Assembly: GCA_003676145.1 (NCBI GenBank)
Contig: NAUB01000020.1
Location: forward strand, 62,001-126,000
Length of the DNA: 64,000 nt
Origin: a gamma proteobacterium symbiont of Stewartia floridana
GTDB taxonomy: Bacteria > Pseudomonadota > Gammaproteobacteria > Chromatiales > Chromatiaceae
Direction: 5' to 3'
The notes under the pieces were generated by a model. The model did no database searches. It saw only the letters and a program-made list of their open reading frames with translations, and was not told the DNA's origin. Below are positions 1 to 64,000 of this stretch, piece by piece. The translations under genes were made by a program, and so were the position numbers. The number at the start of each line of letters is the position of its first letter. Position 1 is the stretch's first letter.

Positions 1-33
1 GCTCTGCCTGATCGGGTCATCGCTGATACGGGA

Positions 34-324
34 TCAGCCCTCGATCACACCCATGATGTCTTCTTCGCGCATGACCAGAACTTCCTCGCCACCCACTTTC
101 ACTTCGGTACCGGAGTATTTGCCGAACAGGACTCTGTCTCCGACTTTGACATCCAGCGGACGGGACTCGCCGCTGTTGGTTACTTTGCCGTTACCCACGG
201 CCAGCACTTCACCCTCTACGGGCTTCTCAGTGGCTGCATCAGGGAGCACGATGCCACCTGGGCTGGTGCGCTCTTCTTCCATACGACGAACGATTACGCG
301 ATCGTGCAGCGGACGAATATTCAT
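34..324 (-). CDS. groS: Co-chaperonin GroES
   Basis: The 96-residue product matches the full length of GroES, the heptameric lid that closes the GroEL folding chamber in the cytoplasm. The start [13 protein letters not shown], the mobile loop around residues 17-32 with [11 protein letters not shown], and the end [10 protein letters not shown] are all typical. AGGAG lies just before the ATG at 324. The stop lies 34 bases from the window edge, so groL is expected just outside, downstream on the same strand; this is inferred. A sigma-70-type promoter and a CIRCE operator lie upstream, which points to HrcA repression and heat-shock induction. Confidence 0.98.
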
Positions 325-395
325 CGACTGTTTCTCCTAAGCTAAATATTTGGTGTTTTTAATCGAATGATTTGATTTGTCAGTTGGCAAGCTTG

Positions 396-422
396 TTAGC
401 ACTCGCCTTTACTGAGTGCTAA
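396..422 (-). promoter_or_regulatory. CIRCE operator of groS(L)
   Basis: A perfect inverted repeat TTAGCACTC-N9-GAGTGCTAA is present. This is the consensus CIRCE element bound by the heat-shock repressor HrcA. It starts at the -10 box and lies about 70 bases upstream of the groS start codon, where bound HrcA would block transcription of groS and the expected groL. The hrcA gene itself is not in the window. Confidence 0.95.
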
Positions 423-449
423 TAATAGAGGCAAAACTCCGAGAGTCAA
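422..449 (-). promoter_or_regulatory. groS promoter
   Basis: On the minus strand a -35 box TTGACT (444-449) is followed after 16 bases by a -10 box TATTAT (422-427). The -10 touches the CIRCE operator. A housekeeping sigma-70 promoter controlled by HrcA is the simplest reading; a sigma-32 contribution cannot be excluded. Confidence 0.7.
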
Positions 450-680
450 GGCCGTCGCGGAATATTTTCAGACTCCCGCTTGAGTTCGGAATCAATTTAC
501 CGCTATTTTGTGTGATAATAGAGAGCTTGATAATGATAAGGGGAGGCAATTCCGGACAGCCAGCGTGATCCAATCACCATGGCCGACCACGCTTTTTTTC
601 AAATTTCCAACATCAATACCATCACCCTGCATTACCATTCAATGCAGTGCAACTCATCAGCCATACTCCGGGAGATCACC
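450..680. other. Intergenic region upstream of ppk2
   Basis: This stretch lies between the divergent groS promoter and the polyphosphate kinase start. A TGTGATAAT sequence at 511-519 looks like an extended -10 box for the rightward gene, but there is no good -35 box at the right distance. An in-frame upstream ATG at 579 exists but lacks a ribosome binding site. No other gene or structured element was seen. Confidence 0.4.
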
Positions 681-1505
681 ATGGCAGACGCGAAGCCAGA
701 GAAAAAAGAGAAAAGTAAGAAGCCTAAGAAGATCGACAACAAAGTCTATGAGAAAGAGCTTTTTAAGCTTCAATTGGAGCTGGTCAAACTCCAGGAGTGG
801 ATAAAACACAAAGGCCTGAAGGTCGTTGTCATCTTCGAAGGTCGCGATGCCGCTGGCAAAGGGGGCGTGATCAAACGTATCACCCAGCACCTCAACCCAC
901 GCATCTGTCGCGTTGTCGCCCTGCCGGCCCCAACCGAACGGGAACAGACCCAATGGTATTTTCAACGCTATGTCCCCCATCTACCCGCAGCCGGTGAGAT
1001 GGTGCTGTTCGACCGCAGTTGGTACAACCGCGCCGGTGTTGAAAAGGTCATGGGATTCTGTAATGCGGATGAGTATCAGGAGTTCATGCGCTCCTGCCCG
1101 GAATTCGAAAGAATGCTGGTGCGTTCAGGCATCATACTTCTGAAATACTGGTTCTCAGTCTCTGACGAAGAGCAGGAACGTCGATTCCAGAGTCGCCTGG
1201 AAGAGCCACACAAACGTTGGAAACTGAGTCCGATGGATCTGGAGTCACGCTCCCGCTGGCTTGAATACTCAAGGGCCAAGGATGAGATGTTCGCCCACAC
1301 CGATATCAAGCAGGCCCCCTGGTACGTGGTCCACTCAGACGTCAAAAAGCATGCTCGGCTGAACTGTATCGCCCATCTGCTGGACCAGATTCCCTACGAG
1401 GACCTGACACCGGAGTCTATCGAACTGCCGCATCGCACGGAAAACACCGGCTATGTCAGACCACCGATCACCGATCAGACTTTCGTACCGGACGTCTATC
1501 CCTAA
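681..1505 (+). CDS. ppk2: PPK2-family polyphosphate kinase
   Basis: The 274-residue product belongs to polyphosphate kinase 2, which transfers phosphate between polyphosphate and nucleoside phosphates in the cytoplasm. The Walker A loop GRDAAGKGG lies at residues 54-62 and the Walker B segment DRSWYNRAGVE at 111-121, followed by the lid region. The first 20 residues are very lysine-rich. The start at 681 is chosen because GGGAG precedes it and the similarity begins there; an ATG at 579 in the same frame would add 34 unlikely residues. A single-domain protein of this length fits class I PPK2, which usually favours NDP phosphorylation; the exact substrate is inferred. Confidence 0.92.
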   Translation: MADAKPEKKEKSKKPKKIDNKVYEKELFKLQLELVKLQEWIKHKGLKVVVIFEGRDAAGKGGVIKRITQHLNPRICRVVALPAPTEREQTQWYFQRYVPHLPAAGEMVLFDRSWYNRAGVEKVMGFCNADEYQEFMRSCPEFERMLVRSGIILLKYWFSVSDEEQERRFQSRLEEPHKRWKLSPMDLESRSRWLEYSRAKDEMFAHTDIKQAPWYVVHSDVKKHARLNCIAHLLDQIPYEDLTPESIELPHRTENTGYVRPPITDQTFVPDVYP

Positions 1506-1553
1506 CCTACCGACCCGCAGGCCAGGCATCCATGAGATGACTGGCCCACATCA

Positions 1554-1574
1554 GGGTGGGGCCTCGCCCCACCC
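1554..1574. terminator. Hairpin between convergent ppk2 and fxsA
   Basis: A perfect 9-base inverted repeat GGGTGGGGC with a 3-base loop lies between two converging genes. It has no T-tract, so it may act as a weak bidirectional terminator or may be a dispersed repeat. Its core GGGTGGGGC/GCCCCACCC recurs in the longer palindrome at 45312-45368. Confidence 0.5.
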
Positions 1575-1588
1575 ATAATCGTCGACAG

Positions 1589-2038
1589 TTACTCGTCCTC
1601 GCGACGAAACTCCCCTTCGATCACCCGTTTCCGCTCACCGCTCTGTGGCTCATAATGGTCCGATTGCATCGGACGCATGACTCCACTACTCTGTAGGCCG
1701 ACGGTCAATAACCAGCGTCTGACCCAAGGAATGAGGAAGATGAAGCCTACGATATCGGTAACGAACCCGGGCAACAGCAGCAGAAAACCACAGACCAGCA
1801 ATACCGCGCCCTCCATCATATCGATGGCCGGCACCTCGCCGCGATCCATGGCATCCCGCACCCGGCCAAAGGTGGAAACACCCTGGGCACGCACCATCCA
1901 GCCGCCCAACACGGCGGTAAAAAGGGTCAGGGAGAGAGTGGCGATCACACCGATCTGCCCACCCACCTTGATCAGAAAATAGAGTTCGACAAGAGGAATG
2001 CCGACAAATAACAACAAAATGAAGAACAGGGGATTCAT
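1589..2038 (-). CDS. fxsA: FxsA-family inner membrane protein
   Basis: The 149-residue protein has the FxsA pattern: two N-terminal membrane segments (residues about 3-20 and 27-47), a short loop, and a third hydrophobic stretch around 75-100 with LLLLPGFVTDIVGFIFLIP. E. coli FxsA reduces F-plasmid exclusion of phage T7; the normal cellular role is not known. The ATG at 2038 is chosen because the family N-terminus MNPLFFILL starts there, and longer readings add unrelated residues. The C-terminal tail is charged and cytoplasmic. In many gammaproteobacteria fxsA neighbours groS, as here with ppk2 in between. Confidence 0.9.
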   Translation of the reverse strand: MNPLFFILLLFVGIPLVELYFLIKVGGQIGVIATLSLTLFTAVLGGWMVRAQGVSTFGRVRDAMDRGEVPAIDMMEGAVLLVCGFLLLLPGFVTDIVGFIFLIPWVRRWLLTVGLQSSGVMRPMQSDHYEPQSGERKRVIEGEFRREDE

Positions 2039-2150
2039 AGGGCAGAGCTTACGCCGCCGTAATAAGTCACACAAGCAACAGTGAATTTCGCACTGAATAT
2101 CATAACCAGATGCTATACCTTTAACAGATAGGACTTCACAGGGGACCAGA

Positions 2151-2996
2151 ATGAGTATGCAATTCCAGAGTAAAGTATTAACTTCCTTCAAAACAGCAAC
2201 CTGGATTACGGTTGCTGCACTAATCGGACTCACGGGCTGCGGCGGAACCATGCCTACCCTGGGCGGATCCTCGGGTAATACGGTAACCGGCGCTGCAGGC
2301 GGCGAGACATCTTCCGGCGCCAACAGCCAACTGGAGAACTGCGACGAAACCCTCGGTACCCTGGCCGTGGTGGAAGATCAGTCCGCACCCTGGTGGTACA
2401 CCTACAGAAGACGCTACCCGACCCTCGGTACCACCGTGCCCGTGCTGCGCATGATGATCCAGCAGTCGAACTGCTTTGTGGTGGTTGAGCGGGGCCGCGC
2501 AATGAACAACATGATGCAGGAGCGGGCGCTGATGCAGTCCGGCGAGATGCGCGAGGGGAGCAATTTCGGCAAGGGTCAGATGGTCGCCGCCGACTACACC
2601 ATGAATCCCAGTATTCAATTCTCTGAAAAGGGCACAGGCGGTCTCGGAGCAACCGTCGGCGGCCTGCTCGGCAACTATCGACTCGGACGGCTGGCGGGTG
2701 GAGTGAAATCCAATGAAGCGGCCACCACCCTGTTGCTGATCGACAACCGTTCAGGGGTTCAGGTCTCGTCGTCCGTAGGCAGTGCGCAGAACTTTGACTT
2801 CAATCTCTGGGGTGGCCTCTTCGGTGGTGGCGGATGGGGTAGCGTCAAAGGCTTTACCGACACCCCGGAAGGTAAGGTAGTAACTGCCGCTTTCGCCGAC
2901 TCCTACAACCAGATGGTCAGGGCTTTGCGCAACTACAAGGCACAATCCGTCAAGGGTGGCCTGGGTAAGGGCGGACGCTTGAAAGTCGGCGAATAA
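2151..2996 (+). CDS. CsgG/HfaB-like outer-membrane lipoprotein
   Basis: The 281-residue product begins with a signal peptide ending in a lipobox LTGC (Cys30), so it should be lipidated. The body has the CsgG-family pattern: TLAVVED, then VPVLRMMIQQSNCFVVVERGR and an ERALM segment, followed by a domain that starts around AADYTMNPSIQF. CsgG and HfaB form secretion pores or anchors in the outer membrane. A glycine-rich stretch around residues 220-230 could be a membrane hairpin or linker. No curli or holdfast genes lie nearby, so the partner is unknown. The family call rests on pattern only. Confidence 0.75.
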   Translation: MSMQFQSKVLTSFKTATWITVAALIGLTGCGGTMPTLGGSSGNTVTGAAGGETSSGANSQLENCDETLGTLAVVEDQSAPWWYTYRRRYPTLGTTVPVLRMMIQQSNCFVVVERGRAMNNMMQERALMQSGEMREGSNFGKGQMVAADYTMNPSIQFSEKGTGGLGATVGGLLGNYRLGRLAGGVKSNEAATTLLLIDNRSGVQVSSSVGSAQNFDFNLWGGLFGGGGWGSVKGFTDTPEGKVVTAAFADSYNQMVRALRNYKAQSVKGGLGKGGRLKVGE

Positions 2997-3016
2997 ATAA
3001 ACCATAAGAAGCGCAC

Positions 3017-3040
3017 AGCGACCGGCTTGAACCGGTCGCT
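3017..3040. terminator. Hairpin after the CsgG-like gene
   Basis: A perfect 9-base stem AGCGACCGG / CCGGTCGCT with a 6-base loop lies 20 bases behind the CsgG-like gene. The downstream run is only partly T-rich, so rho-independent termination is likely but not certain. Confidence 0.6.
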
Positions 3041-3228
3041 GCTGCTCTTAGGCTCTGTTGGGCAGACCATCATCCCACTCCCGGTCCACCCCACCTCAGC
3101 CGCCAATTTCCAGCTAGTGAACCAGCGCATTTCCCCTAACAAACACAAGGGTTTACCGCAACAGGGATAGAATCCGCCAGGACCGTTTATCTTTGCTTGC
3201 TGAGGCCGGATAGTGTATTTTGCCGCGC

Positions 3229-3558
3229 ATGCCGACCTCACTCCTGCTGATGCTCTGTACCGTCCCCGACCGCGGCACTGCCGAGCGTCTCGCCGGAATG
3301 CTGGTAGAACAGGAACTGGCTGCCTGCGTCAATCTCTCTGCACCGATCACCTCGATCTATCGCTGGCAGGGAAAAACCGAGCAGTCCGAGGAGATCCTGC
3401 TACTGATAAAAACCACAAAGGCGCGCTACCAGGCCTGTGAGTCGGCACTCCGGGCGGAACATCCCTATGAACTTCCGGAAATCATTGCAGTCCCTGTAGA
3501 ACAGGGGCTGGATGACTACGTAAACTGGGTGGAGAGATGCACAAACCAATCAATTTGA
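3229..3558 (+). CDS. cutA: CutA1 divalent-cation tolerance protein
   Basis: The 109-residue product is a typical CutA1, a small cytoplasmic trimer linked to copper tolerance whose molecular role is still unclear. Family features are CTVPDRGTAERLA, AACVNL, SIYRWQGK and EEILLLIKT, with the late HPYELPEIIAVPV. The ATG at 3229 is preferred over an upstream in-frame TTG at 3220; neither has a clear ribosome binding site. The 3' end overlaps dsbD by 22 bases, as in the common cutA-dsbD arrangement, which suggests coupled translation. Confidence 0.93.
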   Translation: MPTSLLLMLCTVPDRGTAERLAGMLVEQELAACVNLSAPITSIYRWQGKTEQSEEILLLIKTTKARYQACESALRAEHPYELPEIIAVPVEQGLDDYVNWVERCTNQSI

Positions 3559-5831
3559 TCGTCCTGTTCCTGTTACTCACGGGGCTGGCGGGCACAATCC
3601 AGGCTGACTGGAACGAAGATGATCTGCTGATGCCGGATCAGGCTTTCCAGATCTCCGCACAGAGCGTTACAGCCGATACTCTGAAAGTCGAATGGCGCAT
3701 TGCTGACGGCTACTACATGTACCGGGACAAAATCCATTTCGATACGGAAGCTATCGGTATCGAACTGGGTGAACCCGGCCTCTCGAAGGCAAAGATCAAA
3801 CAGGACGAGTTCTTTGGTGAAGTAGCCATCTACCGCAATAAAGCGGTTGCGGAAATTCCACTCAAACGGATCCAGGGCTCAACGGAAACCCTGCTGTTGA
3901 AAGCACGCTCCCAGGGCTGCGCGGACCAGGGTATCTGCTTTCCTCCACACATGCAGGAGGTTCGTCTGGCGCTGCTACCGATGCCGGTGGAAAACGCCGC
4001 AGCAGAGAGCGCCATTCCAAGCCTGGCCCTGGAAGATAGCGCCCCCCTGTTCGACAACGGCGCAGAGGATGAACTGCTTGAGCCGGATCAGGCCTACCAG
4101 CTGAGCGCGAGAGTCGAGGATGGCACCCACCTGCAACTCGACTGGGCCATTGCCAAGGGCACCTATCTCTATCAGGATAAGATCAAACTCTCCCTGGCAG
4201 AGAATCAGACCGCCGTTTTGGGCCAGTTCGAACTGCCCCAGGCCAAAATCAAACAGGATTCGGTCCGCCCCGACGGCACGATCGGTGATGTGGCGGTCTA
4301 TCACGACCAGCTGGCGCTGAACGTACCACTGGTGAGAAGCAGTACGGACCCGGGCGAGGTAGTCCTCGAAGCGAAATATCAGGGCTGCGCCGAGATCGGC
4401 GTCTGCTATCCACCGATCACCAAACAGTTCACTCTCAGCCTGCCCGGCATCTCCGCTGCCCAGGCGGAGGAGTCAACCGCCGTAATGGCCGCCCCTACCG
4501 AGGCCTCCCCCGAGCTAATCCAGTCTGAGACAGACCAGATCACCAACACCATGAAGGGTGGCTCAACCCTGGTGATCGTCGGCGTCTTCTTTCTGCTGGG
4601 TCTGGGCCTGGCCTTCACCCCCTGTATCTTTCCAATGATCCCAATCCTCTCCGGCATCATCGCCGGACATGGGGATAAGATCACCACCCAGAAGGCATTT
4701 GTGCTTTCGCTGGTTTATGTCCTGGCGATGGCGATCACCTACACCATCGCGGGTGTTCTGGCAGGGCTGTTCGGAGAGAACCTTCAAGCCTATTTCCAGA
4801 ACCCCTGGATCCTCTCTTCATTTGCTTTGGTGTTTGTGCTGCTGGCCCTGTCGATGTTCGGGTTTTACGATCTGCAACTGCCCAGCAGCCTGCAGAGCCG
4901 GCTGACTGATGTGAGCAATAAGCAGCAGGGTGGCTCCCTTGCCGGTGTCGCCATCATGGGTTTTCTCTCCGCCCTGATCGTCGGCCCCTGTGTGGCCCCG
5001 CCGCTGGCTGGCGCACTGATCTACATCGGTCAGACCGGTGACGCCCTGCTGGGTGGTCTGGCACTGTTTGCCCTCAGTATGGGTATGGGCGCACCCTTGA
5101 TTGCCATCGGCACTTCCGCAGGCAAGCTGCTGCCCAGAGCGGGCAGCTGGATGGATGCGGTCAAAGCGGTTTTCGGCGTTGCCCTGCTGGGTGTTGCGAT
5201 CGTCATGCTCGAACGCATCATCCCGGCCGAAGTGGCGATGCTGCTGTGGGGTATTCTGCTGATCATTTCAGCGGTCTATATGGGCGCACTGCGTAATCTT
5301 CAGATTGAGGCCAGCGGCTGGCAGAAACTCTGGAAAGGCCTGGGTGTGGTATTCCTCGTCTACGGCACCTTGATGCTGGTCGGCGCCGCTGCCGGCGGCA
5401 AAGACACCCTGCAGCCACTGCGTGGACTCGCCGTTGGCGGTGGCTCGGGAGGCGCTCATCAGGAGCTGGTCTTCAAACGCATCAAGAGCCTGCAGGATCT
5501 GCAGCAGGAAGTGGCCTCAGCCTCTGCCGCAGGGAAATCGGTGATGCTCGACTTCTATGCCGATTGGTGTGTCTCATGCAAGGAGATGGAGAAGTACACC
5601 TTCACCGACGCGGGCGTGATCGCCGCACTCAGTAATACCGTCCTGCTGCAGGCCGACGTCACCGCCAACGACGATATCGACCAGGCACTGCTGCAGGGGC
5701 ACTTCGGTCTGCCCGGACCGCCAGCAATCATTTTCTACGGCGCGGACGGCCAGGAACGTAAAGCCTACCGGGTGGTCGGATTCAAACCGGCGGATGCCTT
5801 CGCTGAACATGCGCAACAGGCGATAAAGTAA
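3537..5831 (+). CDS. dsbD: Thiol:disulfide interchange protein DsbD with doubled N-terminal domain
   Basis: DsbD carries electrons from cytoplasmic thioredoxin across the inner membrane to periplasmic DsbC-type proteins. This 764-residue copy has a signal peptide (1-23), two successive DsbD-alpha domains (about 30-145 and 180-305), a membrane domain (about 335-625) and a C-terminal thioredoxin domain with DWCVSC. Both alpha domains keep the cysteine pair, seen as QGCADQGICFPP and QGCAEIGVCYPP. The membrane cysteines lie in FTPCIFPMIP and GPCVAPPLAGA. E. coli DsbD is about 565 residues with a single alpha domain; the extra copy explains the length. GGAG inside cutA serves as the ribosome binding site. 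Confidence 0.96.
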   Translation: MHKPINLIVLFLLLTGLAGTIQADWNEDDLLMPDQAFQISAQSVTADTLKVEWRIADGYYMYRDKIHFDTEAIGIELGEPGLSKAKIKQDEFFGEVAIYRNKAVAEIPLKRIQGSTETLLLKARSQGCADQGICFPPHMQEVRLALLPMPVENAAAESAIPSLALEDSAPLFDNGAEDELLEPDQAYQLSARVEDGTHLQLDWAIAKGTYLYQDKIKLSLAENQTAVLGQFELPQAKIKQDSVRPDGTIGDVAVYHDQLALNVPLVRSSTDPGEVVLEAKYQGCAEIGVCYPPITKQFTLSLPGISAAQAEESTAVMAAPTEASPELIQSETDQITNTMKGGSTLVIVGVFFLLGLGLAFTPCIFPMIPILSGIIAGHGDKITTQKAFVLSLVYVLAMAITYTIAGVLAGLFGENLQAYFQNPWILSSFALVFVLLALSMFGFYDLQLPSSLQSRLTDVSNKQQGGSLAGVAIMGFLSALIVGPCVAPPLAGALIYIGQTGDALLGGLALFALSMGMGAPLIAIGTSAGKLLPRAGSWMDAVKAVFGVALLGVAIVMLERIIPAEVAMLLWGILLIISAVYMGALRNLQIEASGWQKLWKGLGVVFLVYGTLMLVGAAAGGKDTLQPLRGLAVGGGSGGAHQELVFKRIKSLQDLQQEVASASAAGKSVMLDFYADWCVSCKEMEKYTFTDAGVIAALSNTVLLQADVTANDDIDQALLQGHFGLPGPPAIIFYGADGQERKAYRVVGFKPADAFAEHAQQAIK

Positions 5832-6080
5832 CAGGACCCCAGACCCTGACTGGCGCACCATCAAGGTGCATCAGGGCTTCAAGAGGCCTCTGCAGCTCTA
5901 TTACACACCGATAAATTGTAACGATCTTGATAAGTTCTGCATTGAAACTGGACAAAACCGCGCTGATCTTGCAGAATTACATTCATCTCATACAGACACC
6001 GCAAAAACGTTCCCCAGCACGGAAATCGGGACAATTATGCGCGGTTTTCTTCATAACTCATTGTCCGGGAACACAGAAAC

Positions 6081-6521
6081 ATGGCGACCATTCTGATCCT
6101 TAATGGCCCCAATCTGAATCTGCTTGGCGTCCGTGAGCCCAAACACTACGGCCATGAGTCCTTAAATGAGATCAGCCAGAACCTGAAGCAACTGGCCGAC
6201 CAGCTCGGCCATGAAATCGACTTCCGTCAATCAAACGCTGAACACGAACTGCTCACCTGGATCCACCAGGCCTATGAGCAGAAGGTGGCCTACATCATCT
6301 TCAATCCGGCCGCCTTCACCCACACCAGTGTTGCCCTGAGGGACGCCCTGCTGGGAACCGGCATACCCTATATCGAAGTTCATCTCTCCAATGTGCACGC
6401 CAGAGAGGAGTTCAGAAAAAACTCCTACTTCTCGGATAAGGCCGAAGGCGTCATCAGTGGCCTCGGTGCCCAGGGCTATGAACTTGCATTGCAAGCCGCT
6501 GCCGCGCGGCTCAACAAATAA
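6081..6521 (+). CDS. aroQ: Type II 3-dehydroquinate dehydratase
   Basis: The 146-residue enzyme catalyses dehydration of 3-dehydroquinate in the shikimate pathway. It shows the type II signature [18 protein letters not shown] with Arg18 and Tyr23 of the active site, [10 protein letters not shown], and [13 protein letters not shown] with the catalytic histidine. It lies 23 bases before accB, matching the conserved aroQ-accB-accC order of gammaproteobacteria. The 249 bases between dsbD and this gene contain no further gene; a hairpin around 5844-5876 may end the dsbD transcript. Confidence 0.97.
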
Positions 6522-6544
6522 ACAATCTTAGAGAAATAATCATC

Positions 6545-7003
6545 ATGGATATTCGCAAAGTAAAAAAATTGATCGAATTGCTTGAGGAGTCGGATGTTGC
6601 GGAGATCGAAATTCACGAAGGTGAGGAATCGGTCCGCATCAGTCGCAACAGTTCCATGCCCGCGCCACTTGCCGCTCCGGTAGCGGCACCTGTCGCCGCT
6701 CCGGCAGCCGCCCCTGCCGCTCCGGCTGCAGCCCCGGCAGTGGAGAGTGAACCATCAGAGGAGATCCAGGGTCATGCGGTTCGCTCACCCATGGTCGGCA
6801 CCTTCTATCGCTCCCCATCACCAGGCAGCAAACCATTTGTCGAAGAGGGCCAGCAGGTCAGTGTCGGCGATACCCTCTGCATCATCGAAGCCATGAAGAT
6901 CCTCAATCAGATCGAATCCGACAAAGCGGGAACCGTCAGAAAGATCCTGGTCGATAACGGTCAGCCGGTGGAATACAACGAACCCCTATACATCATTGAT
7001 TGA
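6545..7003 (+). CDS. accB: Biotin carboxyl carrier protein of acetyl-CoA carboxylase
   Basis: The 152-residue BCCP carries the biotin on which acetyl-CoA carboxylase, the first step of fatty acid synthesis, adds CO2. The C-terminal biotinyl domain has the site [11 protein letters not shown] with Lys118 as the biotinylated residue. An alanine- and proline-rich flexible linker spans about residues 37-73. The gene sits directly before accC with 8 bases between, consistent with an accBC operon. Confidence 0.98.
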
Positions 7004-7011
7004 GTAGCCCC

Positions 7012-8352
7012 ATGATAGACAAGATAGTAATCGCCAATCGTGGTGAAATTGCGTTGCGCATTCTGCGTGCCTGCAAAGAGTTGGGCATCAAGACCGTTGC
7101 AGTTCATTCCGAAGCTGACCGTGACCTGAAACATGTTCTGCTTGCTGACGAATCGGTCTGTATCGGACCCGCACCTTCTACAGAAAGCTATCTCAACGTA
7201 CCCGCCATCATCAGTGCTGCAGAGGTCACCGATTCGGTGGCAATCCATCCCGGATACGGATTTCTCTCAGAAAATGCTGACTTTGCGGAAAGGGTTGAGA
7301 ACAGCGGCTTTATCTTTATCGGTCCGAAAGCTGACACGATTCGCGTAATGGGTGACAAAGTTGCCGCCATTGACGCCATGATCAAGGCCAATGTACCGAC
7401 GGTTCCAGGCTCCAACGGCCCACTCGACAATAATTCCAAGCGCACCAGAGAGCTGGCCAATGAGATCGGCTATCCGGTGATCATCAAAGCCGCCGGCGGC
7501 GGTGGTGGTCGCGGTATGCGGGTGGTTCACTCGGAAGCCACCCTGTTGAATGCCGTGGCCATGACCAAGGCTGAGGCGGATGCGGCATTCGGCAATGCCA
7601 CCGTCTATATGGAGAAGTTTCTCGAGAACCCACGCCATGTCGAGTTCCAGGTACTTTCCGATACCCATGGTAACGCCATCCATCTGGGTGAACGGGATTG
7701 CTCCATGCAACGTCGCCACCAGAAAGTTGTCGAAGAGGCACCGGCACCAGGCATCACGGAACAGCAACGCATGGATGTGGGTGAACGCTGCGCCGAGGCC
7801 TGTCGCCAGATCGGTTATCGCGGTGCAGGCACCTTCGAATTTCTCTATGAGAATGGTGAGTTTTACTTTATTGAGATGAATACCCGGGTACAGGTCGAAC
7901 ACCCGGTGACCGAACTGATCACCGGTGTCGATATCGTCAAGGAGCAGATCCTCATCGCTGCAGGTGAACCACTCAGATTCAAACAGAGTGATATCAAGCT
8001 GCAGGGCCATGCAGTGGAGTGCCGCATCAATGCGGAGGATCCGGACAACTTCATGCCCAGCCCAGGCACCATCACGCAACTGCATACCGCAGGTGGACCA
8101 GGTATTCGGGTCGATACCCATATCTATAATGGCTATAAAGTACCACCCTACTACGACTCCATGATCGGCAAATTGATTGCCCATGGTGAAGACCGTGATG
8201 TTGCTATCGCGCGCATGAGAATCGCACTGCAGGAGATGGTGATCAGCGGAATCAAGACCAACATCCCGCTGCATCAGGATATTATGCGTGACAGTGCATT
8301 CAATGCAGGTGGCGCCAATATTCACTACCTGGAAAAGAAACTGGGACTATAG
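7012..8352 (+). CDS. accC: Biotin carboxylase subunit of acetyl-CoA carboxylase
   Basis: The 446-residue ATP-grasp enzyme carboxylates biotin on AccB using ATP and bicarbonate. It has the N-terminal [19 protein letters not shown], the glycine-rich ATP loop [13 protein letters not shown], the [17 protein letters not shown] segment and the catalytic region [14 protein letters not shown]. The ATG at 7012 gives the family N-terminus [12 protein letters not shown]; an in-frame TTG at 7000 would add four residues. The next gene prmA starts 11 bases after the stop. Confidence 0.98.
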
Positions 8353-8363
8353 AGCCTGGCCTG

Positions 8364-9251
8364 ATGTCGTGGCTTCAACTCTCACTCGATACCAGCGAGG
8401 CGCAGGCGCCGATCCTGGAGCTGGTGTTCGAGAATCTGGGGGCACTCTCTGTAACCCTCGGTGACGCGGGGGATCAGCCACTGCTTGAGACACCGCCCGC
8501 CAGTGAGCAGCTTTGGCAACACACCCGGGTTACCGCCCTATTCGAAGGAGAGCAGGATCAGCAACTGCTTCAACAGGCCCTTGACCAGGCACTCAGCGAA
8601 GAGCTGCTCAACAAGATTTGTTGGGAACGGATCGAGGATCGGATCTGGGAAAGGGTCTGGCTGGAACATTTCAAACCCATGTCATTCGGCAAACGCTTGT
8701 GGGTATGCCCGGCTGGCGAACGGATCTCCGAACCCGATGGGGTGGTCATTCAACTCGACCCGGGCCTGGCATTCGGCACCGGCACCCACCCGACTACCGC
8801 ACTCTGCCTGACCTGGCTGGACAGTCAGACACTGACCGGTAAAACCGTGATCGACTATGGCTGCGGCTCCGGCATCCTGGCAATCGCGGCGCTCAAGCTG
8901 GGCGCCTCCTCGGTAATCGCCATAGACCACGACCCACAGGCGCTGCAGGCGAGCCAGGACAATGCCATCAAGAACGGCGTTGCCGACCGACTCTCAACCT
9001 ACCTGCCAGATGAAGCGCCGGCAGACAAAGCGGATTACCTGGTAGCGAATATACTTGCCGGGCCATTGATCGAACTTGCGCCACAACTGATTGAGCGCAT
9101 CAAACCGAATGGACAGTTCGCCTTATCGGGCATTCTTGCCGAGCAGGCTGATAAGCTGATCCAACACTATCGCCCCTTTGCCTCGCTTGAACCGGTGAAG
9201 CAACAGGAGGAGTGGATTCTGATCAGCGGCGTCAATCGCAAAAATGCATAA
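8364..9251 (+). CDS. prmA: Ribosomal protein L11 methyltransferase
   Basis: The 295-residue SAM-dependent enzyme methylates ribosomal protein L11. The SAM-binding motif VIDYGCGSGILAIAALKLG lies near residue 161, the substrate-binding region LDPGLAFGTGTHPTT precedes it, and the catalytic-loop motif ANILAGPL follows. It stands directly after accC, as in many gammaproteobacteria, and before the zinc-ribbon protein and dusB. Confidence 0.97.
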   Translation: MSWLQLSLDTSEAQAPILELVFENLGALSVTLGDAGDQPLLETPPASEQLWQHTRVTALFEGEQDQQLLQQALDQALSEELLNKICWERIEDRIWERVWLEHFKPMSFGKRLWVCPAGERISEPDGVVIQLDPGLAFGTGTHPTTALCLTWLDSQTLTGKTVIDYGCGSGILAIAALKLGASSVIAIDHDPQALQASQDNAIKNGVADRLSTYLPDEAPADKADYLVANILAGPLIELAPQLIERIKPNGQFALSGILAEQADKLIQHYRPFASLEPVKQQEEWILISGVNRKNA

Positions 9252-9351
9252 CAAGAGGGCATTCAGGATTGCCAGGGATTTTGCTACAGTCTTACTTATG
9301 GCCTGCCGGAGGCTTTAGACACTCATCCTATACGATATCGATAGTTCAGCT

Positions 9352-10578
9352 ATGTTTACCCAGTGTGCACACTGCCTAACCCTGTTCCGCATCACACCGG
9401 AGCAGCTCAAAGCTGCTGCAGGTCAGGTCAGATGCTGCCAATGCAACCAGACTTTCAATGCATTGGAGAATCTGCATGAATCCCCCATGCCATTCACTAC
9501 CCAGCCAGAGGGGGAGCCCCTGCCCGATGGGGAGCTTGCTGCTGAAGACAAACTGATCTACTACCCACCTCAACAGGATGAACACAGCTCTCTGTTGATC
9601 AACGACAGTGAGGTGGAACGTTCGCTGGATGATCTTGCCGACGACTCCACACCGATTCCCTCCTTGACCGATGATTCAAACCTTGACAGCGATGACCCGA
9701 ACCTGCTGAAAGAGAGCAGCCAGCTCTTCTATGAACAGGATGATGGCCTGGAGACCGAACCGGACTACTACGCATCCGGCACCGAATCCCAGATGTCGGA
9801 ACTGCTCGATAAGGACTCGGCGTCACTGCTGCTCGATTCGGAAAAACCTGCAGCAAATCTGGCGGAGATTATCGAGCTCGACATACCCGAACTCGAAACA
9901 GAGCACCCCCCCGGACATGCTGAAGGATTGGAGAACCCCAGCCTGGAGGAGAGAGAGTCCCTGCTGGAGTTCGATGACGAACAACAATCCTTTGTATCGG
10001 CAGAGGATAGCGCTTTAACCGAGGATTCCTTGACACCAGAAGAGGAATCCGAACTTGAGAAAGCGCTCCCCTTCACCTTCGAGGAAGAGAAACAGCAACG
10101 CCCAAGTTCCCCCCGCTCACCCTTATGGACAATCGGTTCACTGTTGCTGTTGATTCCTTTGATCGGACAGATGACCTGGCAGTTTCGCGACAGCCTGATA
10201 CATCATGATGTAGGCAGGCAACTGTTGAACTCTCTCTGCACAGTAGCCGGCTGCACGCCACCTCAGCGTATAGACCGGGAGAAGATACTGATAACCGATC
10301 GTTCTCTGGCTGCACACCCGGACAAGGACAACACCCTTGCCATGAGACTTGAAGTGATCAACACGGCACCCTTTGAACAACCCTACCCCAAACTGCAACT
10401 GAGCCTGTTTAACGAACTGGGCGCACTCGTCGCCCGTCGCACCTTCTCCGAGTCAGAATACCTTCAGCGTGTATCTAACACTGAAGAGTTGATGCCCAAG
10501 TTGCAACCGATCGAGATTGAATTGGAGCTGGTCGACCCTGGCAGCCAAGTGACCGGCTTTACTTTCGACTTCCTCTAG
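9352..10578 (+). CDS. Zinc-ribbon and DUF3426 membrane protein
   Basis: The 408-residue protein starts with an MJ0042-type zinc ribbon, with CxxC pairs at Cys5/Cys8 and Cys28/Cys31. A long acidic, low-complexity region follows (about 45-240), then one membrane segment at about 257-277 and a C-terminal DUF3426 domain of about 120 residues with two further cysteines in LCTVAGCTPP. It probably sits in the inner membrane with the zinc ribbon in the cytoplasm and DUF3426 in the periplasm. Its position between prmA and dusB-fis is conserved in related bacteria. The function is unknown. Confidence 0.85.
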   Translation: MFTQCAHCLTLFRITPEQLKAAAGQVRCCQCNQTFNALENLHESPMPFTTQPEGEPLPDGELAAEDKLIYYPPQQDEHSSLLINDSEVERSLDDLADDSTPIPSLTDDSNLDSDDPNLLKESSQLFYEQDDGLETEPDYYASGTESQMSELLDKDSASLLLDSEKPAANLAEIIELDIPELETEHPPGHAEGLENPSLEERESLLEFDDEQQSFVSAEDSALTEDSLTPEEESELEKALPFTFEEEKQQRPSSPRSPLWTIGSLLLLIPLIGQMTWQFRDSLIHHDVGRQLLNSLCTVAGCTPPQRIDREKILITDRSLAAHPDKDNTLAMRLEVINTAPFEQPYPKLQLSLFNELGALVARRTFSESEYLQRVSNTEELMPKLQPIEIELELVDPGSQVTGFTFDFL

Positions 10579-10992
10579 CGGACCACCAGGAAACGTTGCT
10601 AGCACGACAACCAAGTATGTCGCAATACCAACTAACCCTAAATATTCTTCGCGCAACCCAGCAATCCGATCAAGCATTCGCCGCTCATCCATGGAGTGTC
10701 AAACTCACGCCGGACACACCAACAAAACACACAATCCAGCTGGGGAATTAATTTCGTAAAAAAATTTACATTTTGAATCTTTTTCGATTTCAGGCTCGCG
10801 CAAAAGCTATATCTAATGGAGATTGAATAGCTTACTAAACACCCTTCCAGCCGATTGCTAAGTGTCGAAGGTTTCACGCAACTGTGCAGAATCAATTCAA
10901 CGCCATTTTGCCTTTGATTCCACCCTGATTTAGGGGTAGTATCCCAACCCCTCCTTCACCTGAGAACAGCCCCCGAAGAGTGGCGATTTTTA
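10579..10992. other. AT-rich region upstream of dusB-fis
   Basis: This 414-base stretch has no supportable gene. It becomes AT-rich between about 10740 and 10830, which is common in front of fis operons, where Fis and other nucleoid proteins bind. The only clear signal is the promoter at 10914-10942. Confidence 0.5.
10914..10942 (+). promoter_or_regulatory. Putative dusB-fis promoter
   Basis: TTGATT (10914-10919) and TAGTAT (10937-10942) are spaced by 17 bases, each matching 4 of 6 consensus positions. They lie about 50 bases before the dusB start codon and would drive dusB and fis together. E. coli transcribes these two genes from one growth-phase-controlled promoter; the same control here is inferred. 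Confidence 0.45.
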
Positions 10993-11979
10993 ATGCGCAT
11001 TGGGTCTTATGAGATTGCGAATAATCTGCTGCTGGCGCCGATGGCCGGTGTGACAGACAGGCCGTTCAGGCAGCTCTGCAGGCGTCTGGGTGCAGGCCTG
11101 GCTGTGTCAGAGATGATCTCAGCCGATGCGTCGCTCTGGGGCACTAAAAAGAGTGTCAAACGACTTGATCACGATGGTGAAGAGGCACCGATCAGTGTAC
11201 AGATCCTGGGTTCCGATCCTCAAATGATGGCCCAGGCCGCACAAGCCAACGTTGCCATGGGTGCTCAGATCATCGACATCAACATGGGATGCCCGGCAAA
11301 GAAAGTGTGTAAAAAGTCAGCCGGATCCGCACTGTTAAAGGACGAGCCTCTGGTGGCGGACATACTGAAGGCAACGGTTGATGCGGTTGATGTACCGGTA
11401 ACGTTGAAGATACGTACCGGCACAGACCCGCAAAACCGAAACGGTGAACGAATTGCGGAAATCGCCGAGCATGCCGGCATTCAGGCTCTAAGCGTTCATG
11501 GTCGTACCCGGGCGTGTAAATTTGCGGGCCAGGCTGAATATGAAACGATCCGCAGGATTAAACAAACGGTAGCCATACCGGTTATCGCAAATGGAGATAT
11601 TGACTCGCCGCAAAAAGCGGCGGAGGTCTTGGAAAGAACCGGCGCCGATGCTCTGATGATCGGACGCGCGGCGCAAGGACGCCCCTGGATCTTTAATGAG
11701 ATCAACAATTATTTAACTACCGGCCAGCTGTTACCAGAGCCGGAGCTCGAATGGGTTGCTGACATACTGACCCGACATGTTCAGCAGCTCTACGAGTTTT
11801 ATGGGGAGTACCTTGGCGTACGAATAGCACGAAAGCATATCGCCTGGTACAGCAAAGGGCGCCCTGAAGGCGCCGTTTTCAGAAACAAGATTAACTATTC
11901 GGAATCATCGGCTGAGCAGCTCCAGGCGATCAAAGAGTATTTTCAGTTTCTGCATAACAATAGGGATCTGGCAGCATGA
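10993..11979 (+). CDS. dusB: tRNA-dihydrouridine synthase B
   Basis: The 328-residue flavoenzyme reduces a uridine in the D-loop of tRNAs using FMN and NADPH. Family marks are MAGVTDRPFRQLC, the catalytic cysteine in NMGCPAKKVCKKSAGSALL, the FMN-binding VHGRTRACKF, and NGDIDSPQKA with the following MIGRAAQGRPWIF. The gene overlaps fis by 4 bases (ATGA), so the two are translationally coupled, as in most gammaproteobacteria. Confidence 0.97.
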   Translation: MRIGSYEIANNLLLAPMAGVTDRPFRQLCRRLGAGLAVSEMISADASLWGTKKSVKRLDHDGEEAPISVQILGSDPQMMAQAAQANVAMGAQIIDINMGCPAKKVCKKSAGSALLKDEPLVADILKATVDAVDVPVTLKIRTGTDPQNRNGERIAEIAEHAGIQALSVHGRTRACKFAGQAEYETIRRIKQTVAIPVIANGDIDSPQKAAEVLERTGADALMIGRAAQGRPWIFNEINNYLTTGQLLPEPELEWVADILTRHVQQLYEFYGEYLGVRIARKHIAWYSKGRPEGAVFRNKINYSESSAEQLQAIKEYFQFLHNNRDLAA

Positions 11980-12272
11980 TGATAGAAGCGGTTATATCCG
12001 ACCAACAGAGCGAAGAATATCTGACAGTCACTCACAGTAAGAAGTCAGAACCCTTGCGCCAGTGCGTGAGTGATGCCATGCAACGCTATTTCAACAACCT
12101 GGATGGTCATGGCGCCAACAATCTCTATCGCCTGGTGATGAATGAGGTCGAGGCCCCGCTACTGGAAAGCGTCATGAAACATACCGGCGGCAACCAGACC
12201 CAGGCGGCCACCATTTTAGGCATCAGTCGCAGCACACTACGTAAGAAACTATCCCAGTACGATCTGGATTGA
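11976..12272 (+). CDS. fis: Nucleoid protein and transcription factor Fis
   Basis: The 98-residue protein has the usual Fis length. The C-terminal helix-turn-helix is seen in GGNQTQAATILGISRSTLRKKL, split here as a recognition unit near residues 72-93, and the dimer core LYRLVMNEVEAPLLESVM precedes it. Fis bends DNA, activates rRNA promoters and shapes the chromosome in fast growth. It follows dusB with a 4-base overlap and precedes purH by about 200 bases. Confidence 0.97.
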   Translation: MMIEAVISDQQSEEYLTVTHSKKSEPLRQCVSDAMQRYFNNLDGHGANNLYRLVMNEVEAPLLESVMKHTGGNQTQAATILGISRSTLRKKLSQYDLD

Positions 12273-12478
12273 TCGCCGCTTTCTTAAATCGGGTAGAAAT
12301 ATCGCATAGATTACAGAGCATACCTTAGCCTATTGAGGTTGCCGCTGAAGCCTTCATCTTCACAGGAGCTCAAGGCCCGTTTGGACGTTACAATCGCCGG
12401 GTTATATAAACAGCACCTTGAGAATTACATCGTGATCTATTCACAATCTGTTCATTACTACAACTTACGGTATCACTC

Positions 12479-14038
12479 ATGGCATCGATAAAACGCGCAC
12501 TGATCAGTGTCTCAGACAAGACCGGGATCGTAGAATTCGCCCGCACCCTGGCAGACAAACAGGTCGAGATACTCTCCACCGGAGGTACCGCCAAGCTTCT
12601 CACTGAAAATGATGTGCCGGTGATCGAGGTTTCCGAATATACCGGTTTCCCGGAGATGATGGACGGTCGGGTTAAAACCCTGCATCCGAAGATCCACGGC
12701 GGCATCCTCGGCCGGCGCGGCACCGATGACGGAGTCATGAAAGAGAACGGTATCGGTCCGATCGATCTGATTGTGGTCAACCTCTACCCATTCGAACAGA
12801 CCGTGGCCAATCCGGATTGTGACCTGCCCACAGCCATTGAGAACATCGATATCGGTGGCCCGACCATGCTCAGGGCTGCTGCCAAAAACCATCGGGATGT
12901 CACCGTCGTGGTGGATGCCGCCGACTATCAGCGGGTGACCGACGAAATGGCCGCCAATGGAAATCAACTGAGCGACAACACCCGCTTCGATCTGGCGGTC
13001 AAAACCTTCGAGCACACCGCGCGATACGATGGTGCAATCGCCAACTACCTGGGTGCCAGACTGGACGACGAAACCAGTGACTTCCCGCGCACACTCTCGA
13101 TGCAATTCAAGCAGAGCCAGAGCATGCGTTATGGTGAGAATCCTCATCAGAAGGCGGCATTCTATGTCGAGCATGAGATCGAGGAAGCCAGCGTGGCAAC
13201 TGCTCAACAGCTGCAAGGCAAAGAGCTCTCCTACAACAACATTGCCGATACCGACGCAGCGCTGGAGTGCGTCAAAAGCTTCGATGGCGCACCAGCCTGC
13301 GTCATCGTCAAACACGCCAACCCGTGCGGCGTCGCTTACGGCAGCAATCTGCTGGAGGCCTACGACCGGGCCTACAGCACCGACCCGGAGTCGGCATTTG
13401 GCGGCATCATCGCATTCAACGGGGAGCTGGACGGTGAGACCGCCAAGGCGATCGTCGAGCGGCAGTTTGTGGAAGTGATCATTGCCCCCAAGGTCTCCGC
13501 CGCCGCAGTAGAAGCGGTCAGCAGTAAAAAGAATGTACGACTGCTTGCCTGTGGCGAGTGGCTGAGCGAATCGATCCACCGTACCGAGTACAAACGGGTC
13601 AACGGCGGCCTACTGGTACAGGATGCGGATCTGAAACTGAGTAACGAAATCAAGGTCGTCACCAAACGACAGCCTACGGAGCAGGAGATGCAGGATCTGC
13701 TGTTCACCTGGCGGGTGGCCAAATTCGTCAAATCGAATGCCATCGTCTACGGCCGCAATGGCATGACCATCGGTGTCGGCGCCGGCCAGATGAGCCGGGT
13801 CAACTCGGCCCGTATCGCCGCCATCAAGGCGGAACACGCCAAACTGGAGGTAAAGGGTTCCGTGATGGCTTCCGATGCCTTCTTCCCGTTCCGCGACGGT
13901 ATCGACAATGCGGCGCAAGCGGGCATAGCGGCCGTCATCCAGCCGGGCGGTTCAATGCGCGACGAGGAAGCCATCGCCGCGGCTGACGAACATGGTATGG
14001 CTATGGTTTTCACTGGCATGCGTCACTTCCGTCACTAA
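12479..14038 (+). CDS. purH: Bifunctional AICAR transformylase / IMP cyclohydrolase
   Basis: The 519-residue enzyme performs the last two steps of IMP synthesis. The N-terminal cyclohydrolase domain has [16 protein letters not shown]. The C-terminal transformylase has [10 protein letters not shown] with the catalytic Lys-His pair, and the end [15 protein letters not shown]. Its stop codon overlaps the purD start by one base (TAATG), so both purine genes form an operon. The 206 bases upstream contain no other gene and probably the promoter. Confidence 0.98.
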
Positions 14039-15336
14039 TGAATATACTGGTAATCGGTTCGGGCGGCCGAGAACACGCCCTGGCCTGGAAAGCGGCACAA
14101 TCCCCTCTGGCCGATAAGGTCTATGTGGCACCGGGTAATGCCGGTACGGCGCTGGAAGAGAAACTCGAAAACATCGACATCCCTGTCGAAGCGATCGAGC
14201 AGCTGGTCAGCTTTGCCGAATCGAATCAGATCGGCCTGACCATCATCGGCCCGGAGGTTCCCCTTGTGATGGGCATCACCGATGCCTTTCAGCAGGCCGG
14301 CCTGCGCTGTTTCGGCCCAACCCAGGGGGCAGCCCAGCTGGAGGGTTCAAAATCCTTCACCAAGGACTTCCTGGCCCGTCACAAGATCCCCACCGCGGAC
14401 TATCAGACCTTCACGGATATCGACCAGGCTCTCGCCTATCTGCACCAGTGTGGCGCGCCGATCGTGATCAAGGCCGATGGCCTGGCGGCCGGAAAAGGGG
14501 TGATTGTGGCGATGGAGATGGAGACTGCAGAAACAGCGGTCAAGGATATGCTCGCAGGTAACGCCTTTGGCGAAGCGGGTCACCGGGTGGTGATCGAAGA
14601 GTTCCTCGAAGGCGAAGAGGCCAGCTTCATCGTAATGGCTGACGGTGAGCATGTGCTGCCGATGGCCACCAGCCAGGATCACAAACGGGTCGGCGATGGT
14701 GATACCGGTCTCAATACCGGAGGCATGGGCGCCTACTCTCCTGCCCCGGTGGTGACACAAACCATTGACCAGCGGATCATGGACGAAGTGATTCTGCCAA
14801 CCGTCAGAGGTATGGCCGAGGAAGGTCTGCCCTACACCGGATTCCTCTATGCCGGCCTGATGATCACGGCCGACGGCACACCGAAGGTTATCGAATACAA
14901 CTGCCGCTTTGGCGACCCGGAGACGCAACCGATCATGTTGCGCATGAGATCGGATCTGGTCGCTCACTGTCTGGCTGCCCTGGATGGCAGCCTGGACCAG
15001 CAGACCACCGAATGGGACCCCCGGGCATCGGTTGGCGTGGTCTTGGCCGCTGGCGGTTACCCTGGAAGTTACGACAAGGGATTACCCATCTCCGGCCTAC
15101 CGCAGAGTGACAACAATGAGCTCAAGGTATTCCATGCCGGGACCAGTATGAACGGAGACCAGGTCGTCACCTCCGGAGGCCGCGTCCTTTGCGCCACCGC
15201 ACTGGGTGAAACGGTCACCGAGGCGCAGCAGAACGCCTACCAGTTGACCCGAGCCATCCGCTGGGATGGGGTCTATTTCCGTACCGATATCGCCTATCGA
15301 GCCATCGCCAGGGAACAGGCGACGGATGGCGGTTGA
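14038..15336 (+). CDS. purD: Phosphoribosylamine-glycine ligase
   Basis: The 432-residue ATP-grasp enzyme joins phosphoribosylamine and glycine in the second step of purine synthesis. It starts [18 protein letters not shown], and carries the ATP-grasp pieces IKADGLAAGKGVIVA and the metal-binding FNCRFGDPET-like segment, here YNCRFGDPETQ. It is coupled to purH by a one-base overlap and runs 11 bases into the following VanZ-like gene. Confidence 0.98.
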   Translation: MNILVIGSGGREHALAWKAAQSPLADKVYVAPGNAGTALEEKLENIDIPVEAIEQLVSFAESNQIGLTIIGPEVPLVMGITDAFQQAGLRCFGPTQGAAQLEGSKSFTKDFLARHKIPTADYQTFTDIDQALAYLHQCGAPIVIKADGLAAGKGVIVAMEMETAETAVKDMLAGNAFGEAGHRVVIEEFLEGEEASFIVMADGEHVLPMATSQDHKRVGDGDTGLNTGGMGAYSPAPVVTQTIDQRIMDEVILPTVRGMAEEGLPYTGFLYAGLMITADGTPKVIEYNCRFGDPETQPIMLRMRSDLVAHCLAALDGSLDQQTTEWDPRASVGVVLAAGGYPGSYDKGLPISGLPQSDNNELKVFHAGTSMNGDQVVTSGGRVLCATALGETVTEAQQNAYQLTRAIRWDGVYFRTDIAYRAIAREQATDGG

Positions 15337-15733
15337 TCAACCGGCTTCCAGGAGTCGATTGCCAACCACCCTGTTGCGGGGTGTCTTGGCAATCAGCCTG
15401 GTGGCGATCTGTTTTCTCGCTTTCACACCGCTGCAGATAGCCGCTGTCAGCAGTCTGAATGACAAACTCTCCCACACCCTCGCTTTTCTCTACCTCGCGC
15501 TGCTGTGCGACTTTTCCTGGCCGGAAGCCGATTGGAACTTCACCAAGGCCCTCTCTCTGCTTGGCTATGGCCTGTTCATCGAGGCTGTCCAGGCCTTTCT
15601 CCCCCATCGCTTCTTCTCCCTGCTTGATCTGGCGGCGGATGGGCTTGGCCTGATCATCTACAGCCTGATGCTGCCCGGCCTGATGCGTATCGCCTGGGTC
15701 AAAAGCCTGCGACAGAAAACCGCAAACGCCTGA
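15326..15733 (+). CDS. VanZ-like small membrane protein
   Basis: The 135-residue protein has a VanZ-like pattern, with the family signature DKLSHTLAFLYLALL and a second motif SLLDLAADGLGLIIY. Three or four membrane segments are visible. VanZ of enterococci gives low-level teicoplanin resistance; chromosomal relatives in Proteobacteria have no known role. The ATG at 15326 overlaps the end of purD by 11 bases; a start 60 bases earlier is possible but would overlap purD more deeply. Confidence 0.75.
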   Translation: MAVDQPASRSRLPTTLLRGVLAISLVAICFLAFTPLQIAAVSSLNDKLSHTLAFLYLALLCDFSWPEADWNFTKALSLLGYGLFIEAVQAFLPHRFFSLLDLAADGLGLIIYSLMLPGLMRIAWVKSLRQKTANA

Positions 15734-16003
15734 TCAATAATCCCCACCTCTCAACCTGACCCGTCCCGGGTACTGTATTATTATTGAAGTAACTGCACAG
15801 ACAGGATCTGATCTCTTTGATTGGGGGAGTTCCGTTTTTCGCTACCAATCGGTTCAGATGGCAATCGATAGGATTGGATGTCATGAATCTGTGCATGCAC
15901 CGGGATGGCAAAAAGTGAAATAATCAGAGGCGCTGAGTTTTACATCGTTTAGCAAACCTGGAACCGTAAGGTCACGATAACAACACAATCCGATCAACAG
16001 CAT

Positions 16004-18478
16004 ATGAGCAGTGACGTAAAACATCGCGCCTTCAAGTACGACTACCTGGGCTCTGACTCCAAGGCGATTCAAAGATCTGTCTCCAACCATCTCGTCTATA
16101 CCATCGGCAAGGATCCTTTTACCGCAACCGATCATGACTGGATGATGGCCTTTAGCCATGTGGTCAGGGATCGGCTCATCGAGCGCTGGATGGAGACTCA
16201 GCGCAGTTACTACAAGCACGATGCAAAACGGGTCTACTACCTGTCGATGGAGTTTCTGATCGGTCGCAGTCTGATCAACAGTCTGCTGAATATGGATATC
16301 TACGACGCCTGCGGCAAAGCGCTGCACAAACTCGGCATCGAACTCGAGCGGCTGCGCAGCCTGGAACACGATGCCGCCCTGGGCAATGGCGGACTGGGCC
16401 GACTCGCCGCCTGCTTTCTCGACTCCATGGCCAGCCTCAATATCCCGGGTTACGGTTACGGCATCCGTTTCGAATATGGCATGTTTCGCCAGCAGATTGA
16501 AAATGGTAATCAGGTCGAACTACCGGAGAACTGGCTGGTACACGACAACCCCTGGGAGTTTCCCCGACCCGAAGTCTCCTACCGGATACGCTATGGCGGA
16601 AGAGTCATGGAGTACCAGGACAGCAGCGGACGCCGCCACTTCGACTGGATCGATGGGGATATCGTTATCGCCCAGGCCTACGACACACCGATCCCCGGCT
16701 ACCATAACGACACGGTGAACAACTTGCGGCTGTGGAGCGCCAAAGCTCATGAAGCCTTCGACCTCAATCAGTTCAATCAGGGGGAGTACACCGAAGCGGT
16801 GGTCGGCAAGACCCTCTCTGAAAACATCTCCAAGGTACTCTATCCCAACGACAGCTCCACCATGAACAAGCTGCTGCGTCTAAAGCAGCAATACTTTTTT
16901 GTCAGCGCTTCGTTAAAGGATATTTTGCGGCGCTTCTTCACCGACCACGACGACCTGTATGAACTGCCGGAGAAAGTGGCGATACAGCTGAATGACACCC
17001 ATCCGGCGATCGCCATCCCGGAGATGATGCGCCTGCTGATGGATAAACATCAGCTGGAGTGGCAACCCGCCTGGGAGATCACCACCCGGGTCTTCTCCTA
17101 CACCAACCACACCTTGCTGCCGGAAGCGCTTGAAACCTGGCCGGTCAAGACCTTTGAAGCGCTGTTGCCAAGACATCTTCAGTTGATACTGGAGATCAAT
17201 CGGCGTTTCCTGTTGATGCTCGGCCATCGCCATCCGGGAGATATGGATATCCTGCGCAGGCTCTCGATCATCGATGAAGGGGGCGAAAGGCGCATCCGCA
17301 TGGCCCATCTGGCCATCATCGGCAGCCATAAGGTGAATGGCGTCTCGGCACTCCACAGCGAGCTGCTACGTAACGCCACCTTCAAGGAGTTCGACCAGTT
17401 CTTTCCAGGCAAGATCATCAATATCACCAATGGGATCACGCCAAGGCGCTGGCTCTATCTCTCCAACCGAAGACTCTCTTCTCTGATCAGCGAAGCCATT
17501 GGGCCCAAGTGGGTGAAGGACCTGAGCAAGATCCAGCAGCTTGAGGCGTTTGCAGACGATAGCGGTTTTCAGGAGAAGTTTGCCGCAATCAAACTGGCCA
17601 ATAAAAAGCATATCAGCCAACTGATCAACTACTTCCTGGATAAAGAGGTCGATCCCCACACGCTGTTTGATGTTCAGGTAAAGCGCATCCATGAATACAA
17701 GCGCCAGCTGCTCAACCTGTTTCGTGCGATTGAACTCTACAACCGACTGGTGGACGACCCGGGAAGTGATTGTGTACCCCGCACCATCCTGTTCGGCGGC
17801 AAGGCGGCACCGGGTTACAGCATGGCAAAACTGATCATTCGACTGATCAATGACGTTGCCGATGTCATCGACAACGATCCTGCCGTGAGCGACCGGCTGA
17901 AGATCATCTTCATCCCCAACTATGATGTCACCACCGCAACCGACATCATTCCCGCCGCCGAGCTGTCGCAGCAGATCTCCACCGCCGGTATGGAGGCCTC
18001 GGGTACCGGCAATATGAAACTGGCTTTGAACGGCGCGCTCACCATGGGCACCATGGATGGCGCCAATGTGGAGATGCGCGAACAGCTGGGGGATGAGAAT
18101 ATTTTCATCTTCGGTCTGCAAACCGACGACATTGCCCGGCTCAATCAGCAGGGCTACCAACCGAGACAATACTATGAGACGAATCCCAGCCTCAGGCGAA
18201 TCATCGATATGATTGCCAACGGTTTCTTCTCCCCTGAAGAACCGAGCCGCTACCGCATGATCACCGACAGCCTGTTGAACGTGGATCACTTCAAGGTGCT
18301 GGCCGACTTCGATGCCTATATGGGAACCAGCGATAGAGCCGATGGCATCTATCAACAATCTGAGGTCTGGAATCGTATGGCAATCCTCAATACCGCCCGC
18401 ATGGGGTATTTTTCAAGTGACCGGACGATCAGCGAGTATGCGGCAAAGATCTGGCAGGTATCACCGGTGACCCGCTGA
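16004..18478 (+). CDS. glgP: Glycogen/maltodextrin phosphorylase
   Basis: The 824-residue GT35 enzyme releases glucose-1-phosphate from glycogen or maltodextrins. The pyridoxal-phosphate site is EASGTGNMKLALNGAL with Lys672 as the Schiff-base lysine. Other marks are the early EHDAALGNGGLGRLAACFLDS-type region (here starting at about residue 124), the phosphate-site KRIHEYKRQ and NYDVTTA. It stands alone, with no other glycogen gene in the window, so control must come from elsewhere. The 270 bases upstream hold no other gene. Confidence 0.97.
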   Translation: MSSDVKHRAFKYDYLGSDSKAIQRSVSNHLVYTIGKDPFTATDHDWMMAFSHVVRDRLIERWMETQRSYYKHDAKRVYYLSMEFLIGRSLINSLLNMDIYDACGKALHKLGIELERLRSLEHDAALGNGGLGRLAACFLDSMASLNIPGYGYGIRFEYGMFRQQIENGNQVELPENWLVHDNPWEFPRPEVSYRIRYGGRVMEYQDSSGRRHFDWIDGDIVIAQAYDTPIPGYHNDTVNNLRLWSAKAHEAFDLNQFNQGEYTEAVVGKTLSENISKVLYPNDSSTMNKLLRLKQQYFFVSASLKDILRRFFTDHDDLYELPEKVAIQLNDTHPAIAIPEMMRLLMDKHQLEWQPAWEITTRVFSYTNHTLLPEALETWPVKTFEALLPRHLQLILEINRRFLLMLGHRHPGDMDILRRLSIIDEGGERRIRMAHLAIIGSHKVNGVSALHSELLRNATFKEFDQFFPGKIINITNGITPRRWLYLSNRRLSSLISEAIGPKWVKDLSKIQQLEAFADDSGFQEKFAAIKLANKKHISQLINYFLDKEVDPHTLFDVQVKRIHEYKRQLLNLFRAIELYNRLVDDPGSDCVPRTILFGGKAAPGYSMAKLIIRLINDVADVIDNDPAVSDRLKIIFIPNYDVTTATDIIPAAELSQQISTAGMEASGTGNMKLALNGALTMGTMDGANVEMREQLGDENIFIFGLQTDDIARLNQQGYQPRQYYETNPSLRRIIDMIANGFFSPEEPSRYRMITDSLLNVDHFKVLADFDAYMGTSDRADGIYQQSEVWNRMAILNTARMGYFSSDRTISEYAAKIWQVSPVTR

Positions 18479-18575
18479 TGGGTGTTAAACGACACCCTCG
18501 TAGCATCGAGGTTTTTGGGATATAATTCCCATATTGACCCATTCCAGGAATCTTTAAATCTAGGGTGTGACACAG

Positions 18576-20327
18576 ATGTGCGGAAAAAACCGGTGGATGA
18601 TCCTGTTGATGTTGAGCCTCTCTCTGATCGCCTGCGGCGGCGGTGGTGGTGGGGACGATGATGATGACGATGATCATGAAAACGGCCCCGGGGTCAGCGA
18701 TCAAAACGGCACTCACCGGGTTCTCGCGTTCAATGACCTCGGCATGCATTGCGCCGACCTGGACTACTCCACTTTTGTCATCCTGCCCCCCTTCAATGTC
18801 ATCCACAGTCAGGTGGTCGCCCGGGGTAACCCACCCCGTCTGCTCGACTCCAGTGAGGTTCAGCTCAGTTACCTCGCCACCACCGATCCATCCGGCTCAA
18901 TCAACTCCACCAGCCAGAACCTGGCAGGCAGCGTCAATAAAACCAACTTCTGGAGCACCAATCCGAATACCGGCAACAGTTTTGTGTTCGACCTGTTCGG
19001 CGATGACCCGGCACCTGACGAAGGCCTGATGTTTGAGCAGAACATGCCCGGTATTCTTAATCCATACAGCGCCAATGATCCCCAGCCTTTCAACCACTAC
19101 AACGAAACGAAAAAGTGGTTCTCTGCTGAAGGCATTCCGATCCTGCCGATCGATGACAGCGGACAACTCAACGCCTATCCTCTGATGAGGGTAACCGCAC
19201 AAGCCTCCAATAGTGAGGACTCACTCGCCTCCCTCGATGTTGTTCTACCCGTCGCCTCGGAGGCGGACTGCCAGAACTGTCATGCGGCGGGGGAGATTGC
19301 CGCACCCACCGACAGCGAGATTCCATTTGAACTGCCGGACGACATCAATGATGCCAACAGCGTTCTTCAGGCCGCCAAACAGAACATCCTGCTGCTGCAT
19401 GATGCGGAACACGCGACCAACCTGGTGGCCAGCAAACCGGTACTCTGTGCATCCTGCCACTACTCAGCGGCACTCGACCTGAACGGATCCGGACCCAGCG
19501 GCAGTCAACTGAACCAGGACAGCATGTCGGAGGTAATGCACAGGCACCATGGCGAGCTCACCGATGAGAGCAGTGGTGAACCGATTTTTCCCAGTGACGG
19601 CACACTGCAGGAGACCTGTTATCAGTGCCATCCGGGTAAAGTCACCCAATGCCTCAGAGGTGCGATGGGAGGTGCCGGCATCGGCTGTGCCGATTGTCAC
19701 GGCAGCATGCTGGCGGTAGGTCGGGAGGAGCGCTCCCCCTGGCTCGATGAGCCCCGCTGCGAGTCCTGCCATACCGGAGACGCCACCAGCCACCTGGGCA
19801 GCAGCATCCGGCTCAGCCAGGCCTGGAGCGACGATATCGATACAGCCACGCCACGTATCGCAAGCAACAAACGATTTGCCGAGAACGATAACACCCTCTA
19901 CCGCAACAGCCTGGGGCACGGTGGCGTCGCCTGCGAGGGTTGCCACGGTTCCACCCATGCAATCTGGCCCAACGCCAATCCAGAGGCCAACGACAATCTG
20001 GCATCAATCCAGCTGCAGGGTCATGCGGGAACCGTCAGTGACTGCGCCGCCTGCCATACCAGCCTGCCTCTGACCCTCTCCGGCCCCCATGGCATGCATA
20101 ACGTCAACAGCCGTGGCTGGAACCTGAACCATGAGGATTTCTATGAGGCAGACCCGAACAGCTGCCGCAGCTGCCATGGCACCAATCTGCAAGGCACGGT
20201 ACTCTCGCAGACCGCCGCCGACAGAACCTATCTGCGCGACGATGACGGTGAAAGAACCATCTCTCTGGCAAAGGGCACAGCGGTCAGCTGTACGCTCTGC
20301 CATGAATACCCGGAAGAGGATGACTGA
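18576..20327 (+). CDS. Nine-haem c-type cytochrome lipoprotein
   Basis: The product (583 residues from the ATG at 18576; a GTG at 18567 is also possible) has a signal peptide ending in the lipobox LIAC. The cysteine is followed by six glycines and seven aspartates. Residues about 40-230 form a haem-free domain beginning HRVLAFNDLGMHCADLDYS. From about residue 230, nine CXXCH haem motifs follow: CQNCH, CASCH, CYQCH, CADCH, CESCH, CEGCH, CAACH, CRSCH and CTLCH. This implies a periplasm-facing or surface-exposed multihaem electron carrier. No partner oxidase or reductase is adjacent, so donor and acceptor are unknown. Confidence 0.88.
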   Translation: MCGKNRWMILLMLSLSLIACGGGGGGDDDDDDDHENGPGVSDQNGTHRVLAFNDLGMHCADLDYSTFVILPPFNVIHSQVVARGNPPRLLDSSEVQLSYLATTDPSGSINSTSQNLAGSVNKTNFWSTNPNTGNSFVFDLFGDDPAPDEGLMFEQNMPGILNPYSANDPQPFNHYNETKKWFSAEGIPILPIDDSGQLNAYPLMRVTAQASNSEDSLASLDVVLPVASEADCQNCHAAGEIAAPTDSEIPFELPDDINDANSVLQAAKQNILLLHDAEHATNLVASKPVLCASCHYSAALDLNGSGPSGSQLNQDSMSEVMHRHHGELTDESSGEPIFPSDGTLQETCYQCHPGKVTQCLRGAMGGAGIGCADCHGSMLAVGREERSPWLDEPRCESCHTGDATSHLGSSIRLSQAWSDDIDTATPRIASNKRFAENDNTLYRNSLGHGGVACEGCHGSTHAIWPNANPEANDNLASIQLQGHAGTVSDCAACHTSLPLTLSGPHGMHNVNSRGWNLNHEDFYEADPNSCRSCHGTNLQGTVLSQTAADRTYLRDDDGERTISLAKGTAVSCTLCHEYPEEDD

Positions 20328-20435
20328 GCACGCACCGAGGCGATGAATACGCTACAGTCGTAAGCGTTGCTTTCGATCTAGCCGGAGAGAAACTTTCTGG
20401 CAGTGCGGCTTTGATGCAGAGCCTGAGAAAAACAG

Positions 20436-22175
20436 TTAAAGCTGTAGAAAGACCTTGTCGAACAGCTGTTCATCATCGTTGTCCTCCAGCTCCTCCATGA
20501 AGATCCGGGTCTTCTGCTGCAGATCAAACAGGTTGCATTGGCGAATCAGCTCGCGGGTTTCCAGCAACGCACTGGGCTGCATACTGAGCTCGCGCAAGCC
20601 CAAACCCAACAGCAACCGGACATAGCGGGGATCACCCGCCATCTCACCACACATACTGACGGGAATATCCGCGTCCTGAGCCGCCTCGATGGTATAGCGG
20701 ATCAGCATCAGCACCGCCGGGTGGAGCGGATCGAAGAGAAAGTTCACCTCTTCATCCATTCGGTCCACTGCCAATGTGTATTGAATCAGATCATTGGTAC
20801 CGATGGAGAGAAAATCGAGATAGTGGGCAAAGCGTTTGGCTGCCAGCGCCGCTGCCGGCACCTCGATCATGCCTCCGATCGGAATATCCCGATCGAACGT
20901 CACCCCCTGATCGATCATATCCTGTTTCGTCTTGTCGATGATGGCCAGTACCTGCTTCAGCTCCTGAACCCCGGAGAGCATCGGAATCATCAGCCGCACA
21001 GGCCCTTCAGCGGAAGCTCGCAATATCGCCCTGAGCTGAGGTATGAAGAGTTCCGGCTCCTTCAGACAGAGACGGATCGCGCGCAAACCGAGCGCCGGAT
21101 TGATCGCCGGCATACAACCCGAATCCGGCATCGAATCGGTGGTTTTGTCCACCCCCAGGTCGAGGGTGCGAATCGTCAGAGGTATCCCTTTCAGCCCCTT
21201 CACCGCATCGACATAGACGCCATACTGCTCCTCTTCACTCGGTGGCGTGGTGCGGTTCATATAGAGAAATTCCGTACGGAAAAGCCCCACCCCATCGGCC
21301 CGATTCTCCATGGTCACCGGAATATCATCGGGTAACTCGATATTGGAGAAGAGCGAGATTCGCTCACCGTCGGTGGTCAATGCGGGCAGATCGACCTGCT
21401 GCCTCAGTTCCACCTCGCGGATTCGCCGACTCTCGATACGTTGCCGGTAGTAATCGAGTATCCGTTCTGTGGGGTCGGCCAGCACCACACCCTGGGCCCC
21501 ATCGACCACCAGGGGTTCACCCTGACGAAACAGCACGGTTGCCTGATGAACACCCACCACCGCCGGGATACCCAGACTGCGCGCCAGAATGGCGGTATGG
21601 GAGAGAGGCCCGCCGAATTCGGTGATGAAGGCGGCTACCCCCTGGTTCTTCATCATGATGGTCTCGGCCGGCGTCAGATCCCGCGCAACGACGACCCGTC
21701 CTTTCAGGTCACCCCGCTGCTCCGGTTTGCCGCCAGCCAGGACGAACTGCACATGCCCGACCACATGGTTCACATCATCCTTACGGGTGCGCAGATAGGG
21801 ATCGTCCATTTCATCGAACACCCGCACCAACTCATCCCGACGAACCTGCAGAGCCCACTCCGCACTATAGAGCTTTTCCCGGATCAGGCTGACCGTCGCC
21901 TGGCTGATGGCATTGTCTTCCAGCATCAGCAGATGGGTGTCGATGAATTCACTGATATCCTGTGCCGTATCGGAGGGGATCTGGTCCCGCACCGAGCGCA
22001 GATGGTCGGTGGTCGTCAGGAGTGCCGTTTCGAAGCGATCGATTTCCGCGGCCACCTGCTCCTGGGGAATTTCACGATGAGTGATCTCAGGTACACCATG
22101 CTGTAACAGGTAGGCCTCACCAATCGCGACTTCCCGCGTGGTTTTGATCCCTATACCCTGACAGGATAGTGTCAT
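20436..22175 (-). CDS. ptsI: PTS enzyme I (phosphoenolpyruvate-protein phosphotransferase)
   Basis: The 579-residue protein takes phosphate from PEP and passes it to HPr. The phosphorylated histidine lies near residue 190 in GGPLSHTAILARSLG, and the PEP-binding C-terminal domain has SIGTNDLIQYTLAVDR and SMCGEMAGDP. There is no N-terminal GAF domain, so it is EI of the PtsI type and not PtsP. The start ATGA overlaps the HPr stop. It ends the minus-strand cluster rpoN-hpf-ptsN-hprK-rapZ-EIIA-ptsH-ptsI, where no sugar-specific EIIB or EIIC gene appears. Confidence 0.96.
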   Translation of the reverse strand: MTLSCQGIGIKTTREVAIGEAYLLQHGVPEITHREIPQEQVAAEIDRFETALLTTTDHLRSVRDQIPSDTAQDISEFIDTHLLMLEDNAISQATVSLIREKLYSAEWALQVRRDELVRVFDEMDDPYLRTRKDDVNHVVGHVQFVLAGGKPEQRGDLKGRVVVARDLTPAETIMMKNQGVAAFITEFGGPLSHTAILARSLGIPAVVGVHQATVLFRQGEPLVVDGAQGVVLADPTERILDYYRQRIESRRIREVELRQQVDLPALTTDGERISLFSNIELPDDIPVTMENRADGVGLFRTEFLYMNRTTPPSEEEQYGVYVDAVKGLKGIPLTIRTLDLGVDKTTDSMPDSGCMPAINPALGLRAIRLCLKEPELFIPQLRAILRASAEGPVRLMIPMLSGVQELKQVLAIIDKTKQDMIDQGVTFDRDIPIGGMIEVPAAALAAKRFAHYLDFLSIGTNDLIQYTLAVDRMDEEVNFLFDPLHPAVLMLIRYTIEAAQDADIPVSMCGEMAGDPRYVRLLLGLGLRELSMQPSALLETRELIRQCNLFDLQQKTRIFMEELEDNDDEQLFDKVFLQL

Positions 22176-22441
22176 TGCTCCTCCCCGAAGCGATCATTGA
22201 TAAGCACGATCAGAGCCTCCATCGCCTGACTCTCATCACGACCATCGATTTCCAGTTTCAGCATCGAGCCCTTGTTGGCCGCCAGCATCATTACCCCCAT
22301 GATGCTCTTTCCGTTCACTCTCTGCCCATTGCGATTGAGGAAGACGTCGCTTTCGTAACTGTTGGCACAACTGACCAATTTAGCCGCTGCACGGGCATGC
22401 AGTCCGAGTTTGTTTATAATTTCTACTTCTTGTTGCAACAT
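22172..22441 (-). CDS. ptsH: Phosphocarrier protein HPr
   Basis: The 89-residue HPr receives phosphate from EI at His15 (KLGLHARAA) and passes it to EIIA proteins. Ser46 in NGKSIMGVMML is the target site of HPr kinase, whose gene is in the same cluster. The ATG at 22441 gives the standard N-terminus; an upstream ATG at 22474 adds 11 residues unlike HPr. It overlaps ptsI by 4 bases, indicating coupled translation. Confidence 0.95.
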   Translation of the reverse strand: MLQQEVEIINKLGLHARAAAKLVSCANSYESDVFLNRNGQRVNGKSIMGVMMLAANKGSMLKLEIDGRDESQAMEALIVLINDRFGEEQ

Positions 22442-22457
22442 AATATTCAGAATCTCG

Positions 22458-22868
22458 TTAGGACCTGTTAACACTCACAGGCCTTTCACAGCAGTGGATC
22501 CCTTCCCTGCCGCCACTGACCGCTTTTTCAGTCAGCGACTTCAGGTCGAGATCGAGATAATTCAGGGTTCGTATCAGCATCGGCAGATTGAGCCCTGAAA
22601 CCACATTTACACGCCCGCTATCCGCAAGGCTGTAAGCAATATTACTCGGTGTGGAGCCATAGATGTCGGTAAACACCAACACGCCATCACCATCATCCAG
22701 ATCTTCCACCAGCTGGTGTGCCTCCGTTTTGATCTGATCAGGATTGCACTCGGTGCTCACAGTCAAGGTTTTGATCGGTAACGGTAACTCCACAAACATC
22801 TTTTTAACCGTCTCCACGAGTGCTTCACCGATGCGGCTGTGTGTAATCAACAGCAGGCCAATGCTCAT
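22458..22868 (-). CDS. PTS EIIA domain protein, mannose family
   Basis: The 136-residue single-domain protein is a mannose-type EIIA, with the phosphorylation histidine at residue 10 in LLITHSRIGEAL and the family pieces DGVLVFTDIYGSTPSNIA and VSGLNLPMLIR. In bacteria with such truncated PTS clusters this EIIA acts in signalling, not transport. The start codon overlaps the rapZ stop by 4 bases on the other side, and the gene ends just before the HPr start, so the cluster is tightly packed. The last 15 residues, with CCERPVSVNRS, look poorly conserved. Confidence 0.92.
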   Translation of the reverse strand: MSIGLLLITHSRIGEALVETVKKMFVELPLPIKTLTVSTECNPDQIKTEAHQLVEDLDDGDGVLVFTDIYGSTPSNIAYSLADSGRVNVVSGLNLPMLIRTLNYLDLDLKSLTEKAVSGGREGIHCCERPVSVNRS

Positions 22869-23731
22869 GATAATTCACGATGACGGCTCATCACCTGTAG
22901 TCCTGCCGCTTTAAAATGTTTGGCCAGACACTCCACCATATAGACTGAACGGTGCTGGCCACCGGTACAGCCAATGGCAATCGTCAGATAACTGCGTCCG
23001 TCCGCTTCAAACGCCGGTATCCAGCGTGACAGAAAATCGGTCAGATCCGCCACCATCTGTCTGGTTTCATCCTGTTGATGCAGAAAATCCGCCACCGGTT
23101 TATCCATTCCGGTGAAGCTACGCAGCTCGGTCTTCCAATAGGGATTGGGCAGACAGCGCACGTCAAACAGGTAGTCTACATCTCTCGGCAGGCCGTGCTT
23201 GAAACCGAATGACTCAAAAAGAATCGAGACCTGACCGCTTTCACCACCGATCCGGTTACGTACCAGATCCCGAAGCTCATGCACATTGGTGTGGGTGGTG
23301 TCGATTCTGAGATCCGCTGTCTCATTCAAGGGCTGTAGAAGCTCCCGCTCATGCTGAATCGCTTCACTCAGCGAACGCTTCTCATCGGTCAGGGGATGTT
23401 TGCGCCGGGTCTCACTGAAGCGCTTGATCAGTGTATCCAGCTGAGCATCCAGGAACAGCATGTTGCAGTCGAGACCGCGCTGCCGAATACTCTTCACCAC
23501 CTCCGGCAGATTGGAGATCTGACCGGGCTGACTCCTTGCATCGATACCGACTGCGGTTTTCTTGAAAGTCTCCTCTGGCTCATCGTTCAGATAATCGGAG
23601 ACGGAGACCAGCAGGGAGACCGGCAGATTATCGATACAGTAGTAACCCAGATCTTCAAGGGTATGCAGAGCAATGGTCTTTCCTGATCCGGAAAGTCCGG
23701 TGACAATCTGCAGTTTTATCTCATTTGCCAT
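22865..23731 (-). CDS. rapZ: RNase adapter protein RapZ
   Basis: The 288-residue protein has the Walker A loop TGLSGSGKT (from residue 11) and the C-terminal half with ESFGFKHGLPRDVD and TIAIGCTGGQHRSVY. E. coli RapZ guides RNase E to the small RNA GlmZ and so controls glucosamine-6-phosphate synthase. Whether GlmZ-like RNAs exist here is unknown. It lies between hprK and the EIIA gene in the regulatory PTS cluster. Confidence 0.96.
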   Translation of the reverse strand: MANEIKLQIVTGLSGSGKTIALHTLEDLGYYCIDNLPVSLLVSVSDYLNDEPEETFKKTAVGIDARSQPGQISNLPEVVKSIRQRGLDCNMLFLDAQLDTLIKRFSETRRKHPLTDEKRSLSEAIQHERELLQPLNETADLRIDTTHTNVHELRDLVRNRIGGESGQVSILFESFGFKHGLPRDVDYLFDVRCLPNPYWKTELRSFTGMDKPVADFLHQQDETRQMVADLTDFLSRWIPAFEADGRSYLTIAIGCTGGQHRSVYMVECLAKHFKAAGLQVMSRHRELS

Positions 23732-23749
23732 CTCGCTCAGGCCCCAAGA

Positions 23750-24685
23750 CTAATCTTGATCGATGTAATTTTGTTGGCGTTCAATAAAATCCTGGGTCGC
23801 GTTGTACCCATCCATCTTCAGCAGATGCTGCCTGACAGCAGTCTCTACCAGGATCGCCAGATTTCTGCCTGCCGCAACCGGCAGACTGGTCTGGGGGACA
23901 TCAACACCCAATAAGGTCCGATGTGAGTGGCACCCCTCCAGGCGATCCATGTTATCGAGTTTTTTATCGTCAAAGTAGAGGAGATCTATGATCAAGTGTA
24001 ACTGTTTATTCGGCTTTATCGCACTATTACCGAAGATGGCCCTGACATTGATCAGACCCAGCCCACGGACTTCGAGAAAATCCTGTAACACCTTCGGACA
24101 ACGCCCACTCAATGTGTTCGTGCCGGTTTTATAGAACTCGGTAGCATCATCTGCAACCAGTCGGTGGCCGCGTGAGATCAGCGCCAGGGCGAGCTCGCTC
24201 TTGCCGATCGCCGGGTCGCCACTCAACAACACACCCTTCCCCAGCACTTCCATATAGACCCCATGCAACAGCAGAGTCTCACCCACTGGCAGGCTGAACT
24301 TTTCCAACAGTCTATGGATGACATAGTTATCCCCTTTGGGGGTAAACATCAAAGCTGTATGACTGTTTTTCGCCGACTCCAGGCAGGCCGGCTTGGGCTG
24401 GAGACCATCGGTAAAGATCAGTGCAAGCGGGGAGGAGTCGAAGAGGGTTTTCAGAGACTCCAGATAACCATCCTCTCCACCATTCATCATATGTTGCTGC
24501 TCAGGAGGACCGATGACCTGTATCTGATTCGGACGGATTAGATTAAGCGGTCCCACCGGCTGCAGTCCATCGGGGGACTCACTGTCGAGAAGGATTTTTT
24601 CTACACCACCCTCACCATCCCAGCTGAGTTCAAGTTCGCTGGCAAATTCGTCGAAAAGATCGCGAATGGTGTAGTTGGATGGCAT
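23750..24685 (-). CDS. hprK: HPr kinase/phosphorylase
   Basis: The 311-residue enzyme phosphorylates and dephosphorylates Ser46 of HPr. The Walker A loop GDPAIGKSELAL lies at about residues 155-167, and the family signature RGLGLINVRAIFG follows. HprK is typical of Firmicutes but also occurs in Proteobacteria with truncated PTS clusters; E. coli lacks it. Its HPr target in this cluster keeps the serine, so the regulatory pair is complete. The start overlaps the ptsN stop by one base. Confidence 0.95.
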   Translation of the reverse strand: MPSNYTIRDLFDEFASELELSWDGEGGVEKILLDSESPDGLQPVGPLNLIRPNQIQVIGPPEQQHMMNGGEDGYLESLKTLFDSSPLALIFTDGLQPKPACLESAKNSHTALMFTPKGDNYVIHRLLEKFSLPVGETLLLHGVYMEVLGKGVLLSGDPAIGKSELALALISRGHRLVADDATEFYKTGTNTLSGRCPKVLQDFLEVRGLGLINVRAIFGNSAIKPNKQLHLIIDLLYFDDKKLDNMDRLEGCHSHRTLLGVDVPQTSLPVAAGRNLAILVETAVRQHLLKMDGYNATQDFIERQQNYIDQD

Positions 24686-25155
24686 TAATCTGTTGCGGTT
24701 ACGGTTTCTCGCTGCTTGATCAACTGAAACAGTTGCTGCGTTGTTTCCGCCTCACGCAGAGCGGCACAAAACGGGGGGTCATCGAACATTCTGGCCAACT
24801 TCGCCAGTAGCTGCAGATGTTCGTCTGTGGCCTGTTCCGGCACCAGCATGGCGAACGCCAGATCGACCGGTTGACTGTCTATGGCGTCGAAATCGACTCC
24901 AGTGGGCATCTGAATGAATGCCGCAGTGGCCTGAGTGACCTGAGACATGCGCGCATGGGGTAACGCAATTCCTTTGCCCAGTCCGGTGCTGCCCAGTCGC
25001 TCCCTCTCAAGCAATGCATCGAACACAATATCCTGTGACAGCCCGGGAGCAGCATCGGCCAATCGCTGACCAAGCTGCTCAAGGGCGCGTTTTTTACTGG
25101 CTGCCTCCACACCGCAGCCGAGACGTTCCTCAAGCAGAAATCCGTCGGGAAACAT
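24685..25155 (-). CDS. ptsN: PTS EIIA-Ntr protein
   Basis: The 156-residue protein is the nitrogen-type EIIA, with the phosphorylation histidine at residue 67 in GKGIALPHARM. EIIA-Ntr signals to potassium transport, the envelope stress response and other targets in Proteobacteria. It follows hpf and rpoN in the usual order. A second EIIA, of the mannose type, lies downstream, so HPr has at least two possible acceptors. Confidence 0.95.
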   Translation of the reverse strand: MFPDGFLLEERLGCGVEAASKKRALEQLGQRLADAAPGLSQDIVFDALLERERLGSTGLGKGIALPHARMSQVTQATAAFIQMPTGVDFDAIDSQPVDLAFAMLVPEQATDEHLQLLAKLARMFDDPPFCAALREAETTQQLFQLIKQRETVTATD

Positions 25156-25185
25156 GGAGACCTCGCCAGTTCAATCTATCGAAAA

Positions 25186-25506
25186 TTACTCAACTGCATA
25201 CTTCGCACCACTACCGGCGCGATGACTCTGCATCTTTTCCTTGTGTTTTAGCACCTGCCTGTCCAACTTGTCAGTCAAGCCATCAATGGCGGCATACATA
25301 TCTTCCTGCACTGAATCAGCGAATACGCTGGCACCGTTCACTTGCATGGTGGCTTCCGCCTTCTGCCTTAGCTTCTCAACGCTCAAGATGACATGCACAT
25401 TGATTACATTATCAAAATGCCGCTCAAGACGTTCGAATTTATTATCTACATAGCTTTTCAAGGCATCGGTTACTTCCACATGATGACCGGTAACGCTTAT
25501 TTGCAT
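25186..25506 (-). CDS. hpf: Ribosome hibernation promoting factor (short form)
   Basis: The 106-residue protein starts MQISVTGHHVEVTDALKSYV and carries the basic helix segment KFERLERHFDNVINVHVIL, as in HPF/YfiA. It binds the 30S decoding region when growth stops and helps form inactive 100S ribosomes. It has only the N-terminal domain, so it is the short HPF type. ptsN follows with 30 bases between. Confidence 0.96.
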   Translation of the reverse strand: MQISVTGHHVEVTDALKSYVDNKFERLERHFDNVINVHVILSVEKLRQKAEATMQVNGASVFADSVQEDMYAAIDGLTDKLDRQVLKHKEKMQSHRAGSGAKYAVE

Positions 25507-25658
25507 AATTATCTCCTGTCTTAGATGAGTTGGCTCATCACTCTGACCGACTCGCCGAATCGATTCCCGAAACCATCGAGCAGGCTGACCATGAAGCCGG
25601 ATTCGGCTGATACAACAACCCCTGTGTCATGGACATCCTGCGTGGCAGATCGATTCAC

Positions 25659-27143
25659 CTACATCAGTCGTTTACGCTCATTCGATGGCGGTATGCTCAT
25701 CGATTCACGATACTTTGCCACCGTTCGGCGGGCCACTTTGATGCCCTGTTCCGAGAGGATGGCGGCGATCTTGTTGTCACTGAGCGGTTTGCTTGTATTC
25801 TCAGCGGCAATCAATTTTTTAATCAGTGCTCGAATTGCAGTGGAGGAGCACTCCCCTCCGGCGCTGGTATTGACGTGGCTGGAGAAGAAGTACTTGAACT
25901 CCAACGTGCCCCTGGGGGTATGCATATATTTCTGGGTCGTGACCCGGGAAATGGTCGATTCGTGCATCTCCAACGCTTCGGCAATGTCCCTTAATACCAG
26001 CGGTTTCATAGCCTCCTCGCCATGCTCGAAAAAGCCCCGCTGATACTCAACAATCTTACTCGCTACGCGCAGAATAGTCTCATTACGACTCATCAGGCTT
26101 TTGATGAACCAGCGCGCCTCCTGCAGATGGTTCTTCAGGAAAGTATTGTCATCACTCTGATCCGCCCGCCGGATCAGGCTGGCGTAGTCATTGTTGACCC
26201 GAAGCTTGGGGGTAACCTCCCCATTCAGTTCGACAACCCAGCGGTTGTTGCGCTTGCTGACGAAGACATCCGGAATCACATATTCAGGCTCGCTGTTGGC
26301 GATCGCCGTGCCCGGATGGGGATTCAATGTTCTGATCAATTGCATGATGGAAGCAAGCTCCTGCTGATCCACCTTCATGCGGCGCATGATCTGATTCTGA
26401 TCCTGGGCGGAGAGCAGATTGAAGTGGTCCCGGCAGAGCTTGATCGCCTGATCCCGATAGGCGGTATCTTCCGCCAATTGACGCAGTTGAATCAGCAGGC
26501 AGTCCTGGGCACCCTGGGCACCGACACCCGGCGGATCGAATGCCTGAATCCGGTGCAGCACCGCCTCGATATCCTCCAGGGTCGCTTCCTCATCATTCAG
26601 CGAAGTCAGAATCTCCTGCAGGTCCCCTTTGAAGTAGCCATCCTCATCGATGCTGTCGATCAGTGCGGTGGCTATCAGGGTGTCCTGGTCGGTAAAAGGG
26701 GTCAGGGTCATCTGCCAGACCAGATGGTCATGCAGGGTCACAGCGCCGCTCCGCTGCACCAGATAGTCATGGTCCGTGGCATCACCGCCGCTGCTGGCCG
26801 GCGGCAGGTAGCTGTCGTAGACATCGGTCCATTCACTGTCGACCGGCAGATCCTCGCTCAGTTGACTGCTGTCGGTCTGAATCTCCCGCTCGTTGTTGAT
26901 GTCGTTCGAGGCCTCGACTTCCTTGCTCTCGCGGGCCTGCTCGCCACCCTCCTGAGCCTCCCCATCTTTCTGCAGTGAGGTGCCGAACTCCTCCTCACCC
27001 TCGAGCATCGGGTTGGTCTCAAGCACCTCCTGAACCTCCTGACTCAGGTCGAGCGCGGAGAGCTGCAACAGGCGGATTGCCTGCTGCAATTGAGGTGTCA
27101 TGGTGAGATGTTGTCCGAGTCGGAGCTGTAGAGCCTGCTTCAT
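25659..27143 (-). CDS. rpoN: RNA polymerase sigma-54 factor
   Basis: The 494-residue sigma factor directs transcription from -24/-12 promoters with AAA+ activators. The glutamine-rich activator region is at the start (LRLGQHLTMTPQLQQAIRLL), an acidic linker spans about 50-115, and the RpoN box ARRTVAKYRE lies at 471-480 close to the end. It is followed by hpf and ptsN and preceded by lptB, the conserved gammaproteobacterial order. Confidence 0.97.
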   Translation of the reverse strand: MKQALQLRLGQHLTMTPQLQQAIRLLQLSALDLSQEVQEVLETNPMLEGEEEFGTSLQKDGEAQEGGEQARESKEVEASNDINNEREIQTDSSQLSEDLPVDSEWTDVYDSYLPPASSGGDATDHDYLVQRSGAVTLHDHLVWQMTLTPFTDQDTLIATALIDSIDEDGYFKGDLQEILTSLNDEEATLEDIEAVLHRIQAFDPPGVGAQGAQDCLLIQLRQLAEDTAYRDQAIKLCRDHFNLLSAQDQNQIMRRMKVDQQELASIMQLIRTLNPHPGTAIANSEPEYVIPDVFVSKRNNRWVVELNGEVTPKLRVNNDYASLIRRADQSDDNTFLKNHLQEARWFIKSLMSRNETILRVASKIVEYQRGFFEHGEEAMKPLVLRDIAEALEMHESTISRVTTQKYMHTPRGTLEFKYFFSSHVNTSAGGECSSTAIRALIKKLIAAENTSKPLSDNKIAAILSEQGIKVARRTVAKYRESMSIPPSNERKRLM

Positions 27144-27318
27144 CGCAGAGATATCTTTAAACCTGGTATGTTATTTGTATGTCTTTAATCTCATTTTAGC
27201 TAAAAATAGCCGTCTACGGAAAGATTCTTCTTCACTGGGTCGATTCTCCCGGATTCACACCGCACTGCAGTGATCCCGTACTCATTGTGTCCGCCTTCGT
27301 TTTGCCAGTTTATGCCTG

Positions 27319-27344
27319 TTTAATCCATTATAAAACAGCGTTAT
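27319..27344 (-). promoter_or_regulatory. Shared upstream element, copy A (before rpoN)
   Basis: Read on the minus strand, the segment is ATAACGCTGTTT, four bases, then ATGGATTAAA. It contains a perfect -10-like TATAAT and an imperfect inverted repeat CTGTTT...AAACAG. A second copy lies upstream of the antiporter gene at 31916-31942. It may be a promoter or operator common to both operons, or a small repeat. Confidence 0.4.
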
Positions 27345-27348
27345 AGAC

Positions 27349-28074
27349 TCACATCGTAAAATTTTCACCCAGGTAGACGCTGCGCACCTCCTGGTTGCCG
27401 AGGATCTCCTCAGTGGATCCCTCCGCCAGCACCTTGCCGCTATTGATAATGTAGGCCCGATCGCATATATCCAGCGTCTCCCTGACGTTATGATCGGTTA
27501 TCAGGATCCCAATCTTTAGTGATTTCAGGTGCTGGATGATCTTTTTTATATCGATCACCGCAATCGGATCAACTCCGGCAAAGGGCTCATCGAGTAAGAT
27601 GAAAGCCGGTTCCATAGAGAGGGCCCGGGCAATCTCCAGCCGACGCCGCTCACCACCGGAGAGACTCATCGCCATGCTCTCCCGCAGGTGTTCGATACCG
27701 AACTCCGACAGCAGCTGCTCACATCGGGCCTTGCGTGCCTGGCTGTCCAGCTCTTTGCGATGCTCCAGAATCGCCAGAATATTCTGCGCCACCGTCAATC
27801 GCCTGAAGATGGAGGGCTCCTGGGCCAGATAACCGATCCCCAGACGGGCCCGTTTGTGCATCGCCTGATCGGTCAACTCCTCCCCATCCAGATAGATTCG
27901 CCCCTGATCCGCCTGCACCAGACCCACAATCATATAGAAACTGGTGGTCTTGCCCGCACCATTGGGCCCCAGCAACCCCACCACCTCCCCGCTGTTGAGG
28001 TTCAGCGAGACACCGTCCACCACTTTGCGCTTGTAGTACTGCTTCTGCAGATCGACAGCCTGCAACTGACTCAC
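27349..28074 (-). CDS. lptB: LPS export ATPase LptB
   Basis: The 241-residue ABC ATPase powers extraction of LPS from the inner membrane with LptF and LptG. The Walker A GPNGAGKT lies at 36-43, the signature [15 protein letters not shown] and Walker [13 protein letters not shown] are intact. The start codon is GTG, overlapping the TGA stop of lptA, so translation is coupled. The lptFG genes are not in the window. Confidence 0.97.
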
Positions 28075-28583
28075 GGTTCCGTTTTCCCGGTCTGGGGCTC
28101 AATCACCACCTGCACCCGCTGTTTACCCTGGACACTGCTGCCCGCCATGACCTGTGCATTGGCCCGGTTATAGACGATGCGGTCATTGCGGAAACTGTTC
28201 CCCCCCTGTTCGAGCAGGGCATCGTCGATCAGTAGCATCTCATTGCGATCGAGATGGATCTCAATGCGCTGTGCCTGACCCTGAACCTCGACACCATCGA
28301 CCTCCGGCAACTGACTGAATCTTGTCGGTTGACCCTCACTGATAATCTTTTCTGTTTTGCCGGCTGAGCGGTGAACCCAGAGACGATCCGCCCACAACTT
28401 CATGCTGCCCTGTACGATCGTCACATTGCCCTCATAGAGACTGATACCGGTAGACTCGTTGATGGAGAGACTGTCCGCTTCAAGCGACATCGGTTGACTA
28501 CGGTCGCTCTCCAGCCCCCAGGCCGGTATCGCAACCGCCATCAGCAGACTACAGATCAACCTTCTGCCTTTATTCAAATTCAT
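28071..28583 (-). CDS. lptA: LPS transport periplasmic protein LptA
   Basis: The 170-residue protein has a signal peptide (about residues 1-24, ending IPAWG) and the LptA/OstA repeat pattern, such as [20 protein letters not shown] and [20 protein letters not shown]. LptA forms the periplasmic bridge that carries LPS between LptC and LptD. It overlaps lptC by 14 bases upstream and lptB by 4 bases downstream. Confidence 0.95.
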
Positions 28584-29133
28584 AGTGCCCTCGCACTTGA
28601 CCGAGCAGCTTCAAGCGTGACGGTTCATCAAACCAGATCTGCATACCGACCGCCGACAGCCAATCCACTCCACTGTCGATTCTGACCGCCTCTGCGGTCT
28701 CCGCATATGACTCTTCCGCATGGATTGTCAGATCCTCGGTCTCAATCCGGTAAGGCGCAAACTCAGCTTTGCCTTCACGTTCGATCACCACTTGGCCCGG
28801 AAGAAAGAGCGTCTGCCGACGATGATCGGCGAGACCATTTTCACCGCGCATTTGCCAGGCAGGCTCATCGGCCCTGAATCGCTGCACCACCGGCTCGGAG
28901 AGCTCGGTGATACCGCGCTTCTCATAGTGGGTCATTCTGGGGGTTTTCAGGATCTGTAACAACTGCCCATGGTCATCATACTGTTTTACCAGCAGGTTGA
29001 CGGCATAGGTATCGGGGGTATCCCTAGCGAGCTCAGGTCGCTTGACCTCAGGCCGTCTCAATTCGTTCACCCACCAGGCCAAACTCAATACCAGTGCAAA
29101 CATCAACAACAGACCGAGCAGGCGCCTGTTCAA
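28570..29133 (-). CDS. lptC: LPS export protein LptC
   Basis: The 187-residue protein has one N-terminal membrane segment (about 5-23) and a periplasmic domain with the LptC/YrbK pattern. LptC accepts LPS from the LptBFG complex and hands it to LptA. The chosen start is a TTG at 29133, which keeps the positively charged NRR before the membrane helix and overlaps the kdsC stop; an in-frame ATG at 29103 would cut into the helix. Confidence 0.9.
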   Translation of the reverse strand: MNRRLLGLLLMFALVLSLAWWVNELRRPEVKRPELARDTPDTYAVNLLVKQYDDHGQLLQILKTPRMTHYEKRGITELSEPVVQRFRADEPAWQMRGENGLADHRRQTLFLPGQVVIEREGKAEFAPYRIETEDLTIHAEESYAETAEAVRIDSGVDWLSAVGMQIWFDEPSRLKLLGQVRGHYEFE

Positions 29134-29651
29134 AGATAGTGTTCCAGGCTTGACTGCAAGGTATCCTGAGCCTGCATGATCATTTCACACACATCTCTCG
29201 CGGCGCCCCGCCCGCCACCATGGGGAGTCTGCCAGTGGGCATGCTGAAGCACGAACGGATGAGCATCCTGTACCGCAATGGCCAATCCCACCCGACGCAT
29301 GATCGGCAGGTCAACAACATCATCGCCCACGTAGGCGATCTGTTCATCCGACAGCCCAAGCTTCTGCTTCAGCTCTTCATAGGCAGGCAGTTTCTCCAGC
29401 TTGCCCTGATAGACATACTCAATACCCAGACTCTCCATACGCAATCTCACCACTTCAGAAGTGCGGCCGGTGATGATGCCGATCACCACACCGGTGTACT
29501 GCAACATTTTCATGCCGTGCCCATCTCTTGAATGGAAGGCTTTATACTCCTGACCATCGTCACCGAGAAAAAGTCCACCATCGGTCAGTACACCGTCAAC
29601 ATCGAAGATCACCAGTTTGACCGCTTTGGCCTTCTCATGAATATCCTGCAT
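29130..29651 (-). CDS. kdsC: 3-deoxy-D-manno-octulosonate 8-phosphate phosphatase
   Basis: The 173-residue HAD-family enzyme removes phosphate from Kdo-8-phosphate. The first HAD motif VIFDVDGVLTDGG has the nucleophile Asp17 and Asp19, and YVGDDVVDLPIMRRVGLAIA is the last motif. It lacks a cap domain, typical of tetrameric KdsC. It lies between kdsD and lptC in the LPS cluster. Confidence 0.96.
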   Translation of the reverse strand: MQDIHEKAKAVKLVIFDVDGVLTDGGLFLGDDGQEYKAFHSRDGHGMKMLQYTGVVIGIITGRTSEVVRLRMESLGIEYVYQGKLEKLPAYEELKQKLGLSDEQIAYVGDDVVDLPIMRRVGLAIAVQDAHPFVLQHAHWQTPHGGGRGAARDVCEMIMQAQDTLQSSLEHYL

Positions 29652-29742
29652 CTTGCCCCCCTAAAGTTTAATTTTTATTCTGTGGCGCTATTTGTCGTAG
29701 TGGCGACTGAAAGCAAGCCATTCGGTCGCCGGATGAATCTCA

Positions 29743-30771
29743 CTACATTACGCCAGCCCTCAGCAGGTCATGCATATTGAACGCGCCAACCAGGCGTCGT
29801 TCACCATCCACAACCAGCAGGCCGTTGATTTTGTTCTCTTCCATCATCTGCAATGCCTCAGCCGCCAGCATCTCCGGTGGAACCTGTTTACAATCCCTGG
29901 TCATGACCTCTGCGACGCGCATCTTGTGGATGTCGATCGGCTGATTCAGGGTGCGTCGTAGATCGCCGTCGGTATAGACACCGACCAACTGCCCCTGCTG
30001 ATCGACCACCGCCGTCATCCCCAGGCCTTTCACGGACATCACCTCCAATGCCTCATGCAGACTGGCATCCTGGCTTACCCTGGGCAGCGCTTCTCCGCTA
30101 TGCATGATGTCAGCCACATGCAGCAACAACCGCCGACCCAGCGAGCCACCGGGATGGGACAGGGCAAAGTCCTTCGCCGTGAACCCTCTGGCCTGCAATA
30201 GAGCGACCGCCAGCGCATCCCCCATCACCAGCGCGGCCGTGGTACTGGAAGTCGGCGCCAGGCCGAGAGGACAGGCCTCCTTATCGACACTCACATCGAT
30301 ATGCACTTCCGACTCTTTGGCCAGGGTGGAGTGGGCTTTGCCGGTCATGGCAATCAAGGGTACACCGAGCCGCTTGAGCAGTGGCAGAATCACCAGCAGT
30401 TCGCCGGTCTCGCCGGAATTCGACAGGGCGAGCACCACATCGTCCGGTGTGATCATGCCCAGGTCTCCGTGACTGGCTTCCCCGGGGTGGACAAAAAACG
30501 CCGGGCTGCCGGTACTCGCCAGAGTCGCCGCCAGCTTGTTGCCGATATGTCCGGATTTACCCATGCCAATCACCACGATCCGTCCCCGGCAATGGAGCAG
30601 ATAGTGGCAGGCCTGGGCAAATCCATCGCCAAGCCGGGGAATCAGCGCTGAAACAGCAGCAGCCTCGGTCTCAATCACAGCCTGACCCAGCTCAATCATC
30701 TGGGCCATCTCTTGCTCGGTGGGCGTAGAGGATCTTTTCATCTGAACAGTATGTACGGTTTGATTTGACAT
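29743..30771 (-). CDS. kdsD: Arabinose-5-phosphate isomerase
   Basis: The 342-residue enzyme makes arabinose-5-phosphate, the first precursor of Kdo. It has an N-terminal SIS domain with VVIGMGKSGHIGNKLAATL and HPGEASHGDLGMI, and two C-terminal CBS domains (about 205-340). The start at 30771 lies one base after the antiporter stop; a later ATG at 30741 would also give a full SIS domain. A longer reading upstream would overlap the antiporter gene and is not supported. Confidence 0.95.
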   Translation of the reverse strand: MSNQTVHTVQMKRSSTPTEQEMAQMIELGQAVIETEAAAVSALIPRLGDGFAQACHYLLHCRGRIVVIGMGKSGHIGNKLAATLASTGSPAFFVHPGEASHGDLGMITPDDVVLALSNSGETGELLVILPLLKRLGVPLIAMTGKAHSTLAKESEVHIDVSVDKEACPLGLAPTSSTTAALVMGDALAVALLQARGFTAKDFALSHPGGSLGRRLLLHVADIMHSGEALPRVSQDASLHEALEVMSVKGLGMTAVVDQQGQLVGVYTDGDLRRTLNQPIDIHKMRVAEVMTRDCKQVPPEMLAAEALQMMEENKINGLLVVDGERRLVGAFNMHDLLRAGVM

Positions 30772-30772
30772 C

Positions 30773-31744
30773 TCAAAGTGGTACCACCACAGAGTAGAAC
30801 AGCCAGGACTGGTAGCCGATGAAACAGAGCAGCAATCCCAACCCTTCAATTCGATTGATCCGCCCCGGTTTACCAAAACCGTAGCCCATCAGGAAAAGGA
30901 ACAGGGTAAGACCGAACATCACCGGCAGATCCCGGGTCAGCACGAAGGGGGAGAAGGCACCAGGCGCCACCAGGCCGGGAATACTCAGGACAGCCAACAT
31001 ATTATATAGGTTTGAACCGATCACATTGCCGATGGCGATATCATCCTCACCCTTCATCGCACTGGTGATACTGGCGGCAAGTTCCGGCAGGCTGGTGCCG
31101 ATCGCCACGATCGTCAGACCGATCACCACATCGCTGACGCCAAGGGCCACCGCCACATTGGTCGCACCCCACACCAGCACCCTGGAGCTGATCAACAGCA
31201 GAATCAGCCCGCCAATCAGAAGCATCAACGCTTTTTGGTTCGGCACATCATGGGGGATCTCCGCATCGTACTCGCCAGCAATCGGGTCTGCCTCGCCGGT
31301 TTTGGCGGTATAGATCATCCAACCGAACACCCCGACCAGCAAGACCAGCAGAATCGCCCCATCCAGCAGGCCCAGCTCCCCATCCAGCATCAGCAGAATA
31401 CAGATCACCGTCACCCCGAGGAGAATTGGATACTCCCGCTTCAGCACACTGGAGTGGACAGAGAGAGGGATTACCAGGGCGGTTACCCCAAGAATCAGAC
31501 CGATATTGGCGATATTCGAACCGACTGCGTTACCGATCGCCAGCCCCGGATTGCCATTCACGGCCGCCATTACCGAGACCAGTACTTCCGGAGCTGAGGT
31601 GCCGAAGCCAACCACCGTAAGGCCGATCAGCATGGGAGAAACGCCCAGATTGTCTGCCAATGCGGCAGCACCGCTGATAAACCGGTCTGCGCTCCAAACC
31701 AGAACAACCAGGCCTAATAGAATAGAGAGACTGTACAGCAACAT
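30773..31744 (-). CDS. yrbG: Calcium/sodium antiporter, YrbG type
   Basis: The 323-residue inner-membrane protein has two inverted repeats, each with an alpha motif: GFGTSAPEVLVSV in the first and AIGTSLPELAASI in the second, followed by GNVIGSNLYNM. About ten membrane segments are visible, with a hydrophilic loop near residues 148-165. The family exchanges Ca2+ for Na+ or K+. yrbG precedes kdsD in E. coli as well. This is the first gene of the leftward kds/lpt cluster. Confidence 0.93.
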   Translation of the reverse strand: MLLYSLSILLGLVVLVWSADRFISGAAALADNLGVSPMLIGLTVVGFGTSAPEVLVSVMAAVNGNPGLAIGNAVGSNIANIGLILGVTALVIPLSVHSSVLKREYPILLGVTVICILLMLDGELGLLDGAILLVLLVGVFGWMIYTAKTGEADPIAGEYDAEIPHDVPNQKALMLLIGGLILLLISSRVLVWGATNVAVALGVSDVVIGLTIVAIGTSLPELAASITSAMKGEDDIAIGNVIGSNLYNMLAVLSIPGLVAPGAFSPFVLTRDLPVMFGLTLFLFLMGYGFGKPGRINRIEGLGLLLCFIGYQSWLFYSVVVPL

Positions 31745-31915
31745 GAATCAGGGCCTTTCCACACCTATCGATAGACTTGCACCACAATCAGCGCCACACC
31801 GGGTCAATCGTCGTTCTCGTGGAATCACCAAACCTCTCTCTCCTCGCGCTTCGATTGGCGCTCTATTTCAAACACAACGGGGTCAACTGGATTGGTGATA
31901 TCAGACCCTGATGCT

Positions 31916-31942
31916 TTTAATCCATCAACCAAACAGCGTTAT
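31916..31942 (-). promoter_or_regulatory. Shared upstream element, copy B (before yrbG)
   Basis: On the minus strand this reads ATAACGCTGTTT, five bases, then ATGGATTAAA, matching copy A upstream of rpoN in 12 plus 10 conserved bases. It lies about 170 bases upstream of the antiporter start. The rest of 31745-32040 shows no gene. Confidence 0.4.
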
Positions 31943-32046
31943 CGGCATTCACCCACACTCCAATGGATAGCCGGCGGTATCCCGATAGCGTCAACAAGAA
32001 AATAATCAAAGGGTTGAGATGATAGCAGAAAGCCAATAGAAGATGC

Positions 32047-32075
32047 TTGACAATTATATCGGTATATTAGATAAT
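32047..32075 (+). promoter_or_regulatory. Strong sigma-70 promoter of a small RNA
   Basis: A perfect -35 box TTGACA (32047-32052) and GATAAT (32070-32075, 5 of 6) are separated by exactly 17 bases. This is one of the closest consensus promoters in the window. No open reading frame follows within 80 bases; instead a terminator lies 57 bases downstream of the -10. Confidence 0.8.
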
Positions 32076-32081
32076 TCCAAC

Positions 32082-32162
32082 ATACTGATACATCATGTTT
32101 CAGTTATCCTCCTTTGGTGGTATATTCATTCAGCGCAACAACCTCTGTTGCGCTTTTTTTTT
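32082..32162 (+). ncRNA. Candidate small RNA with anti-Shine-Dalgarno-like motif
   Basis: The consensus promoter at 32047-32075 would start an RNA near 32082, and a perfect terminator ends it near 32162, giving about 81 nucleotides. No start codon with a ribosome binding site is present. The middle has CCUCCUU at 32108-32114, the exact complement of the Shine-Dalgarno sequence AAGGAGG, in a weak hairpin CCUCC-UUU-GGUGG. A 5' hairpin ACUGA...UCAGU is also possible. An sRNA that pairs with ribosome binding sites is the favoured reading. An attenuated leader of rplM is the main alternative, but rplM has its own promoter downstream. Confidence 0.65.
32132..32162 (+). terminator. Rho-independent terminator of the small RNA
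   Basis: A perfect 9-base stem AGCGCAACA / TGTTGCGCT with the 5-base loop ACCTC is followed by a run of nine T ending at 32162. The T-run makes it directional for the plus strand. Confidence 0.92.
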
Positions 32163-32232
32163 GCCTGACGGCGAACTATTGGGTTGCCGGGTCAATAACC
32201 ACCCCCGGGTTTCCAGGATCATGAAATAGTCC

Positions 32233-32261
32233 TTGTGCCAACCCATAGGATCATGTATTAT
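32233..32261 (+). promoter_or_regulatory. Putative rplM-rpsI promoter
   Basis: TTGTGC (32233-32238) and TATTAT (32256-32261) are spaced by 17 bases, matching 4 and 5 of 6 consensus positions. Transcription would begin near 32268, about 42 bases before the rplM start codon. Confidence 0.6.
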
Positions 32262-32309
32262 CCGCCGTCTTTTTCGAAGCACAATAGTTCTCCATTGGAG
32301 CGACATCGG

Positions 32310-32738
32310 ATGACTACTTTAAGCGCAAAGCCGGCTGAGGTCCGCCGCAATTGGTACCTAGTGGATGCAACAGACAAGACCCTGGGTCGTCTGTCCACCG
32401 AGATTGCACGACGTCTGCGCGGCAAGCATAAACCGGAATATACACCTCACGTGGATACCGGCGATTACATCGTCGTGGTCAACGCAGAGAAGATTCGGGT
32501 TACCGGCAACAAAATGTCCGACAAGATGTATTACCACCACACTGGTTATGTCGGCAACATGAAATCCATCAGCCTGGACAAACTGCTGCAGAAAGCACCT
32601 GAGCGTGCCATCGAGCATGCGGTCAAAGGCATGATGCCGAAAAACCCACTGGGGCGCACCATGTTCAAGAAGCTGCGCGTCTTCGCCGGCCCTGAGCACA
32701 GCCATCAGGCACAGCAACCTCAGCCCCTGGATATTTAA
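32310..32738 (+). CDS. rplM: Ribosomal protein L13
   Basis: The 142-residue 50S protein L13 shows [19 protein letters not shown], the [20 protein letters not shown] block and [10 protein letters not shown]. The ATG at 32310 is preceded by GGAG at a spacing of 9; an earlier in-frame ATG at 32235 is not supported. rpsI follows 17 bases later, the standard rplM-rpsI operon. Confidence 0.98.
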
Positions 32739-32755
32739 AGCAAGAGTTTAAGACC

Positions 32756-33145
32756 ATGGCAGACACCCATATCACAACCGGACGCCGTAAGAGTTCCACT
32801 GCACGTGTCTTTTTGACCACCGGCAGCGGCAACATCACCGTCAACAACCGTCCGCTGGACGAATACTTCGGTCGCGAAACCGCCCGCATGGTGGTACGTC
32901 AACCGCTGGAGTCCACCGAGACCCTCGACAAGGTTGACATCAAAGTCACGGTCAGAGGTGGTGGCACCACCGGTCAGGCCGGCGCCATCCGTCACGGTAT
33001 CTCCCGTGCACTGGACGCCTATGACGAGTCACTGCATGGCGTGCTGCGCAAATCAGGCTTCCTGACCCGCGATGCCCGTGCCGTAGAGCGTAAGAAAGTC
33101 GGTCTGCACAAAGCCCGTAAGCGTCCTCAATTCTCCAAACGTTAA
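32756..33145 (+). CDS. rpsI: Ribosomal protein S9
   Basis: The 129-residue 30S protein S9 has [31 protein letters not shown] and the C-terminal tail [18 protein letters not shown], whose last basic residues reach the P-site tRNA. It forms an operon with rplM. The tRNA-Gln gene begins 47 bases after the stop. Confidence 0.98.
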
Positions 33146-33192
33146 GTCTGGCCTGTGTTGCGGACGATTTCGTCCTGCACCAGGTCTGCAAC

Positions 33193-33266
33193 TGGGGATT
33201 CGTCTAATGGCAGGACAACGGACTCTGACTCCGTATGTGGAGGTTCGAATCCTCCATCCCCAGCCA
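33193..33266 (+). tRNA. glnU: tRNA-Gln (anticodon CTG)
   Basis: The acceptor stem TGGGGAT pairs perfectly with ATCCCCA, with discriminator G and an encoded CCA end. The D arm is GTC...GAC. The anticodon arm is ACGGA-CTCTGAC-TCCGT, which puts CTG in the anticodon and reads CAG (glutamine). The T arm is GGAGG-TTCGAAT-CCTCC. A terminator follows at 33273. The 3' end of this gene is copied in the repeat array behind it. Confidence 0.95.
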
Positions 33267-33353
33267 ACGCTAAAAAAAGCCCGCCATTGTGCGGGCTTTT
33301 TTAGTTCTTGCTAAAACTACCCCGGATGGAGGATTTGAACCGATCAGAGGTTC
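33248..33353. repeat. tRNA-end repeat, unit 1 (overlaps tRNA-Gln)
   Basis: This 106-base unit begins in the T arm of the tRNA-Gln gene, runs through the CCA end and terminator, and ends with GGATGGAGGATTTGAACC (33324-33341). That segment is an inverted copy of the tRNA T arm and acceptor with one mismatch. The unit is repeated at 33423-33527 with about seven differences. Confidence 0.9.
33273..33302 (+). terminator. Terminator of tRNA-Gln
   Basis: An A-run, the stem AGCCCGC / GCGGGCT and a T-run form a classic rho-independent terminator. Because the stem is flanked by A and T runs it can work in both directions. Confidence 0.92.
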
Positions 33354-33422
33354 GACGACCGAGCACAGCGAGGGCGAGCAGCTTCAGCTGACCCCGCAGG
33401 GGCGAGGCCTGAAAGGCCGAGT
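33354..33422. repeat. Spacer with three consecutive mini-hairpins
   Basis: Between the two tRNA-end units lie three short perfect hairpins in a row: CAGCT-TC-AGCTG, CCCC-GCA-GGGG and GGCCT-GAA-AGGCC, joined by GCGAG-like linkers. An open reading frame runs across it but has no coding features. The structure suggests a folded RNA or DNA element linked to the repeat. Confidence 0.6.
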
Positions 33423-33527
33423 AATCCTCCATCCCCAGCCAACGCAAAAAAAGCCCACCAATGTGTGGGCTTTTTTAGTTATTGCTAAGACCACCCCGGA
33501 TGGAGGATTTGAACCGATCAGAGGTTC
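33423..33527. repeat. tRNA-end repeat, unit 2
   Basis: This direct copy of 33248-33353 has about 93 percent identity. It keeps the tRNA 3' end with CCA, a terminator (33444-33476) and the inverted T-arm segment. The terminator stem differs by a G-C to A-T change in which both partners changed, so the hairpin is preserved. The 5' part of the tRNA is absent, so no second tRNA is encoded. Confidence 0.9.
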
Positions 33528-33603
33528 AACATGAGAGCAGCAAAGAGAGAGCGAAATCAATTAGCCACCCTCGACAGGAGCAACTTAGCAGTGAGCCAAA
33601 AGG

Positions 33604-34023
33604 CTACTCTGTAAAAGGATTAACTACCCGTACACCGGTTTTGAAAAAATCTTTGTCGTTCCGGGTGACAACCGTCAAATCATAGATCAACGCTGTGGCG
33701 GCTATCTGCTTATCCAAAGCATTTTCCGGATGGGGTACTCTCAAGCGCCCCCAAAGCTGCGCCGTATCGTGATTGATATCGAGAATCTGATCCTGGTACT
33801 CCATCAACAAGTTATCCAGCCACTCCTCCAGCCTGTCTGCCTGAAGAAGATCCCCACGATGGCGGATGAGTTCAACCCCACGACGCAACTCTCCGATAGT
33901 AATAACTGAAATGAAAATCTGCGTATCATCCTCGATCACACGCTCAAAAAACGCCTGCACCCCTCGATTCGACTTCGACTTTTTGCGTACTTCACTGATG
34001 ACATTGGTATCAACCAAATACAT
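33604..34023 (-). CDS. PIN-domain toxin, VapC/FitB type
   Basis: The 139-residue protein is a PIN-domain nuclease. The acidic residues are seen in YLVDTNVISEV (Asp5), ITIGELRRGVE, ALDKQIAATAL and VTRNDKDF. VapC toxins cleave specific tRNAs or rRNA. The ATG at 34023 overlaps the antitoxin stop by 14 bases, the usual coupled arrangement. It lies directly behind the tRNA-Gln repeat array, which suggests an acquired module at a tRNA site. Confidence 0.9.
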   Translation of the reverse strand: MYLVDTNVISEVRKKSKSNRGVQAFFERVIEDDTQIFISVITIGELRRGVELIRHRGDLLQADRLEEWLDNLLMEYQDQILDINHDTAQLWGRLRVPHPENALDKQIAATALIYDLTVVTRNDKDFFKTGVRVVNPFTE

Positions 34024-34246
34024 GGTCGTTACCCGATCGCTCATCGACTCGCTCGAAATCCTCATCCTCCCCAACATCAGGCATGTTTTTAAGCGCTTCC
34101 GTAAAACTCTTAGCCTTCGGCTTTAATAATAAGGCTTCCAGTAGGGCACGATGCTCAGCCTCTGCGCTTCGACCATGTCGTGCTGCACGCTGCTTGAGTG
34201 CATCGACAATGCTTTGATCCAGGTTTCTAACCACAAGACTAGCCAT
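34010..34246 (-). CDS. Ribbon-helix-helix antitoxin, FitA/VapB type
   Basis: The 78-residue protein begins MASLVVRNLDQSIVDALKQR, a FitA-type ribbon-helix-helix that binds DNA, followed by an acidic C-terminal half expected to inhibit the toxin. GGAGG sits 8 bases before the ATG at 34246. Overlap with the toxin gene supports one operon, probably self-repressed. Confidence 0.9.
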   Translation of the reverse strand: MASLVVRNLDQSIVDALKQRAARHGRSAEAEHRALLEALLLKPKAKSFTEALKNMPDVGEDEDFERVDERSGNDHVFG

Positions 34247-34405
34247 AACATGTTCCTCCTTGTCTGGATTCGATTTGATAGCAATGATAGCATTCGTATG
34301 CAATCATTGATAGCACTGAATAGAGCACCGATCCAGAGAGATCGAGAGAGAAAGGAAAAACAGACCAAATGGGGCTCCCAACGCCTTCTATCTACTCCAG
34401 GCTCA

Positions 34406-34822
34406 TCAACTCCTACTCTCAGCCTCATAGGCCACCACCGGTGGGTGATAGATGATCTGTACCACCACACCATCCGGGTCGTAACAGTAGAAGCTTCTCG
34501 CCCCATCCCGATGGGTGCGCGGCTCATTTCGCATTCTGACCCCATGGGCACTGAGGAACTCAAACCACTCATCCACCGCTTCGGGGGTGGCCAGAAAGAA
34601 TCCGATATGATCGAGACGCTGGGCCACCTCATCGAACTGCTCTGCCGCACTCTTGTGGAGTGCCAGATTGTCCGGCCCGGAACTGAGATAGAGATTATCC
34701 GGGTCCGGACGCCACTCGATCCCCATCCCCAGCAGCTCCACATAGAAATGCTCGCTGCTCGCCATATCCCTCACATTCAGCGCCACGTGGCGCATCCCCA
34801 TATGACTCCCCGGTCTGTTCAT
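34406..34822 (-). CDS. VOC-superfamily (glyoxalase-like) protein
   Basis: The 138-residue protein has the paired beta-alpha-beta-beta-beta pattern of the vicinal oxygen chelate superfamily: MGMRHVALNVRDMASSEHFY at the start, LDHIGFFLATPEAVDEWF in the second half and FYCYDPDGVVVQIIYHP near the end. Metal ligands His12, His72 and a late Glu or Gln position are plausible, but the substrate is unknown. Its start overlaps the end of the DUF885 gene by 4 bases, so both probably share a transcript. Confidence 0.8.
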   Translation of the reverse strand: MNRPGSHMGMRHVALNVRDMASSEHFYVELLGMGIEWRPDPDNLYLSSGPDNLALHKSAAEQFDEVAQRLDHIGFFLATPEAVDEWFEFLSAHGVRMRNEPRTHRDGARSFYCYDPDGVVVQIIYHPPVVAYEAESRS

Positions 34823-36417
34823 GACAACACCTCACTCAGTGCCTGATCCCACTCCTGCTGACCCAGAGCCCGTTTCACGACCAACGGCAGAGCAACCGCC
34901 CCATGGGCCAGCAACTGCTCATGCAGCTGTTTGATCGAGGCAGCGGCATTCTGTTCCAAATAGCGATTGGACAGCTGCTCGAGCAGATCGGCACCGAGCA
35001 GGGCCATGAAGGCGTCCGTCGGCCTTCTGGAGATGGCCGTCAGGCTGACTTCAGCCCAGCAGGGTATATCCGATAGGGGCTTCAGTCGCTGCAGGGCCTG
35101 TTGGCTGTCGATCTCGCCAGTATGGAATTCCAGATCGATGCAGGCCTGCTCGGCCAATGCCAGTCTTCTCTGATTGAGCAGAATACGATCCTGATCGTCG
35201 AAATACCCCCGGGTCTCCAGCACACGACTCATGTAGTGTGCCCAGCCCCGTTTGAAGGCCGCAGAGGGGTTGATCTGACGCACCAGGCTGTGCGCCGAGA
35301 CCCCACCGGCCCAGGCCAGATAGTGGCGCCCGGCCCAGCTGCTGTAGAGATTCCTCATACGGATGGCTGAACGGCTCTCACCGCCTCCGACCTGCTGATC
35401 GTGAGGTATCAGGAACACCCCACCCTCCGGAGTTCGCAGATAGCTGCCGCAATCGGGCTGGCGGAAACAGCTGTCGGTGACACGAAAACCCAGCGGTTGC
35501 TCAGAGTCGGGCAGTAGCTGATGTTGCTGCAGGAACTCCCGCAGAACCTGCGCCTCCTCCTGATAGGCCTGGAGTCGTTCGTTACCACTCAGAAGCTCAC
35601 CATCGGAGGCCTTCAAATCGGCAACATCCAGATCCTGCTGCTGCAGCGAATCATAGGTCTGCTGCAGGCGTGATCTGGCAAATGTCAGTGCCTGATCGAT
35701 CTGCAGGTCGACCTGATCCCGATTGTGCAACAACCAGCTCAGCAGTTCAGGTCCACAATCCGCGCTGCCGGATGCCACCGGTACCAGGTTCTTGATCAGA
35801 CACTGCCGGTAATCCTCAACGGCTTCCGCCGCCTGACTGGCCAGGGATTGCAAACGGCCCTGATCGGCACAGCACTCCCGGGTCTGTGGCAGATCCCGAC
35901 CAAGCCGTTTCAACCAGGGTACTCCCTTATCCGCAGTTTCCAGGGCGTCCGCCAGCCACAGGGTGGAGACGACGCCAGGCAGCTCCGACAACCTGCCCCG
36001 GGCGTCCCTCAGGTAGTTGGGTGTCAGCTCCAGTACTCCCATCAGCGAGTCACACAGCCTTTCCGGTTGACGAACCACCAGCTCCTGCAGCTGGTTGAGC
36101 GGTAAATATTTGGCCGGATCGTGGTAGCGCCAGTCCTGTTCCAATAACATCCGATGCTCTACCAGGGCGGCCCCACGAATCAACTGCAGATCGAGCTGGC
36201 GATCCTCATCGAGCTGATCGAAATCGATGCTATCCAGGCTGGTAAGGAGGTTGCTGATCAGGTTTGCCAGGGCACCGTTGTCATCATCGCCGTCGGCGGT
36301 CAGTCGACCTTCATAGCCGGAAACCGAGGCGTAGACGGCCGCCAATGGGTGGAAGCGGAACCAGGCGCGATAGTAGTCGGCAACCAACTCATCGAACTCA
36401 GTGGCGCTGCTACTCAT
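34819..36417 (-). CDS. DUF885-family protein with altered active site
   Basis: The 532-residue protein has the length and alpha-helical layout of DUF885 metallopeptidase-like proteins, for example VADYYRAWFRFHPLAAVYAS at the start. Members usually carry HEXXPGH. At the matching place (about residues 365-380) this protein has WAGGVSAHSLVRQ, which keeps one histidine but lacks the HE pair, so metal-dependent catalysis is doubtful. The ATG at 36417 is preferred over a GTG one codon earlier. It lies between OsmC and the VOC gene with short overlaps on both sides, suggesting one operon. Confidence 0.7.
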   Translation of the reverse strand: MSSSATEFDELVADYYRAWFRFHPLAAVYASVSGYEGRLTADGDDDNGALANLISNLLTSLDSIDFDQLDEDRQLDLQLIRGAALVEHRMLLEQDWRYHDPAKYLPLNQLQELVVRQPERLCDSLMGVLELTPNYLRDARGRLSELPGVVSTLWLADALETADKGVPWLKRLGRDLPQTRECCADQGRLQSLASQAAEAVEDYRQCLIKNLVPVASGSADCGPELLSWLLHNRDQVDLQIDQALTFARSRLQQTYDSLQQQDLDVADLKASDGELLSGNERLQAYQEEAQVLREFLQQHQLLPDSEQPLGFRVTDSCFRQPDCGSYLRTPEGGVFLIPHDQQVGGGESRSAIRMRNLYSSWAGRHYLAWAGGVSAHSLVRQINPSAAFKRGWAHYMSRVLETRGYFDDQDRILLNQRRLALAEQACIDLEFHTGEIDSQQALQRLKPLSDIPCWAEVSLTAISRRPTDAFMALLGADLLEQLSNRYLEQNAAASIKQLHEQLLAHGAVALPLVVKRALGQQEWDQALSEVLS

Positions 36418-36826
36418 CACGTATCTCGTAGTCGTGGGTTATCTTCGCGGTAGCACCTAGCATGATCGAGGCGGAACAGTATTTATCCGCACTCAATGAG
36501 ATGGCTCTGGAGACATGCTTTTCACTCAGATCCCGTCCGCTGACGATAAAATGGGCATGAATTTCGGTGAAAACCTTAGGGTCAGCCTCAGAACGTTTGG
36601 CCTCCAGCTCCACCACGCAGCCGCTGACCTGCTGGCGGGACTTCCTCAATATGGAGAGCACATCGAACTCGGTGCAGCCTCCCATACCGAGCAGCAGCAT
36701 CTCCATCGGTCTGACCCCCAGGTTCCTGCCCCCATGATCCGGCGGACCATCCATAATTATTGCATGGCCACTGCCGGCCTCGCCCATCATGGTGGCTGCC
36801 TCCACCCATACGACCCGTGCTTTCAT
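36410..36826 (-). CDS. OsmC-family peroxiredoxin-like protein
   Basis: The 138-residue protein belongs to the OsmC/YhfA group. The two reactive cysteines are in LGMGGCTEFDVL and SADKYCSASIML. OsmC proteins reduce organic peroxides; YhfA-type members are less well known. It is divergent from crp, a pairing found in E. coli (yhfA-crp) and relatives. It overlaps the DUF885 start by 8 bases. Confidence 0.9.
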   Translation of the reverse strand: MKARVVWVEAATMMGEAGSGHAIIMDGPPDHGGRNLGVRPMEMLLLGMGGCTEFDVLSILRKSRQQVSGCVVELEAKRSEADPKVFTEIHAHFIVSGRDLSEKHVSRAISLSADKYCSASIMLGATAKITHDYEIRDE

Positions 36827-37213
36827 TGATTACTCCAAAGTTGCTATTCACTCATCTTTATACAAAACATCAAAATGGGGCTAAGGTCACAGCCAAACAG
36901 GCCGTAAACAAGTTAAACCGCCATAAGTCTTCTGGAAATAGATGATAAACATGAAATACGTTAAATTTATGGCTTGTTGTTTTTTGTTACACTATATCTA
37001 TGCGAGTCTACAGAAGACTGTAAATTCGACAAGTTGATAGGGGTTGCTAAACTTGATCCTAGGCTTTTTATTGAACTTCGTATCGTACGAAGCATGGGCT
37101 CAGATTTACTGCCATACAGATCGCCAGCGACTGCACTCAGACAGATGACTGATTCAATCGACAGGCTGATCTCTATACCATATAACGTTTAATAAATTTA
37201 GAGTCCAAAGATC
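36827..37213. other. Divergent osmC/crp control region
   Basis: This AT-rich 387-base region separates divergent osmC and crp. It holds two palindromes: CTTCGTA-TCG-TACGAAG at 37076-37092 and AGTCT-ACAGA-AGACT near 37006. A -10-like TATAACG lies near 37184. No CRP consensus TGTGA-N6-TCACA was found. No gene is supported here. Confidence 0.5.
37076..37092. promoter_or_regulatory. Palindrome upstream of crp
   Basis: A perfect 7-base inverted repeat CTTCGTA / TACGAAG with a 3-base centre lies about 120 bases before the crp start. The size suits a dimeric regulator site. The binding protein is unknown and no second copy was noticed. Confidence 0.4.
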
Positions 37214-37867
37214 ATGACGATCATAAAACCGCCACCGCAGGAACCTGAGTATCTCCAGCGATTCCTGTCATTTTGTCATCGCCGGCGCTACCCCAAGAAT
37301 ACCGAGATCATCCATATCGGTGACCCGGCAGATATCCTCTATTACATCACGGAAGGCTCGGTGGCTGTCTACATCGAAGATGAAGATGGTCGGGAAATCA
37401 TCCTCACTTACCTCAACAAAGGGCAGTTTGTCGGCGAAATGGGGCTGTTCGTCCCAGAGCCGAAGCGCAGTGTGATGGTACGCACCCGCGCCTCCTGCCA
37501 GATCGCCGAGATCAGCTATCAGCGGCTGGAGCAGCTCTTTTCCCATGATCTGAAGGAGTACACCAAGGATATTCTCTATGCCATGGGGGCTCAGCTCTCA
37601 CAGCGCCTCAACCAGACCAGCAACAAGGTAGGACATCTGGCCTTTTTTGATGTGACCGGCCGCATTGCCCGCACCCTGCTGGATCTCTGTAAAGAGCCTG
37701 ACGCCATGACCCATCCGGATGGTATGCAGATCCGCATCACCCGACAGGAGATCGGCCGCATCGTCGGCTGCTCCAGAGAGATGGCTGGCCGGGTGTTGAA
37801 AAACCTCGAGGAGCAGGGCCTGATCAGCGTTAAGGGTAAAACCATCGTGGTCTTCGGCACCCGCTGA
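37214..37867 (+). CDS. crp: cAMP receptor protein, Crp/Vfr type
   Basis: The 217-residue regulator has the cAMP pocket GEMGLF...KRSVMVRT, with Arg-Ser contacting the phosphate, and QTSNKVG with the Thr-Ser pair that binds adenine. The helix-turn-helix is [20 protein letters not shown], close to E. coli CRP and Pseudomonas Vfr. It is divergent from osmC. The window also holds a large protein with cyclic-nucleotide-binding domains (53179-58428), though no direct link is shown. Confidence 0.96.
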
Positions 37868-37906
37868 GCGCTAAACAGCAGAATAGCGTTCAGCCAGAGC
37901 AATTAT

Positions 37907-38002
37907 CCGCGAATGAACGCCAATCACCGCGAATCTTCGCCATTTCAGACTCTAATTTGAGAGCTTTCGCGGCACTTTGCGGTGATTGGCGTTCATTTGC
38001 GG
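37907..38002. repeat. Long inverted repeat, copy 1
   Basis: Two 24-base arms, 37907-37930 and 37979-38002, are complementary at 23 of 24 positions around a 48-base loop with smaller inverted parts. The right half, with TTCGCGGC...GCGGTGATTGGCGT, recurs at 39169-39206 in the same orientation. It lies between convergent crp and tag and could end transcripts from both. Confidence 0.85.
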
Positions 38003-38030
38003 CCATCATCTTATGCCGTAAGCACTGAAC

Positions 38031-38606
38031 CTACCTCCCCATCTCTGCTACCACCTGATGGCGGGGACAGTTGGTCAGGTGGTCATTGACCATACCCACC
38101 GACTGCATGAAGGCGTAGCAGATGGTGCTACCGACAAAGCGGAAACCTTTGCGCTTGAGCGCTTTACTCATGACATCGGAGATCGGCGTAGTGGCCGGCA
38201 CCTGTTCCAGTTTGCGCCAGCGGTTCTGCTTCGGCACACCGTCGACAAAATCCCAGAGAAACGCTGAGAACCCTTCACCCGCTTCCAGTTCGAGGAAGGC
38301 CTGGGCATTGCCGATCGCCGCATTCACCTTGAGCCGGTTCCGCACAATCCCTGCATCCATCAGCAACCGCTTCACATCCCGCGCTCCGTAGGCGGCGATC
38401 TTGTTCGCATCGAAGCCATCAAAGGCCCGCCGGTAACCCTCCCGCTTGCGCAATATGGTCAGCCAGGAGAGCCCGGCCTGAGCCCCTTCCAATATCAGCA
38501 TCTCGAACAGATGCTGCGGATCATGGGAGGGTACCCCCCACTCCTGGTCATGGTATTCGACATACTCATCGTGTCCCAGACACCAGGGACAGGGTTCGGT
38601 TTTCAT
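38031..38606 (-). CDS. tag: DNA-3-methyladenine glycosylase I
   Basis: The 191-residue enzyme removes 3-methyladenine from alkylated DNA. It starts with CPWCLGHDEYVEYHDQEWG, and the C-terminal NDHLTNCPRH supplies His and Cys zinc ligands. The central EGAQAGLSWLTILRKREGYR is family-typical. Its start overlaps the stop of the upstream VOC gene by 4 bases, so both are probably co-transcribed. Confidence 0.96.
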   Translation of the reverse strand: MKTEPCPWCLGHDEYVEYHDQEWGVPSHDPQHLFEMLILEGAQAGLSWLTILRKREGYRRAFDGFDANKIAAYGARDVKRLLMDAGIVRNRLKVNAAIGNAQAFLELEAGEGFSAFLWDFVDGVPKQNRWRKLEQVPATTPISDVMSKALKRKGFRFVGSTICYAFMQSVGMVNDHLTNCPRHQVVAEMGR

Positions 38607-39022
38607 GCGCGCTTGCTCTCCTTTGGTCCAATCCAGAACTGGGGTACATGGGCGACCTCCCAGAGAAACCCGTCCGGATCCCTGAAATAGCCTGAGTAGC
38701 CTCCCCAGAAAGTCTCCTGGGCCGGTTTGACGAGTGTCGCCCCCGCACTCAATGCCTCGGCCATGACCCGATCCACAGCCTCCCGGCTGCTCAGGTTGTG
38801 GGCCAGGGTAAACGGGCTCTGCTCTGCCTGACCGAACGCCACCCCCGCATCGGCGCCCAGCTCATTTTTAGGATAGAGGCCGAGCCAGCTCCCCTGCAGC
38901 TCAAAAAAGGCTACCGCATCGCTATCGAAATCGAAACGAGGCAGTCCCAGTTGCTGATAAAACCGAATCGAGAGCGTGAGGTCGTTCACGCCGAGGGTGA
39001 TCAAACTGATTCTTGGCTCCAT
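38603..39022 (-). CDS. VOC-superfamily (glyoxalase-like) protein
   Basis: The 139-residue protein has the VOC fold pattern, with LITLGVNDLTLSIRFYQQLG at the start and GYFRDPDGFLWEVAHVP near the end. It is close in type to YaeR/PhnB-like proteins with unknown substrate. It lies directly upstream of tag with a 4-base overlap, and the pair is flanked by related repeats at 37907-38002 and 39129-39206. Confidence 0.8.
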   Translation of the reverse strand: MEPRISLITLGVNDLTLSIRFYQQLGLPRFDFDSDAVAFFELQGSWLGLYPKNELGADAGVAFGQAEQSPFTLAHNLSSREAVDRVMAEALSAGATLVKPAQETFWGGYSGYFRDPDGFLWEVAHVPQFWIGPKESKRA

Positions 39023-39128
39023 GGCACAGCTCCTTTGATTGAATTGCCAGAAGCAGTCTATCCACGGCCTGCTGACAACGGGGTGTCAGTATTGAGATTG
39101 GCACCTCGGGCAGTTGTTACACGATAAA

Positions 39129-39206
39129 CCGCGAATCAACGCAATAAAATGGCCAGAATGTAAAAATCATTCGCGGCGTTTTGCGGTGATTGGCGTCCAT
39201 TGGCGG
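39129..39206. repeat. Long inverted repeat, copy 2 (partly decayed)
   Basis: The right arm (39183-39206) matches the right arm of the repeat at 37979-38002 in 21 of 24 positions and has the same flank TTCGCGGC. The left arm CCGCGAATCAACGC is shorter and pairs less well. The two copies lie in the same orientation on either side of the tag-VOC pair. Confidence 0.75.
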
Positions 39207-39221
39207 TAGGAATCGCTTAAA

Positions 39222-39908
39222 TCAGTCCACCTCGCCATCCACACTGATCAGGTAGTCCTGCAGGGTCCGGCCACTGACCCGTTGATATCGCCCGCCGGGC
39301 ATCTCCAGGGACTCGATGCGATCGACCCGAAACTGACGAAAGGCTTCACGCAATTCGCACCAGGCTGCCAGGGTCCAGACAGAGCCCCAGTAGAAGAGAC
39401 CCAGCGGCCAGACCACCCGATCCGAGTGAACCCCGTCCCGTCTACAGTAAGCGATCTCTACTTTGCGCTGTTGGGCGATCGCCTGGCGCAGACCGGCCAC
39501 ATGGGATCTGACTTCGGAAGGTATATGAAAATCGGGCACCAACAGGGCCTCGCGTGAAAGCACCGGGCGAAGCTTCTCAGGCACCACCGCCGCCACCTTA
39601 TCCAGTGCACTCGAGGCCGCTTCTGCCAGCGCCGAATCACACCAGCCCTGAACCATGCGCATGCCCAGCATCAGCGCGGTCAACTCATCATCGTTGAACA
39701 TCATCGGCGGCACGCGAAAGCCTTTGCTCAGCCGGTAGCCTCTACCGGTAACCGCTTCGATGGGTATGCCGGATGCGGAGAGTGCCTCGATATCACGGTA
39801 GATGGTTCTAACCGAGACCTCCAGCCGGTTTGCCAGGCTTTCCGCCGTAATGTAGCGCTCGGCACTGAGCTCCTGTGTTATGCGAAACAGACGGTCCGCA
39901 CGGCGCAT
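39222..39908 (-). CDS. YafY-type transcriptional regulator (HTH and WYL domains)
   Basis: The 228-residue protein has an N-terminal winged helix (ITAESLANRLEVSVRTIYRDI, read as a recognition region near residues 20-40) and a C-terminal WYL domain around 140-200. WYL domains bind ligands or nucleic acids and control repair, stress or metabolic genes. It follows trpC by 17 bases and lies upstream of the VOC-tag pair on the same strand, which it might control; that is inferred. Confidence 0.88.
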   Translation of the reverse strand: MRRADRLFRITQELSAERYITAESLANRLEVSVRTIYRDIEALSASGIPIEAVTGRGYRLSKGFRVPPMMFNDDELTALMLGMRMVQGWCDSALAEAASSALDKVAAVVPEKLRPVLSREALLVPDFHIPSEVRSHVAGLRQAIAQQRKVEIAYCRRDGVHSDRVVWPLGLFYWGSVWTLAAWCELREAFRQFRVDRIESLEMPGGRYQRVSGRTLQDYLISVDGEVD

Positions 39909-39925
39909 GCTGCACTCCAGTCAGA

Positions 39926-40723
39926 TCAGAAAAAGAGCTCCCGCAATCTGGCCCCGGGATCGTCTGCGCGCATGAAGGCTTCACCCACCAGAAAGGCATT
40001 CACCTGGTGGCTGCGCATCCGTTTGACATCCTGCTGATCGAGAATACCGCTCTCTGTCACCACAATCCGATCCCCGGGAATCTGATCCAGCAATCCAAGG
40101 GTGGTATCCAGGGTGACTTCAAAACTGCGCAGATTGCGATTATTGATACCGATCAGGCGATTCTCCACCTTCAGTGCCCGCTGCAATTCCGCTTCATCAT
40201 GCACCTCGATCAGCACGTCCATCCCCAATTCGTGAGCCAGGTCGTTCAGGCTATGCAGTTGCGCATCATCCAGACAGGCCGCAATCAGCAGAATAGAGTC
40301 CGCCTCGATCACTCGGGCTTCGTATACCTGGTAGGGATCGATGATGAAATCCTTGCGAATCACCGGCAGGCTGCAGGCAGCGCGGGCCTGCCGCAGGTAG
40401 TCATCACTGCCCTGGAAAAAATCGATATCGGTCAGCACCGAGAGGCAGGCCGCCCCACCCTGCTGATAACTGAGCGCAATCTCTGCCGGCTGAAAATCCT
40501 CGCGCAACACCCCTTTACTGGGGGAGGCTCTCTTGATCTCCGCAATCACACCAGCCTCCTCAGCCTCTATCCTCCGCGCGATGGCATCGGCAAAACCACG
40601 GGGTGCGGAACTCTCGGATAACCGCTCCTGCAGAGCCTGCAGGCTGCGCTTTTCCAGCCGGTCGGCAATCTCCTGCTGTTTGCGGGCGACGATCTTTTTC
40701 AGAATATCGGGTGTATCTTTCAT
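39926..40723 (-). CDS. trpC: Indole-3-glycerol phosphate synthase
   Basis: The 265-residue TIM-barrel enzyme closes the indole ring in tryptophan synthesis. Seen are [14 protein letters not shown] with the catalytic lysine, [30 protein letters not shown] and [12 protein letters not shown]. It is a stand-alone trpC without fused trpF. About 300 bases with inverted repeats separate it from trpD, so it might not be strictly co-transcribed. Confidence 0.98.
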
Positions 40724-40778
40724 TTCAGTCTACAGCTGTCTCATTAACTCTCAATCTGCCAAGAAGCTACTCTTTACG

Positions 40779-40818
40779 CCCCTCTCCCTTTATGGGAGAG
40801 GGGTTGGGGAGAGGGTGT
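40779..40818. repeat. CCCCTCTCCC repeat element, copy 1
   Basis: A perfect 10-base hairpin CCCCTCTCCC-TTTAT-GGGAGAGGGG (40779-40803) is followed by TTGGGGAGAGGG. The same element recurs in opposite orientation at 40911-40949. No gene lies in this trpD-trpC gap. Confidence 0.85.
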
Positions 40819-40910
40819 ACACGAAGCGTTAGATCCGGCAAAACTCAAAACCACATTGACTCATCGCCATTATCGCGCTGATTGCTGCAGAATGAGCGCA
40901 CTCATTCTCC

Positions 40911-40949
40911 CCCCTCTCCCCCAGCCCCTCTCCCACGAGGGGAGAGGGG
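40911..40949. repeat. CCCCTCTCCC repeat element, copy 2 (inverted)
   Basis: This is the reverse-oriented copy of 40779-40818, with its own hairpin at 40925-40949. The two copies are about 90 bases apart, so the trpD-trpC spacer can form both local hairpins and a large cruciform or RNA stem. Confidence 0.85.
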
Positions 40950-41021
40950 AGTCAACTTCCCTGCCCGCCTGGTCGATTGATGACAATTCTGATGATGAGT
41001 CAGTTAGGGCTTGTCAGGTTA

Positions 41022-42038
41022 TCAATCGAAACTCTGGGTCAGTACCACCAGACGATCGAGCCGGCTACGCGCCTCACCGCTGGCAATCGCTTCGTTGGCC
41101 CGTTCCACACCCTCCTGCAGGGTGGCGGCATTACCGGAGGTGTAGATCGCTGCGCCGGCGTTGATCATGACGATGTCTCTGGCCGGGCCCGGATTATCCT
41201 CCAGAACCCCGCGTATGGTGGTCAGACTCTCGGCTGCATCATTCACCTGAATCGCCTCCAGCGGGTTACGGGTGACCCCGAAATCCTCAGGCTGGATAGA
41301 GAAACGTCGGATCTGACCATCCTTCAGTTCAGCCACGTCGGTGGCATCGCCGATACTGATCTCATCCAGACCGTCGCGGGAGTGCACCACCATCACATGG
41401 CGGCTGCCGAGACGTTGCAGAACCTCCGCCAGCGGCTCCAGCAACTCACTGCTGAAAACACCCAGCAGCAGATTGGGCACCCCGGCGGGATTGGTCAGCG
41501 GGCCCAGCACATTGAAGATGGTGCGAACCCCCATCTCCTTGCGCGGCCCGATGGCATGCTTCATGGCACTGTGGTGGCCCGGAGCGAACATGAAACCGAC
41601 CCCCACTTCCCGCACACACTGCTCTACCTGCTCTGGGGTAAGGTCCAGTCGTACACCGGCCGCCTCCAGGGCATCGGCACTGCCCGACTTGGAAGAGACG
41701 GAGCGATTACCGTGTTTCGCCACATGACAGCCTGCTGCCGCTGCGACAAACATACAGGCGGTGGAGACATTGAAGGTGCCGGAGGCATCACCACCGGTTC
41801 CGACGATATCCACCGGGTGACTCAATCCCCCGATCGACACCCCGGAGGCCAGCTCACGCATCACGGAGGCTGCCGCCGCGATCTCCGCCACCGTCTCCCC
41901 TTTCATCCGCAGACCAATCAGAAAACCGCCGATCTGGGCTGCCGTGGCGCCGCCGGTCATGATGGTACGCATCACACCGGTCATCTCTTCACCTGTCAGG
42001 TCCTGACGGGCCAGTACCTTATTGATGGCTTGCTGCAT
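41022..42038 (-). CDS. trpD: Anthranilate phosphoribosyltransferase
   Basis: The 338-residue enzyme joins anthranilate to PRPP. The glycine-rich PRPP loop DIVGTGGDASGTFNVST and the segment KHGNRSVSSKSGSAD are intact, as is GPLTNPAGVPNLLLGVF. The ATG at 42038 is chosen for spacing from GGGGAGAG; a GTG two codons upstream (42044) is possible. It is separated from trpG by about 130 bases. Confidence 0.97.
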   Translation of the reverse strand: MQQAINKVLARQDLTGEEMTGVMRTIMTGGATAAQIGGFLIGLRMKGETVAEIAAAASVMRELASGVSIGGLSHPVDIVGTGGDASGTFNVSTACMFVAAAAGCHVAKHGNRSVSSKSGSADALEAAGVRLDLTPEQVEQCVREVGVGFMFAPGHHSAMKHAIGPRKEMGVRTIFNVLGPLTNPAGVPNLLLGVFSSELLEPLAEVLQRLGSRHVMVVHSRDGLDEISIGDATDVAELKDGQIRRFSIQPEDFGVTRNPLEAIQVNDAAESLTTIRGVLEDNPGPARDIVMINAGAAIYTSGNAATLQEGVERANEAIASGEARSRLDRLVVLTQSFD

Positions 42039-42168
42039 TTCCACGCGCTCTCCCCCCTTGGACTTATTGTTTTTTAGACTAGACAGTGTACATCAGATGC
42101 GGTTTGCCGGCCTGCCGATGGGCCAACCGGTTAAGCGGCGGCCTGCACAGAATCAGCAGAGCTCTACC

Positions 42169-42750
42169 CTACACCCCTTCAATGAAGTTTTTCAGCAGGT
42201 CATGCCCATGCCGGGTAAGGATCGATTCAGGATGAAACTGGACTCCCTGAATCGGCAGGGTCTTGTGTCTCACCCCCATGATCTCATCCATGCCGCCATC
42301 CGCTTTTTCCGTCCAGGCGGTGACTTCCAGCTGCTCCGGCAGACTCTCGGTTTCGATCACCAATGAGTGGTAACGGGTTGCCTGAAACGGATTTTCCAAT
42401 CCATGGAAGACACCCTGATCCCGATGGTGGATCGGCGAGGTCTTGCCATGCATCACTTCACGGGCGTGGATGATATTGCCGCCGAAGGCCTGACCGATGG
42501 ACTGATGGCCAAGACAGACGCCGAGGATCGGAATCTTGCCCGCATAGGTCTGGATCACTTCAACCGAGATGCCGGCCTCATTCGGTGTACAGGGACCCGG
42601 TGAGATGACGATCTGATCGGGTTTCAATTGACCCACATCCGCCACACCGATTTCATCATTGCGCACCACTTTGACCTCGACGCCGAGCTCTCCCAGATAC
42701 TGCACCAGGTTGTAGGTGAAGGAGTCATAATTGTCGATCATCAGTAACAT
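42169..42750 (-). CDS. trpG: Anthranilate synthase component II (glutamine amidotransferase)
   Basis: The 193-residue glutaminase supplies ammonia to TrpE. The triad is visible as Cys79 in [12 protein letters not shown] and His173 and Glu175 in [11 protein letters not shown]. Such proteins may also serve PabB in folate synthesis when no separate pabA exists. It starts 2 bases after the trpE stop. Confidence 0.97.
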
Positions 42751-42752
42751 GA

Positions 42753-44249
42753 TTAGGCCTCCTCGTCACAGGCATGGCGATCCAGTCCGGCTTCAGCCAG
42801 CGCCACCGCCCGAAATACCGCACGGCCTTTGTTCATGGTCTCTTTCCACTCCAGCTCAGGCACCGAGTCGGCAACCACCCCGGCGCCAGCCTGGATGTGC
42901 AGGGTCTTCTCCTTGATCACCGCGGTACGGATGGCAATCGCCGTATCCATATTGCCGTTCCAGGAGATGTAGCCCACCGCCCCCGAGTAGACGCCACGCT
43001 TCACCGGTTCCAGTTCGTCGATGATCTCCATGGCGCGTATCTTCGGTGCACCGCTCACCGTACCGGCCGGGAAGGTGGCGCGCAGCAGATCGATGGCACT
43101 CATGTCATCCCGCAGTTTGCCGGTAACATTGGAGACGATGTGCATGACATGGGAGTAGCGCTCCACAATCATCTTGTCGGTCAAAGTGACACTGCCGATC
43201 TTGGCCACCCGGCCGGTGTCGTTACGACCCAGATCGATCAGCATCAGATGCTCGGCCAGCTCCTTGGGGTCGGCCAGAAGCTCCTCTTCGAGCGCCTTGT
43301 CCTCCTCCTCGCTGTAGCCCCGCCGGCGGGTGCCGGCAATCGGCCGCACGGTCACCTCCCCATCCTCGAGACGGGTCAGAATCTCCGGTGAGGAGCCGAC
43401 GATATGGAACTCCCCGAGATCGAGAAAGTACATGTAGGGGGAGGGATTGAGGCCTCTCAGGGCACGATAGAGATCCAGTGGCGGTGCCTGAAAAGGGATC
43501 GACAGACGCTGGGATACCACCACCTGCATGCAGTCCCCATCGAGGATGTATTGTTTGATCCGCTCAACCGCCTGCTTGTAACCCTGCTCGGTGAAGCCGG
43601 AGACAAAATCCGCTTCATCCACCTGGCGCGGCTCACCGGCCGCCAGTTTGGGTACCGGCTGGCGCATGGCCCGAATCAGCTCGACGATACGGGCCTGAGC
43701 CGTATCCAGCGAACCGCCGTTGTCAGGATCCACATGCACAATGACGTAGAGGCGACCGGATAGGTTGTCGAACACCACCACCTCATCGGAGACCATCAAC
43801 AGAATGTCCGGTGTATTGAGTTGATCCGGATTGGCGCTGTCGGCCAGTTTCGGCTCGATATAGCGGATGATGTCGTAACCGAAATAGCCGACCAGGCCGC
43901 CGTTGAACCTGGGCAGACCCTCAAGCTCAGCGGCCCGGTAGCGCTGTTGAAATGTCTCGACCCAGGCGAGTGGATCCTCGACCTGATGCTGTTCGATCAC
44001 GGTCCCGTCAGTGACCACCTCAACTTGCTTGTCATAGACCCTCACATGGGTTCTGCAGGGCAGGCCGATGATTGAATAACGGCCCCATTTCTCACCACCC
44101 TGAACCGATTCGAACAGATAGGAGTAGGGCCCATTGGCCAGCTTCATGTAAACACTGAGGGGGGTGTCGAGGTCGGCCAGGACCTCACAGACGACAGGTA
44201 TGCGATTGTAGCCCTGTTCTACCAGAGCGTTGAATTCTTGGGGGGTCAT
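42753..44249 (-). CDS. trpE: Anthranilate synthase component I
   Basis: The 498-residue enzyme converts chorismate to anthranilate. The C-terminal chorismate-binding domain has [34 protein letters not shown] and [19 protein letters not shown]. The N-terminal LLES-like feedback element reads [18 protein letters not shown], so tryptophan inhibition is expected. The ATG at 44249 follows GGAGAGGAAC. A 21-codon reading frame with a single Trp codon (44246-44311) ends overlapping this start; it is a weak leader-peptide candidate. Confidence 0.97.
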
Positions 44250-44370
44250 GTTCCTCTCCACACAATAGACGACAAAACGGTTGCTTCAGAGTTGGCCATC
44301 ACCAACGCCATCGTGCACCGTTCATCAAAGTCTCATTGCGTGAAAGCAGGATCATTGCTGTCTACTAAAG

Positions 44371-44396
44371 GGTTAAAGCCTCGATTGGGCTTAACC
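44371..44396 (-). terminator. Second hairpin in the gph-trpE gap
   Basis: On the minus strand GGTTAAGCC pairs with GGCTTTAACC around a 7-base loop with one bulged base. It lies about 125 bases upstream of the trpE start, after the gph terminator. It could support termination of gph or act in the trp leader. Confidence 0.45.
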
Positions 44397-44403
44397 TTAC
44401 TCG

Positions 44404-44433
44404 AAAACGCCACCTTAGCTCAAGCGGCGTTTT
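44404..44433 (-). terminator. Terminator overlapping the gph stop codon
   Basis: AAAACGCC and GGCGTTTT form an 8-base stem around the gph stop codon. Read on the minus strand it ends in TTTT, as for a rho-independent terminator. If it works, gph and trpE would be separate transcripts or the trp genes would have their own promoter in the 170-base gap. Confidence 0.6.
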
Positions 44434-45097
44434 CCAGAATCCCCTGGATCTCGGTAAGCGAGTCGATCACCGCATCGGGATTGTAGTTGCGGATATCTTC
44501 ACCATGGTTGTAGCCATAGCTCATGCAGACGATTTGAAAGCTCGCCGCACGGGCCGCTTTGACGTCACTCTGGGAGTCACCCACCATCAACGCGGCCGAG
44601 GGTTCGACACCCAGGTTCTCCGCAGCGTGTAACAGCGGCATCGGGTCCGGCTTCTTTTTCGGCAGGGTGTCGCCGGCAATGATGATCTCAAAATCGTCAT
44701 GCACGCCCAGATCCTTGAGCAGAGGCAGGGTGAACTGGGCCGCCTTGTTGGTTACGCAACCCAGACGGTAGCCCTGGCCTTTCAGGTAGTCCAGGCCTTC
44801 CCTTATGCCGGGATAGAGCGCCGAACGCAGACTGGTGTTTTCCGCATAGAGCTCCAGAAAGATCGGGTAGGCCCTTTCAAAATCCGCCTCATCAGGCTCA
44901 CCGTTGAGTTGACCGATCAATGCCCGGCGAACCAGACGCTCCACCCCGTTACCGACCCAGTCCCGCACCTTCGCCTCGCCATATACCGGGCGACCGAGCT
45001 GCTTCATCATCTCATCCACGCAGTAAGCCAGGTCCGGAACACTGTCCACCAGAGTGCCGTCCACGTCGATCAGGATCATTTCAGGTTTTTTGATCAT
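44420..45097 (-). CDS. gph: Phosphoglycolate phosphatase
   Basis: The 225-residue HAD enzyme dephosphorylates 2-phosphoglycolate, formed by RuBisCO oxygenation or DNA repair. It has the nucleophile motif LIDVDGTLVDSVPDL, a cap domain, GCVTNKAAQFTLPLL and the last motif MVGDSQSDVKAARAA. The ATG at 45097 is chosen because GAGAGAG lies before it and the family N-terminus fits; ATGs at 45112 and 45124 would lengthen it slightly. It stands between rpe and trpE, a common gammaproteobacterial order. Confidence 0.95.
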   Translation of the reverse strand: MIKKPEMILIDVDGTLVDSVPDLAYCVDEMMKQLGRPVYGEAKVRDWVGNGVERLVRRALIGQLNGEPDEADFERAYPIFLELYAENTSLRSALYPGIREGLDYLKGQGYRLGCVTNKAAQFTLPLLKDLGVHDDFEIIIAGDTLPKKKPDPMPLLHAAENLGVEPSAALMVGDSQSDVKAARAASFQIVCMSYGYNHGEDIRNYNPDAVIDSLTEIQGILENAA

Positions 45098-45311
45098 GCC
45101 AAACTCTCTCATGCTAAAAATCAAACAACGAATCCACTGACAAATCCAACAGGGGATTCCAGCTCAGCAGAGGCCGCACCCTACACAATCACCCAGTGAA
45201 CAATTCAATCGTTAAAATCAGGGAATCTCGATGACTGTCGTCAGTCTGGCCTGTGCCGGTGTGTCAAAAAGGGCTCTTGACCGAGTGCGCTTGGTTTGAT
45301 CGAAGGGGATT

Positions 45312-45368
45312 GGTGGGGCAGAGCCCCACCCTACGTTGTACAGGTGTAGGGTGGGGCTCTGCCCCACC
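45312..45368. repeat. Perfect 23-base palindrome between gph and rpe
   Basis: The arms 45312-45334 and 45346-45368 are perfectly complementary around an 11-base loop, and each arm is itself a smaller palindrome (GGTGGGGC...GCCCCACC). It shares its core with the hairpin at 1554-1574. It lies in a 318-base gap with no gene, where it may end the rpe transcript or act as a REP-like element. Confidence 0.9.
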
Positions 45369-45415
45369 AAATGCCGCCTGAGTAAGCGCCATTCAGCTTG
45401 CAAAACCCTTTTGGA

Positions 45416-46108
45416 TCAGACCTTGGCCAGCTCATCCATCATCTTGCCGACGATGGTGTTGTAGCGGTTGGCGTCGCCCTCTTCCGGGAAGCCGAAGATG
45501 CCGGAACCGGCCACAAAAGTATCTGCACCGGCGGCCTTGATCTCAGCGATGTTGTCGACCTTCACACCACCGTCGATCTCGAGGCGGATATCCAGACCGG
45601 AGTCGTCGATCAGCTTGCGGCAGGCGCGCAGCTTGTCCATGGTGGCAGGAATGAAGCTCTGGCCACCGAAGCCCGGGTTCACCGACATCAGCAGGATCAT
45701 GTCCACTTTGTCCAGCACGTAGTCCAGGTGGCTGAGTGGGGTGGCCGGATTGAAGACCAGGCCCGATTTGCAGCCTTCGTTACGGATCAGCTGCAGACTG
45801 CGGTCGATGTGCTCGGAAGCTTCCGGGTGGAAGGTAATGTAGGTTGCACCCGCCTTGGCGAAATCGGGGATGATCCGATCCACCGGCTTGACCATCATAT
45901 GGACATCGATATCGGCGGTGACGCCATGTTTACGCAATGCTTCACAGACCAGCGGACCAATCGTCAGGTTGGGCACGTAGTGGTTGTCCATAACGTCGAA
46001 ATGAACGATCTCTGCGCCAGAAGCGAGGACGTTATCCACCTCCTCCCCAAGCTTGGCAAAATCCGCAGAGAGGATGGAAGGTGCGATCTTATCGGACTGA
46101 CGGGCCAT
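45416..46108 (-). CDS. rpe: Ribulose-phosphate 3-epimerase
   Basis: The 230-residue TIM-barrel enzyme interconverts ribulose-5-phosphate and xylulose-5-phosphate in the pentose phosphate and Calvin cycles. It has [35 protein letters not shown] with metal ligands, and [12 protein letters not shown]. The ATG at 46108 follows GGAGATAAG; a longer reading from 46201 lacks support. It precedes gph, so both Calvin-cycle-related genes sit together. Confidence 0.97.
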
Positions 46109-46326
46109 ATTCTTATCTCCTACTGTTCGATCCCCACGCCGGACCAGGCTGAGGCTGGCGCAAACCCATTTTCCGCGCCGGATTTCAAAAAGGAGGGCCA
46201 CTTTACCCCAAAGCGATGCGCTTTTCAGCTATCCCATCCGGGAGGGGTGGCGGTGAAAGCGCCGCCAGACTCTGCAAACCAACTGACAGGCAGGTTAATA
46301 TGGATCTTCAGACCAGGAGATGAGCC

Positions 46327-47139
46327 ATGTCCAAATGCCACCCCGTCCCGCCAGGAATCGCAGCTCTGCTACTGCTCATGGTCGCTGTTGCAGTGCCACT
46401 CCAGGCAGCCAACCTCACCCTGGAGCGGCGCATTTCCGCTGCCCTGGACAGCCCCAACCTGTCGGGCAAGGCGGTCTGGCTTGAAAACGGCAACAGCCGC
46501 TTCCTCGCCATCTACAGCCCCAGCGAGACCAAACTGAGTCTTGGCGGGGTACTGATACTGCATGACCAGGGGACCCATGCGGATTGGGCGGAGGTGATTC
46601 AACCGCTCAGAAAGCATCTCGCCAAACAGGGCTGGAATACCCTGGCACTGCAACTGCCGGCGACCGACACCAACCCGGATGCGACAGCACGTCTCAACCT
46701 GATGGAGCAGGCCTCACCGAGGATCCAGAGCGCAATCGACTACTTCGATCCCCAGCAACAACCCAATCTGGTTCTGGTTGGCCATGGCCTCGGCGCCGCC
46801 ATGGCCTTGCACCATCTAGCCAAGCAGCCCAACCAGCGGGTCAATGCCATTGCGGCGATCGGCCTGAGCATCGACCCGTCCGACGAGTCCGATCCGGTAT
46901 CCCAGGCGATTGCACAGCTGCAGACTCCCATATTGGATCTTTTTGGCAGTCGCGACCTGCCTTCGGTCACAGAGAGCGCCGCCAAACGCCGCCAGATCGC
47001 CTCGTCAAACGCCAGAGAGGGGTATCGTCAGGAGACCCTGAATGGGGCAGATCACTTCTTCAGTGGCATGCAATCGAGCCTGAATCATCGTATCCATGCC
47101 TGGCTGAAGCGCACCAGTGCGGTTGAGGTGCAGAATTGA
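46327..47139 (+). CDS. Periplasmic alpha/beta-hydrolase-like protein (DUF3530)
   Basis: The 270-residue protein has a signal peptide (about 1-28, ending PLQA) and an alpha/beta-hydrolase layout. The nucleophile elbow reads LVGHGLGAAMAL, where the usual Gly-X-Ser-X-Gly has Gly in place of Ser, so normal esterase chemistry is unlikely. GGVLILHDQGTHADW and a late HFF segment fit the DUF3530 pattern. AGGAG precedes the start. Function unknown. Confidence 0.75.
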   Translation: MSKCHPVPPGIAALLLLMVAVAVPLQAANLTLERRISAALDSPNLSGKAVWLENGNSRFLAIYSPSETKLSLGGVLILHDQGTHADWAEVIQPLRKHLAKQGWNTLALQLPATDTNPDATARLNLMEQASPRIQSAIDYFDPQQQPNLVLVGHGLGAAMALHHLAKQPNQRVNAIAAIGLSIDPSDESDPVSQAIAQLQTPILDLFGSRDLPSVTESAAKRRQIASSNAREGYRQETLNGADHFFSGMQSSLNHRIHAWLKRTSAVEVQN

Positions 47140-47150
47140 GGAGGGGGGGA

Positions 47151-47705
47151 TTACTTGGTCACCATCAACGCTTTGATGCGACGTACATAGTGCCTGGTCT
47201 CACCCGGCGCAAAGCCTTCCACCTGAGACCAGCTCTTAACCTCCCCATGAGCTTTGATCGCCTTGCGATAGGCCCTTAGCACATTGCCGTAGCCCGCATT
47301 GTAACTGCCAAGTGCAAACGCCAACCGCTCCTCGGTGGGCAGCCCTTTTTTCCACTTCCGGTAGAGTATTCGATCGTAGTAGATGCCGGCGGCAATATTC
47401 CAGCGCGGCTCTTCGATATGGGTGAAATGGGGGTTATCCTCTTTGATCTCCTGGTAGGTGGCCGGCAGGATCTGCATGATCCCTTTGGCACCGGCGGAAC
47501 TGAGGGCCTTGGGCTGCAGGCCGGACTCTGCGATGCCCTGGGCCTTGAACCAGTGCCAATCGATATGCGGACCAAAGTAGTGCTTGGTGTATTTTCGGAA
47601 GTAGTTGTCGTAGCGATCACTCCAATGATCGTGCTTTACGTGCTTGAATGGTCCGGCGAGCAATAGTCCGGGCAGCAGCAACAGCAGTAGGCACCAGCGC
47701 AGCAT
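47151..47705 (-). CDS. Lytic transglycosylase (SLT domain)
   Basis: The 184-residue protein has a signal peptide (about 1-17) and an SLT domain. The catalytic glutamate lies in GIAESGLQPKALSSAGAKG, followed by IMQILPATY and the late FALGSYNAGYGNVL. It would cut peptidoglycan in the periplasm, as in EmtA/MltC-type enzymes. It converges with the hydrolase-like gene, with 11 bases between. Confidence 0.9.
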   Translation of the reverse strand: MLRWCLLLLLLPGLLLAGPFKHVKHDHWSDRYDNYFRKYTKHYFGPHIDWHWFKAQGIAESGLQPKALSSAGAKGIMQILPATYQEIKEDNPHFTHIEEPRWNIAAGIYYDRILYRKWKKGLPTEERLAFALGSYNAGYGNVLRAYRKAIKAHGEVKSWSQVEGFAPGETRHYVRRIKALMVTK

Positions 47706-47710
47706 GGATC

Positions 47711-47941
47711 CTAATTGAGCCCCAACCCGATCACCAGGCCAAGGGCTGTACCGATGCCGATAAAGATCCCCATGATCATGATGCCGACGGCGATGTTGCC
47801 CTTCTTCAACTCATCGGGGATGCTGAAATTGACGATGTGGCTGAACACTTTACAGCCGAACCACATGAAGAAAATGGTCAGTGCGCCACCAAAAATCACA
47901 TAGATGAAATTAAGCAGGATGGGATCTAGGCTATCGGTCAT
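47711..47941 (-). CDS. DUF350-like small membrane protein
   Basis: The 76-residue protein has two membrane segments (about 11-30 and 50-73). The GNIAVGIMIMGIFIGIG segment matches the repeat of DUF350 proteins, which usually have two such repeats; here only one is present. It starts the short leftward pair with the transglycosylase, 5 bases apart. Function unknown. Confidence 0.65.
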   Translation of the reverse strand: MTDSLDPILLNFIYVIFGGALTIFFMWFGCKVFSHIVNFSIPDELKKGNIAVGIMIMGIFIGIGTALGLVIGLGLN

Positions 47942-47990
47942 TTTCCCCTCCCAGGGAGAGATTGAGAAGCGACATTGAATTCAGATTACT

Positions 47991-48800
47991 TCAGCCCATG
48001 GAGCGCGCTTCTTTGATTCGCTCATAGGCCTTCTTTATCTCATCGGTTTTCTGTGCCGCCATCTTCATCATCTCTTCCGGTAAGCCCTTCGATACCAGCT
48101 TGTCCGGATGGTGCTGACTGATCAGACGACGGTAGGCCCGTTTCACATCCTTATCGGATGCTTGCGGGGAAACATTAAGAATCGCATAGGCGTCGTTCAA
48201 CGACACACCCTGGGTTCTGGGTGGTGGCTGACTGCCCGCCCCGGCATAGTGGGACTGGGCACGCACCATACGTTCGAGGCGGCGAAAGGTTAACTCCGGA
48301 ATATTCAGCAGTTCACAGATATGCAGCAGTAACCGCTCTTCCTGCCGGTCCATCTCACCATCCGCATAGGCTGCCTGGATCTGGATTTCCAGAAACATCT
48401 GAATCAGCGTCTGGCGACGATGACACTCCTGGCGAAACTGGCTGACCACATCATCGAGGGGGAATTGCTCAGATTTACCTTCCTGAAACAGACGGATTGC
48501 GGTCTTCCGCATCTCACTGGAGAGGGACATCTGGCTCATCAGGTTTTCGGCAAGCCGGATCTCGTCCTGGGAGACCCGCCCATCCGCCTTCGCCAGATGG
48601 CCTAACACGGAGAAGGTGGCGGTAAAGAAAGCGGTCTGGACCCGTTCCTGATCCCCGGGCCCCCAACTGACATCATCATCCGGCAGCCCTTTCAGGCCTT
48701 TATCGAATTTATGCCCCAGAGCGGCGCCCAGTACAGCTCCCAAGGGCCCACCGAGCATGAAGCCAAATGCGCCACCAACCAGTTTTCCCCACCAACTCAA
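47991..48800 (-). CDS. djlA: DjlA-like J-domain co-chaperone
   Basis: The 269-residue protein has a glycine-rich membrane helix at the N-terminus (about 7-30), a TerB-like helical domain (about 55-170) and a C-terminal J domain with the HPD motif in YRRLISQHHPDKLVSKGLP. Such proteins recruit DnaK at the inner membrane. The start is TTG at 48800 with GAGGTG upstream; the next in-frame ATG at 48758 would break the helix. Confidence 0.9.
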   Translation of the reverse strand: MSWWGKLVGGAFGFMLGGPLGAVLGAALGHKFDKGLKGLPDDDVSWGPGDQERVQTAFFTATFSVLGHLAKADGRVSQDEIRLAENLMSQMSLSSEMRKTAIRLFQEGKSEQFPLDDVVSQFRQECHRRQTLIQMFLEIQIQAAYADGEMDRQEERLLLHICELLNIPELTFRRLERMVRAQSHYAGAGSQPPPRTQGVSLNDAYAILNVSPQASDKDVKRAYRRLISQHHPDKLVSKGLPEEMMKMAAQKTDEIKKAYERIKEARSMG

Positions 48801-48869
48801 GAGTGCACCTCACTTAGGGCCTGTTACCACAGTAATCGGCAGACTATACCTCAGCCGACCCCGCTGAAG

Positions 48870-49535
48870 CTATTTACCATGAAGATATTGCTCATCGCTG
48901 AAGGAGTAGACCCAGGCCGGGAAGAAAACCACCAGCATGGTGATCACCCAGCCGTTGACCAGGGCTTCGGGAAAGAACATCAGGGGAAAGAAGGGAATGA
49001 TGGTCACCTGCAACTCCGCCATCGTGTAGGCACCACTCAATACCAGCATCTGCATGGCCAGATAACCGCTCACATAACCCACCAGCCAGGCGGTGAAAAA
49101 GCCGTTGCCCAAGACATAGATGAAGAACTGTTTGGGTAACCAGGAACGCACCAGGACCAGTGCAATCTGAGACAGGGTGATCGGCACCAAGACCACGGTC
49201 AGAAAACTGACCACATAGCCTTCCCAGCCATAGCCTGCATTCATGCTCACCGCGAACAGCGCGATACTGGCAGCGATAATCGCCAGTGACCAGCCGAACA
49301 TCAGAGTGATCACCGTCACACCCAGCAGATGAAACGAAAGGCCGGGCTGGATCTGCCCCCGCATATGCCACAGGGCGATCAGACAGACGATGGCACCCAG
49401 GAACACATGAATCAGATTCTGTTGTGTCAGACGCTGCCAGGCAGCCAGTCTCAAAGCGGCAATCAGCACAGCGCCACACAGACCGGCAAGCCAAAACAGC
49501 AGGGTCGTTGAAAACAGACCACCATCCAATTCCAT
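48870..49535 (-). CDS. CbiM-like / COG3235 membrane protein
   Basis: The 221-residue protein is almost entirely hydrophobic, with about six or seven membrane segments. The segment PFFPLMFFPEALVNGWVITML and the layout resemble energy-coupling-factor permease components of the CbiM type. No cobalt, nickel or ATPase gene lies nearby, so the substrate is unknown. A strong GGAGGAAAGGAAGG ribosome-binding region precedes the ATG. Confidence 0.65.
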   Translation of the reverse strand: MELDGGLFSTTLLFWLAGLCGAVLIAALRLAAWQRLTQQNLIHVFLGAIVCLIALWHMRGQIQPGLSFHLLGVTVITLMFGWSLAIIAASIALFAVSMNAGYGWEGYVVSFLTVVLVPITLSQIALVLVRSWLPKQFFIYVLGNGFFTAWLVGYVSGYLAMQMLVLSGAYTMAELQVTIIPFFPLMFFPEALVNGWVITMLVVFFPAWVYSFSDEQYLHGK

Positions 49536-49617
49536 CGATTTCCTTCCTTTCCTCCGAGCCGATTTCAGCTATGCTGACGGCTGTTGACACAGCAGATTAA
49601 TGATAGGGGAGAACCCA

Positions 49618-50658
49618 ATGATCTACCGATCCCTCGGTGACAGCCAAATCAAAGTCAGCGCCCTGTCACTCGGCACCATGACCTTTGGAGAACAAAACAG
49701 CGAAGCCGAAGCTCACGCCCAACTCGACCGCGCCGTCGAAGCGGGTATTAATCTTATCGACACAGCGGAGATGTATCCGGTTCCGCCGAAAGCCGGCACC
49801 CAGGGCGAAACAGAGCGTCATATCGGCACTTGGCTGGCACGCCGCGGCCAACGGGATCAACTGGTTCTCGCCAGTAAAGTTGCCGGTCCGGCAGACTGGC
49901 TCAGCTACCTGAGGGACGGCAATCTGCACCTCGACCGAACCAATATCGAGGCCGCATTGGAGCAGAGTCTGCAACGTCTGCAGACAGATTACATTGATAT
50001 CTATCAGCTGCACTGGCCCGATCGCAAAACCAACTATTTCGGCGCTTTGGGTTATCGGCATCCGAAGCAGGAGTCAGCGACCCCCATCGAAGAGACCCTG
50101 GAGGTCCTGGGGGATCTTAAAAAAGCCGGCAAAATCCGCCATATCGGCGTCTCCAACGAGACCCCATGGGGCCTCATGAGCTATCTGCAGATTGCGCAAC
50201 AGAAGGGTCTGCCCAGAGTGGTCTCGATTCAGAATCCCTACAATCTGTTGAATCGCAGTTTCGAAATCGGCCTGGCCGAGATTGCCCACCGGGAGCGTTG
50301 TGGCCTGCTGGCCTATTCACCGATGGCATTCGGTGTTTTGTCAGGCAAATATCTGCAGGGAAAGCGGCCGGCCAATGCCCGCCTGAGCCTGTTCGACCGT
50401 TTTACCCGCTATACCAACCCCCAGGCCAATACAGCCACAGAACGCTATGTAGGGTTGGCCAGGGAGCATGGATTGGATCCGGGGCAGATGGCTCTGGCCT
50501 ATGTCACCAGCCGCCCTTTTGTCACCAGTACGATCATCGGTGCGACCACCCAGCAGCAACTTGAGATGAATCTGGCCAGCATCGATGTCAGCCTGCAGCG
50601 GGAGGTGCTCGAAGGCATTGAAAAGATCCACACAGAGCTGCCGAATCCAAGTCCATGA
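49618..50658 (+). CDS. tas: NADP(H)-dependent aldo/keto reductase, Tas type
   Basis: The 346-residue enzyme has the aldo/keto reductase tetrad: DTAEMYPVPP with Asp and Tyr, LASKVAGP with Lys, and DIYQLHWPDR with His. The PVPP loop and length match E. coli Tas, which can reduce carbonyls with NADPH; its natural substrate is unknown. The ATG at 49618 follows GGGGAGA; a start at 49600 is possible but less likely. Confidence 0.92.
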   Translation: MIYRSLGDSQIKVSALSLGTMTFGEQNSEAEAHAQLDRAVEAGINLIDTAEMYPVPPKAGTQGETERHIGTWLARRGQRDQLVLASKVAGPADWLSYLRDGNLHLDRTNIEAALEQSLQRLQTDYIDIYQLHWPDRKTNYFGALGYRHPKQESATPIEETLEVLGDLKKAGKIRHIGVSNETPWGLMSYLQIAQQKGLPRVVSIQNPYNLLNRSFEIGLAEIAHRERCGLLAYSPMAFGVLSGKYLQGKRPANARLSLFDRFTRYTNPQANTATERYVGLAREHGLDPGQMALAYVTSRPFVTSTIIGATTQQQLEMNLASIDVSLQREVLEGIEKIHTELPNPSP

Positions 50659-50841
50659 ATCTTTACAAAAAGAGCCCTGTTTCCATGACAAAGAGCATAG
50701 GATCAACGGAAAAAATGGGCTAAAGTCATGATCAAGAGGGGGATAAAAAAGATCAAAACCAAGCGGTTTGACTATTGCGAACAGATCGCTTGAAAACAGC
50801 GTGCCATCACACTCTCTGATTGAGTTGAGCAGCGGAGAAGA

Positions 50842-51141
50842 ATGAAAATGAATGCACCAAGAATCCGTATCGGCAGTTGGTTCAGAACCGTCAACGGAGA
50901 TCAGTTCGAAGTTGTCGCTCACGATCTGGAAGAGGGGGTCGTGGAGGTCCAGTTTTACGATGGCACAGTGGAAGAGTACGACCTGGAAGACCTCAAGGAG
51001 CTTGAGATCGTACCGACAGCCCCACCGGAGGACTGGGCAGGCTCTTACGATCTCACTAAGGACGACTACGGCGTGGACCTGGACCACCCGGCCGGGGATA
51101 CCCATTACAACCCCCTGGATCACCTCGAAGATACCGATTAG
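50842..51141 (+). CDS. Small acidic protein, DUF6763-like
   Basis: The 99-residue protein has a compact beta-rich N-terminal half with IRIGSWFRTVNGDQFEVVA and VEVQFYDGTVEEYDLEDL, then an acidic tail. This pattern resembles small gammaproteobacterial proteins described as DUF6763. GGAGAAG lies just before the ATG; a second ATG two codons later (50848) has better spacing. Function unknown. Confidence 0.65.
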   Translation: MKMNAPRIRIGSWFRTVNGDQFEVVAHDLEEGVVEVQFYDGTVEEYDLEDLKELEIVPTAPPEDWAGSYDLTKDDYGVDLDHPAGDTHYNPLDHLEDTD

Positions 51142-51565
51142 TCCTCCAGGCTGATCCTGCCAACACGCCAGCCGTCACCTCGACAGCCAAAGGAATCTCC
51201 GACGATTCGACATTACGGCGCAGATCGTAGCCATTTTGCGATCGGCGTATCAGATTTGTTGCGGGCAACAGCGGAAGGAGCAGAAGAGAATCAAACGAGA
51301 AGCTGCCAAAGTTAAGAGGTTCAGCATATCAGCTTTGCCGGTGCAAATGGTCAGAATTAACCCTGAAATCAATAACGTTGAATGAAATCCGTCACTTAGG
51401 CAAAGTGAAACCAAGTAAATTACCCGGACGTAGTAGTTAATAAACAGCATGCGGCAGCAAAAACCATCTGCCTTGTCGGCTGTTCCGGGGCTCTAAAGTT
51501 TGCATTTTAAGGGCCGTTATTAAAAGTAACAGGACCCAGATCAAGAGCGATCCAGGAGGTATGAG
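51142..51565. other. Gene-free region before the small orphan gene
   Basis: This 424-base stretch has no supportable gene on either strand. It is moderately AT-rich around 51340-51440. No consensus promoter with good spacing was found, although the small gene at 51566 needs one. Confidence 0.45.
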
Positions 51566-51772
51566 ATGAAGACAGTATATGACATGAGTTCCGGCCAGAT
51601 CATTGAAACCGGTCTTACCACTCTGTCTGCGCCTCAAGACGCCTCACAGTGGGATCAGCCAGCACTGGAATTGGCCCTGCAACCGGTTACTTCCGAAAGT
51701 CCCACGAAGTGCGCTTTCCCGCCTGAGCTGGTCCTGGCGGACCTAAACGCCTTTATCGAGAAAATGAGCTGA
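51566..51772 (+). CDS. Small orphan protein of 68 residues
   Basis: No family is recognised. The case for a real gene rests on a near-perfect AGGAGGT (51554-51560) five bases before the ATG, an uninterrupted frame, and a strong terminator 30 bases after the stop. The protein is soluble and slightly acidic, with one cysteine, and no membrane or signal segment. Confidence 0.6.
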   Translation: MKTVYDMSSGQIIETGLTTLSAPQDASQWDQPALELALQPVTSESPTKCAFPPELVLADLNAFIEKMS

Positions 51773-51802
51773 CAGGATAAGGCGCTCACTTCGTGACTTG
51801 AG

Positions 51803-51829
51803 AGCCGGGCCCCATGGCCCGGCTTTTTT
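51803..51829 (+). terminator. Terminator after the small orphan gene
   Basis: A perfect 9-base stem AGCCGGGCC / GGCCCGGCT with a 4-base loop is followed by six T. It overlaps the last bases of the convergent Rieske gene. Confidence 0.92.
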
Positions 51830-52184
51830 ATGCGCGGGGAACAGAGCCCGAAATCATCAAGACCTCACCATCACGCAGCGCCACTTGAATCGGCGAGAGT
51901 GCATCCCCGGCACAGGGGCCACGCAGACAGAGACCATCTTCAAGGCGAAACAGCGCACCATGGGTGACGCATTGAATGTAACTCTGGCTCAAATCGAGAA
52001 ACTGGTCAGGCTGCCATTCGAGATTGATTCCGGTGTGAGGACAGCGGTTTAGATAGCCATACACCCGCTCTCCCTTGCGCACCACCAGAATCTCCTGGGT
52101 ATCGCCTTCCAGTTCCACACTGAAACCCCGACTTCCCGGATCCTCGAGCTCATCAATTCCGCATAATCTGTGTATCGATGACAT
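51828..52184 (-). CDS. Small Rieske [2Fe-2S] protein
   Basis: The 118-residue protein is a single Rieske domain with the cluster ligands in CPHTG and CVTHGALF. Length and lack of a signal peptide suggest a soluble ferredoxin, like those serving dioxygenases or nitrite reductases. No oxygenase gene is adjacent. It follows the PfkB kinase by 17 bases on the same strand. Confidence 0.9.
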   Translation of the reverse strand: MSSIHRLCGIDELEDPGSRGFSVELEGDTQEILVVRKGERVYGYLNRCPHTGINLEWQPDQFLDLSQSYIQCVTHGALFRLEDGLCLRGPCAGDALSPIQVALRDGEVLMISGSVPRA

Positions 52185-52201
52185 AGGCCTTCTGTTCGCC
52201 G

Positions 52202-53053
52202 TTAAAGCCCTTCACGTCCGCACTTCTCTCCGGCAATCCGATTGCCATGGCGCAGCGCCTCCAGGGGATCGCCCGACTCGAGCAGCGCATGGATCACGCC
52301 GGCATTGAAAACATCCCCCGCCCCCAGGGTATCCACCACTTCCAGTGGTTTGACGGCCTGCTCGAAATGCACCTCACCATGCCGATCCAGCATCCAGCTA
52401 CCCTGTTCACCCCAGGCAAGGTAACAGAGCGCCTGCCGGGTCATCGGACCGATATGGTGGAACAACTGTCGGGCATCCGCAAACCCTTTGGCCATACTGT
52501 AGGCGCGGGATAACATCACCACATCCACATAAGGCAGCGCCTGCTCCAGGCCCGGCCTTGGCTTTTCCAGCTCAAGCGATACCTGCAGTTCGAGCGGCTG
52601 TTGTCTCAGCTGCTCAAGCATCTTCAGGGTCGCTTGCGGGTTTCGGCCTTCGAAATGGATCCAGTCGTACGCTTGCAGGTCAATTTCAGCAAAATCCGCA
52701 TAACTGAATTCAGAGAGCTGTCGGTAGTGAACTATCGTGCGGGATCCACTTGCTTCACTGGAGATGATATAGGAGGTAGGGGTCATGCCACCTGATTCCA
52801 CCCGGACCCAGCGGGTATCGATCTGTACGGTTTGCAGTTGCTCGAGGATGAATCGGCTCGCCTCATCATCCGCCATCACGCCAGCCCAGCTGCAGCGATG
52901 CCCCAAGCGACTCAATACAGTCAAACTGTTACAGGCGTTGCCCCCTCGCCGGCGACTTTGTGAAACCGCCCTGATCTCCTGATCCTCTTGCGGATAGGCC
53001 ACGACCCGATTGACGATGTCGAGGGTTGCCACCCCCACTGCCAGAATTCGCAT
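52202..53053 (-). CDS. PfkB-family carbohydrate kinase
   Basis: The 283-residue kinase has the PfkB motif RRRGGNACNSLTVLSRLG at the start and the catalytic DTLGAGDVFNAGVIHAL near the end with the base Asp. The layout resembles ketohexokinase-like and ribokinase-like members, but the sugar cannot be told. It lies between the giant coiled-coil gene and the Rieske gene in a leftward row. Confidence 0.9.
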   Translation of the reverse strand: MRILAVGVATLDIVNRVVAYPQEDQEIRAVSQSRRRGGNACNSLTVLSRLGHRCSWAGVMADDEASRFILEQLQTVQIDTRWVRVESGGMTPTSYIISSEASGSRTIVHYRQLSEFSYADFAEIDLQAYDWIHFEGRNPQATLKMLEQLRQQPLELQVSLELEKPRPGLEQALPYVDVVMLSRAYSMAKGFADARQLFHHIGPMTRQALCYLAWGEQGSWMLDRHGEVHFEQAVKPLEVVDTLGAGDVFNAGVIHALLESGDPLEALRHGNRIAGEKCGREGL

Positions 53054-53178
53054 CAGGGATTGTTTATCTCCTGTTATCGAGCTGAATATGAGTGAGTAAC
53101 GCCATCACGGATGGTGCGGACGATACGGCCGGATCGATGCACAACCATCGACTCAAAACCGTGCCCGGAGTGGCTGGA

Positions 53179-56100
53179 TCATTTACGCCGGAACAGACGC
53201 CCCAGAGAGTTACGTTTCGGATCCCCATCCTCTCCCAGTTCGGATAACCGTGAAGCAGCTTCGGGGGTCTCCCGTGCCGGTGAGGTCGCGGTATCCAGTC
53301 CACCGGTCTTTCTCAGCAGCAACTCCAACTTGCGTTTCAGTTGATCCACTTCCTTGTCCCTGTCTTCAACCGAATCCTCCAGGGAGCGGCACTGGCTTTG
53401 GGAGAGCCTCAGCAGGTGGTCCTTCTCATTCAATGACTGTTGCAGAGAGAGCATCTCCTGACGACTGGCCTGCAGGGCCGCCACTTCATCCACATCCCGG
53501 TTACTTGAGAGAGACTGTTTCGACTTGGCGTGCTCCAGCTCATGACGCATATGTTCAAGATCCTCAGCCGCCTGACGGCGCACCATATCCAGTTCGGTAC
53601 GCAGGGCATTGACCTGCTCGTCAACACCAAAGGATTGTACATCCTGTATCTGTTCCACATAGGTTTCGATGACACTGCGCAGTTCGCCCACTTCCCGGCG
53701 CATGCGGGTAGCTTCATCATTCGCTTCATCCCGCTCGGTCTCAAGGTTCTCAGCCTTGATACGCAGCTCTTCCATCTGTACCAGCAGGTCATCCGCCAGA
53801 TTGGAATCCGATACATGGTCCCGCAGCTCGCTCATCTCGGAATTGAGATGATCGTTCTCATTCACCATATCGGTAAACTGATTGCGCATCTCAGCCAGCT
53901 GCTTGGTCAGGTTGTCCCGCTCCTGCTGCAGGCGATCTTTCTCTTCGGTCAGATTTTCAAGATCCTCACCCAGCATCTCGATGGCGGTCTCTTGAACATC
54001 ACGCTCCCGCCTCAGAACATCCGCCTGCCTTGCCAGCTTGTCATTCTTCTCACGCTTCTTCTGCTCCGTCTCAAGGGCGGCGCGAAGTGCGCTCACCTCG
54101 CTCTCCACATCGTCGGTAAGCTGGCTCTCCATCTCCAACTGGACCTCTCTCAGACCTTCGACTTCCCGCTTCAGCCTGATAATCGTCTCTTCCGATTCAC
54201 TCAGCGCCTGCTGTGCCTTCTTCAGATCATCATCAGATGCCGCTGCTGCCAGGGACTCATTGGCACGACCGAGCTCTTCGGAAAGTGTCGCCTGCTCAGC
54301 TTTGCTCTCGTCCAATTGTTGCTGCAGTTGCTGTTTCTCTTGCTCCAGCGCGTCAAGTTGCTGACTCAAAGAGTCCCGACTGGTTTTCGCTTCCTGCAGG
54401 GAGCCGGTGATGGCATCAGTCCGCTCTTTTTCTAACTCCAGTTCTGCCTGTAGATTTGCCAGCGACGAGTCGTGATCGGCCTGCTGATTCTGCTGTTCCT
54501 GTTTGAACTGATCCAGTTCGGAGTTGAGTTGGGATATCTGCTGCTGCAGATCCTCTTTCTCTGAGTTCAGGCCATCCCGGGTCGATTCAGTCTCTGCCAG
54601 CTGATCGGCAATCGACTCGATCTTCTGTCGCTCCTCAGCCAGTTCAGCTTGCAGCGCCTCAACTGCCGAGCTCTGCTCGGCCAGTGCGCTCTGCTGGCTC
54701 TGTCGGATCTCTTCAAGTTCGGCCCGGGCGCCATTCAATTGCTCTTCCAGGGCCGCTTTGTCACTCTGCAGGGAGTCACGCTCACTTTCCACTTGCCGCT
54801 GTGTCTGGTTCAGCTCGTCCAAAGAGTGGTTTGCCTCAGCCAGTTCTGCGGATAGACGTTCCACGTCCTGCTGCTGTTCAGCGCTGTAATTCTGCAGACC
54901 GTCAAGTTGACCCCGCAGCTCAGCCAACTGCTGCTCCAGCGTCTCTTTTTCAGCCAGCACGGTTTGCTGCTCGCCGGCCACCTGCTGATGACTCTGATTG
55001 AGCTCCTCCAGCGAGCCCTTCGCTGCCGCCAGCTCCTCCGACAGGGATTCAACTGACTGTTGTTTCTGATTCAGTTCATCTTGCAGGCTGTCAATTCGGT
55101 TCTGCCATTCACTCTGCTGCTCAGTCAATTGCTGTTGGCTCAGATCCAGCTCGGTCTGCCGATCCGCCAACTGCTCTTCCAGGGAGATTTTCAGCTGCTC
55201 CACTTCTGACAGTTGCTCGGTGCTGACCTCCACCGCCTGTTCCGCCGTCTCCAGAGAGTGTTTCAGGAATACGGCCGTCTGATGCTCCTGTTCCAGACGC
55301 GCTTCAAACTCAACCCGTTTCTCTTTCTGTTTGCGAGTCGCCTCCTGCGCTTCCTGCAGTTGCTCACGCAACGCCACCAAAGCCTCATCACTGCCCAGGC
55401 GGGACTCTTCAAGGGCTTGCTGAAGCTGCTGCTCGCGCTCAACCGACTGCTCTTTCTCCAGATCGGAAGCGGCAACCTGCTGCTGTAGCTGATTGATCTC
55501 TTCTGCTGCCTTGTCCTGCTGCTCCTGCATCTCGGCAAGGGCCTGACTGAGACTTGATTCAGCCTGTTCCAGCGCACTCTGACGTTCCGCCAAAGCGTTA
55601 TCCTGCTGTTGTTTCTCCTGCTGCAATGCCTCCAGCTCGCCTCTGACCTGCTCAAGTTCAGACTTCAGATTGCTGATGGCCTGCGCATGTCCTGTCTCCA
55701 GCTCATCGCTGGAACTGCGCAACGCATCCAGCTCGTTGGCCAGCTCCTGCTTCTCGCCTTCAAGGGATTCGATCTGCTGCTGCAGCTGCTCAGTACGTGT
55801 CTGCGACTCTTCATATTGATGTTGCAGATCCTGCTTCAGCTCCTGCAGACCGGCGATCTCGTCGCTGGCCTGTTCAGCAGTCAGCCTGGCTGATTCATTC
55901 AGGCTCTCAATCTGACTGTTCAGGTCCTCAACAGATTGCTGGTTGAGTGCCTGCTGCTGATGCAGCTCATCCTTTGATTGGGCCAGGGAGTGCTGCAACT
56001 CTTCAAGCTGTTGCTGATAGCTGGCTTCGGACTCGGAACCCTGTTGCTGCTGATTTTGCAACGCTTCCTGAGCCTCAGCGAGACTCTGTTCCAACGCCTC

Positions 56101-58428
56101 GATCCGCTGCTGATGCTGATTGGCTTCATCCTCTGCACGCAGCTTTTCCTGATGCAGCTCCTCCTGAGCCTGATTAAGGAACTGCTGAACCTCATCGATC
56201 TGTCCCTGATAGCCGCTTTCCGACTCTGCCGCCTGCTGTTGTTGCTGCTGCAGCTCCTGCTGAGCCTGGTCCAGTGTCGCCTGCAGTGTCTCAAGCTGTT
56301 GTTGATGCTGGCTCTCCAGCTCGCTGGCCTTGTCGCGTTGCTGCTGCAGCTCCTGTTCGGTCTGCTCGACAGTTTGTTGCAGCGTTTCGAGTTGCTGCTG
56401 ATAGCGGGATTCGCTATCGGAGACCTGGGCCTGATGCTCCTCAAACTGGCCAGCCAGTCCATCGTGTTGCTGTAGAGCCTGTTCCAGTTCACTGTTCGCC
56501 TGTTGCAGAGCCGCTTTAAGTGACGCCTGCTCTTCGCTCAGGCTGTCGACGGATTCAGTCAGTGACCGGTTCTGCTGCTCTGCCTCGCTCAATGAGTCTG
56601 TCAGCTGCTCCTTCTCACCTTTCAGCCGCTCCAGCTCTTCCGCAAGCTGCTGCTGGCGGGCTTCAGTCTCCTGCTGCTGTTTTGCCAGCTCATCCCGCTC
56701 CTGGGTAATTGTCGCCAAACCGGCTTCGGCCTGCTGATGGAAGTCATCCGCCTCACCTTTGAAGCTCTCCATCTCGGTCAGTAGCCGCTGGTTCTCCTGT
56801 AACTGCTCATCACTCGACTCACGAATCGTCTCAAGCTCGAATTGCAGTCCGGTAATCTGCTCCTTCAGACGCCCCTCACTCTCCTCATGGCGACCATGAA
56901 TCTGCTCCAGCTGCCTATGCAGATCGTCACTGTGAGACTTCACGTCAGTGGCATGCTGTCGGGCGATGTCCAGCTCCTGCTGGCTGGTCTCGAGGCGGGC
57001 CTCGAGTTTCTCAATGCGTTCCTGCAGCTGCTGACGGTCACTCTCCAGCTGCTCGGTTTCGGTCAACCTGGATTGAGCCTCCTGCAGAGCCTCGCGCAGT
57101 TCTGAAGCTTCCTGCTGAAGCCCCTCGGCTGCAGACGCCTCCTGTTCACCGCTTTGAATCTTGTTTTTGGCTGCAGCCAACGCCTGACGCAGCAGCTTGA
57201 TCTCTGACTGCCGCTGCTCCAGCTCCTGATTGAAATGGTTGCGGGTCTCATCGAGCTCCCGCTTCAGCCGGTTGAAAGCCGCAATCTGCTCCTCAGAGGT
57301 CTCAGCAGCACCTTCATCGGCATCGCGATTGAAATCGATGACATTGCTGGCCGGCTGATCCCCGTCGCGGCTCTTAAGGCCTACCAGCACCGCCAGTTCG
57401 GCCCAGTTGACATCGACAACGAATACCTCGGCACCCCGCTCGGTCAGCAGATAGGCGGCTGTCGCAGACTGCCCCACCTCTTCGCCATAGACCACATAGG
57501 CACGGTCCAGGGTCAGGCTCGATGCCTGAAAACGCAGGGAGAAGAAAGGCAGATTGATCGCCCCGGGCAGGTGGCCCTCTTCATACTCCTCAGGAGTGCG
57601 GACATCCAGCCAGAGCGCTCCCTTCTCAATATACCCGGTCGCTTCCGAGTAACTCAGCGTTCTGGATAGGGGCTGCTTGACCAGCTCGATGAAATCACTT
57701 TTGCTGAGGCGCACCAGAACCCCGTCTGTGGCCATCTCAACCGAACTGCCACGGGGTTTATCGGAGATCAGCGCCTCTTCACCAAAACCTTTACCCGCTT
57801 TCAGGCGGGCCAGTTCCACCGGTGCGTGGCCTTTCTCCGGCTGTCGGGAAACCACACACTCACCGCGACTGATCAGATAGAAATAGTCTCCCTCATCACC
57901 CTGCTGGATAATCAGGTCGCCGGCTTGCACCTGGATCTCCTCCATGCGCATCATCACCCGCTGCAGATTGGCTGGAGGAATCTGTTGAAATACCGGAGAT
58001 TGCAGCAGCAGACTCATCCAGTCACCGCTGCTGGGCTGTTCAATGTCTTTCACTTCATAACTGGCGCTGTGGCTGCGTGCCAGCATATCGCTGAGCATAC
58101 GGCTGTCGATGCGCACATAGTTCACCGCCGTTCTGGCCTGTGCGGAGTGTTTTCGCGGCAACTGGTGGGCAAGGGCAAAGCGGGCGGTTGGGGTACCGCT
58201 GCTGATCAGATCCATCTCTTTCTGACCGGACAACAACGCAACCGTACCTGACAGCAGGTAGACATTCTGGTGATCCGTGTCCCCTTCGCGAAAAAGGTAT
58301 TCCCCCTTCTTCGCCTTTTCAACCACAATCTGGCTGAGCAGATGACCCAACTGCTCCTCCGAGAGCGTGTTCAGGGGCACCAGGTTTTTTAGTAGGACAT
58401 CGTCGCTTTTACTGTTTGGCACGGCCAT
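53179..58428 (-). CDS. Giant cNMP-binding, rhodanese and coiled-coil protein
   Basis: One 1749-residue protein. Residues about 13-125 and 140-265 form two cyclic-nucleotide-binding folds; the second keeps the phosphate cassette FGEEALISDKPRGSSV. Residues about 265-350 form a rhodanese domain starting WLDVRTPEEYEEGHLPGAIN, where the catalytic cysteine position reads VVYGEEVGQS, so it lacks sulfurtransferase chemistry. Residues about 380-1700 are a nearly unbroken Gln/Glu-rich coiled coil. The C-terminus RNSLGRLFRRK is basic. There is no signal peptide or membrane helix. It may be a filament or scaffold whose head senses a nucleotide. The role is unknown. Confidence 0.85.
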   Translation of the reverse strand: MAVPNSKSDDVLLKNLVPLNTLSEEQLGHLLSQIVVEKAKKGEYLFREGDTDHQNVYLLSGTVALLSGQKEMDLISSGTPTARFALAHQLPRKHSAQARTAVNYVRIDSRMLSDMLARSHSASYEVKDIEQPSSGDWMSLLLQSPVFQQIPPANLQRVMMRMEEIQVQAGDLIIQQGDEGDYFYLISRGECVVSRQPEKGHAPVELARLKAGKGFGEEALISDKPRGSSVEMATDGVLVRLSKSDFIELVKQPLSRTLSYSEATGYIEKGALWLDVRTPEEYEEGHLPGAINLPFFSLRFQASSLTLDRAYVVYGEEVGQSATAAYLLTERGAEVFVVDVNWAELAVLVGLKSRDGDQPASNVIDFNRDADEGAAETSEEQIAAFNRLKRELDETRNHFNQELEQRQSEIKLLRQALAAAKNKIQSGEQEASAAEGLQQEASELREALQEAQSRLTETEQLESDRQQLQERIEKLEARLETSQQELDIARQHATDVKSHSDDLHRQLEQIHGRHEESEGRLKEQITGLQFELETIRESSDEQLQENQRLLTEMESFKGEADDFHQQAEAGLATITQERDELAKQQQETEARQQQLAEELERLKGEKEQLTDSLSEAEQQNRSLTESVDSLSEEQASLKAALQQANSELEQALQQHDGLAGQFEEHQAQVSDSESRYQQQLETLQQTVEQTEQELQQQRDKASELESQHQQQLETLQATLDQAQQELQQQQQQAAESESGYQGQIDEVQQFLNQAQEELHQEKLRAEDEANQHQQRIEALEQSLAEAQEALQNQQQQGSESEASYQQQLEELQHSLAQSKDELHQQQALNQQSVEDLNSQIESLNESARLTAEQASDEIAGLQELKQDLQHQYEESQTRTEQLQQQIESLEGEKQELANELDALRSSSDELETGHAQAISNLKSELEQVRGELEALQQEKQQQDNALAERQSALEQAESSLSQALAEMQEQQDKAAEEINQLQQQVAASDLEKEQSVEREQQLQQALEESRLGSDEALVALREQLQEAQEATRKQKEKRVEFEARLEQEHQTAVFLKHSLETAEQAVEVSTEQLSEVEQLKISLEEQLADRQTELDLSQQQLTEQQSEWQNRIDSLQDELNQKQQSVESLSEELAAAKGSLEELNQSHQQVAGEQQTVLAEKETLEQQLAELRGQLDGLQNYSAEQQQDVERLSAELAEANHSLDELNQTQRQVESERDSLQSDKAALEEQLNGARAELEEIRQSQQSALAEQSSAVEALQAELAEERQKIESIADQLAETESTRDGLNSEKEDLQQQISQLNSELDQFKQEQQNQQADHDSSLANLQAELELEKERTDAITGSLQEAKTSRDSLSQQLDALEQEKQQLQQQLDESKAEQATLSEELGRANESLAAAASDDDLKKAQQALSESEETIIRLKREVEGLREVQLEMESQLTDDVESEVSALRAALETEQKKREKNDKLARQADVLRRERDVQETAIEMLGEDLENLTEEKDRLQQERDNLTKQLAEMRNQFTDMVNENDHLNSEMSELRDHVSDSNLADDLLVQMEELRIKAENLETERDEANDEATRMRREVGELRSVIETYVEQIQDVQSFGVDEQVNALRTELDMVRRQAAEDLEHMRHELEHAKSKQSLSSNRDVDEVAALQASRQEMLSLQQSLNEKDHLLRLSQSQCRSLEDSVEDRDKEVDQLKRKLELLLRKTGGLDTATSPARETPEAASRLSELGEDGDPKRNSLGRLFRRK

Positions 58429-58781
58429 TCTTTCTGCGCTCAGGAATATCGATCCTATGATTTGAGGGTAACGTTGCTCCTCTATTTAACGGCACCCTGA
58501 ATAAAAAGCTGAATGGGAATCTCCCTCCTGCCAACTCAAAGGTTGAACAGGTTTGCATTATTCAGCGGAGCCGAGAAACCATAACGATCTTAATGTTTTA
58601 TTTCAACGACATAAATCAAAATCTTTTGATTTACCGGTATCTACTACTAGAGACTGCATGCGGGGGTCCATCTCCTATACGTGCTACAGTGGCCTCTGAG
58701 GCTCAATGCTTGCAGACACGCTCAAGCAGAAAAAACATGATACTGCTACTTGAGGCCAGTTAACACTAGGCTATAAACCTT
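58429..58781. other. Divergent control region of the coiled-coil and ggt genes
   Basis: This 353-base AT-rich region lies between divergent genes. TTGAGG (58750-58755) and TATAAA (58772-58777), 16 bases apart, resemble a promoter pointing at the gamma-glutamyltransferase, but its expected start would fall at the ATG. No gene was seen. Confidence 0.45.
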
Positions 58782-60326
58782 ATGAAAAGATTAAATGGCG
58801 TTGTAGCTGCCGGCCACTCCGAAACTGCAGATGCAGCTGTCGAAATATTAAAGGCCGGTGGTAATGCCTTCGATGCCGTGGTTGCCGCTATGCTCGCCGC
58901 CTGTGTTGCCGAGCCGGTCCTCGCCTCTCCCGGTGGAGGAGGGTTTCTGACCGCTCGGGCCGAAGGCCGGTCACCACAAGTATATGACTTCTTCGCCCAT
59001 ACTCCAAAACGGAAACAGCCATTGCAGGATCTCGATTTCTATCCGATCGAGGCCAATTTCGGCACGGCCCGGCAAACCTTCCACATCGGCCTGGGTTCAA
59101 TCGCCACACCAGGATTCATCCGTGGACTGTTTCTGATCCATCGGCACCACTGCAGACTCCCCCTGAGCGAACTGTTTCAACCAGCCATCAGCCTCGCCAG
59201 AGAGGGTGTTGTCATGAACCACTTCCAGAGTCTGATCACCCAGATCATCGGCCCGATTCTGCGCGCAACCCCGGCTGTGATGTCATTGAATGAGTCCCCC
59301 TCCAACCCTGGGCAGCTGATCTCCGAAGGCGAACTGCATCGACAACCGGATCTCGCCGATTTCTTTGACGCACTGCAGCACGAAGGTGAGGGACTCTTTT
59401 ATAATGGAGAGGCCGGTCAGCAGTTGATCAAAGACTGCGAGACCCAGGGCGGCCTGTTGCAGATGGAGGATCTCAACGACTATCAGGTCATCCTGCGTGA
59501 ACCCTTGCAACTCAACTACCGGGGCAGCGAGTTGTTCACCAACCCACTCCCTTCACTGGGCGGCACACTGATCGCATTCTCTCTGGGATTGATGGCGCAG
59601 GATTCAGCGCGGAGATCCAATAGCGACCCTGAATCCTCATTGAGACAACTTGCCCGCTGTATGAAACTTACCCAGCAGGTCAGGCAGGAGCGCATTGGCT
59701 CGATGGCGCAGATTCTCGATCCGGATACTGCCAAGGCCTACCACCAGCAGATGGATAGTGGCGGTATATCCACCCGAGGCACCACACAGATCAGTATCGC
59801 AGACACACAAGGCAACCTCGCCAGCATGACCCTCTCCAACGGCGAAGGCTGCGGCTATGTCATCCCGCAGAGCGGCATCATGATGAACAACATGCTGGGA
59901 GAAGAGGACCTGAATCCCGGCGGATTCAATCACTGGCAGGAGAACAGCCGACTGGCATCGATGATGTCACCAACCCTGATCATCGAACGCAACGGCGATG
60001 CGCTGGTTACCGGCTCCGGCGGCTCCAATCGAATCCGCAGCGCAGTATTGCAAATCATACTCAACCACATCGATCACCAGATGCCGCTTGATGAGTCGGT
60101 CTCCAATTCACGCATACACTACGAAAACGGCCTGCTGAGTATCGAGCCCGGCTATGATGAAGCCGCCTGCCATGCACTGCTTGATGAGTTTCCTGAACAA
60201 CAGCAATGGAAAAGAAAGAATCTCTTTTTCGGTGGTGCACATAGCGTCATACTCAAAACCAACGGCATGCTTGAAGGTTCCGGTGATGAGCGCCGGGGCG
60301 GTGTCTGGCGACGGCTCTTCAACTGA
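58782..60326 (+). CDS. ggt: Gamma-glutamyltransferase family protein
   Basis: The 514-residue Ntn-hydrolase-type protein should cut itself into two chains and transfer or hydrolyse gamma-glutamyl groups. The nucleophile Thr334 is in GTTQISIADTQGNLASMT, where most family members have TTH. The early LASPGGGGFLTA and the late GSGGSNRIRSAVLQI are typical. It has no signal peptide, so it looks cytoplasmic, unlike E. coli Ggt. No ribosome binding site precedes the ATG, which may mean a leaderless mRNA. Confidence 0.88.
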   Translation: MKRLNGVVAAGHSETADAAVEILKAGGNAFDAVVAAMLAACVAEPVLASPGGGGFLTARAEGRSPQVYDFFAHTPKRKQPLQDLDFYPIEANFGTARQTFHIGLGSIATPGFIRGLFLIHRHHCRLPLSELFQPAISLAREGVVMNHFQSLITQIIGPILRATPAVMSLNESPSNPGQLISEGELHRQPDLADFFDALQHEGEGLFYNGEAGQQLIKDCETQGGLLQMEDLNDYQVILREPLQLNYRGSELFTNPLPSLGGTLIAFSLGLMAQDSARRSNSDPESSLRQLARCMKLTQQVRQERIGSMAQILDPDTAKAYHQQMDSGGISTRGTTQISIADTQGNLASMTLSNGEGCGYVIPQSGIMMNNMLGEEDLNPGGFNHWQENSRLASMMSPTLIIERNGDALVTGSGGSNRIRSAVLQIILNHIDHQMPLDESVSNSRIHYENGLLSIEPGYDEAACHALLDEFPEQQQWKRKNLFFGGAHSVILKTNGMLEGSGDERRGGVWRRLFN

Positions 60327-60366
60327 TGCCCCGCCGTAGCGGATCAGCTGCCTGCAGATCTGTTTA

Positions 60367-60930
60367 TCACAAACCCAAAAGATCCTCTTTAAGTGACTTG
60401 GTGACAGGCTTCTCTCCCAACCAGACGCTCAACAACGCTTGAAAAAAATCACCCCCTGGAATCACGCCTTTTTCGACCCCCTTGATCTTCACCCTGGTAC
60501 CTTTGCCGGGAAAGTAGTCCAACTCAATCATCTCCCCTTCCGTTAAGGTTTCAAACCATCCGTTGAACTGATTCAGGCGCTCAACAAGTTGCTTGAACTG
60601 CGCCTCACCAAGGTTTGCGCTGAAGCCATCATTCCAACCCTGAACGAACTTCTCCTGCTTCACTTCAGAATAGAGCATCCTCATCTCCACCCTCGCCGCA
60701 GCCTCGCTGTTCAGAATCACCGATGCCTGATTACTCTTCTGCTGCAGATAGAGCGCTGCAACATAGATATCGAAAAAGAACTTCTCCCTGACCCCTGCAC
60801 CATTCAATTCAAGCGTCACACCGTCCTCGGCACGCTGCATCGTTTCAGCCAGGTTGATACCGGCAACCTCTTTAGCAGTAACATTTGAAAACAGAGAGGC
60901 CAGCAAACACAGTAGCAACAACCGCTTCAT
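60367..60930 (-). CDS. Periplasmic chalcone-isomerase-like protein
   Basis: The 187-residue protein has a signal peptide (about 1-19) and the fold pattern of bacterial chalcone-isomerase-like proteins, such as LNGAGVREKFFFDIYVAALYL and a late LDYFPGKGTRVKIKG. Bacterial members do not appear to act on chalcones; fatty-acid binding is one suggestion. It converges with ggt. Confidence 0.85.
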   Translation of the reverse strand: MKRLLLLCLLASLFSNVTAKEVAGINLAETMQRAEDGVTLELNGAGVREKFFFDIYVAALYLQQKSNQASVILNSEAAARVEMRMLYSEVKQEKFVQGWNDGFSANLGEAQFKQLVERLNQFNGWFETLTEGEMIELDYFPGKGTRVKIKGVEKGVIPGGDFFQALLSVWLGEKPVTKSLKEDLLGL

Positions 60931-61337
60931 ATTTTTTTCTCCTTATACACTCAACTGATTCCAATCTTGGCCGATAGATGCCTAAATCTGTGCTCAACAC
61001 AGAATGTATGGAGCCAATTTGGCGCTACTCATGATACGAATAACTTAGGCTAAACTGACTATAGATTGCCTGACAGATTCAACCAAGTATTAATAAGACT
61101 TTTGATCGATAGATGACTCACGTCATATACCAATGATCCAAAACAATGTAGTAATCCATCACTGTATCGGCACCCTGATTTCAACTGACCCGGATCCTTT
61201 TCCGCGTTCAGATGAAAGAAAAAATAGACTTTTTGTAAAAAAGCCAGTAAAAAACGGTCGTTTTATGTTTACCTATTGAAAAACTGTGTTATTTTTAACA
61301 CACAACCTACCCATCATTGTAAGAAGGAGCAAACCCT
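60931..61337. other. Control region upstream of the HU gene
   Basis: This 407-base stretch has no supportable gene. It becomes strongly AT-rich between about 61210 and 61310. A -35-like TTGAAA lies near 61276. The clear element is the inverted repeat at 61285-61302. Confidence 0.5.
61285..61302. promoter_or_regulatory. Inverted repeat before the HU gene
   Basis: TGTGTTA-TTTT-TAACACA is a perfect 7-base inverted repeat 35 bases before the HU start codon. The position suits an operator overlapping the promoter or transcription start. The regulator is unknown. Confidence 0.5.
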
Positions 61338-61742
61338 ATGGTTGCAAAGAAAGCCGCAAAAAAGACCGCCAAGAAAACTGCAAAAAAGAAAGTGACTGCT
61401 AAGAAAGTAGCTGCAGCACCACGCCTGAAAGCCATCACAACCAAGCAGACCAAGACACAAATCTTAAGCACCATTGCAGAAGAGACCGGCCTATCCCGCA
61501 AAGATGTGGCGGCTGTATTCTCCTCACTCAACACACTGGTTACCCGCCATTTACAGAAAAGAGGTTCAGGTGAGTTCACCATTCCGGATAGTGGCATCAA
61601 GGTACGTCGCGTTGTAAAACCCAGAACCAAAGCCCGCATGGGACGCAACCCGGCAACCGGCGAAGCGATCAAAATCGCAGCGAAACCTGCAAAAACCGTT
61701 GTAAAACTGACTGCTCTGAAAGCACTGAAAGACAAAATCTGA
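61338..61742 (+). CDS. HU-family DNA-binding protein with lysine-rich histone-like tail
   Basis: The 134-residue protein has an N-terminal tail of about 30 residues rich in AKKTAKK repeats, like histone H1 tails, followed by an HU/IHF fold. The DNA-binding beta arm shows TKARMGRNPATGEAIKI. The tail is absent from E. coli HU. Tailed HU proteins occur in some Proteobacteria and Actinobacteria and compact DNA more strongly. AAGGAG lies 8 bases before the ATG. Confidence 0.93.
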   Translation: MVAKKAAKKTAKKTAKKKVTAKKVAAAPRLKAITTKQTKTQILSTIAEETGLSRKDVAAVFSSLNTLVTRHLQKRGSGEFTIPDSGIKVRRVVKPRTKARMGRNPATGEAIKIAAKPAKTVVKLTALKALKDKI

Positions 61743-61752
61743 TCATTCAGTC

Positions 61753-61780
61753 TGCTGCCGTTACCTTTGTAACGGCAGCA
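61753..61780. terminator. Strong hairpin after the HU gene
   Basis: A perfect 12-base stem TGCTGCCGTTAC / GTAACGGCAGCA closes a 4-base CTTT loop 10 bases behind HU. There is no T-run, so it may end transcription weakly or protect the 3' end of the mRNA. Confidence 0.7.
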
Positions 61781-61831
61781 TCATGACAGCCAAAACCGAA
61801 CGCTTATAACCGCCCCACTCAGAAAGCCAGA

Positions 61832-62344
61832 TCAATCCGGCAACGAAATCTCCAGTTCATCGCCCTGCTGCTGAAGCTTGAGATGCTTCAGAAAACTCAT
61901 ACCCAATAACACCTCATGAGCTGGCATAGTTGGCAGTATTGACGCCTTTACATTCTGCATTGTAATCGGACCGAGCTGTAATCGATCGATCTCTGTCAAC
62001 CAACTCCTCACCACCCCATTGGCAGTTCGGCTCTGGCTCGGCGTACCAGGCTGAAGCCCGGCTTTCTCAGCCAGTGAGGAGGATACAGCGACCAGTGTGG
62101 CACCTGTATCCAGCAGATAGACAACATCGACACCATTGATCTTACCCGGCGCCACATAGTGACCGGCACGATTGCGTTTCAGCACCACGGAAGACTCACC
62201 CTGTAGATTGGTGGTCACACTGAGCTGTCGATTGGGGTTGTTTTGTCTCTCCAGCCATTGGGAAAACAGCAGGGTAAGCATCGCCAGCATCAGCACCCAT
62301 GCTGCAATGATCATCCAACGGCCGAAATTCTGTTGTTCACTCAT
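61832..62344 (-). CDS. Membrane-anchored retropepsin-like aspartic protease
   Basis: The 170-residue protein has one N-terminal membrane helix (about 10-30) and a retropepsin-like domain with the catalytic motif YLLDTGATLVAVS and the late HEVLLGMSFLKHLKL. As in other single-domain members, it would work as a dimer, probably in the periplasm. The ATG at 62344 gives MSEQQN; a start at 62368 adds eight unneeded residues. Confidence 0.88.
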   Translation of the reverse strand: MSEQQNFGRWMIIAAWVLMLAMLTLLFSQWLERQNNPNRQLSVTTNLQGESSVVLKRNRAGHYVAPGKINGVDVVYLLDTGATLVAVSSSLAEKAGLQPGTPSQSRTANGVVRSWLTEIDRLQLGPITMQNVKASILPTMPAHEVLLGMSFLKHLKLQQQGDELEISLPD

Positions 62345-62611
62345 AAATTGGATAGACCGTTTGCACACTCATTTGTTTGGTCTGGATAACCTTTTCAATA
62401 ACACCCTGTTTTACCGACCTAATCAGCCAGCCCACTTTCGGACTGGCCCGCACTCATAACATAAGGTGGCTTTTTGCGATTTCAACCAGCGGCAGGCCAC
62501 CACACGGTCTTTAAAAGCCTTGATGCACATAAGCGCTGTCTGGGAGAGAGGATGTCCAGCTGCCAGAACGCAGCTGGACAGATCACCTGCCGCTTGATAG
62601 CAAGCCTGATT

Positions 62612-63232
62612 CTATCGACGGTACCCTCTGTCAGGCGACTGTGAGCGCATTTTGCTCGAGAAGTGTTGCCGATAGTAAGCCAATGCACTGTTGCCGTTCG
62701 CGGCAACATCGAAGACCTTCCAGCCAGATTCGCTGCGATAGAAACGAAAATCGATATTGGCCGGGTAGCCGCCCGCCTGCAGGATACCAACGCGCACCTT
62801 CACTTCGTTTCGACCTGAAGACCTGGGACGATAGAAGCGTACATCCTGATTGTTGTAGTCACCCAAACGCTTCGCCAGGGTACCCAGTAACAGCTGTTTG
62901 ACCTGCTGACCAAGCTCCGCCTTCTGTTGCTCCGTCATATAACGTTTCATAGGACCAGCTGCCCAATCGGCCATATAGTCAAAATCGAAATAGGGGGCAA
63001 TCTCGGTTTCCAGAAAAGCCGCAATTCTCTGGGGATTTGGTTGATCGGATTGACGCATGAACTTGAGTAGCTTGGTCACCCCCTCCCGCAGGATCATCCC
63101 GGGCCCCACCTCCTGCTGCATCGCTGCAGCTCCGCCTCGGTAGGTTGGTGAATGACCATAACCTGGCATTGCCTGAACACCACTTGATAACAACATGCCA
63201 AATGCCGCCAAACATATCAGGGTTCTCTTCAT
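62612..63232 (-). CDS. MlaC/Ttg2D-like phospholipid-binding protein
   Basis: The 206-residue protein has a signal peptide (about 1-21) and the MlaC pattern, with FLETEIAPYFDFDYMADWA, MTEQQKAELGQQVKQLL and a late GWKVFDVAANGNSALAYYR. MlaC carries phospholipids between inner and outer membranes. The other mla genes are not here, so it may be an orphan paralogue. GGAGG lies just before the ATG at 63232; a start at 63262 is not supported. Confidence 0.88.
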   Translation of the reverse strand: MKRTLICLAAFGMLLSSGVQAMPGYGHSPTYRGGAAAMQQEVGPGMILREGVTKLLKFMRQSDQPNPQRIAAFLETEIAPYFDFDYMADWAAGPMKRYMTEQQKAELGQQVKQLLLGTLAKRLGDYNNQDVRFYRPRSSGRNEVKVRVGILQAGGYPANIDFRFYRSESGWKVFDVAANGNSALAYYRQHFSSKMRSQSPDRGYRR

Positions 63233-64000
63233 AATTATCCTCCGGTGGTAGTTTGAGATCATCTTTGTGACCTGATGGCAGGTTGCCTAGTCGACCTGCC
63301 AAAATCAAGTATTTTTAGCTCGAATTGACAACTCATAAAACATGTATTCGCTAATATTATTAAGGTCCTGCCATGACCGATATAGACAAACCCAATCCAT
63401 AATTTATGTCAGCGATTATTGATAGACGCCCGAAACCTTAAGCTGTCACAGGCACCGATTATCCTCACCACTCACGACTCAGTCATCACATCACCCTGCA
63501 ACACAAGGGCTGGCTGTATTTGCTCTGCAGTCTCGATATGTGTGCAGGCAATTCTTCTTACCCGATCGAGAATAACAACCAACTTCTTGTCGACATGATG
63601 GGTATTGAGAACGCTGACCTACACATTACAACTGTTGTAAAGCAGGGAAACGATCCACTGGAAACCGATCTTCTCAATTACAGCTAAATGAATCGTGCAA
63701 ACTGGGCCTGGAACAGTGAAGCAATCAGCTTTGCCGCATGAACCGATAAGGGGGGGTAGAGGCGCCTGTTGAGCCATGGGATAGTGAAGCTAACAATCAG
63801 CCGGCCCCATAAGTCTCAGCAGCAAGGAGCGCGAATACACGACTGGCATGCCAATTCAAGTAAAGTACAACGCTGCGACTGAGGCTTGTGAGCTGGTCCA
63901 AAAGGAGACCCAAACACCAAATCATAGGGGTCACATTCGACCTCTTGGGCTTCAGTTTTGAGGATTGATGCCGTCAATAACTCATTCAGAGGCAGCAAGA
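63233..64000. other. Terminal region without a supportable gene
   Basis: The last 770 bases carry no intact gene with a start signal. On the minus strand, 63474-63626 is an open stretch of about 50 codons, with DKKLVVILDRVRRIACTHIE near its middle, that looks partly coding but has an in-frame stop upstream. It may be a gene remnant. The rest is short frames broken by stops. Confidence 0.4.

Follow-up and report, generated by a model that had tools for sequence, protein, structure and literature searches.

The window (the whole stretch of 64,000 nucleotides that was analysed, on contig 31 of a 4.55-Mb genome) encodes a giant protein. Judged from its homologues, it is best read as a derived, lineage-specific version of a gammaproteobacterial protein that is widespread and in many cases has a transmembrane (TM) segment. 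In the window protein, a degenerate cNMP-binding domain (CNB1) is followed by an intact one (CNB2), a rhodanese-like domain, a coiled coil of ~1330 residues, and a basic C-terminus (Table 1). We tentatively propose, with a confidence somewhat short of even, that the protein may be a cyclic-nucleotide receptor mounted on a very long coiled-coil tether, the far end of which would lie at the inner membrane.

The sequence-only reading of this DNA had placed a giant ORF at 53179-58428, and this ORF proved real, as a single unbroken frame on the minus strand. The two cNMP domains named in that reading were both recovered by Pfam (cNMP_binding, curated cut-off 27.5 bits), and the profile search of each domain, which it had proposed, also placed Rhodanese above its cut-off. 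Beyond these three domains, the remaining Pfam matches listed for the window protein were below cut-off and belonged to coiled-coil or unrelated models, and the NCBIfam search returned sub-threshold matches only, mostly to the SMC/Rad50 coil. A promoter and terminator scan gave no usable signal. We infer that the antisense ORFs within the rod are the expected product of rod composition alone.

Table 1. Features of the giant gene and its neighbours (positions in the window)
Feature	Position	Strand	Evidence or remark
Whole ORF	53179..58428	minus	1749 aa, one uninterrupted frame
cNMP-binding domain 1	58075..58320	minus	PF00027, 37.5 bits; cassette degenerate (ARFALAHQLPRKHSA, without Gly-Glu; alignment)
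cNMP-binding domain 2, residues 165-252	57673..57936	minus	PF00027, 65.2 bits; PDB profile and fold matches dominated by PKG and PKA-R
Phosphate-binding cassette FGEEALISDKPRGSSVE, residues 215-231 (Glu217, Arg226)	57736..57786	minus	Conserved across aligned heads
Rhodanese-like domain, residues 266-340	57409..57633	minus	PF00581, 46.7 bits, cut-off 22.2
Gly315 at catalytic Cys position (YVVYGEEVGQSATA)	57484..57486	minus	Alignment; many relatives YCDTGRRSS-like
Coiled-coil rod, residues about 378-1709	53302..57297	minus	Periodicity, a/d occupancy, indel phase
Conserved distal coil, residues 1430-1709	53302..54141	minus	Homologous to coil preceding TM in six TM-bearing relatives
Basic C-terminal motif KRNSLGRLFRRK	53182..53217	minus	Net +6
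PfkB-family sugar kinase	52202..53053	minus	Co-directional downstream neighbour, conserved
Small Rieske [2Fe-2S] protein	51828..52184	minus	Co-directional downstream neighbour, conserved
Gamma-glutamyltranspeptidase (GGT)-family protein	58782..60326	plus	Divergent neighbour, conserved
HU-family protein, Lys/Ala-rich N-terminus	61338..61742	plus	Conserved in neighbourhood

At 83-99% identity, the head has named relatives in Candidatus Thiodiazotropha, in gammaproteobacterial symbionts of Ctena orbiculata (a clam), and in one Chromatiales MAG. Therefore, the window is placed in or beside Candidatus Thiodiazotropha, and its congeners are hereafter the Ca. Thiodiazotropha relatives, symbionts of lucinid clams. 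At E 1e-30, the head was found in 50 of 96 genomes sampled from the family and in 166 of 369 sampled from the gammaproteobacterial class. The head-bearing open frames ranged from about 350 to 2033 aa among the matches listed, and heads of about 350 aa that lack a rod occur in many genomes. The layout had been presented as one without a described counterpart, by implication unique; this uniqueness is contradicted by the presence of the head in the 166 class genomes and by head-plus-long-coil proteins at a shared locus in many families.

The far ends of these proteins were compared in a set of 63 C-termini of 450 aa, which was hand-picked, contains mainly long examples, and includes the contig-cut L105, so that its fractions are not prevalences. 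The commonest long form (31 of 63) consists of the head, a coil, one hydrophobic (TM) segment, and an FGE/PvdO-like domain, which is presumably periplasmic. This count was obtained with the FGE-sulfatase profile, and individual assignment by motif and sequence end also gave 31. All 31 assigned FGE forms have the hydrophobic segment (in the 30 that are uncut, it starts 299-405 residues from the C-terminal end), and the coded FGE-bearing examples span 17 family codes. The nearest models of the FGE domain of one such protein (L044) are PvdO and GldK. Eight proteins have a TM segment without an FGE domain, and neither was found in nine non-congeneric and 15 congeneric proteins. Of note, in the long head-coil proteins L128, L131, and L133 the TM segment is followed by a different C-terminus in place of the FGE domain.

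The long forms also share their genomic surroundings. In 17 of 17 congeneric loci examined, the giant gene and a GGT-family gene are divergently oriented, and the 52 long non-congeneric loci have, on the expected strand, GGT in at least 15, an HU-like gene in at least 25, PfkB in at least 14, and Rieske in at least 21 cases; these counts are minima because many of the stretches end before the neighbour positions. None of the four genes was found in the 13 short-form loci. The shared neighbours indicate that the long form is for the most part a single orthologous gene, the neighbourhood of which is old. The conserved PfkB, Rieske, and GGT neighbours leave the function of the giant protein unexplained. 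Of the neighbours themselves, the PfkB kinase and the small Rieske protein form a pair that is kept downstream of the giant gene across families. The GGT-family protein scored 326 bits against an NCBIfam equivalog cut-off of 358. The HU-family protein, which is encoded near the giant gene in many loci examined, has a histone-H1-like N-terminus.

The second cNMP cassette, which had been judged able to bind ligand, has an intact predicted pocket motif: Gly216 and Glu217 are present in all 83 aligned heads and Arg226 in 82 of them. Because the first CNB looks degenerate, the head probably contains one predicted ligand site (CNB2), not two. Four class III cyclase matches were found in the window's own genome and, together with the intact CNB2 pocket motif, lend support to ligand binding by the head. 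The pocket Arg is followed by Gly in the window protein, and many homologues have Gly, Asn, or Ser at this place. These residues agree with neither the Ala of the PKA rule nor the Thr of the PKG rule. In a profile search against solved structures (best 60 of 194 matches), the Toxoplasma multi-CNB protein PCR12 ranked first, followed by PKG and PKA regulatory subunits. PKG and PKA-R also made up nearly all of the 50 matches listed by Foldseek with the head model, at TM-scores of ~0.3, which are low because the domain arrangement in this model is unsure. The structure prediction of the head, another of the proposed checks, gave a divided result (mean pLDDT 72.9, pTM 0.37), with credible folds of the individual domains and an unreliable mutual arrangement. 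The window protein shares with the PKA regulatory subunit and PKG the tandem CNB fold and the Gly-Glu ... Pro-Arg cassette of the second CNB, but it lacks a kinase domain, its CNB1 cassette is degenerate, and a rhodanese and a rod follow. A weak NCBIfam match relates its CNB to CRP; in contrast to the CRP/FNR regulators, the protein has a tandem CNB and a rod, and no HTH was found among its Pfam matches.

The long coiled coil that had been read from the letters was supported over ~1330 residues by a proline-free region (residues 360-1716) with a hydrophobic period of 3.5 residues. The coiled-coil call is based on heptad periodicity tests against composition shuffles: the power at 3.5 residues was 7.13 compared to 1.02 ± 0.16 (20 shuffles), and the a/d occupancy of the rod was 0.67 compared to at most 0.52 (50 shuffles). 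The rod is Gln/Glu-rich, as also described before (17% Glu and 17% Gln in residues 376-1690), and would be about 198 nm long if it were one continuous coil (computed). When 12 congeners were each aligned pairwise to the window protein from residue 376 onward, 107 of 134 gaps of three or more residues were 0, 3, or 4 mod 7; owing to the common descent of the congeners, these gaps are not independent events. Aligner bias was rejected as the source of this excess, as a simulation of random-length indels along this rod yielded 72 such gaps out of 152. The heptad-phase indels thus indicate that the coiled-coil character of the rod is maintained despite the drift in its length. Membership in the SMC/Rad50 ATPases was also rejected, since TIGR02168 scored 106 bits against a cut-off of 567 and matched the coil alone, the head being CNB-rhodanese.

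The window protein has an extended coiled-coil rod, as expected of the bacterial intermediate-filament-like cytoskeleton. It resembles crescentin and FilP in this rod and in weak filament-model matches; neither of the two is known to have a CNB or rhodanese head. The protein could be a structural element that acts constitutively, as a filament or a polar scaffold similar to crescentin, FilP, or the golgins; its CNBs would then be fixed oligomerisation modules, and nucleotide would be unneeded. We consider this unlikely. The very long Gln/Glu-rich rod, its tolerance of length differences in the middle, and the degeneration of both the first CNB and the rhodanese are consistent with a filament, as is a weak match of the window protein to PF00038 (intermediate filament; 18.7 bits, E 0.0015), which is below the cut-off of 40. 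At E 0.001 or better, matches among the 63 C-termini numbered 8 for PF00038 and 1 for the crescentin rod model. However, such weak coiled-coil matches are expected from composition. The near-invariant Glu and Arg of the CNB2 cassette, the TM segment of many relatives, and the occurrence of rodless heads, which suggests that the head works without the rod, argue against this account as well.

The distal part of the rod connects the window protein to TM-bearing relatives. A profile of the distal region (residues 1430-1749) matched 11 of 52 non-congeneric tails, and no match was obtained when these 52 tails were reversed; ten of the matches scored 20 bits or more and one 0.7, with large composition-bias corrections. 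The profile missed the other 41 tails, reached 3 of the 31 FGE forms (L097, L099, and L103), and found no match among the Sedimenticola FGE forms. In six proteins matched at 20 bits or more (L097, L099, L100, L102, L103, and L104), the TM segment starts 52-86 residues past the projected coil end, where L103 rests on a partial profile match and L097 on a weak one. From the projected coil end to the protein end there are 40 residues in the window protein, 53 in L094, and 35 in L098, and the C-termini of the latter two lie in comparable basic stretches. No TM segment was found after the head in the window protein or in any of the 15 complete congeneric proteins.

The basic end that had been pointed out before was confirmed, with a net charge of +6 over the final 12 residues. 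In Thiodiazotropha, the C-terminal motif is (K/R)(R/K)xxxGRLFR(R/K)K, and its terminal GRLFR(R/K)K is present in 14 of the 15 complete congeneric proteins, the exception being L035, which has no basic end. In the 14 motif-bearing proteins, the linker between the coil and the motif is variable and mostly acidic (net -1 to -9 over 33 residues). Of the nine non-congeneric tails that lack both TM and FGE, four have a net charge of at least +3 over the final 12 residues and five remain below. Argued from its position and charge, membrane attachment of the basic end is plausible. The earlier suggestion of a cytoskeletal or tethering protein is upheld for the tether-like rod with its conserved basic end; we rank a cytoskeletal role below a membrane-attached tether because several relatives have a TM segment directly after the homologous distal coil.

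Close behind the filament account, and also unlikely, is an account in which the distal coil would bind a membrane protein or the divisome, so that the basic end would be part of a protein-binding site and not a lipid anchor. The distal coil (280 residues) shows much stronger conservation than the rod and also occurs in some TM forms, which agrees with such a binding surface. Against it stand the location of the basic motif near the TM position of the six relatives and the variable, mostly acidic linker that parts this motif from the coil.

The rhodanese-like domain is cysteine-less, as had been noticed: Gly315 replaces the catalytic Cys, and the only two Cys residues of the window protein, 191 and 1680, both lie outside this domain. 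In all 15 complete congeneric proteins, Gly stands in place of the active-site Cys of catalytic rhodanese (thiosulfate sulfurtransferase); after this position, Thiodiazotropha has GQ where many relatives have RR. Because of these two changes, direct sulfur transfer by the Thiodiazotropha rhodanese is unlikely. The domain shares its fold with the single-domain rhodaneses of the PspE/GlpE type, from which it differs in the window's genus by this Cys to Gly change. Loss of the rhodanese Cys is one of the traits that are special to the window protein among its relatives.

The position is kept as Cys in 29 of the 31 FGE forms and in 7 of the 17 other non-congeneric forms. Over these 48 non-congeneric rows, Cys loss was associated with the absence of FGE (Fisher p 1.4e-4). 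Coupled loss of the two, strong by counts, was set aside, as only two to three well-supported independent pairs are available on the tree and the sign test was not significant; we make no claim for it. The same weakness bears on the idea that the protein is a sulfur or persulfide sensor or carrier, in which the rhodanese would pass sulfane sulfur on to a membrane system and the role of the CNB part would be limited to tuning this relay. We regard this as quite improbable for the window protein in view of Gly at the Cys position and GQ in place of RR. The Cys retained in most FGE forms and the four Cys present in all 30 complete (uncut) FGE domains speak for it, and so does the lifestyle of the named relatives of the window organism, which are sulfur-oxidising symbionts.

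Many relatives end in a domain of the FGE-sulfatase family (PvdO, GldK), whereas Pfam gave no FGE match in the window protein or its congener L029. The stop codon of the giant gene lies 125 bases from the PfkB gene, which leaves no room for a remnant FGE domain. In a midpoint-rooted tree (root set by the midpoint, not inferred), Thiodiazotropha and its sister genus are placed among mostly FGE-bearing clades, and therefore loss of FGE is the simplest reading. As far as the compared sequences indicate, the combined absence of the TM segment and the FGE domain is special to the window protein among its relatives. At E 1e-10, an FGE domain like that of L044 was not found in the window's own genome, which contains two further genes of the FGE family; of the 22 genomes searched in the genus, 5 had matches to the L044 domain. 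That the FGE domain had been split off to another gene was considered and rejected, because the best match in the genus (G015, 56% identity to L044) belongs to an unlike protein of 999 aa. By eye, this G015 protein (L134:1476-4475) has a TIR/NTPase-like N-terminus, a hydrophobic segment, and then the FGE domain.

The head was present in 21 of the 21 same-genus genomes searched, split over two frames in one of them (G011). Among 13 congeneric proteins, the window protein included, the length is 1349-1754 aa; residues 1-350 and about 1400-1700 are conserved, and the middle is divergent and variable in length. In the comparison of the window protein with L032, dN/dS was lowest in the head (0.036) and higher in the distal coil (0.104) and the rod (0.146). 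The head gave 0.032-0.061 in five of six comparisons, the sixth being saturated; the estimates are rough, as 5 of 18 were saturated and several more were near saturation (pS 0.63-0.72). By these estimates, the head is under strong purifying selection across congeners. A functionless, decaying remnant of a TM-FGE protein, to which the missing TM segment, FGE domain, and rhodanese Cys and three split, shortened, or differently ended records (L049, L095, and L035) could point, is very improbable and largely refuted by this selection, along with the presence of the head in all congeners, the conserved C-terminal motif, and the heptad-phase indels. In the records L035, L049, and L095, which are congeneric or from the sister genus, the cut or different end of the giant ORF is either an assembly error or real.

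In the receptor-on-a-tether reading that we prefer, the chain would form a parallel coiled coil about 200 nm long, and its basic C-terminus would hold the far end on the surface of the inner membrane, at the place of the membrane span of relatives. cAMP or cGMP from the class III cyclases of the cell would bind CNB2 and change the head, while the pseudo-rhodanese would be a protein-docking surface and not a sulfur carrier. Ligand binding could then gate whether a partner in the cytosol is captured or released, at a distance of up to about 0.2 micrometres from the membrane, and the shorter congeneric rods would alter only the reach. Eukaryotic golgins and other tethering coiled coils likewise have conserved ends, a divergent rod, and membrane attachment at one end; this is an analogy only.

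More broadly, we raise as a doubtful proposal that these proteins may form an undescribed gammaproteobacterial class of giant tethers gated by cyclic nucleotides, in which a PKA-R-like tandem CNB head is carried by a 100-200 nm coil to the inner membrane and a second messenger is mechanically coupled across or along the envelope. Many lineages would add a periplasmic FGE/PvdO-like domain, and the Thiodiazotropha version would have been rebuilt as a peripheral, cytosolic protein with a basic membrane-binding tail and a pseudo-rhodanese dock. In the open-access literature searched, no description of the CNB-CNB-rhodanese-coil layout was found. A term search of the main texts of PMC11171427 and PMC6872982 gave no match, and PMC12419801 presents a different CNB fusion. 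The component domains and the idea of a scaffold are known; within the reach of this search, their combination, its wide occurrence, and the way in which Thiodiazotropha has rebuilt it appear to be undescribed.

A large share of the sampled gammaproteobacterial genomes encode proteins with this head, of up to about 2000 residues. In such proteins, a second-messenger receptor is linked to a rod that may reach a fifth of a micrometre in length and, in many lineages, to a TM segment and a domain that is presumably periplasmic. Provided that nucleotide gates the head, they would constitute a long-range physical, non-transcriptional output of bacterial cAMP/cGMP signalling, and the Thiodiazotropha version suggests that the membrane span is dispensable while both conserved ends stay. 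The own genome also encodes other giant proteins with CNB domains, and kinship with them was rejected because, by eye, they are a two-CNB ABC exporter (L081) and transporter-CNB proteins (L082 and L083). L081 combines two N-terminal cNMP-binding domains and a peptidase-like domain with the exporter, and an HlyD-like gene adjoins it. L082 and L083 are RND/MMPL-like transporters with a C-terminal cNMP-binding domain, which in L082 is followed by a GGDEF-like stretch.
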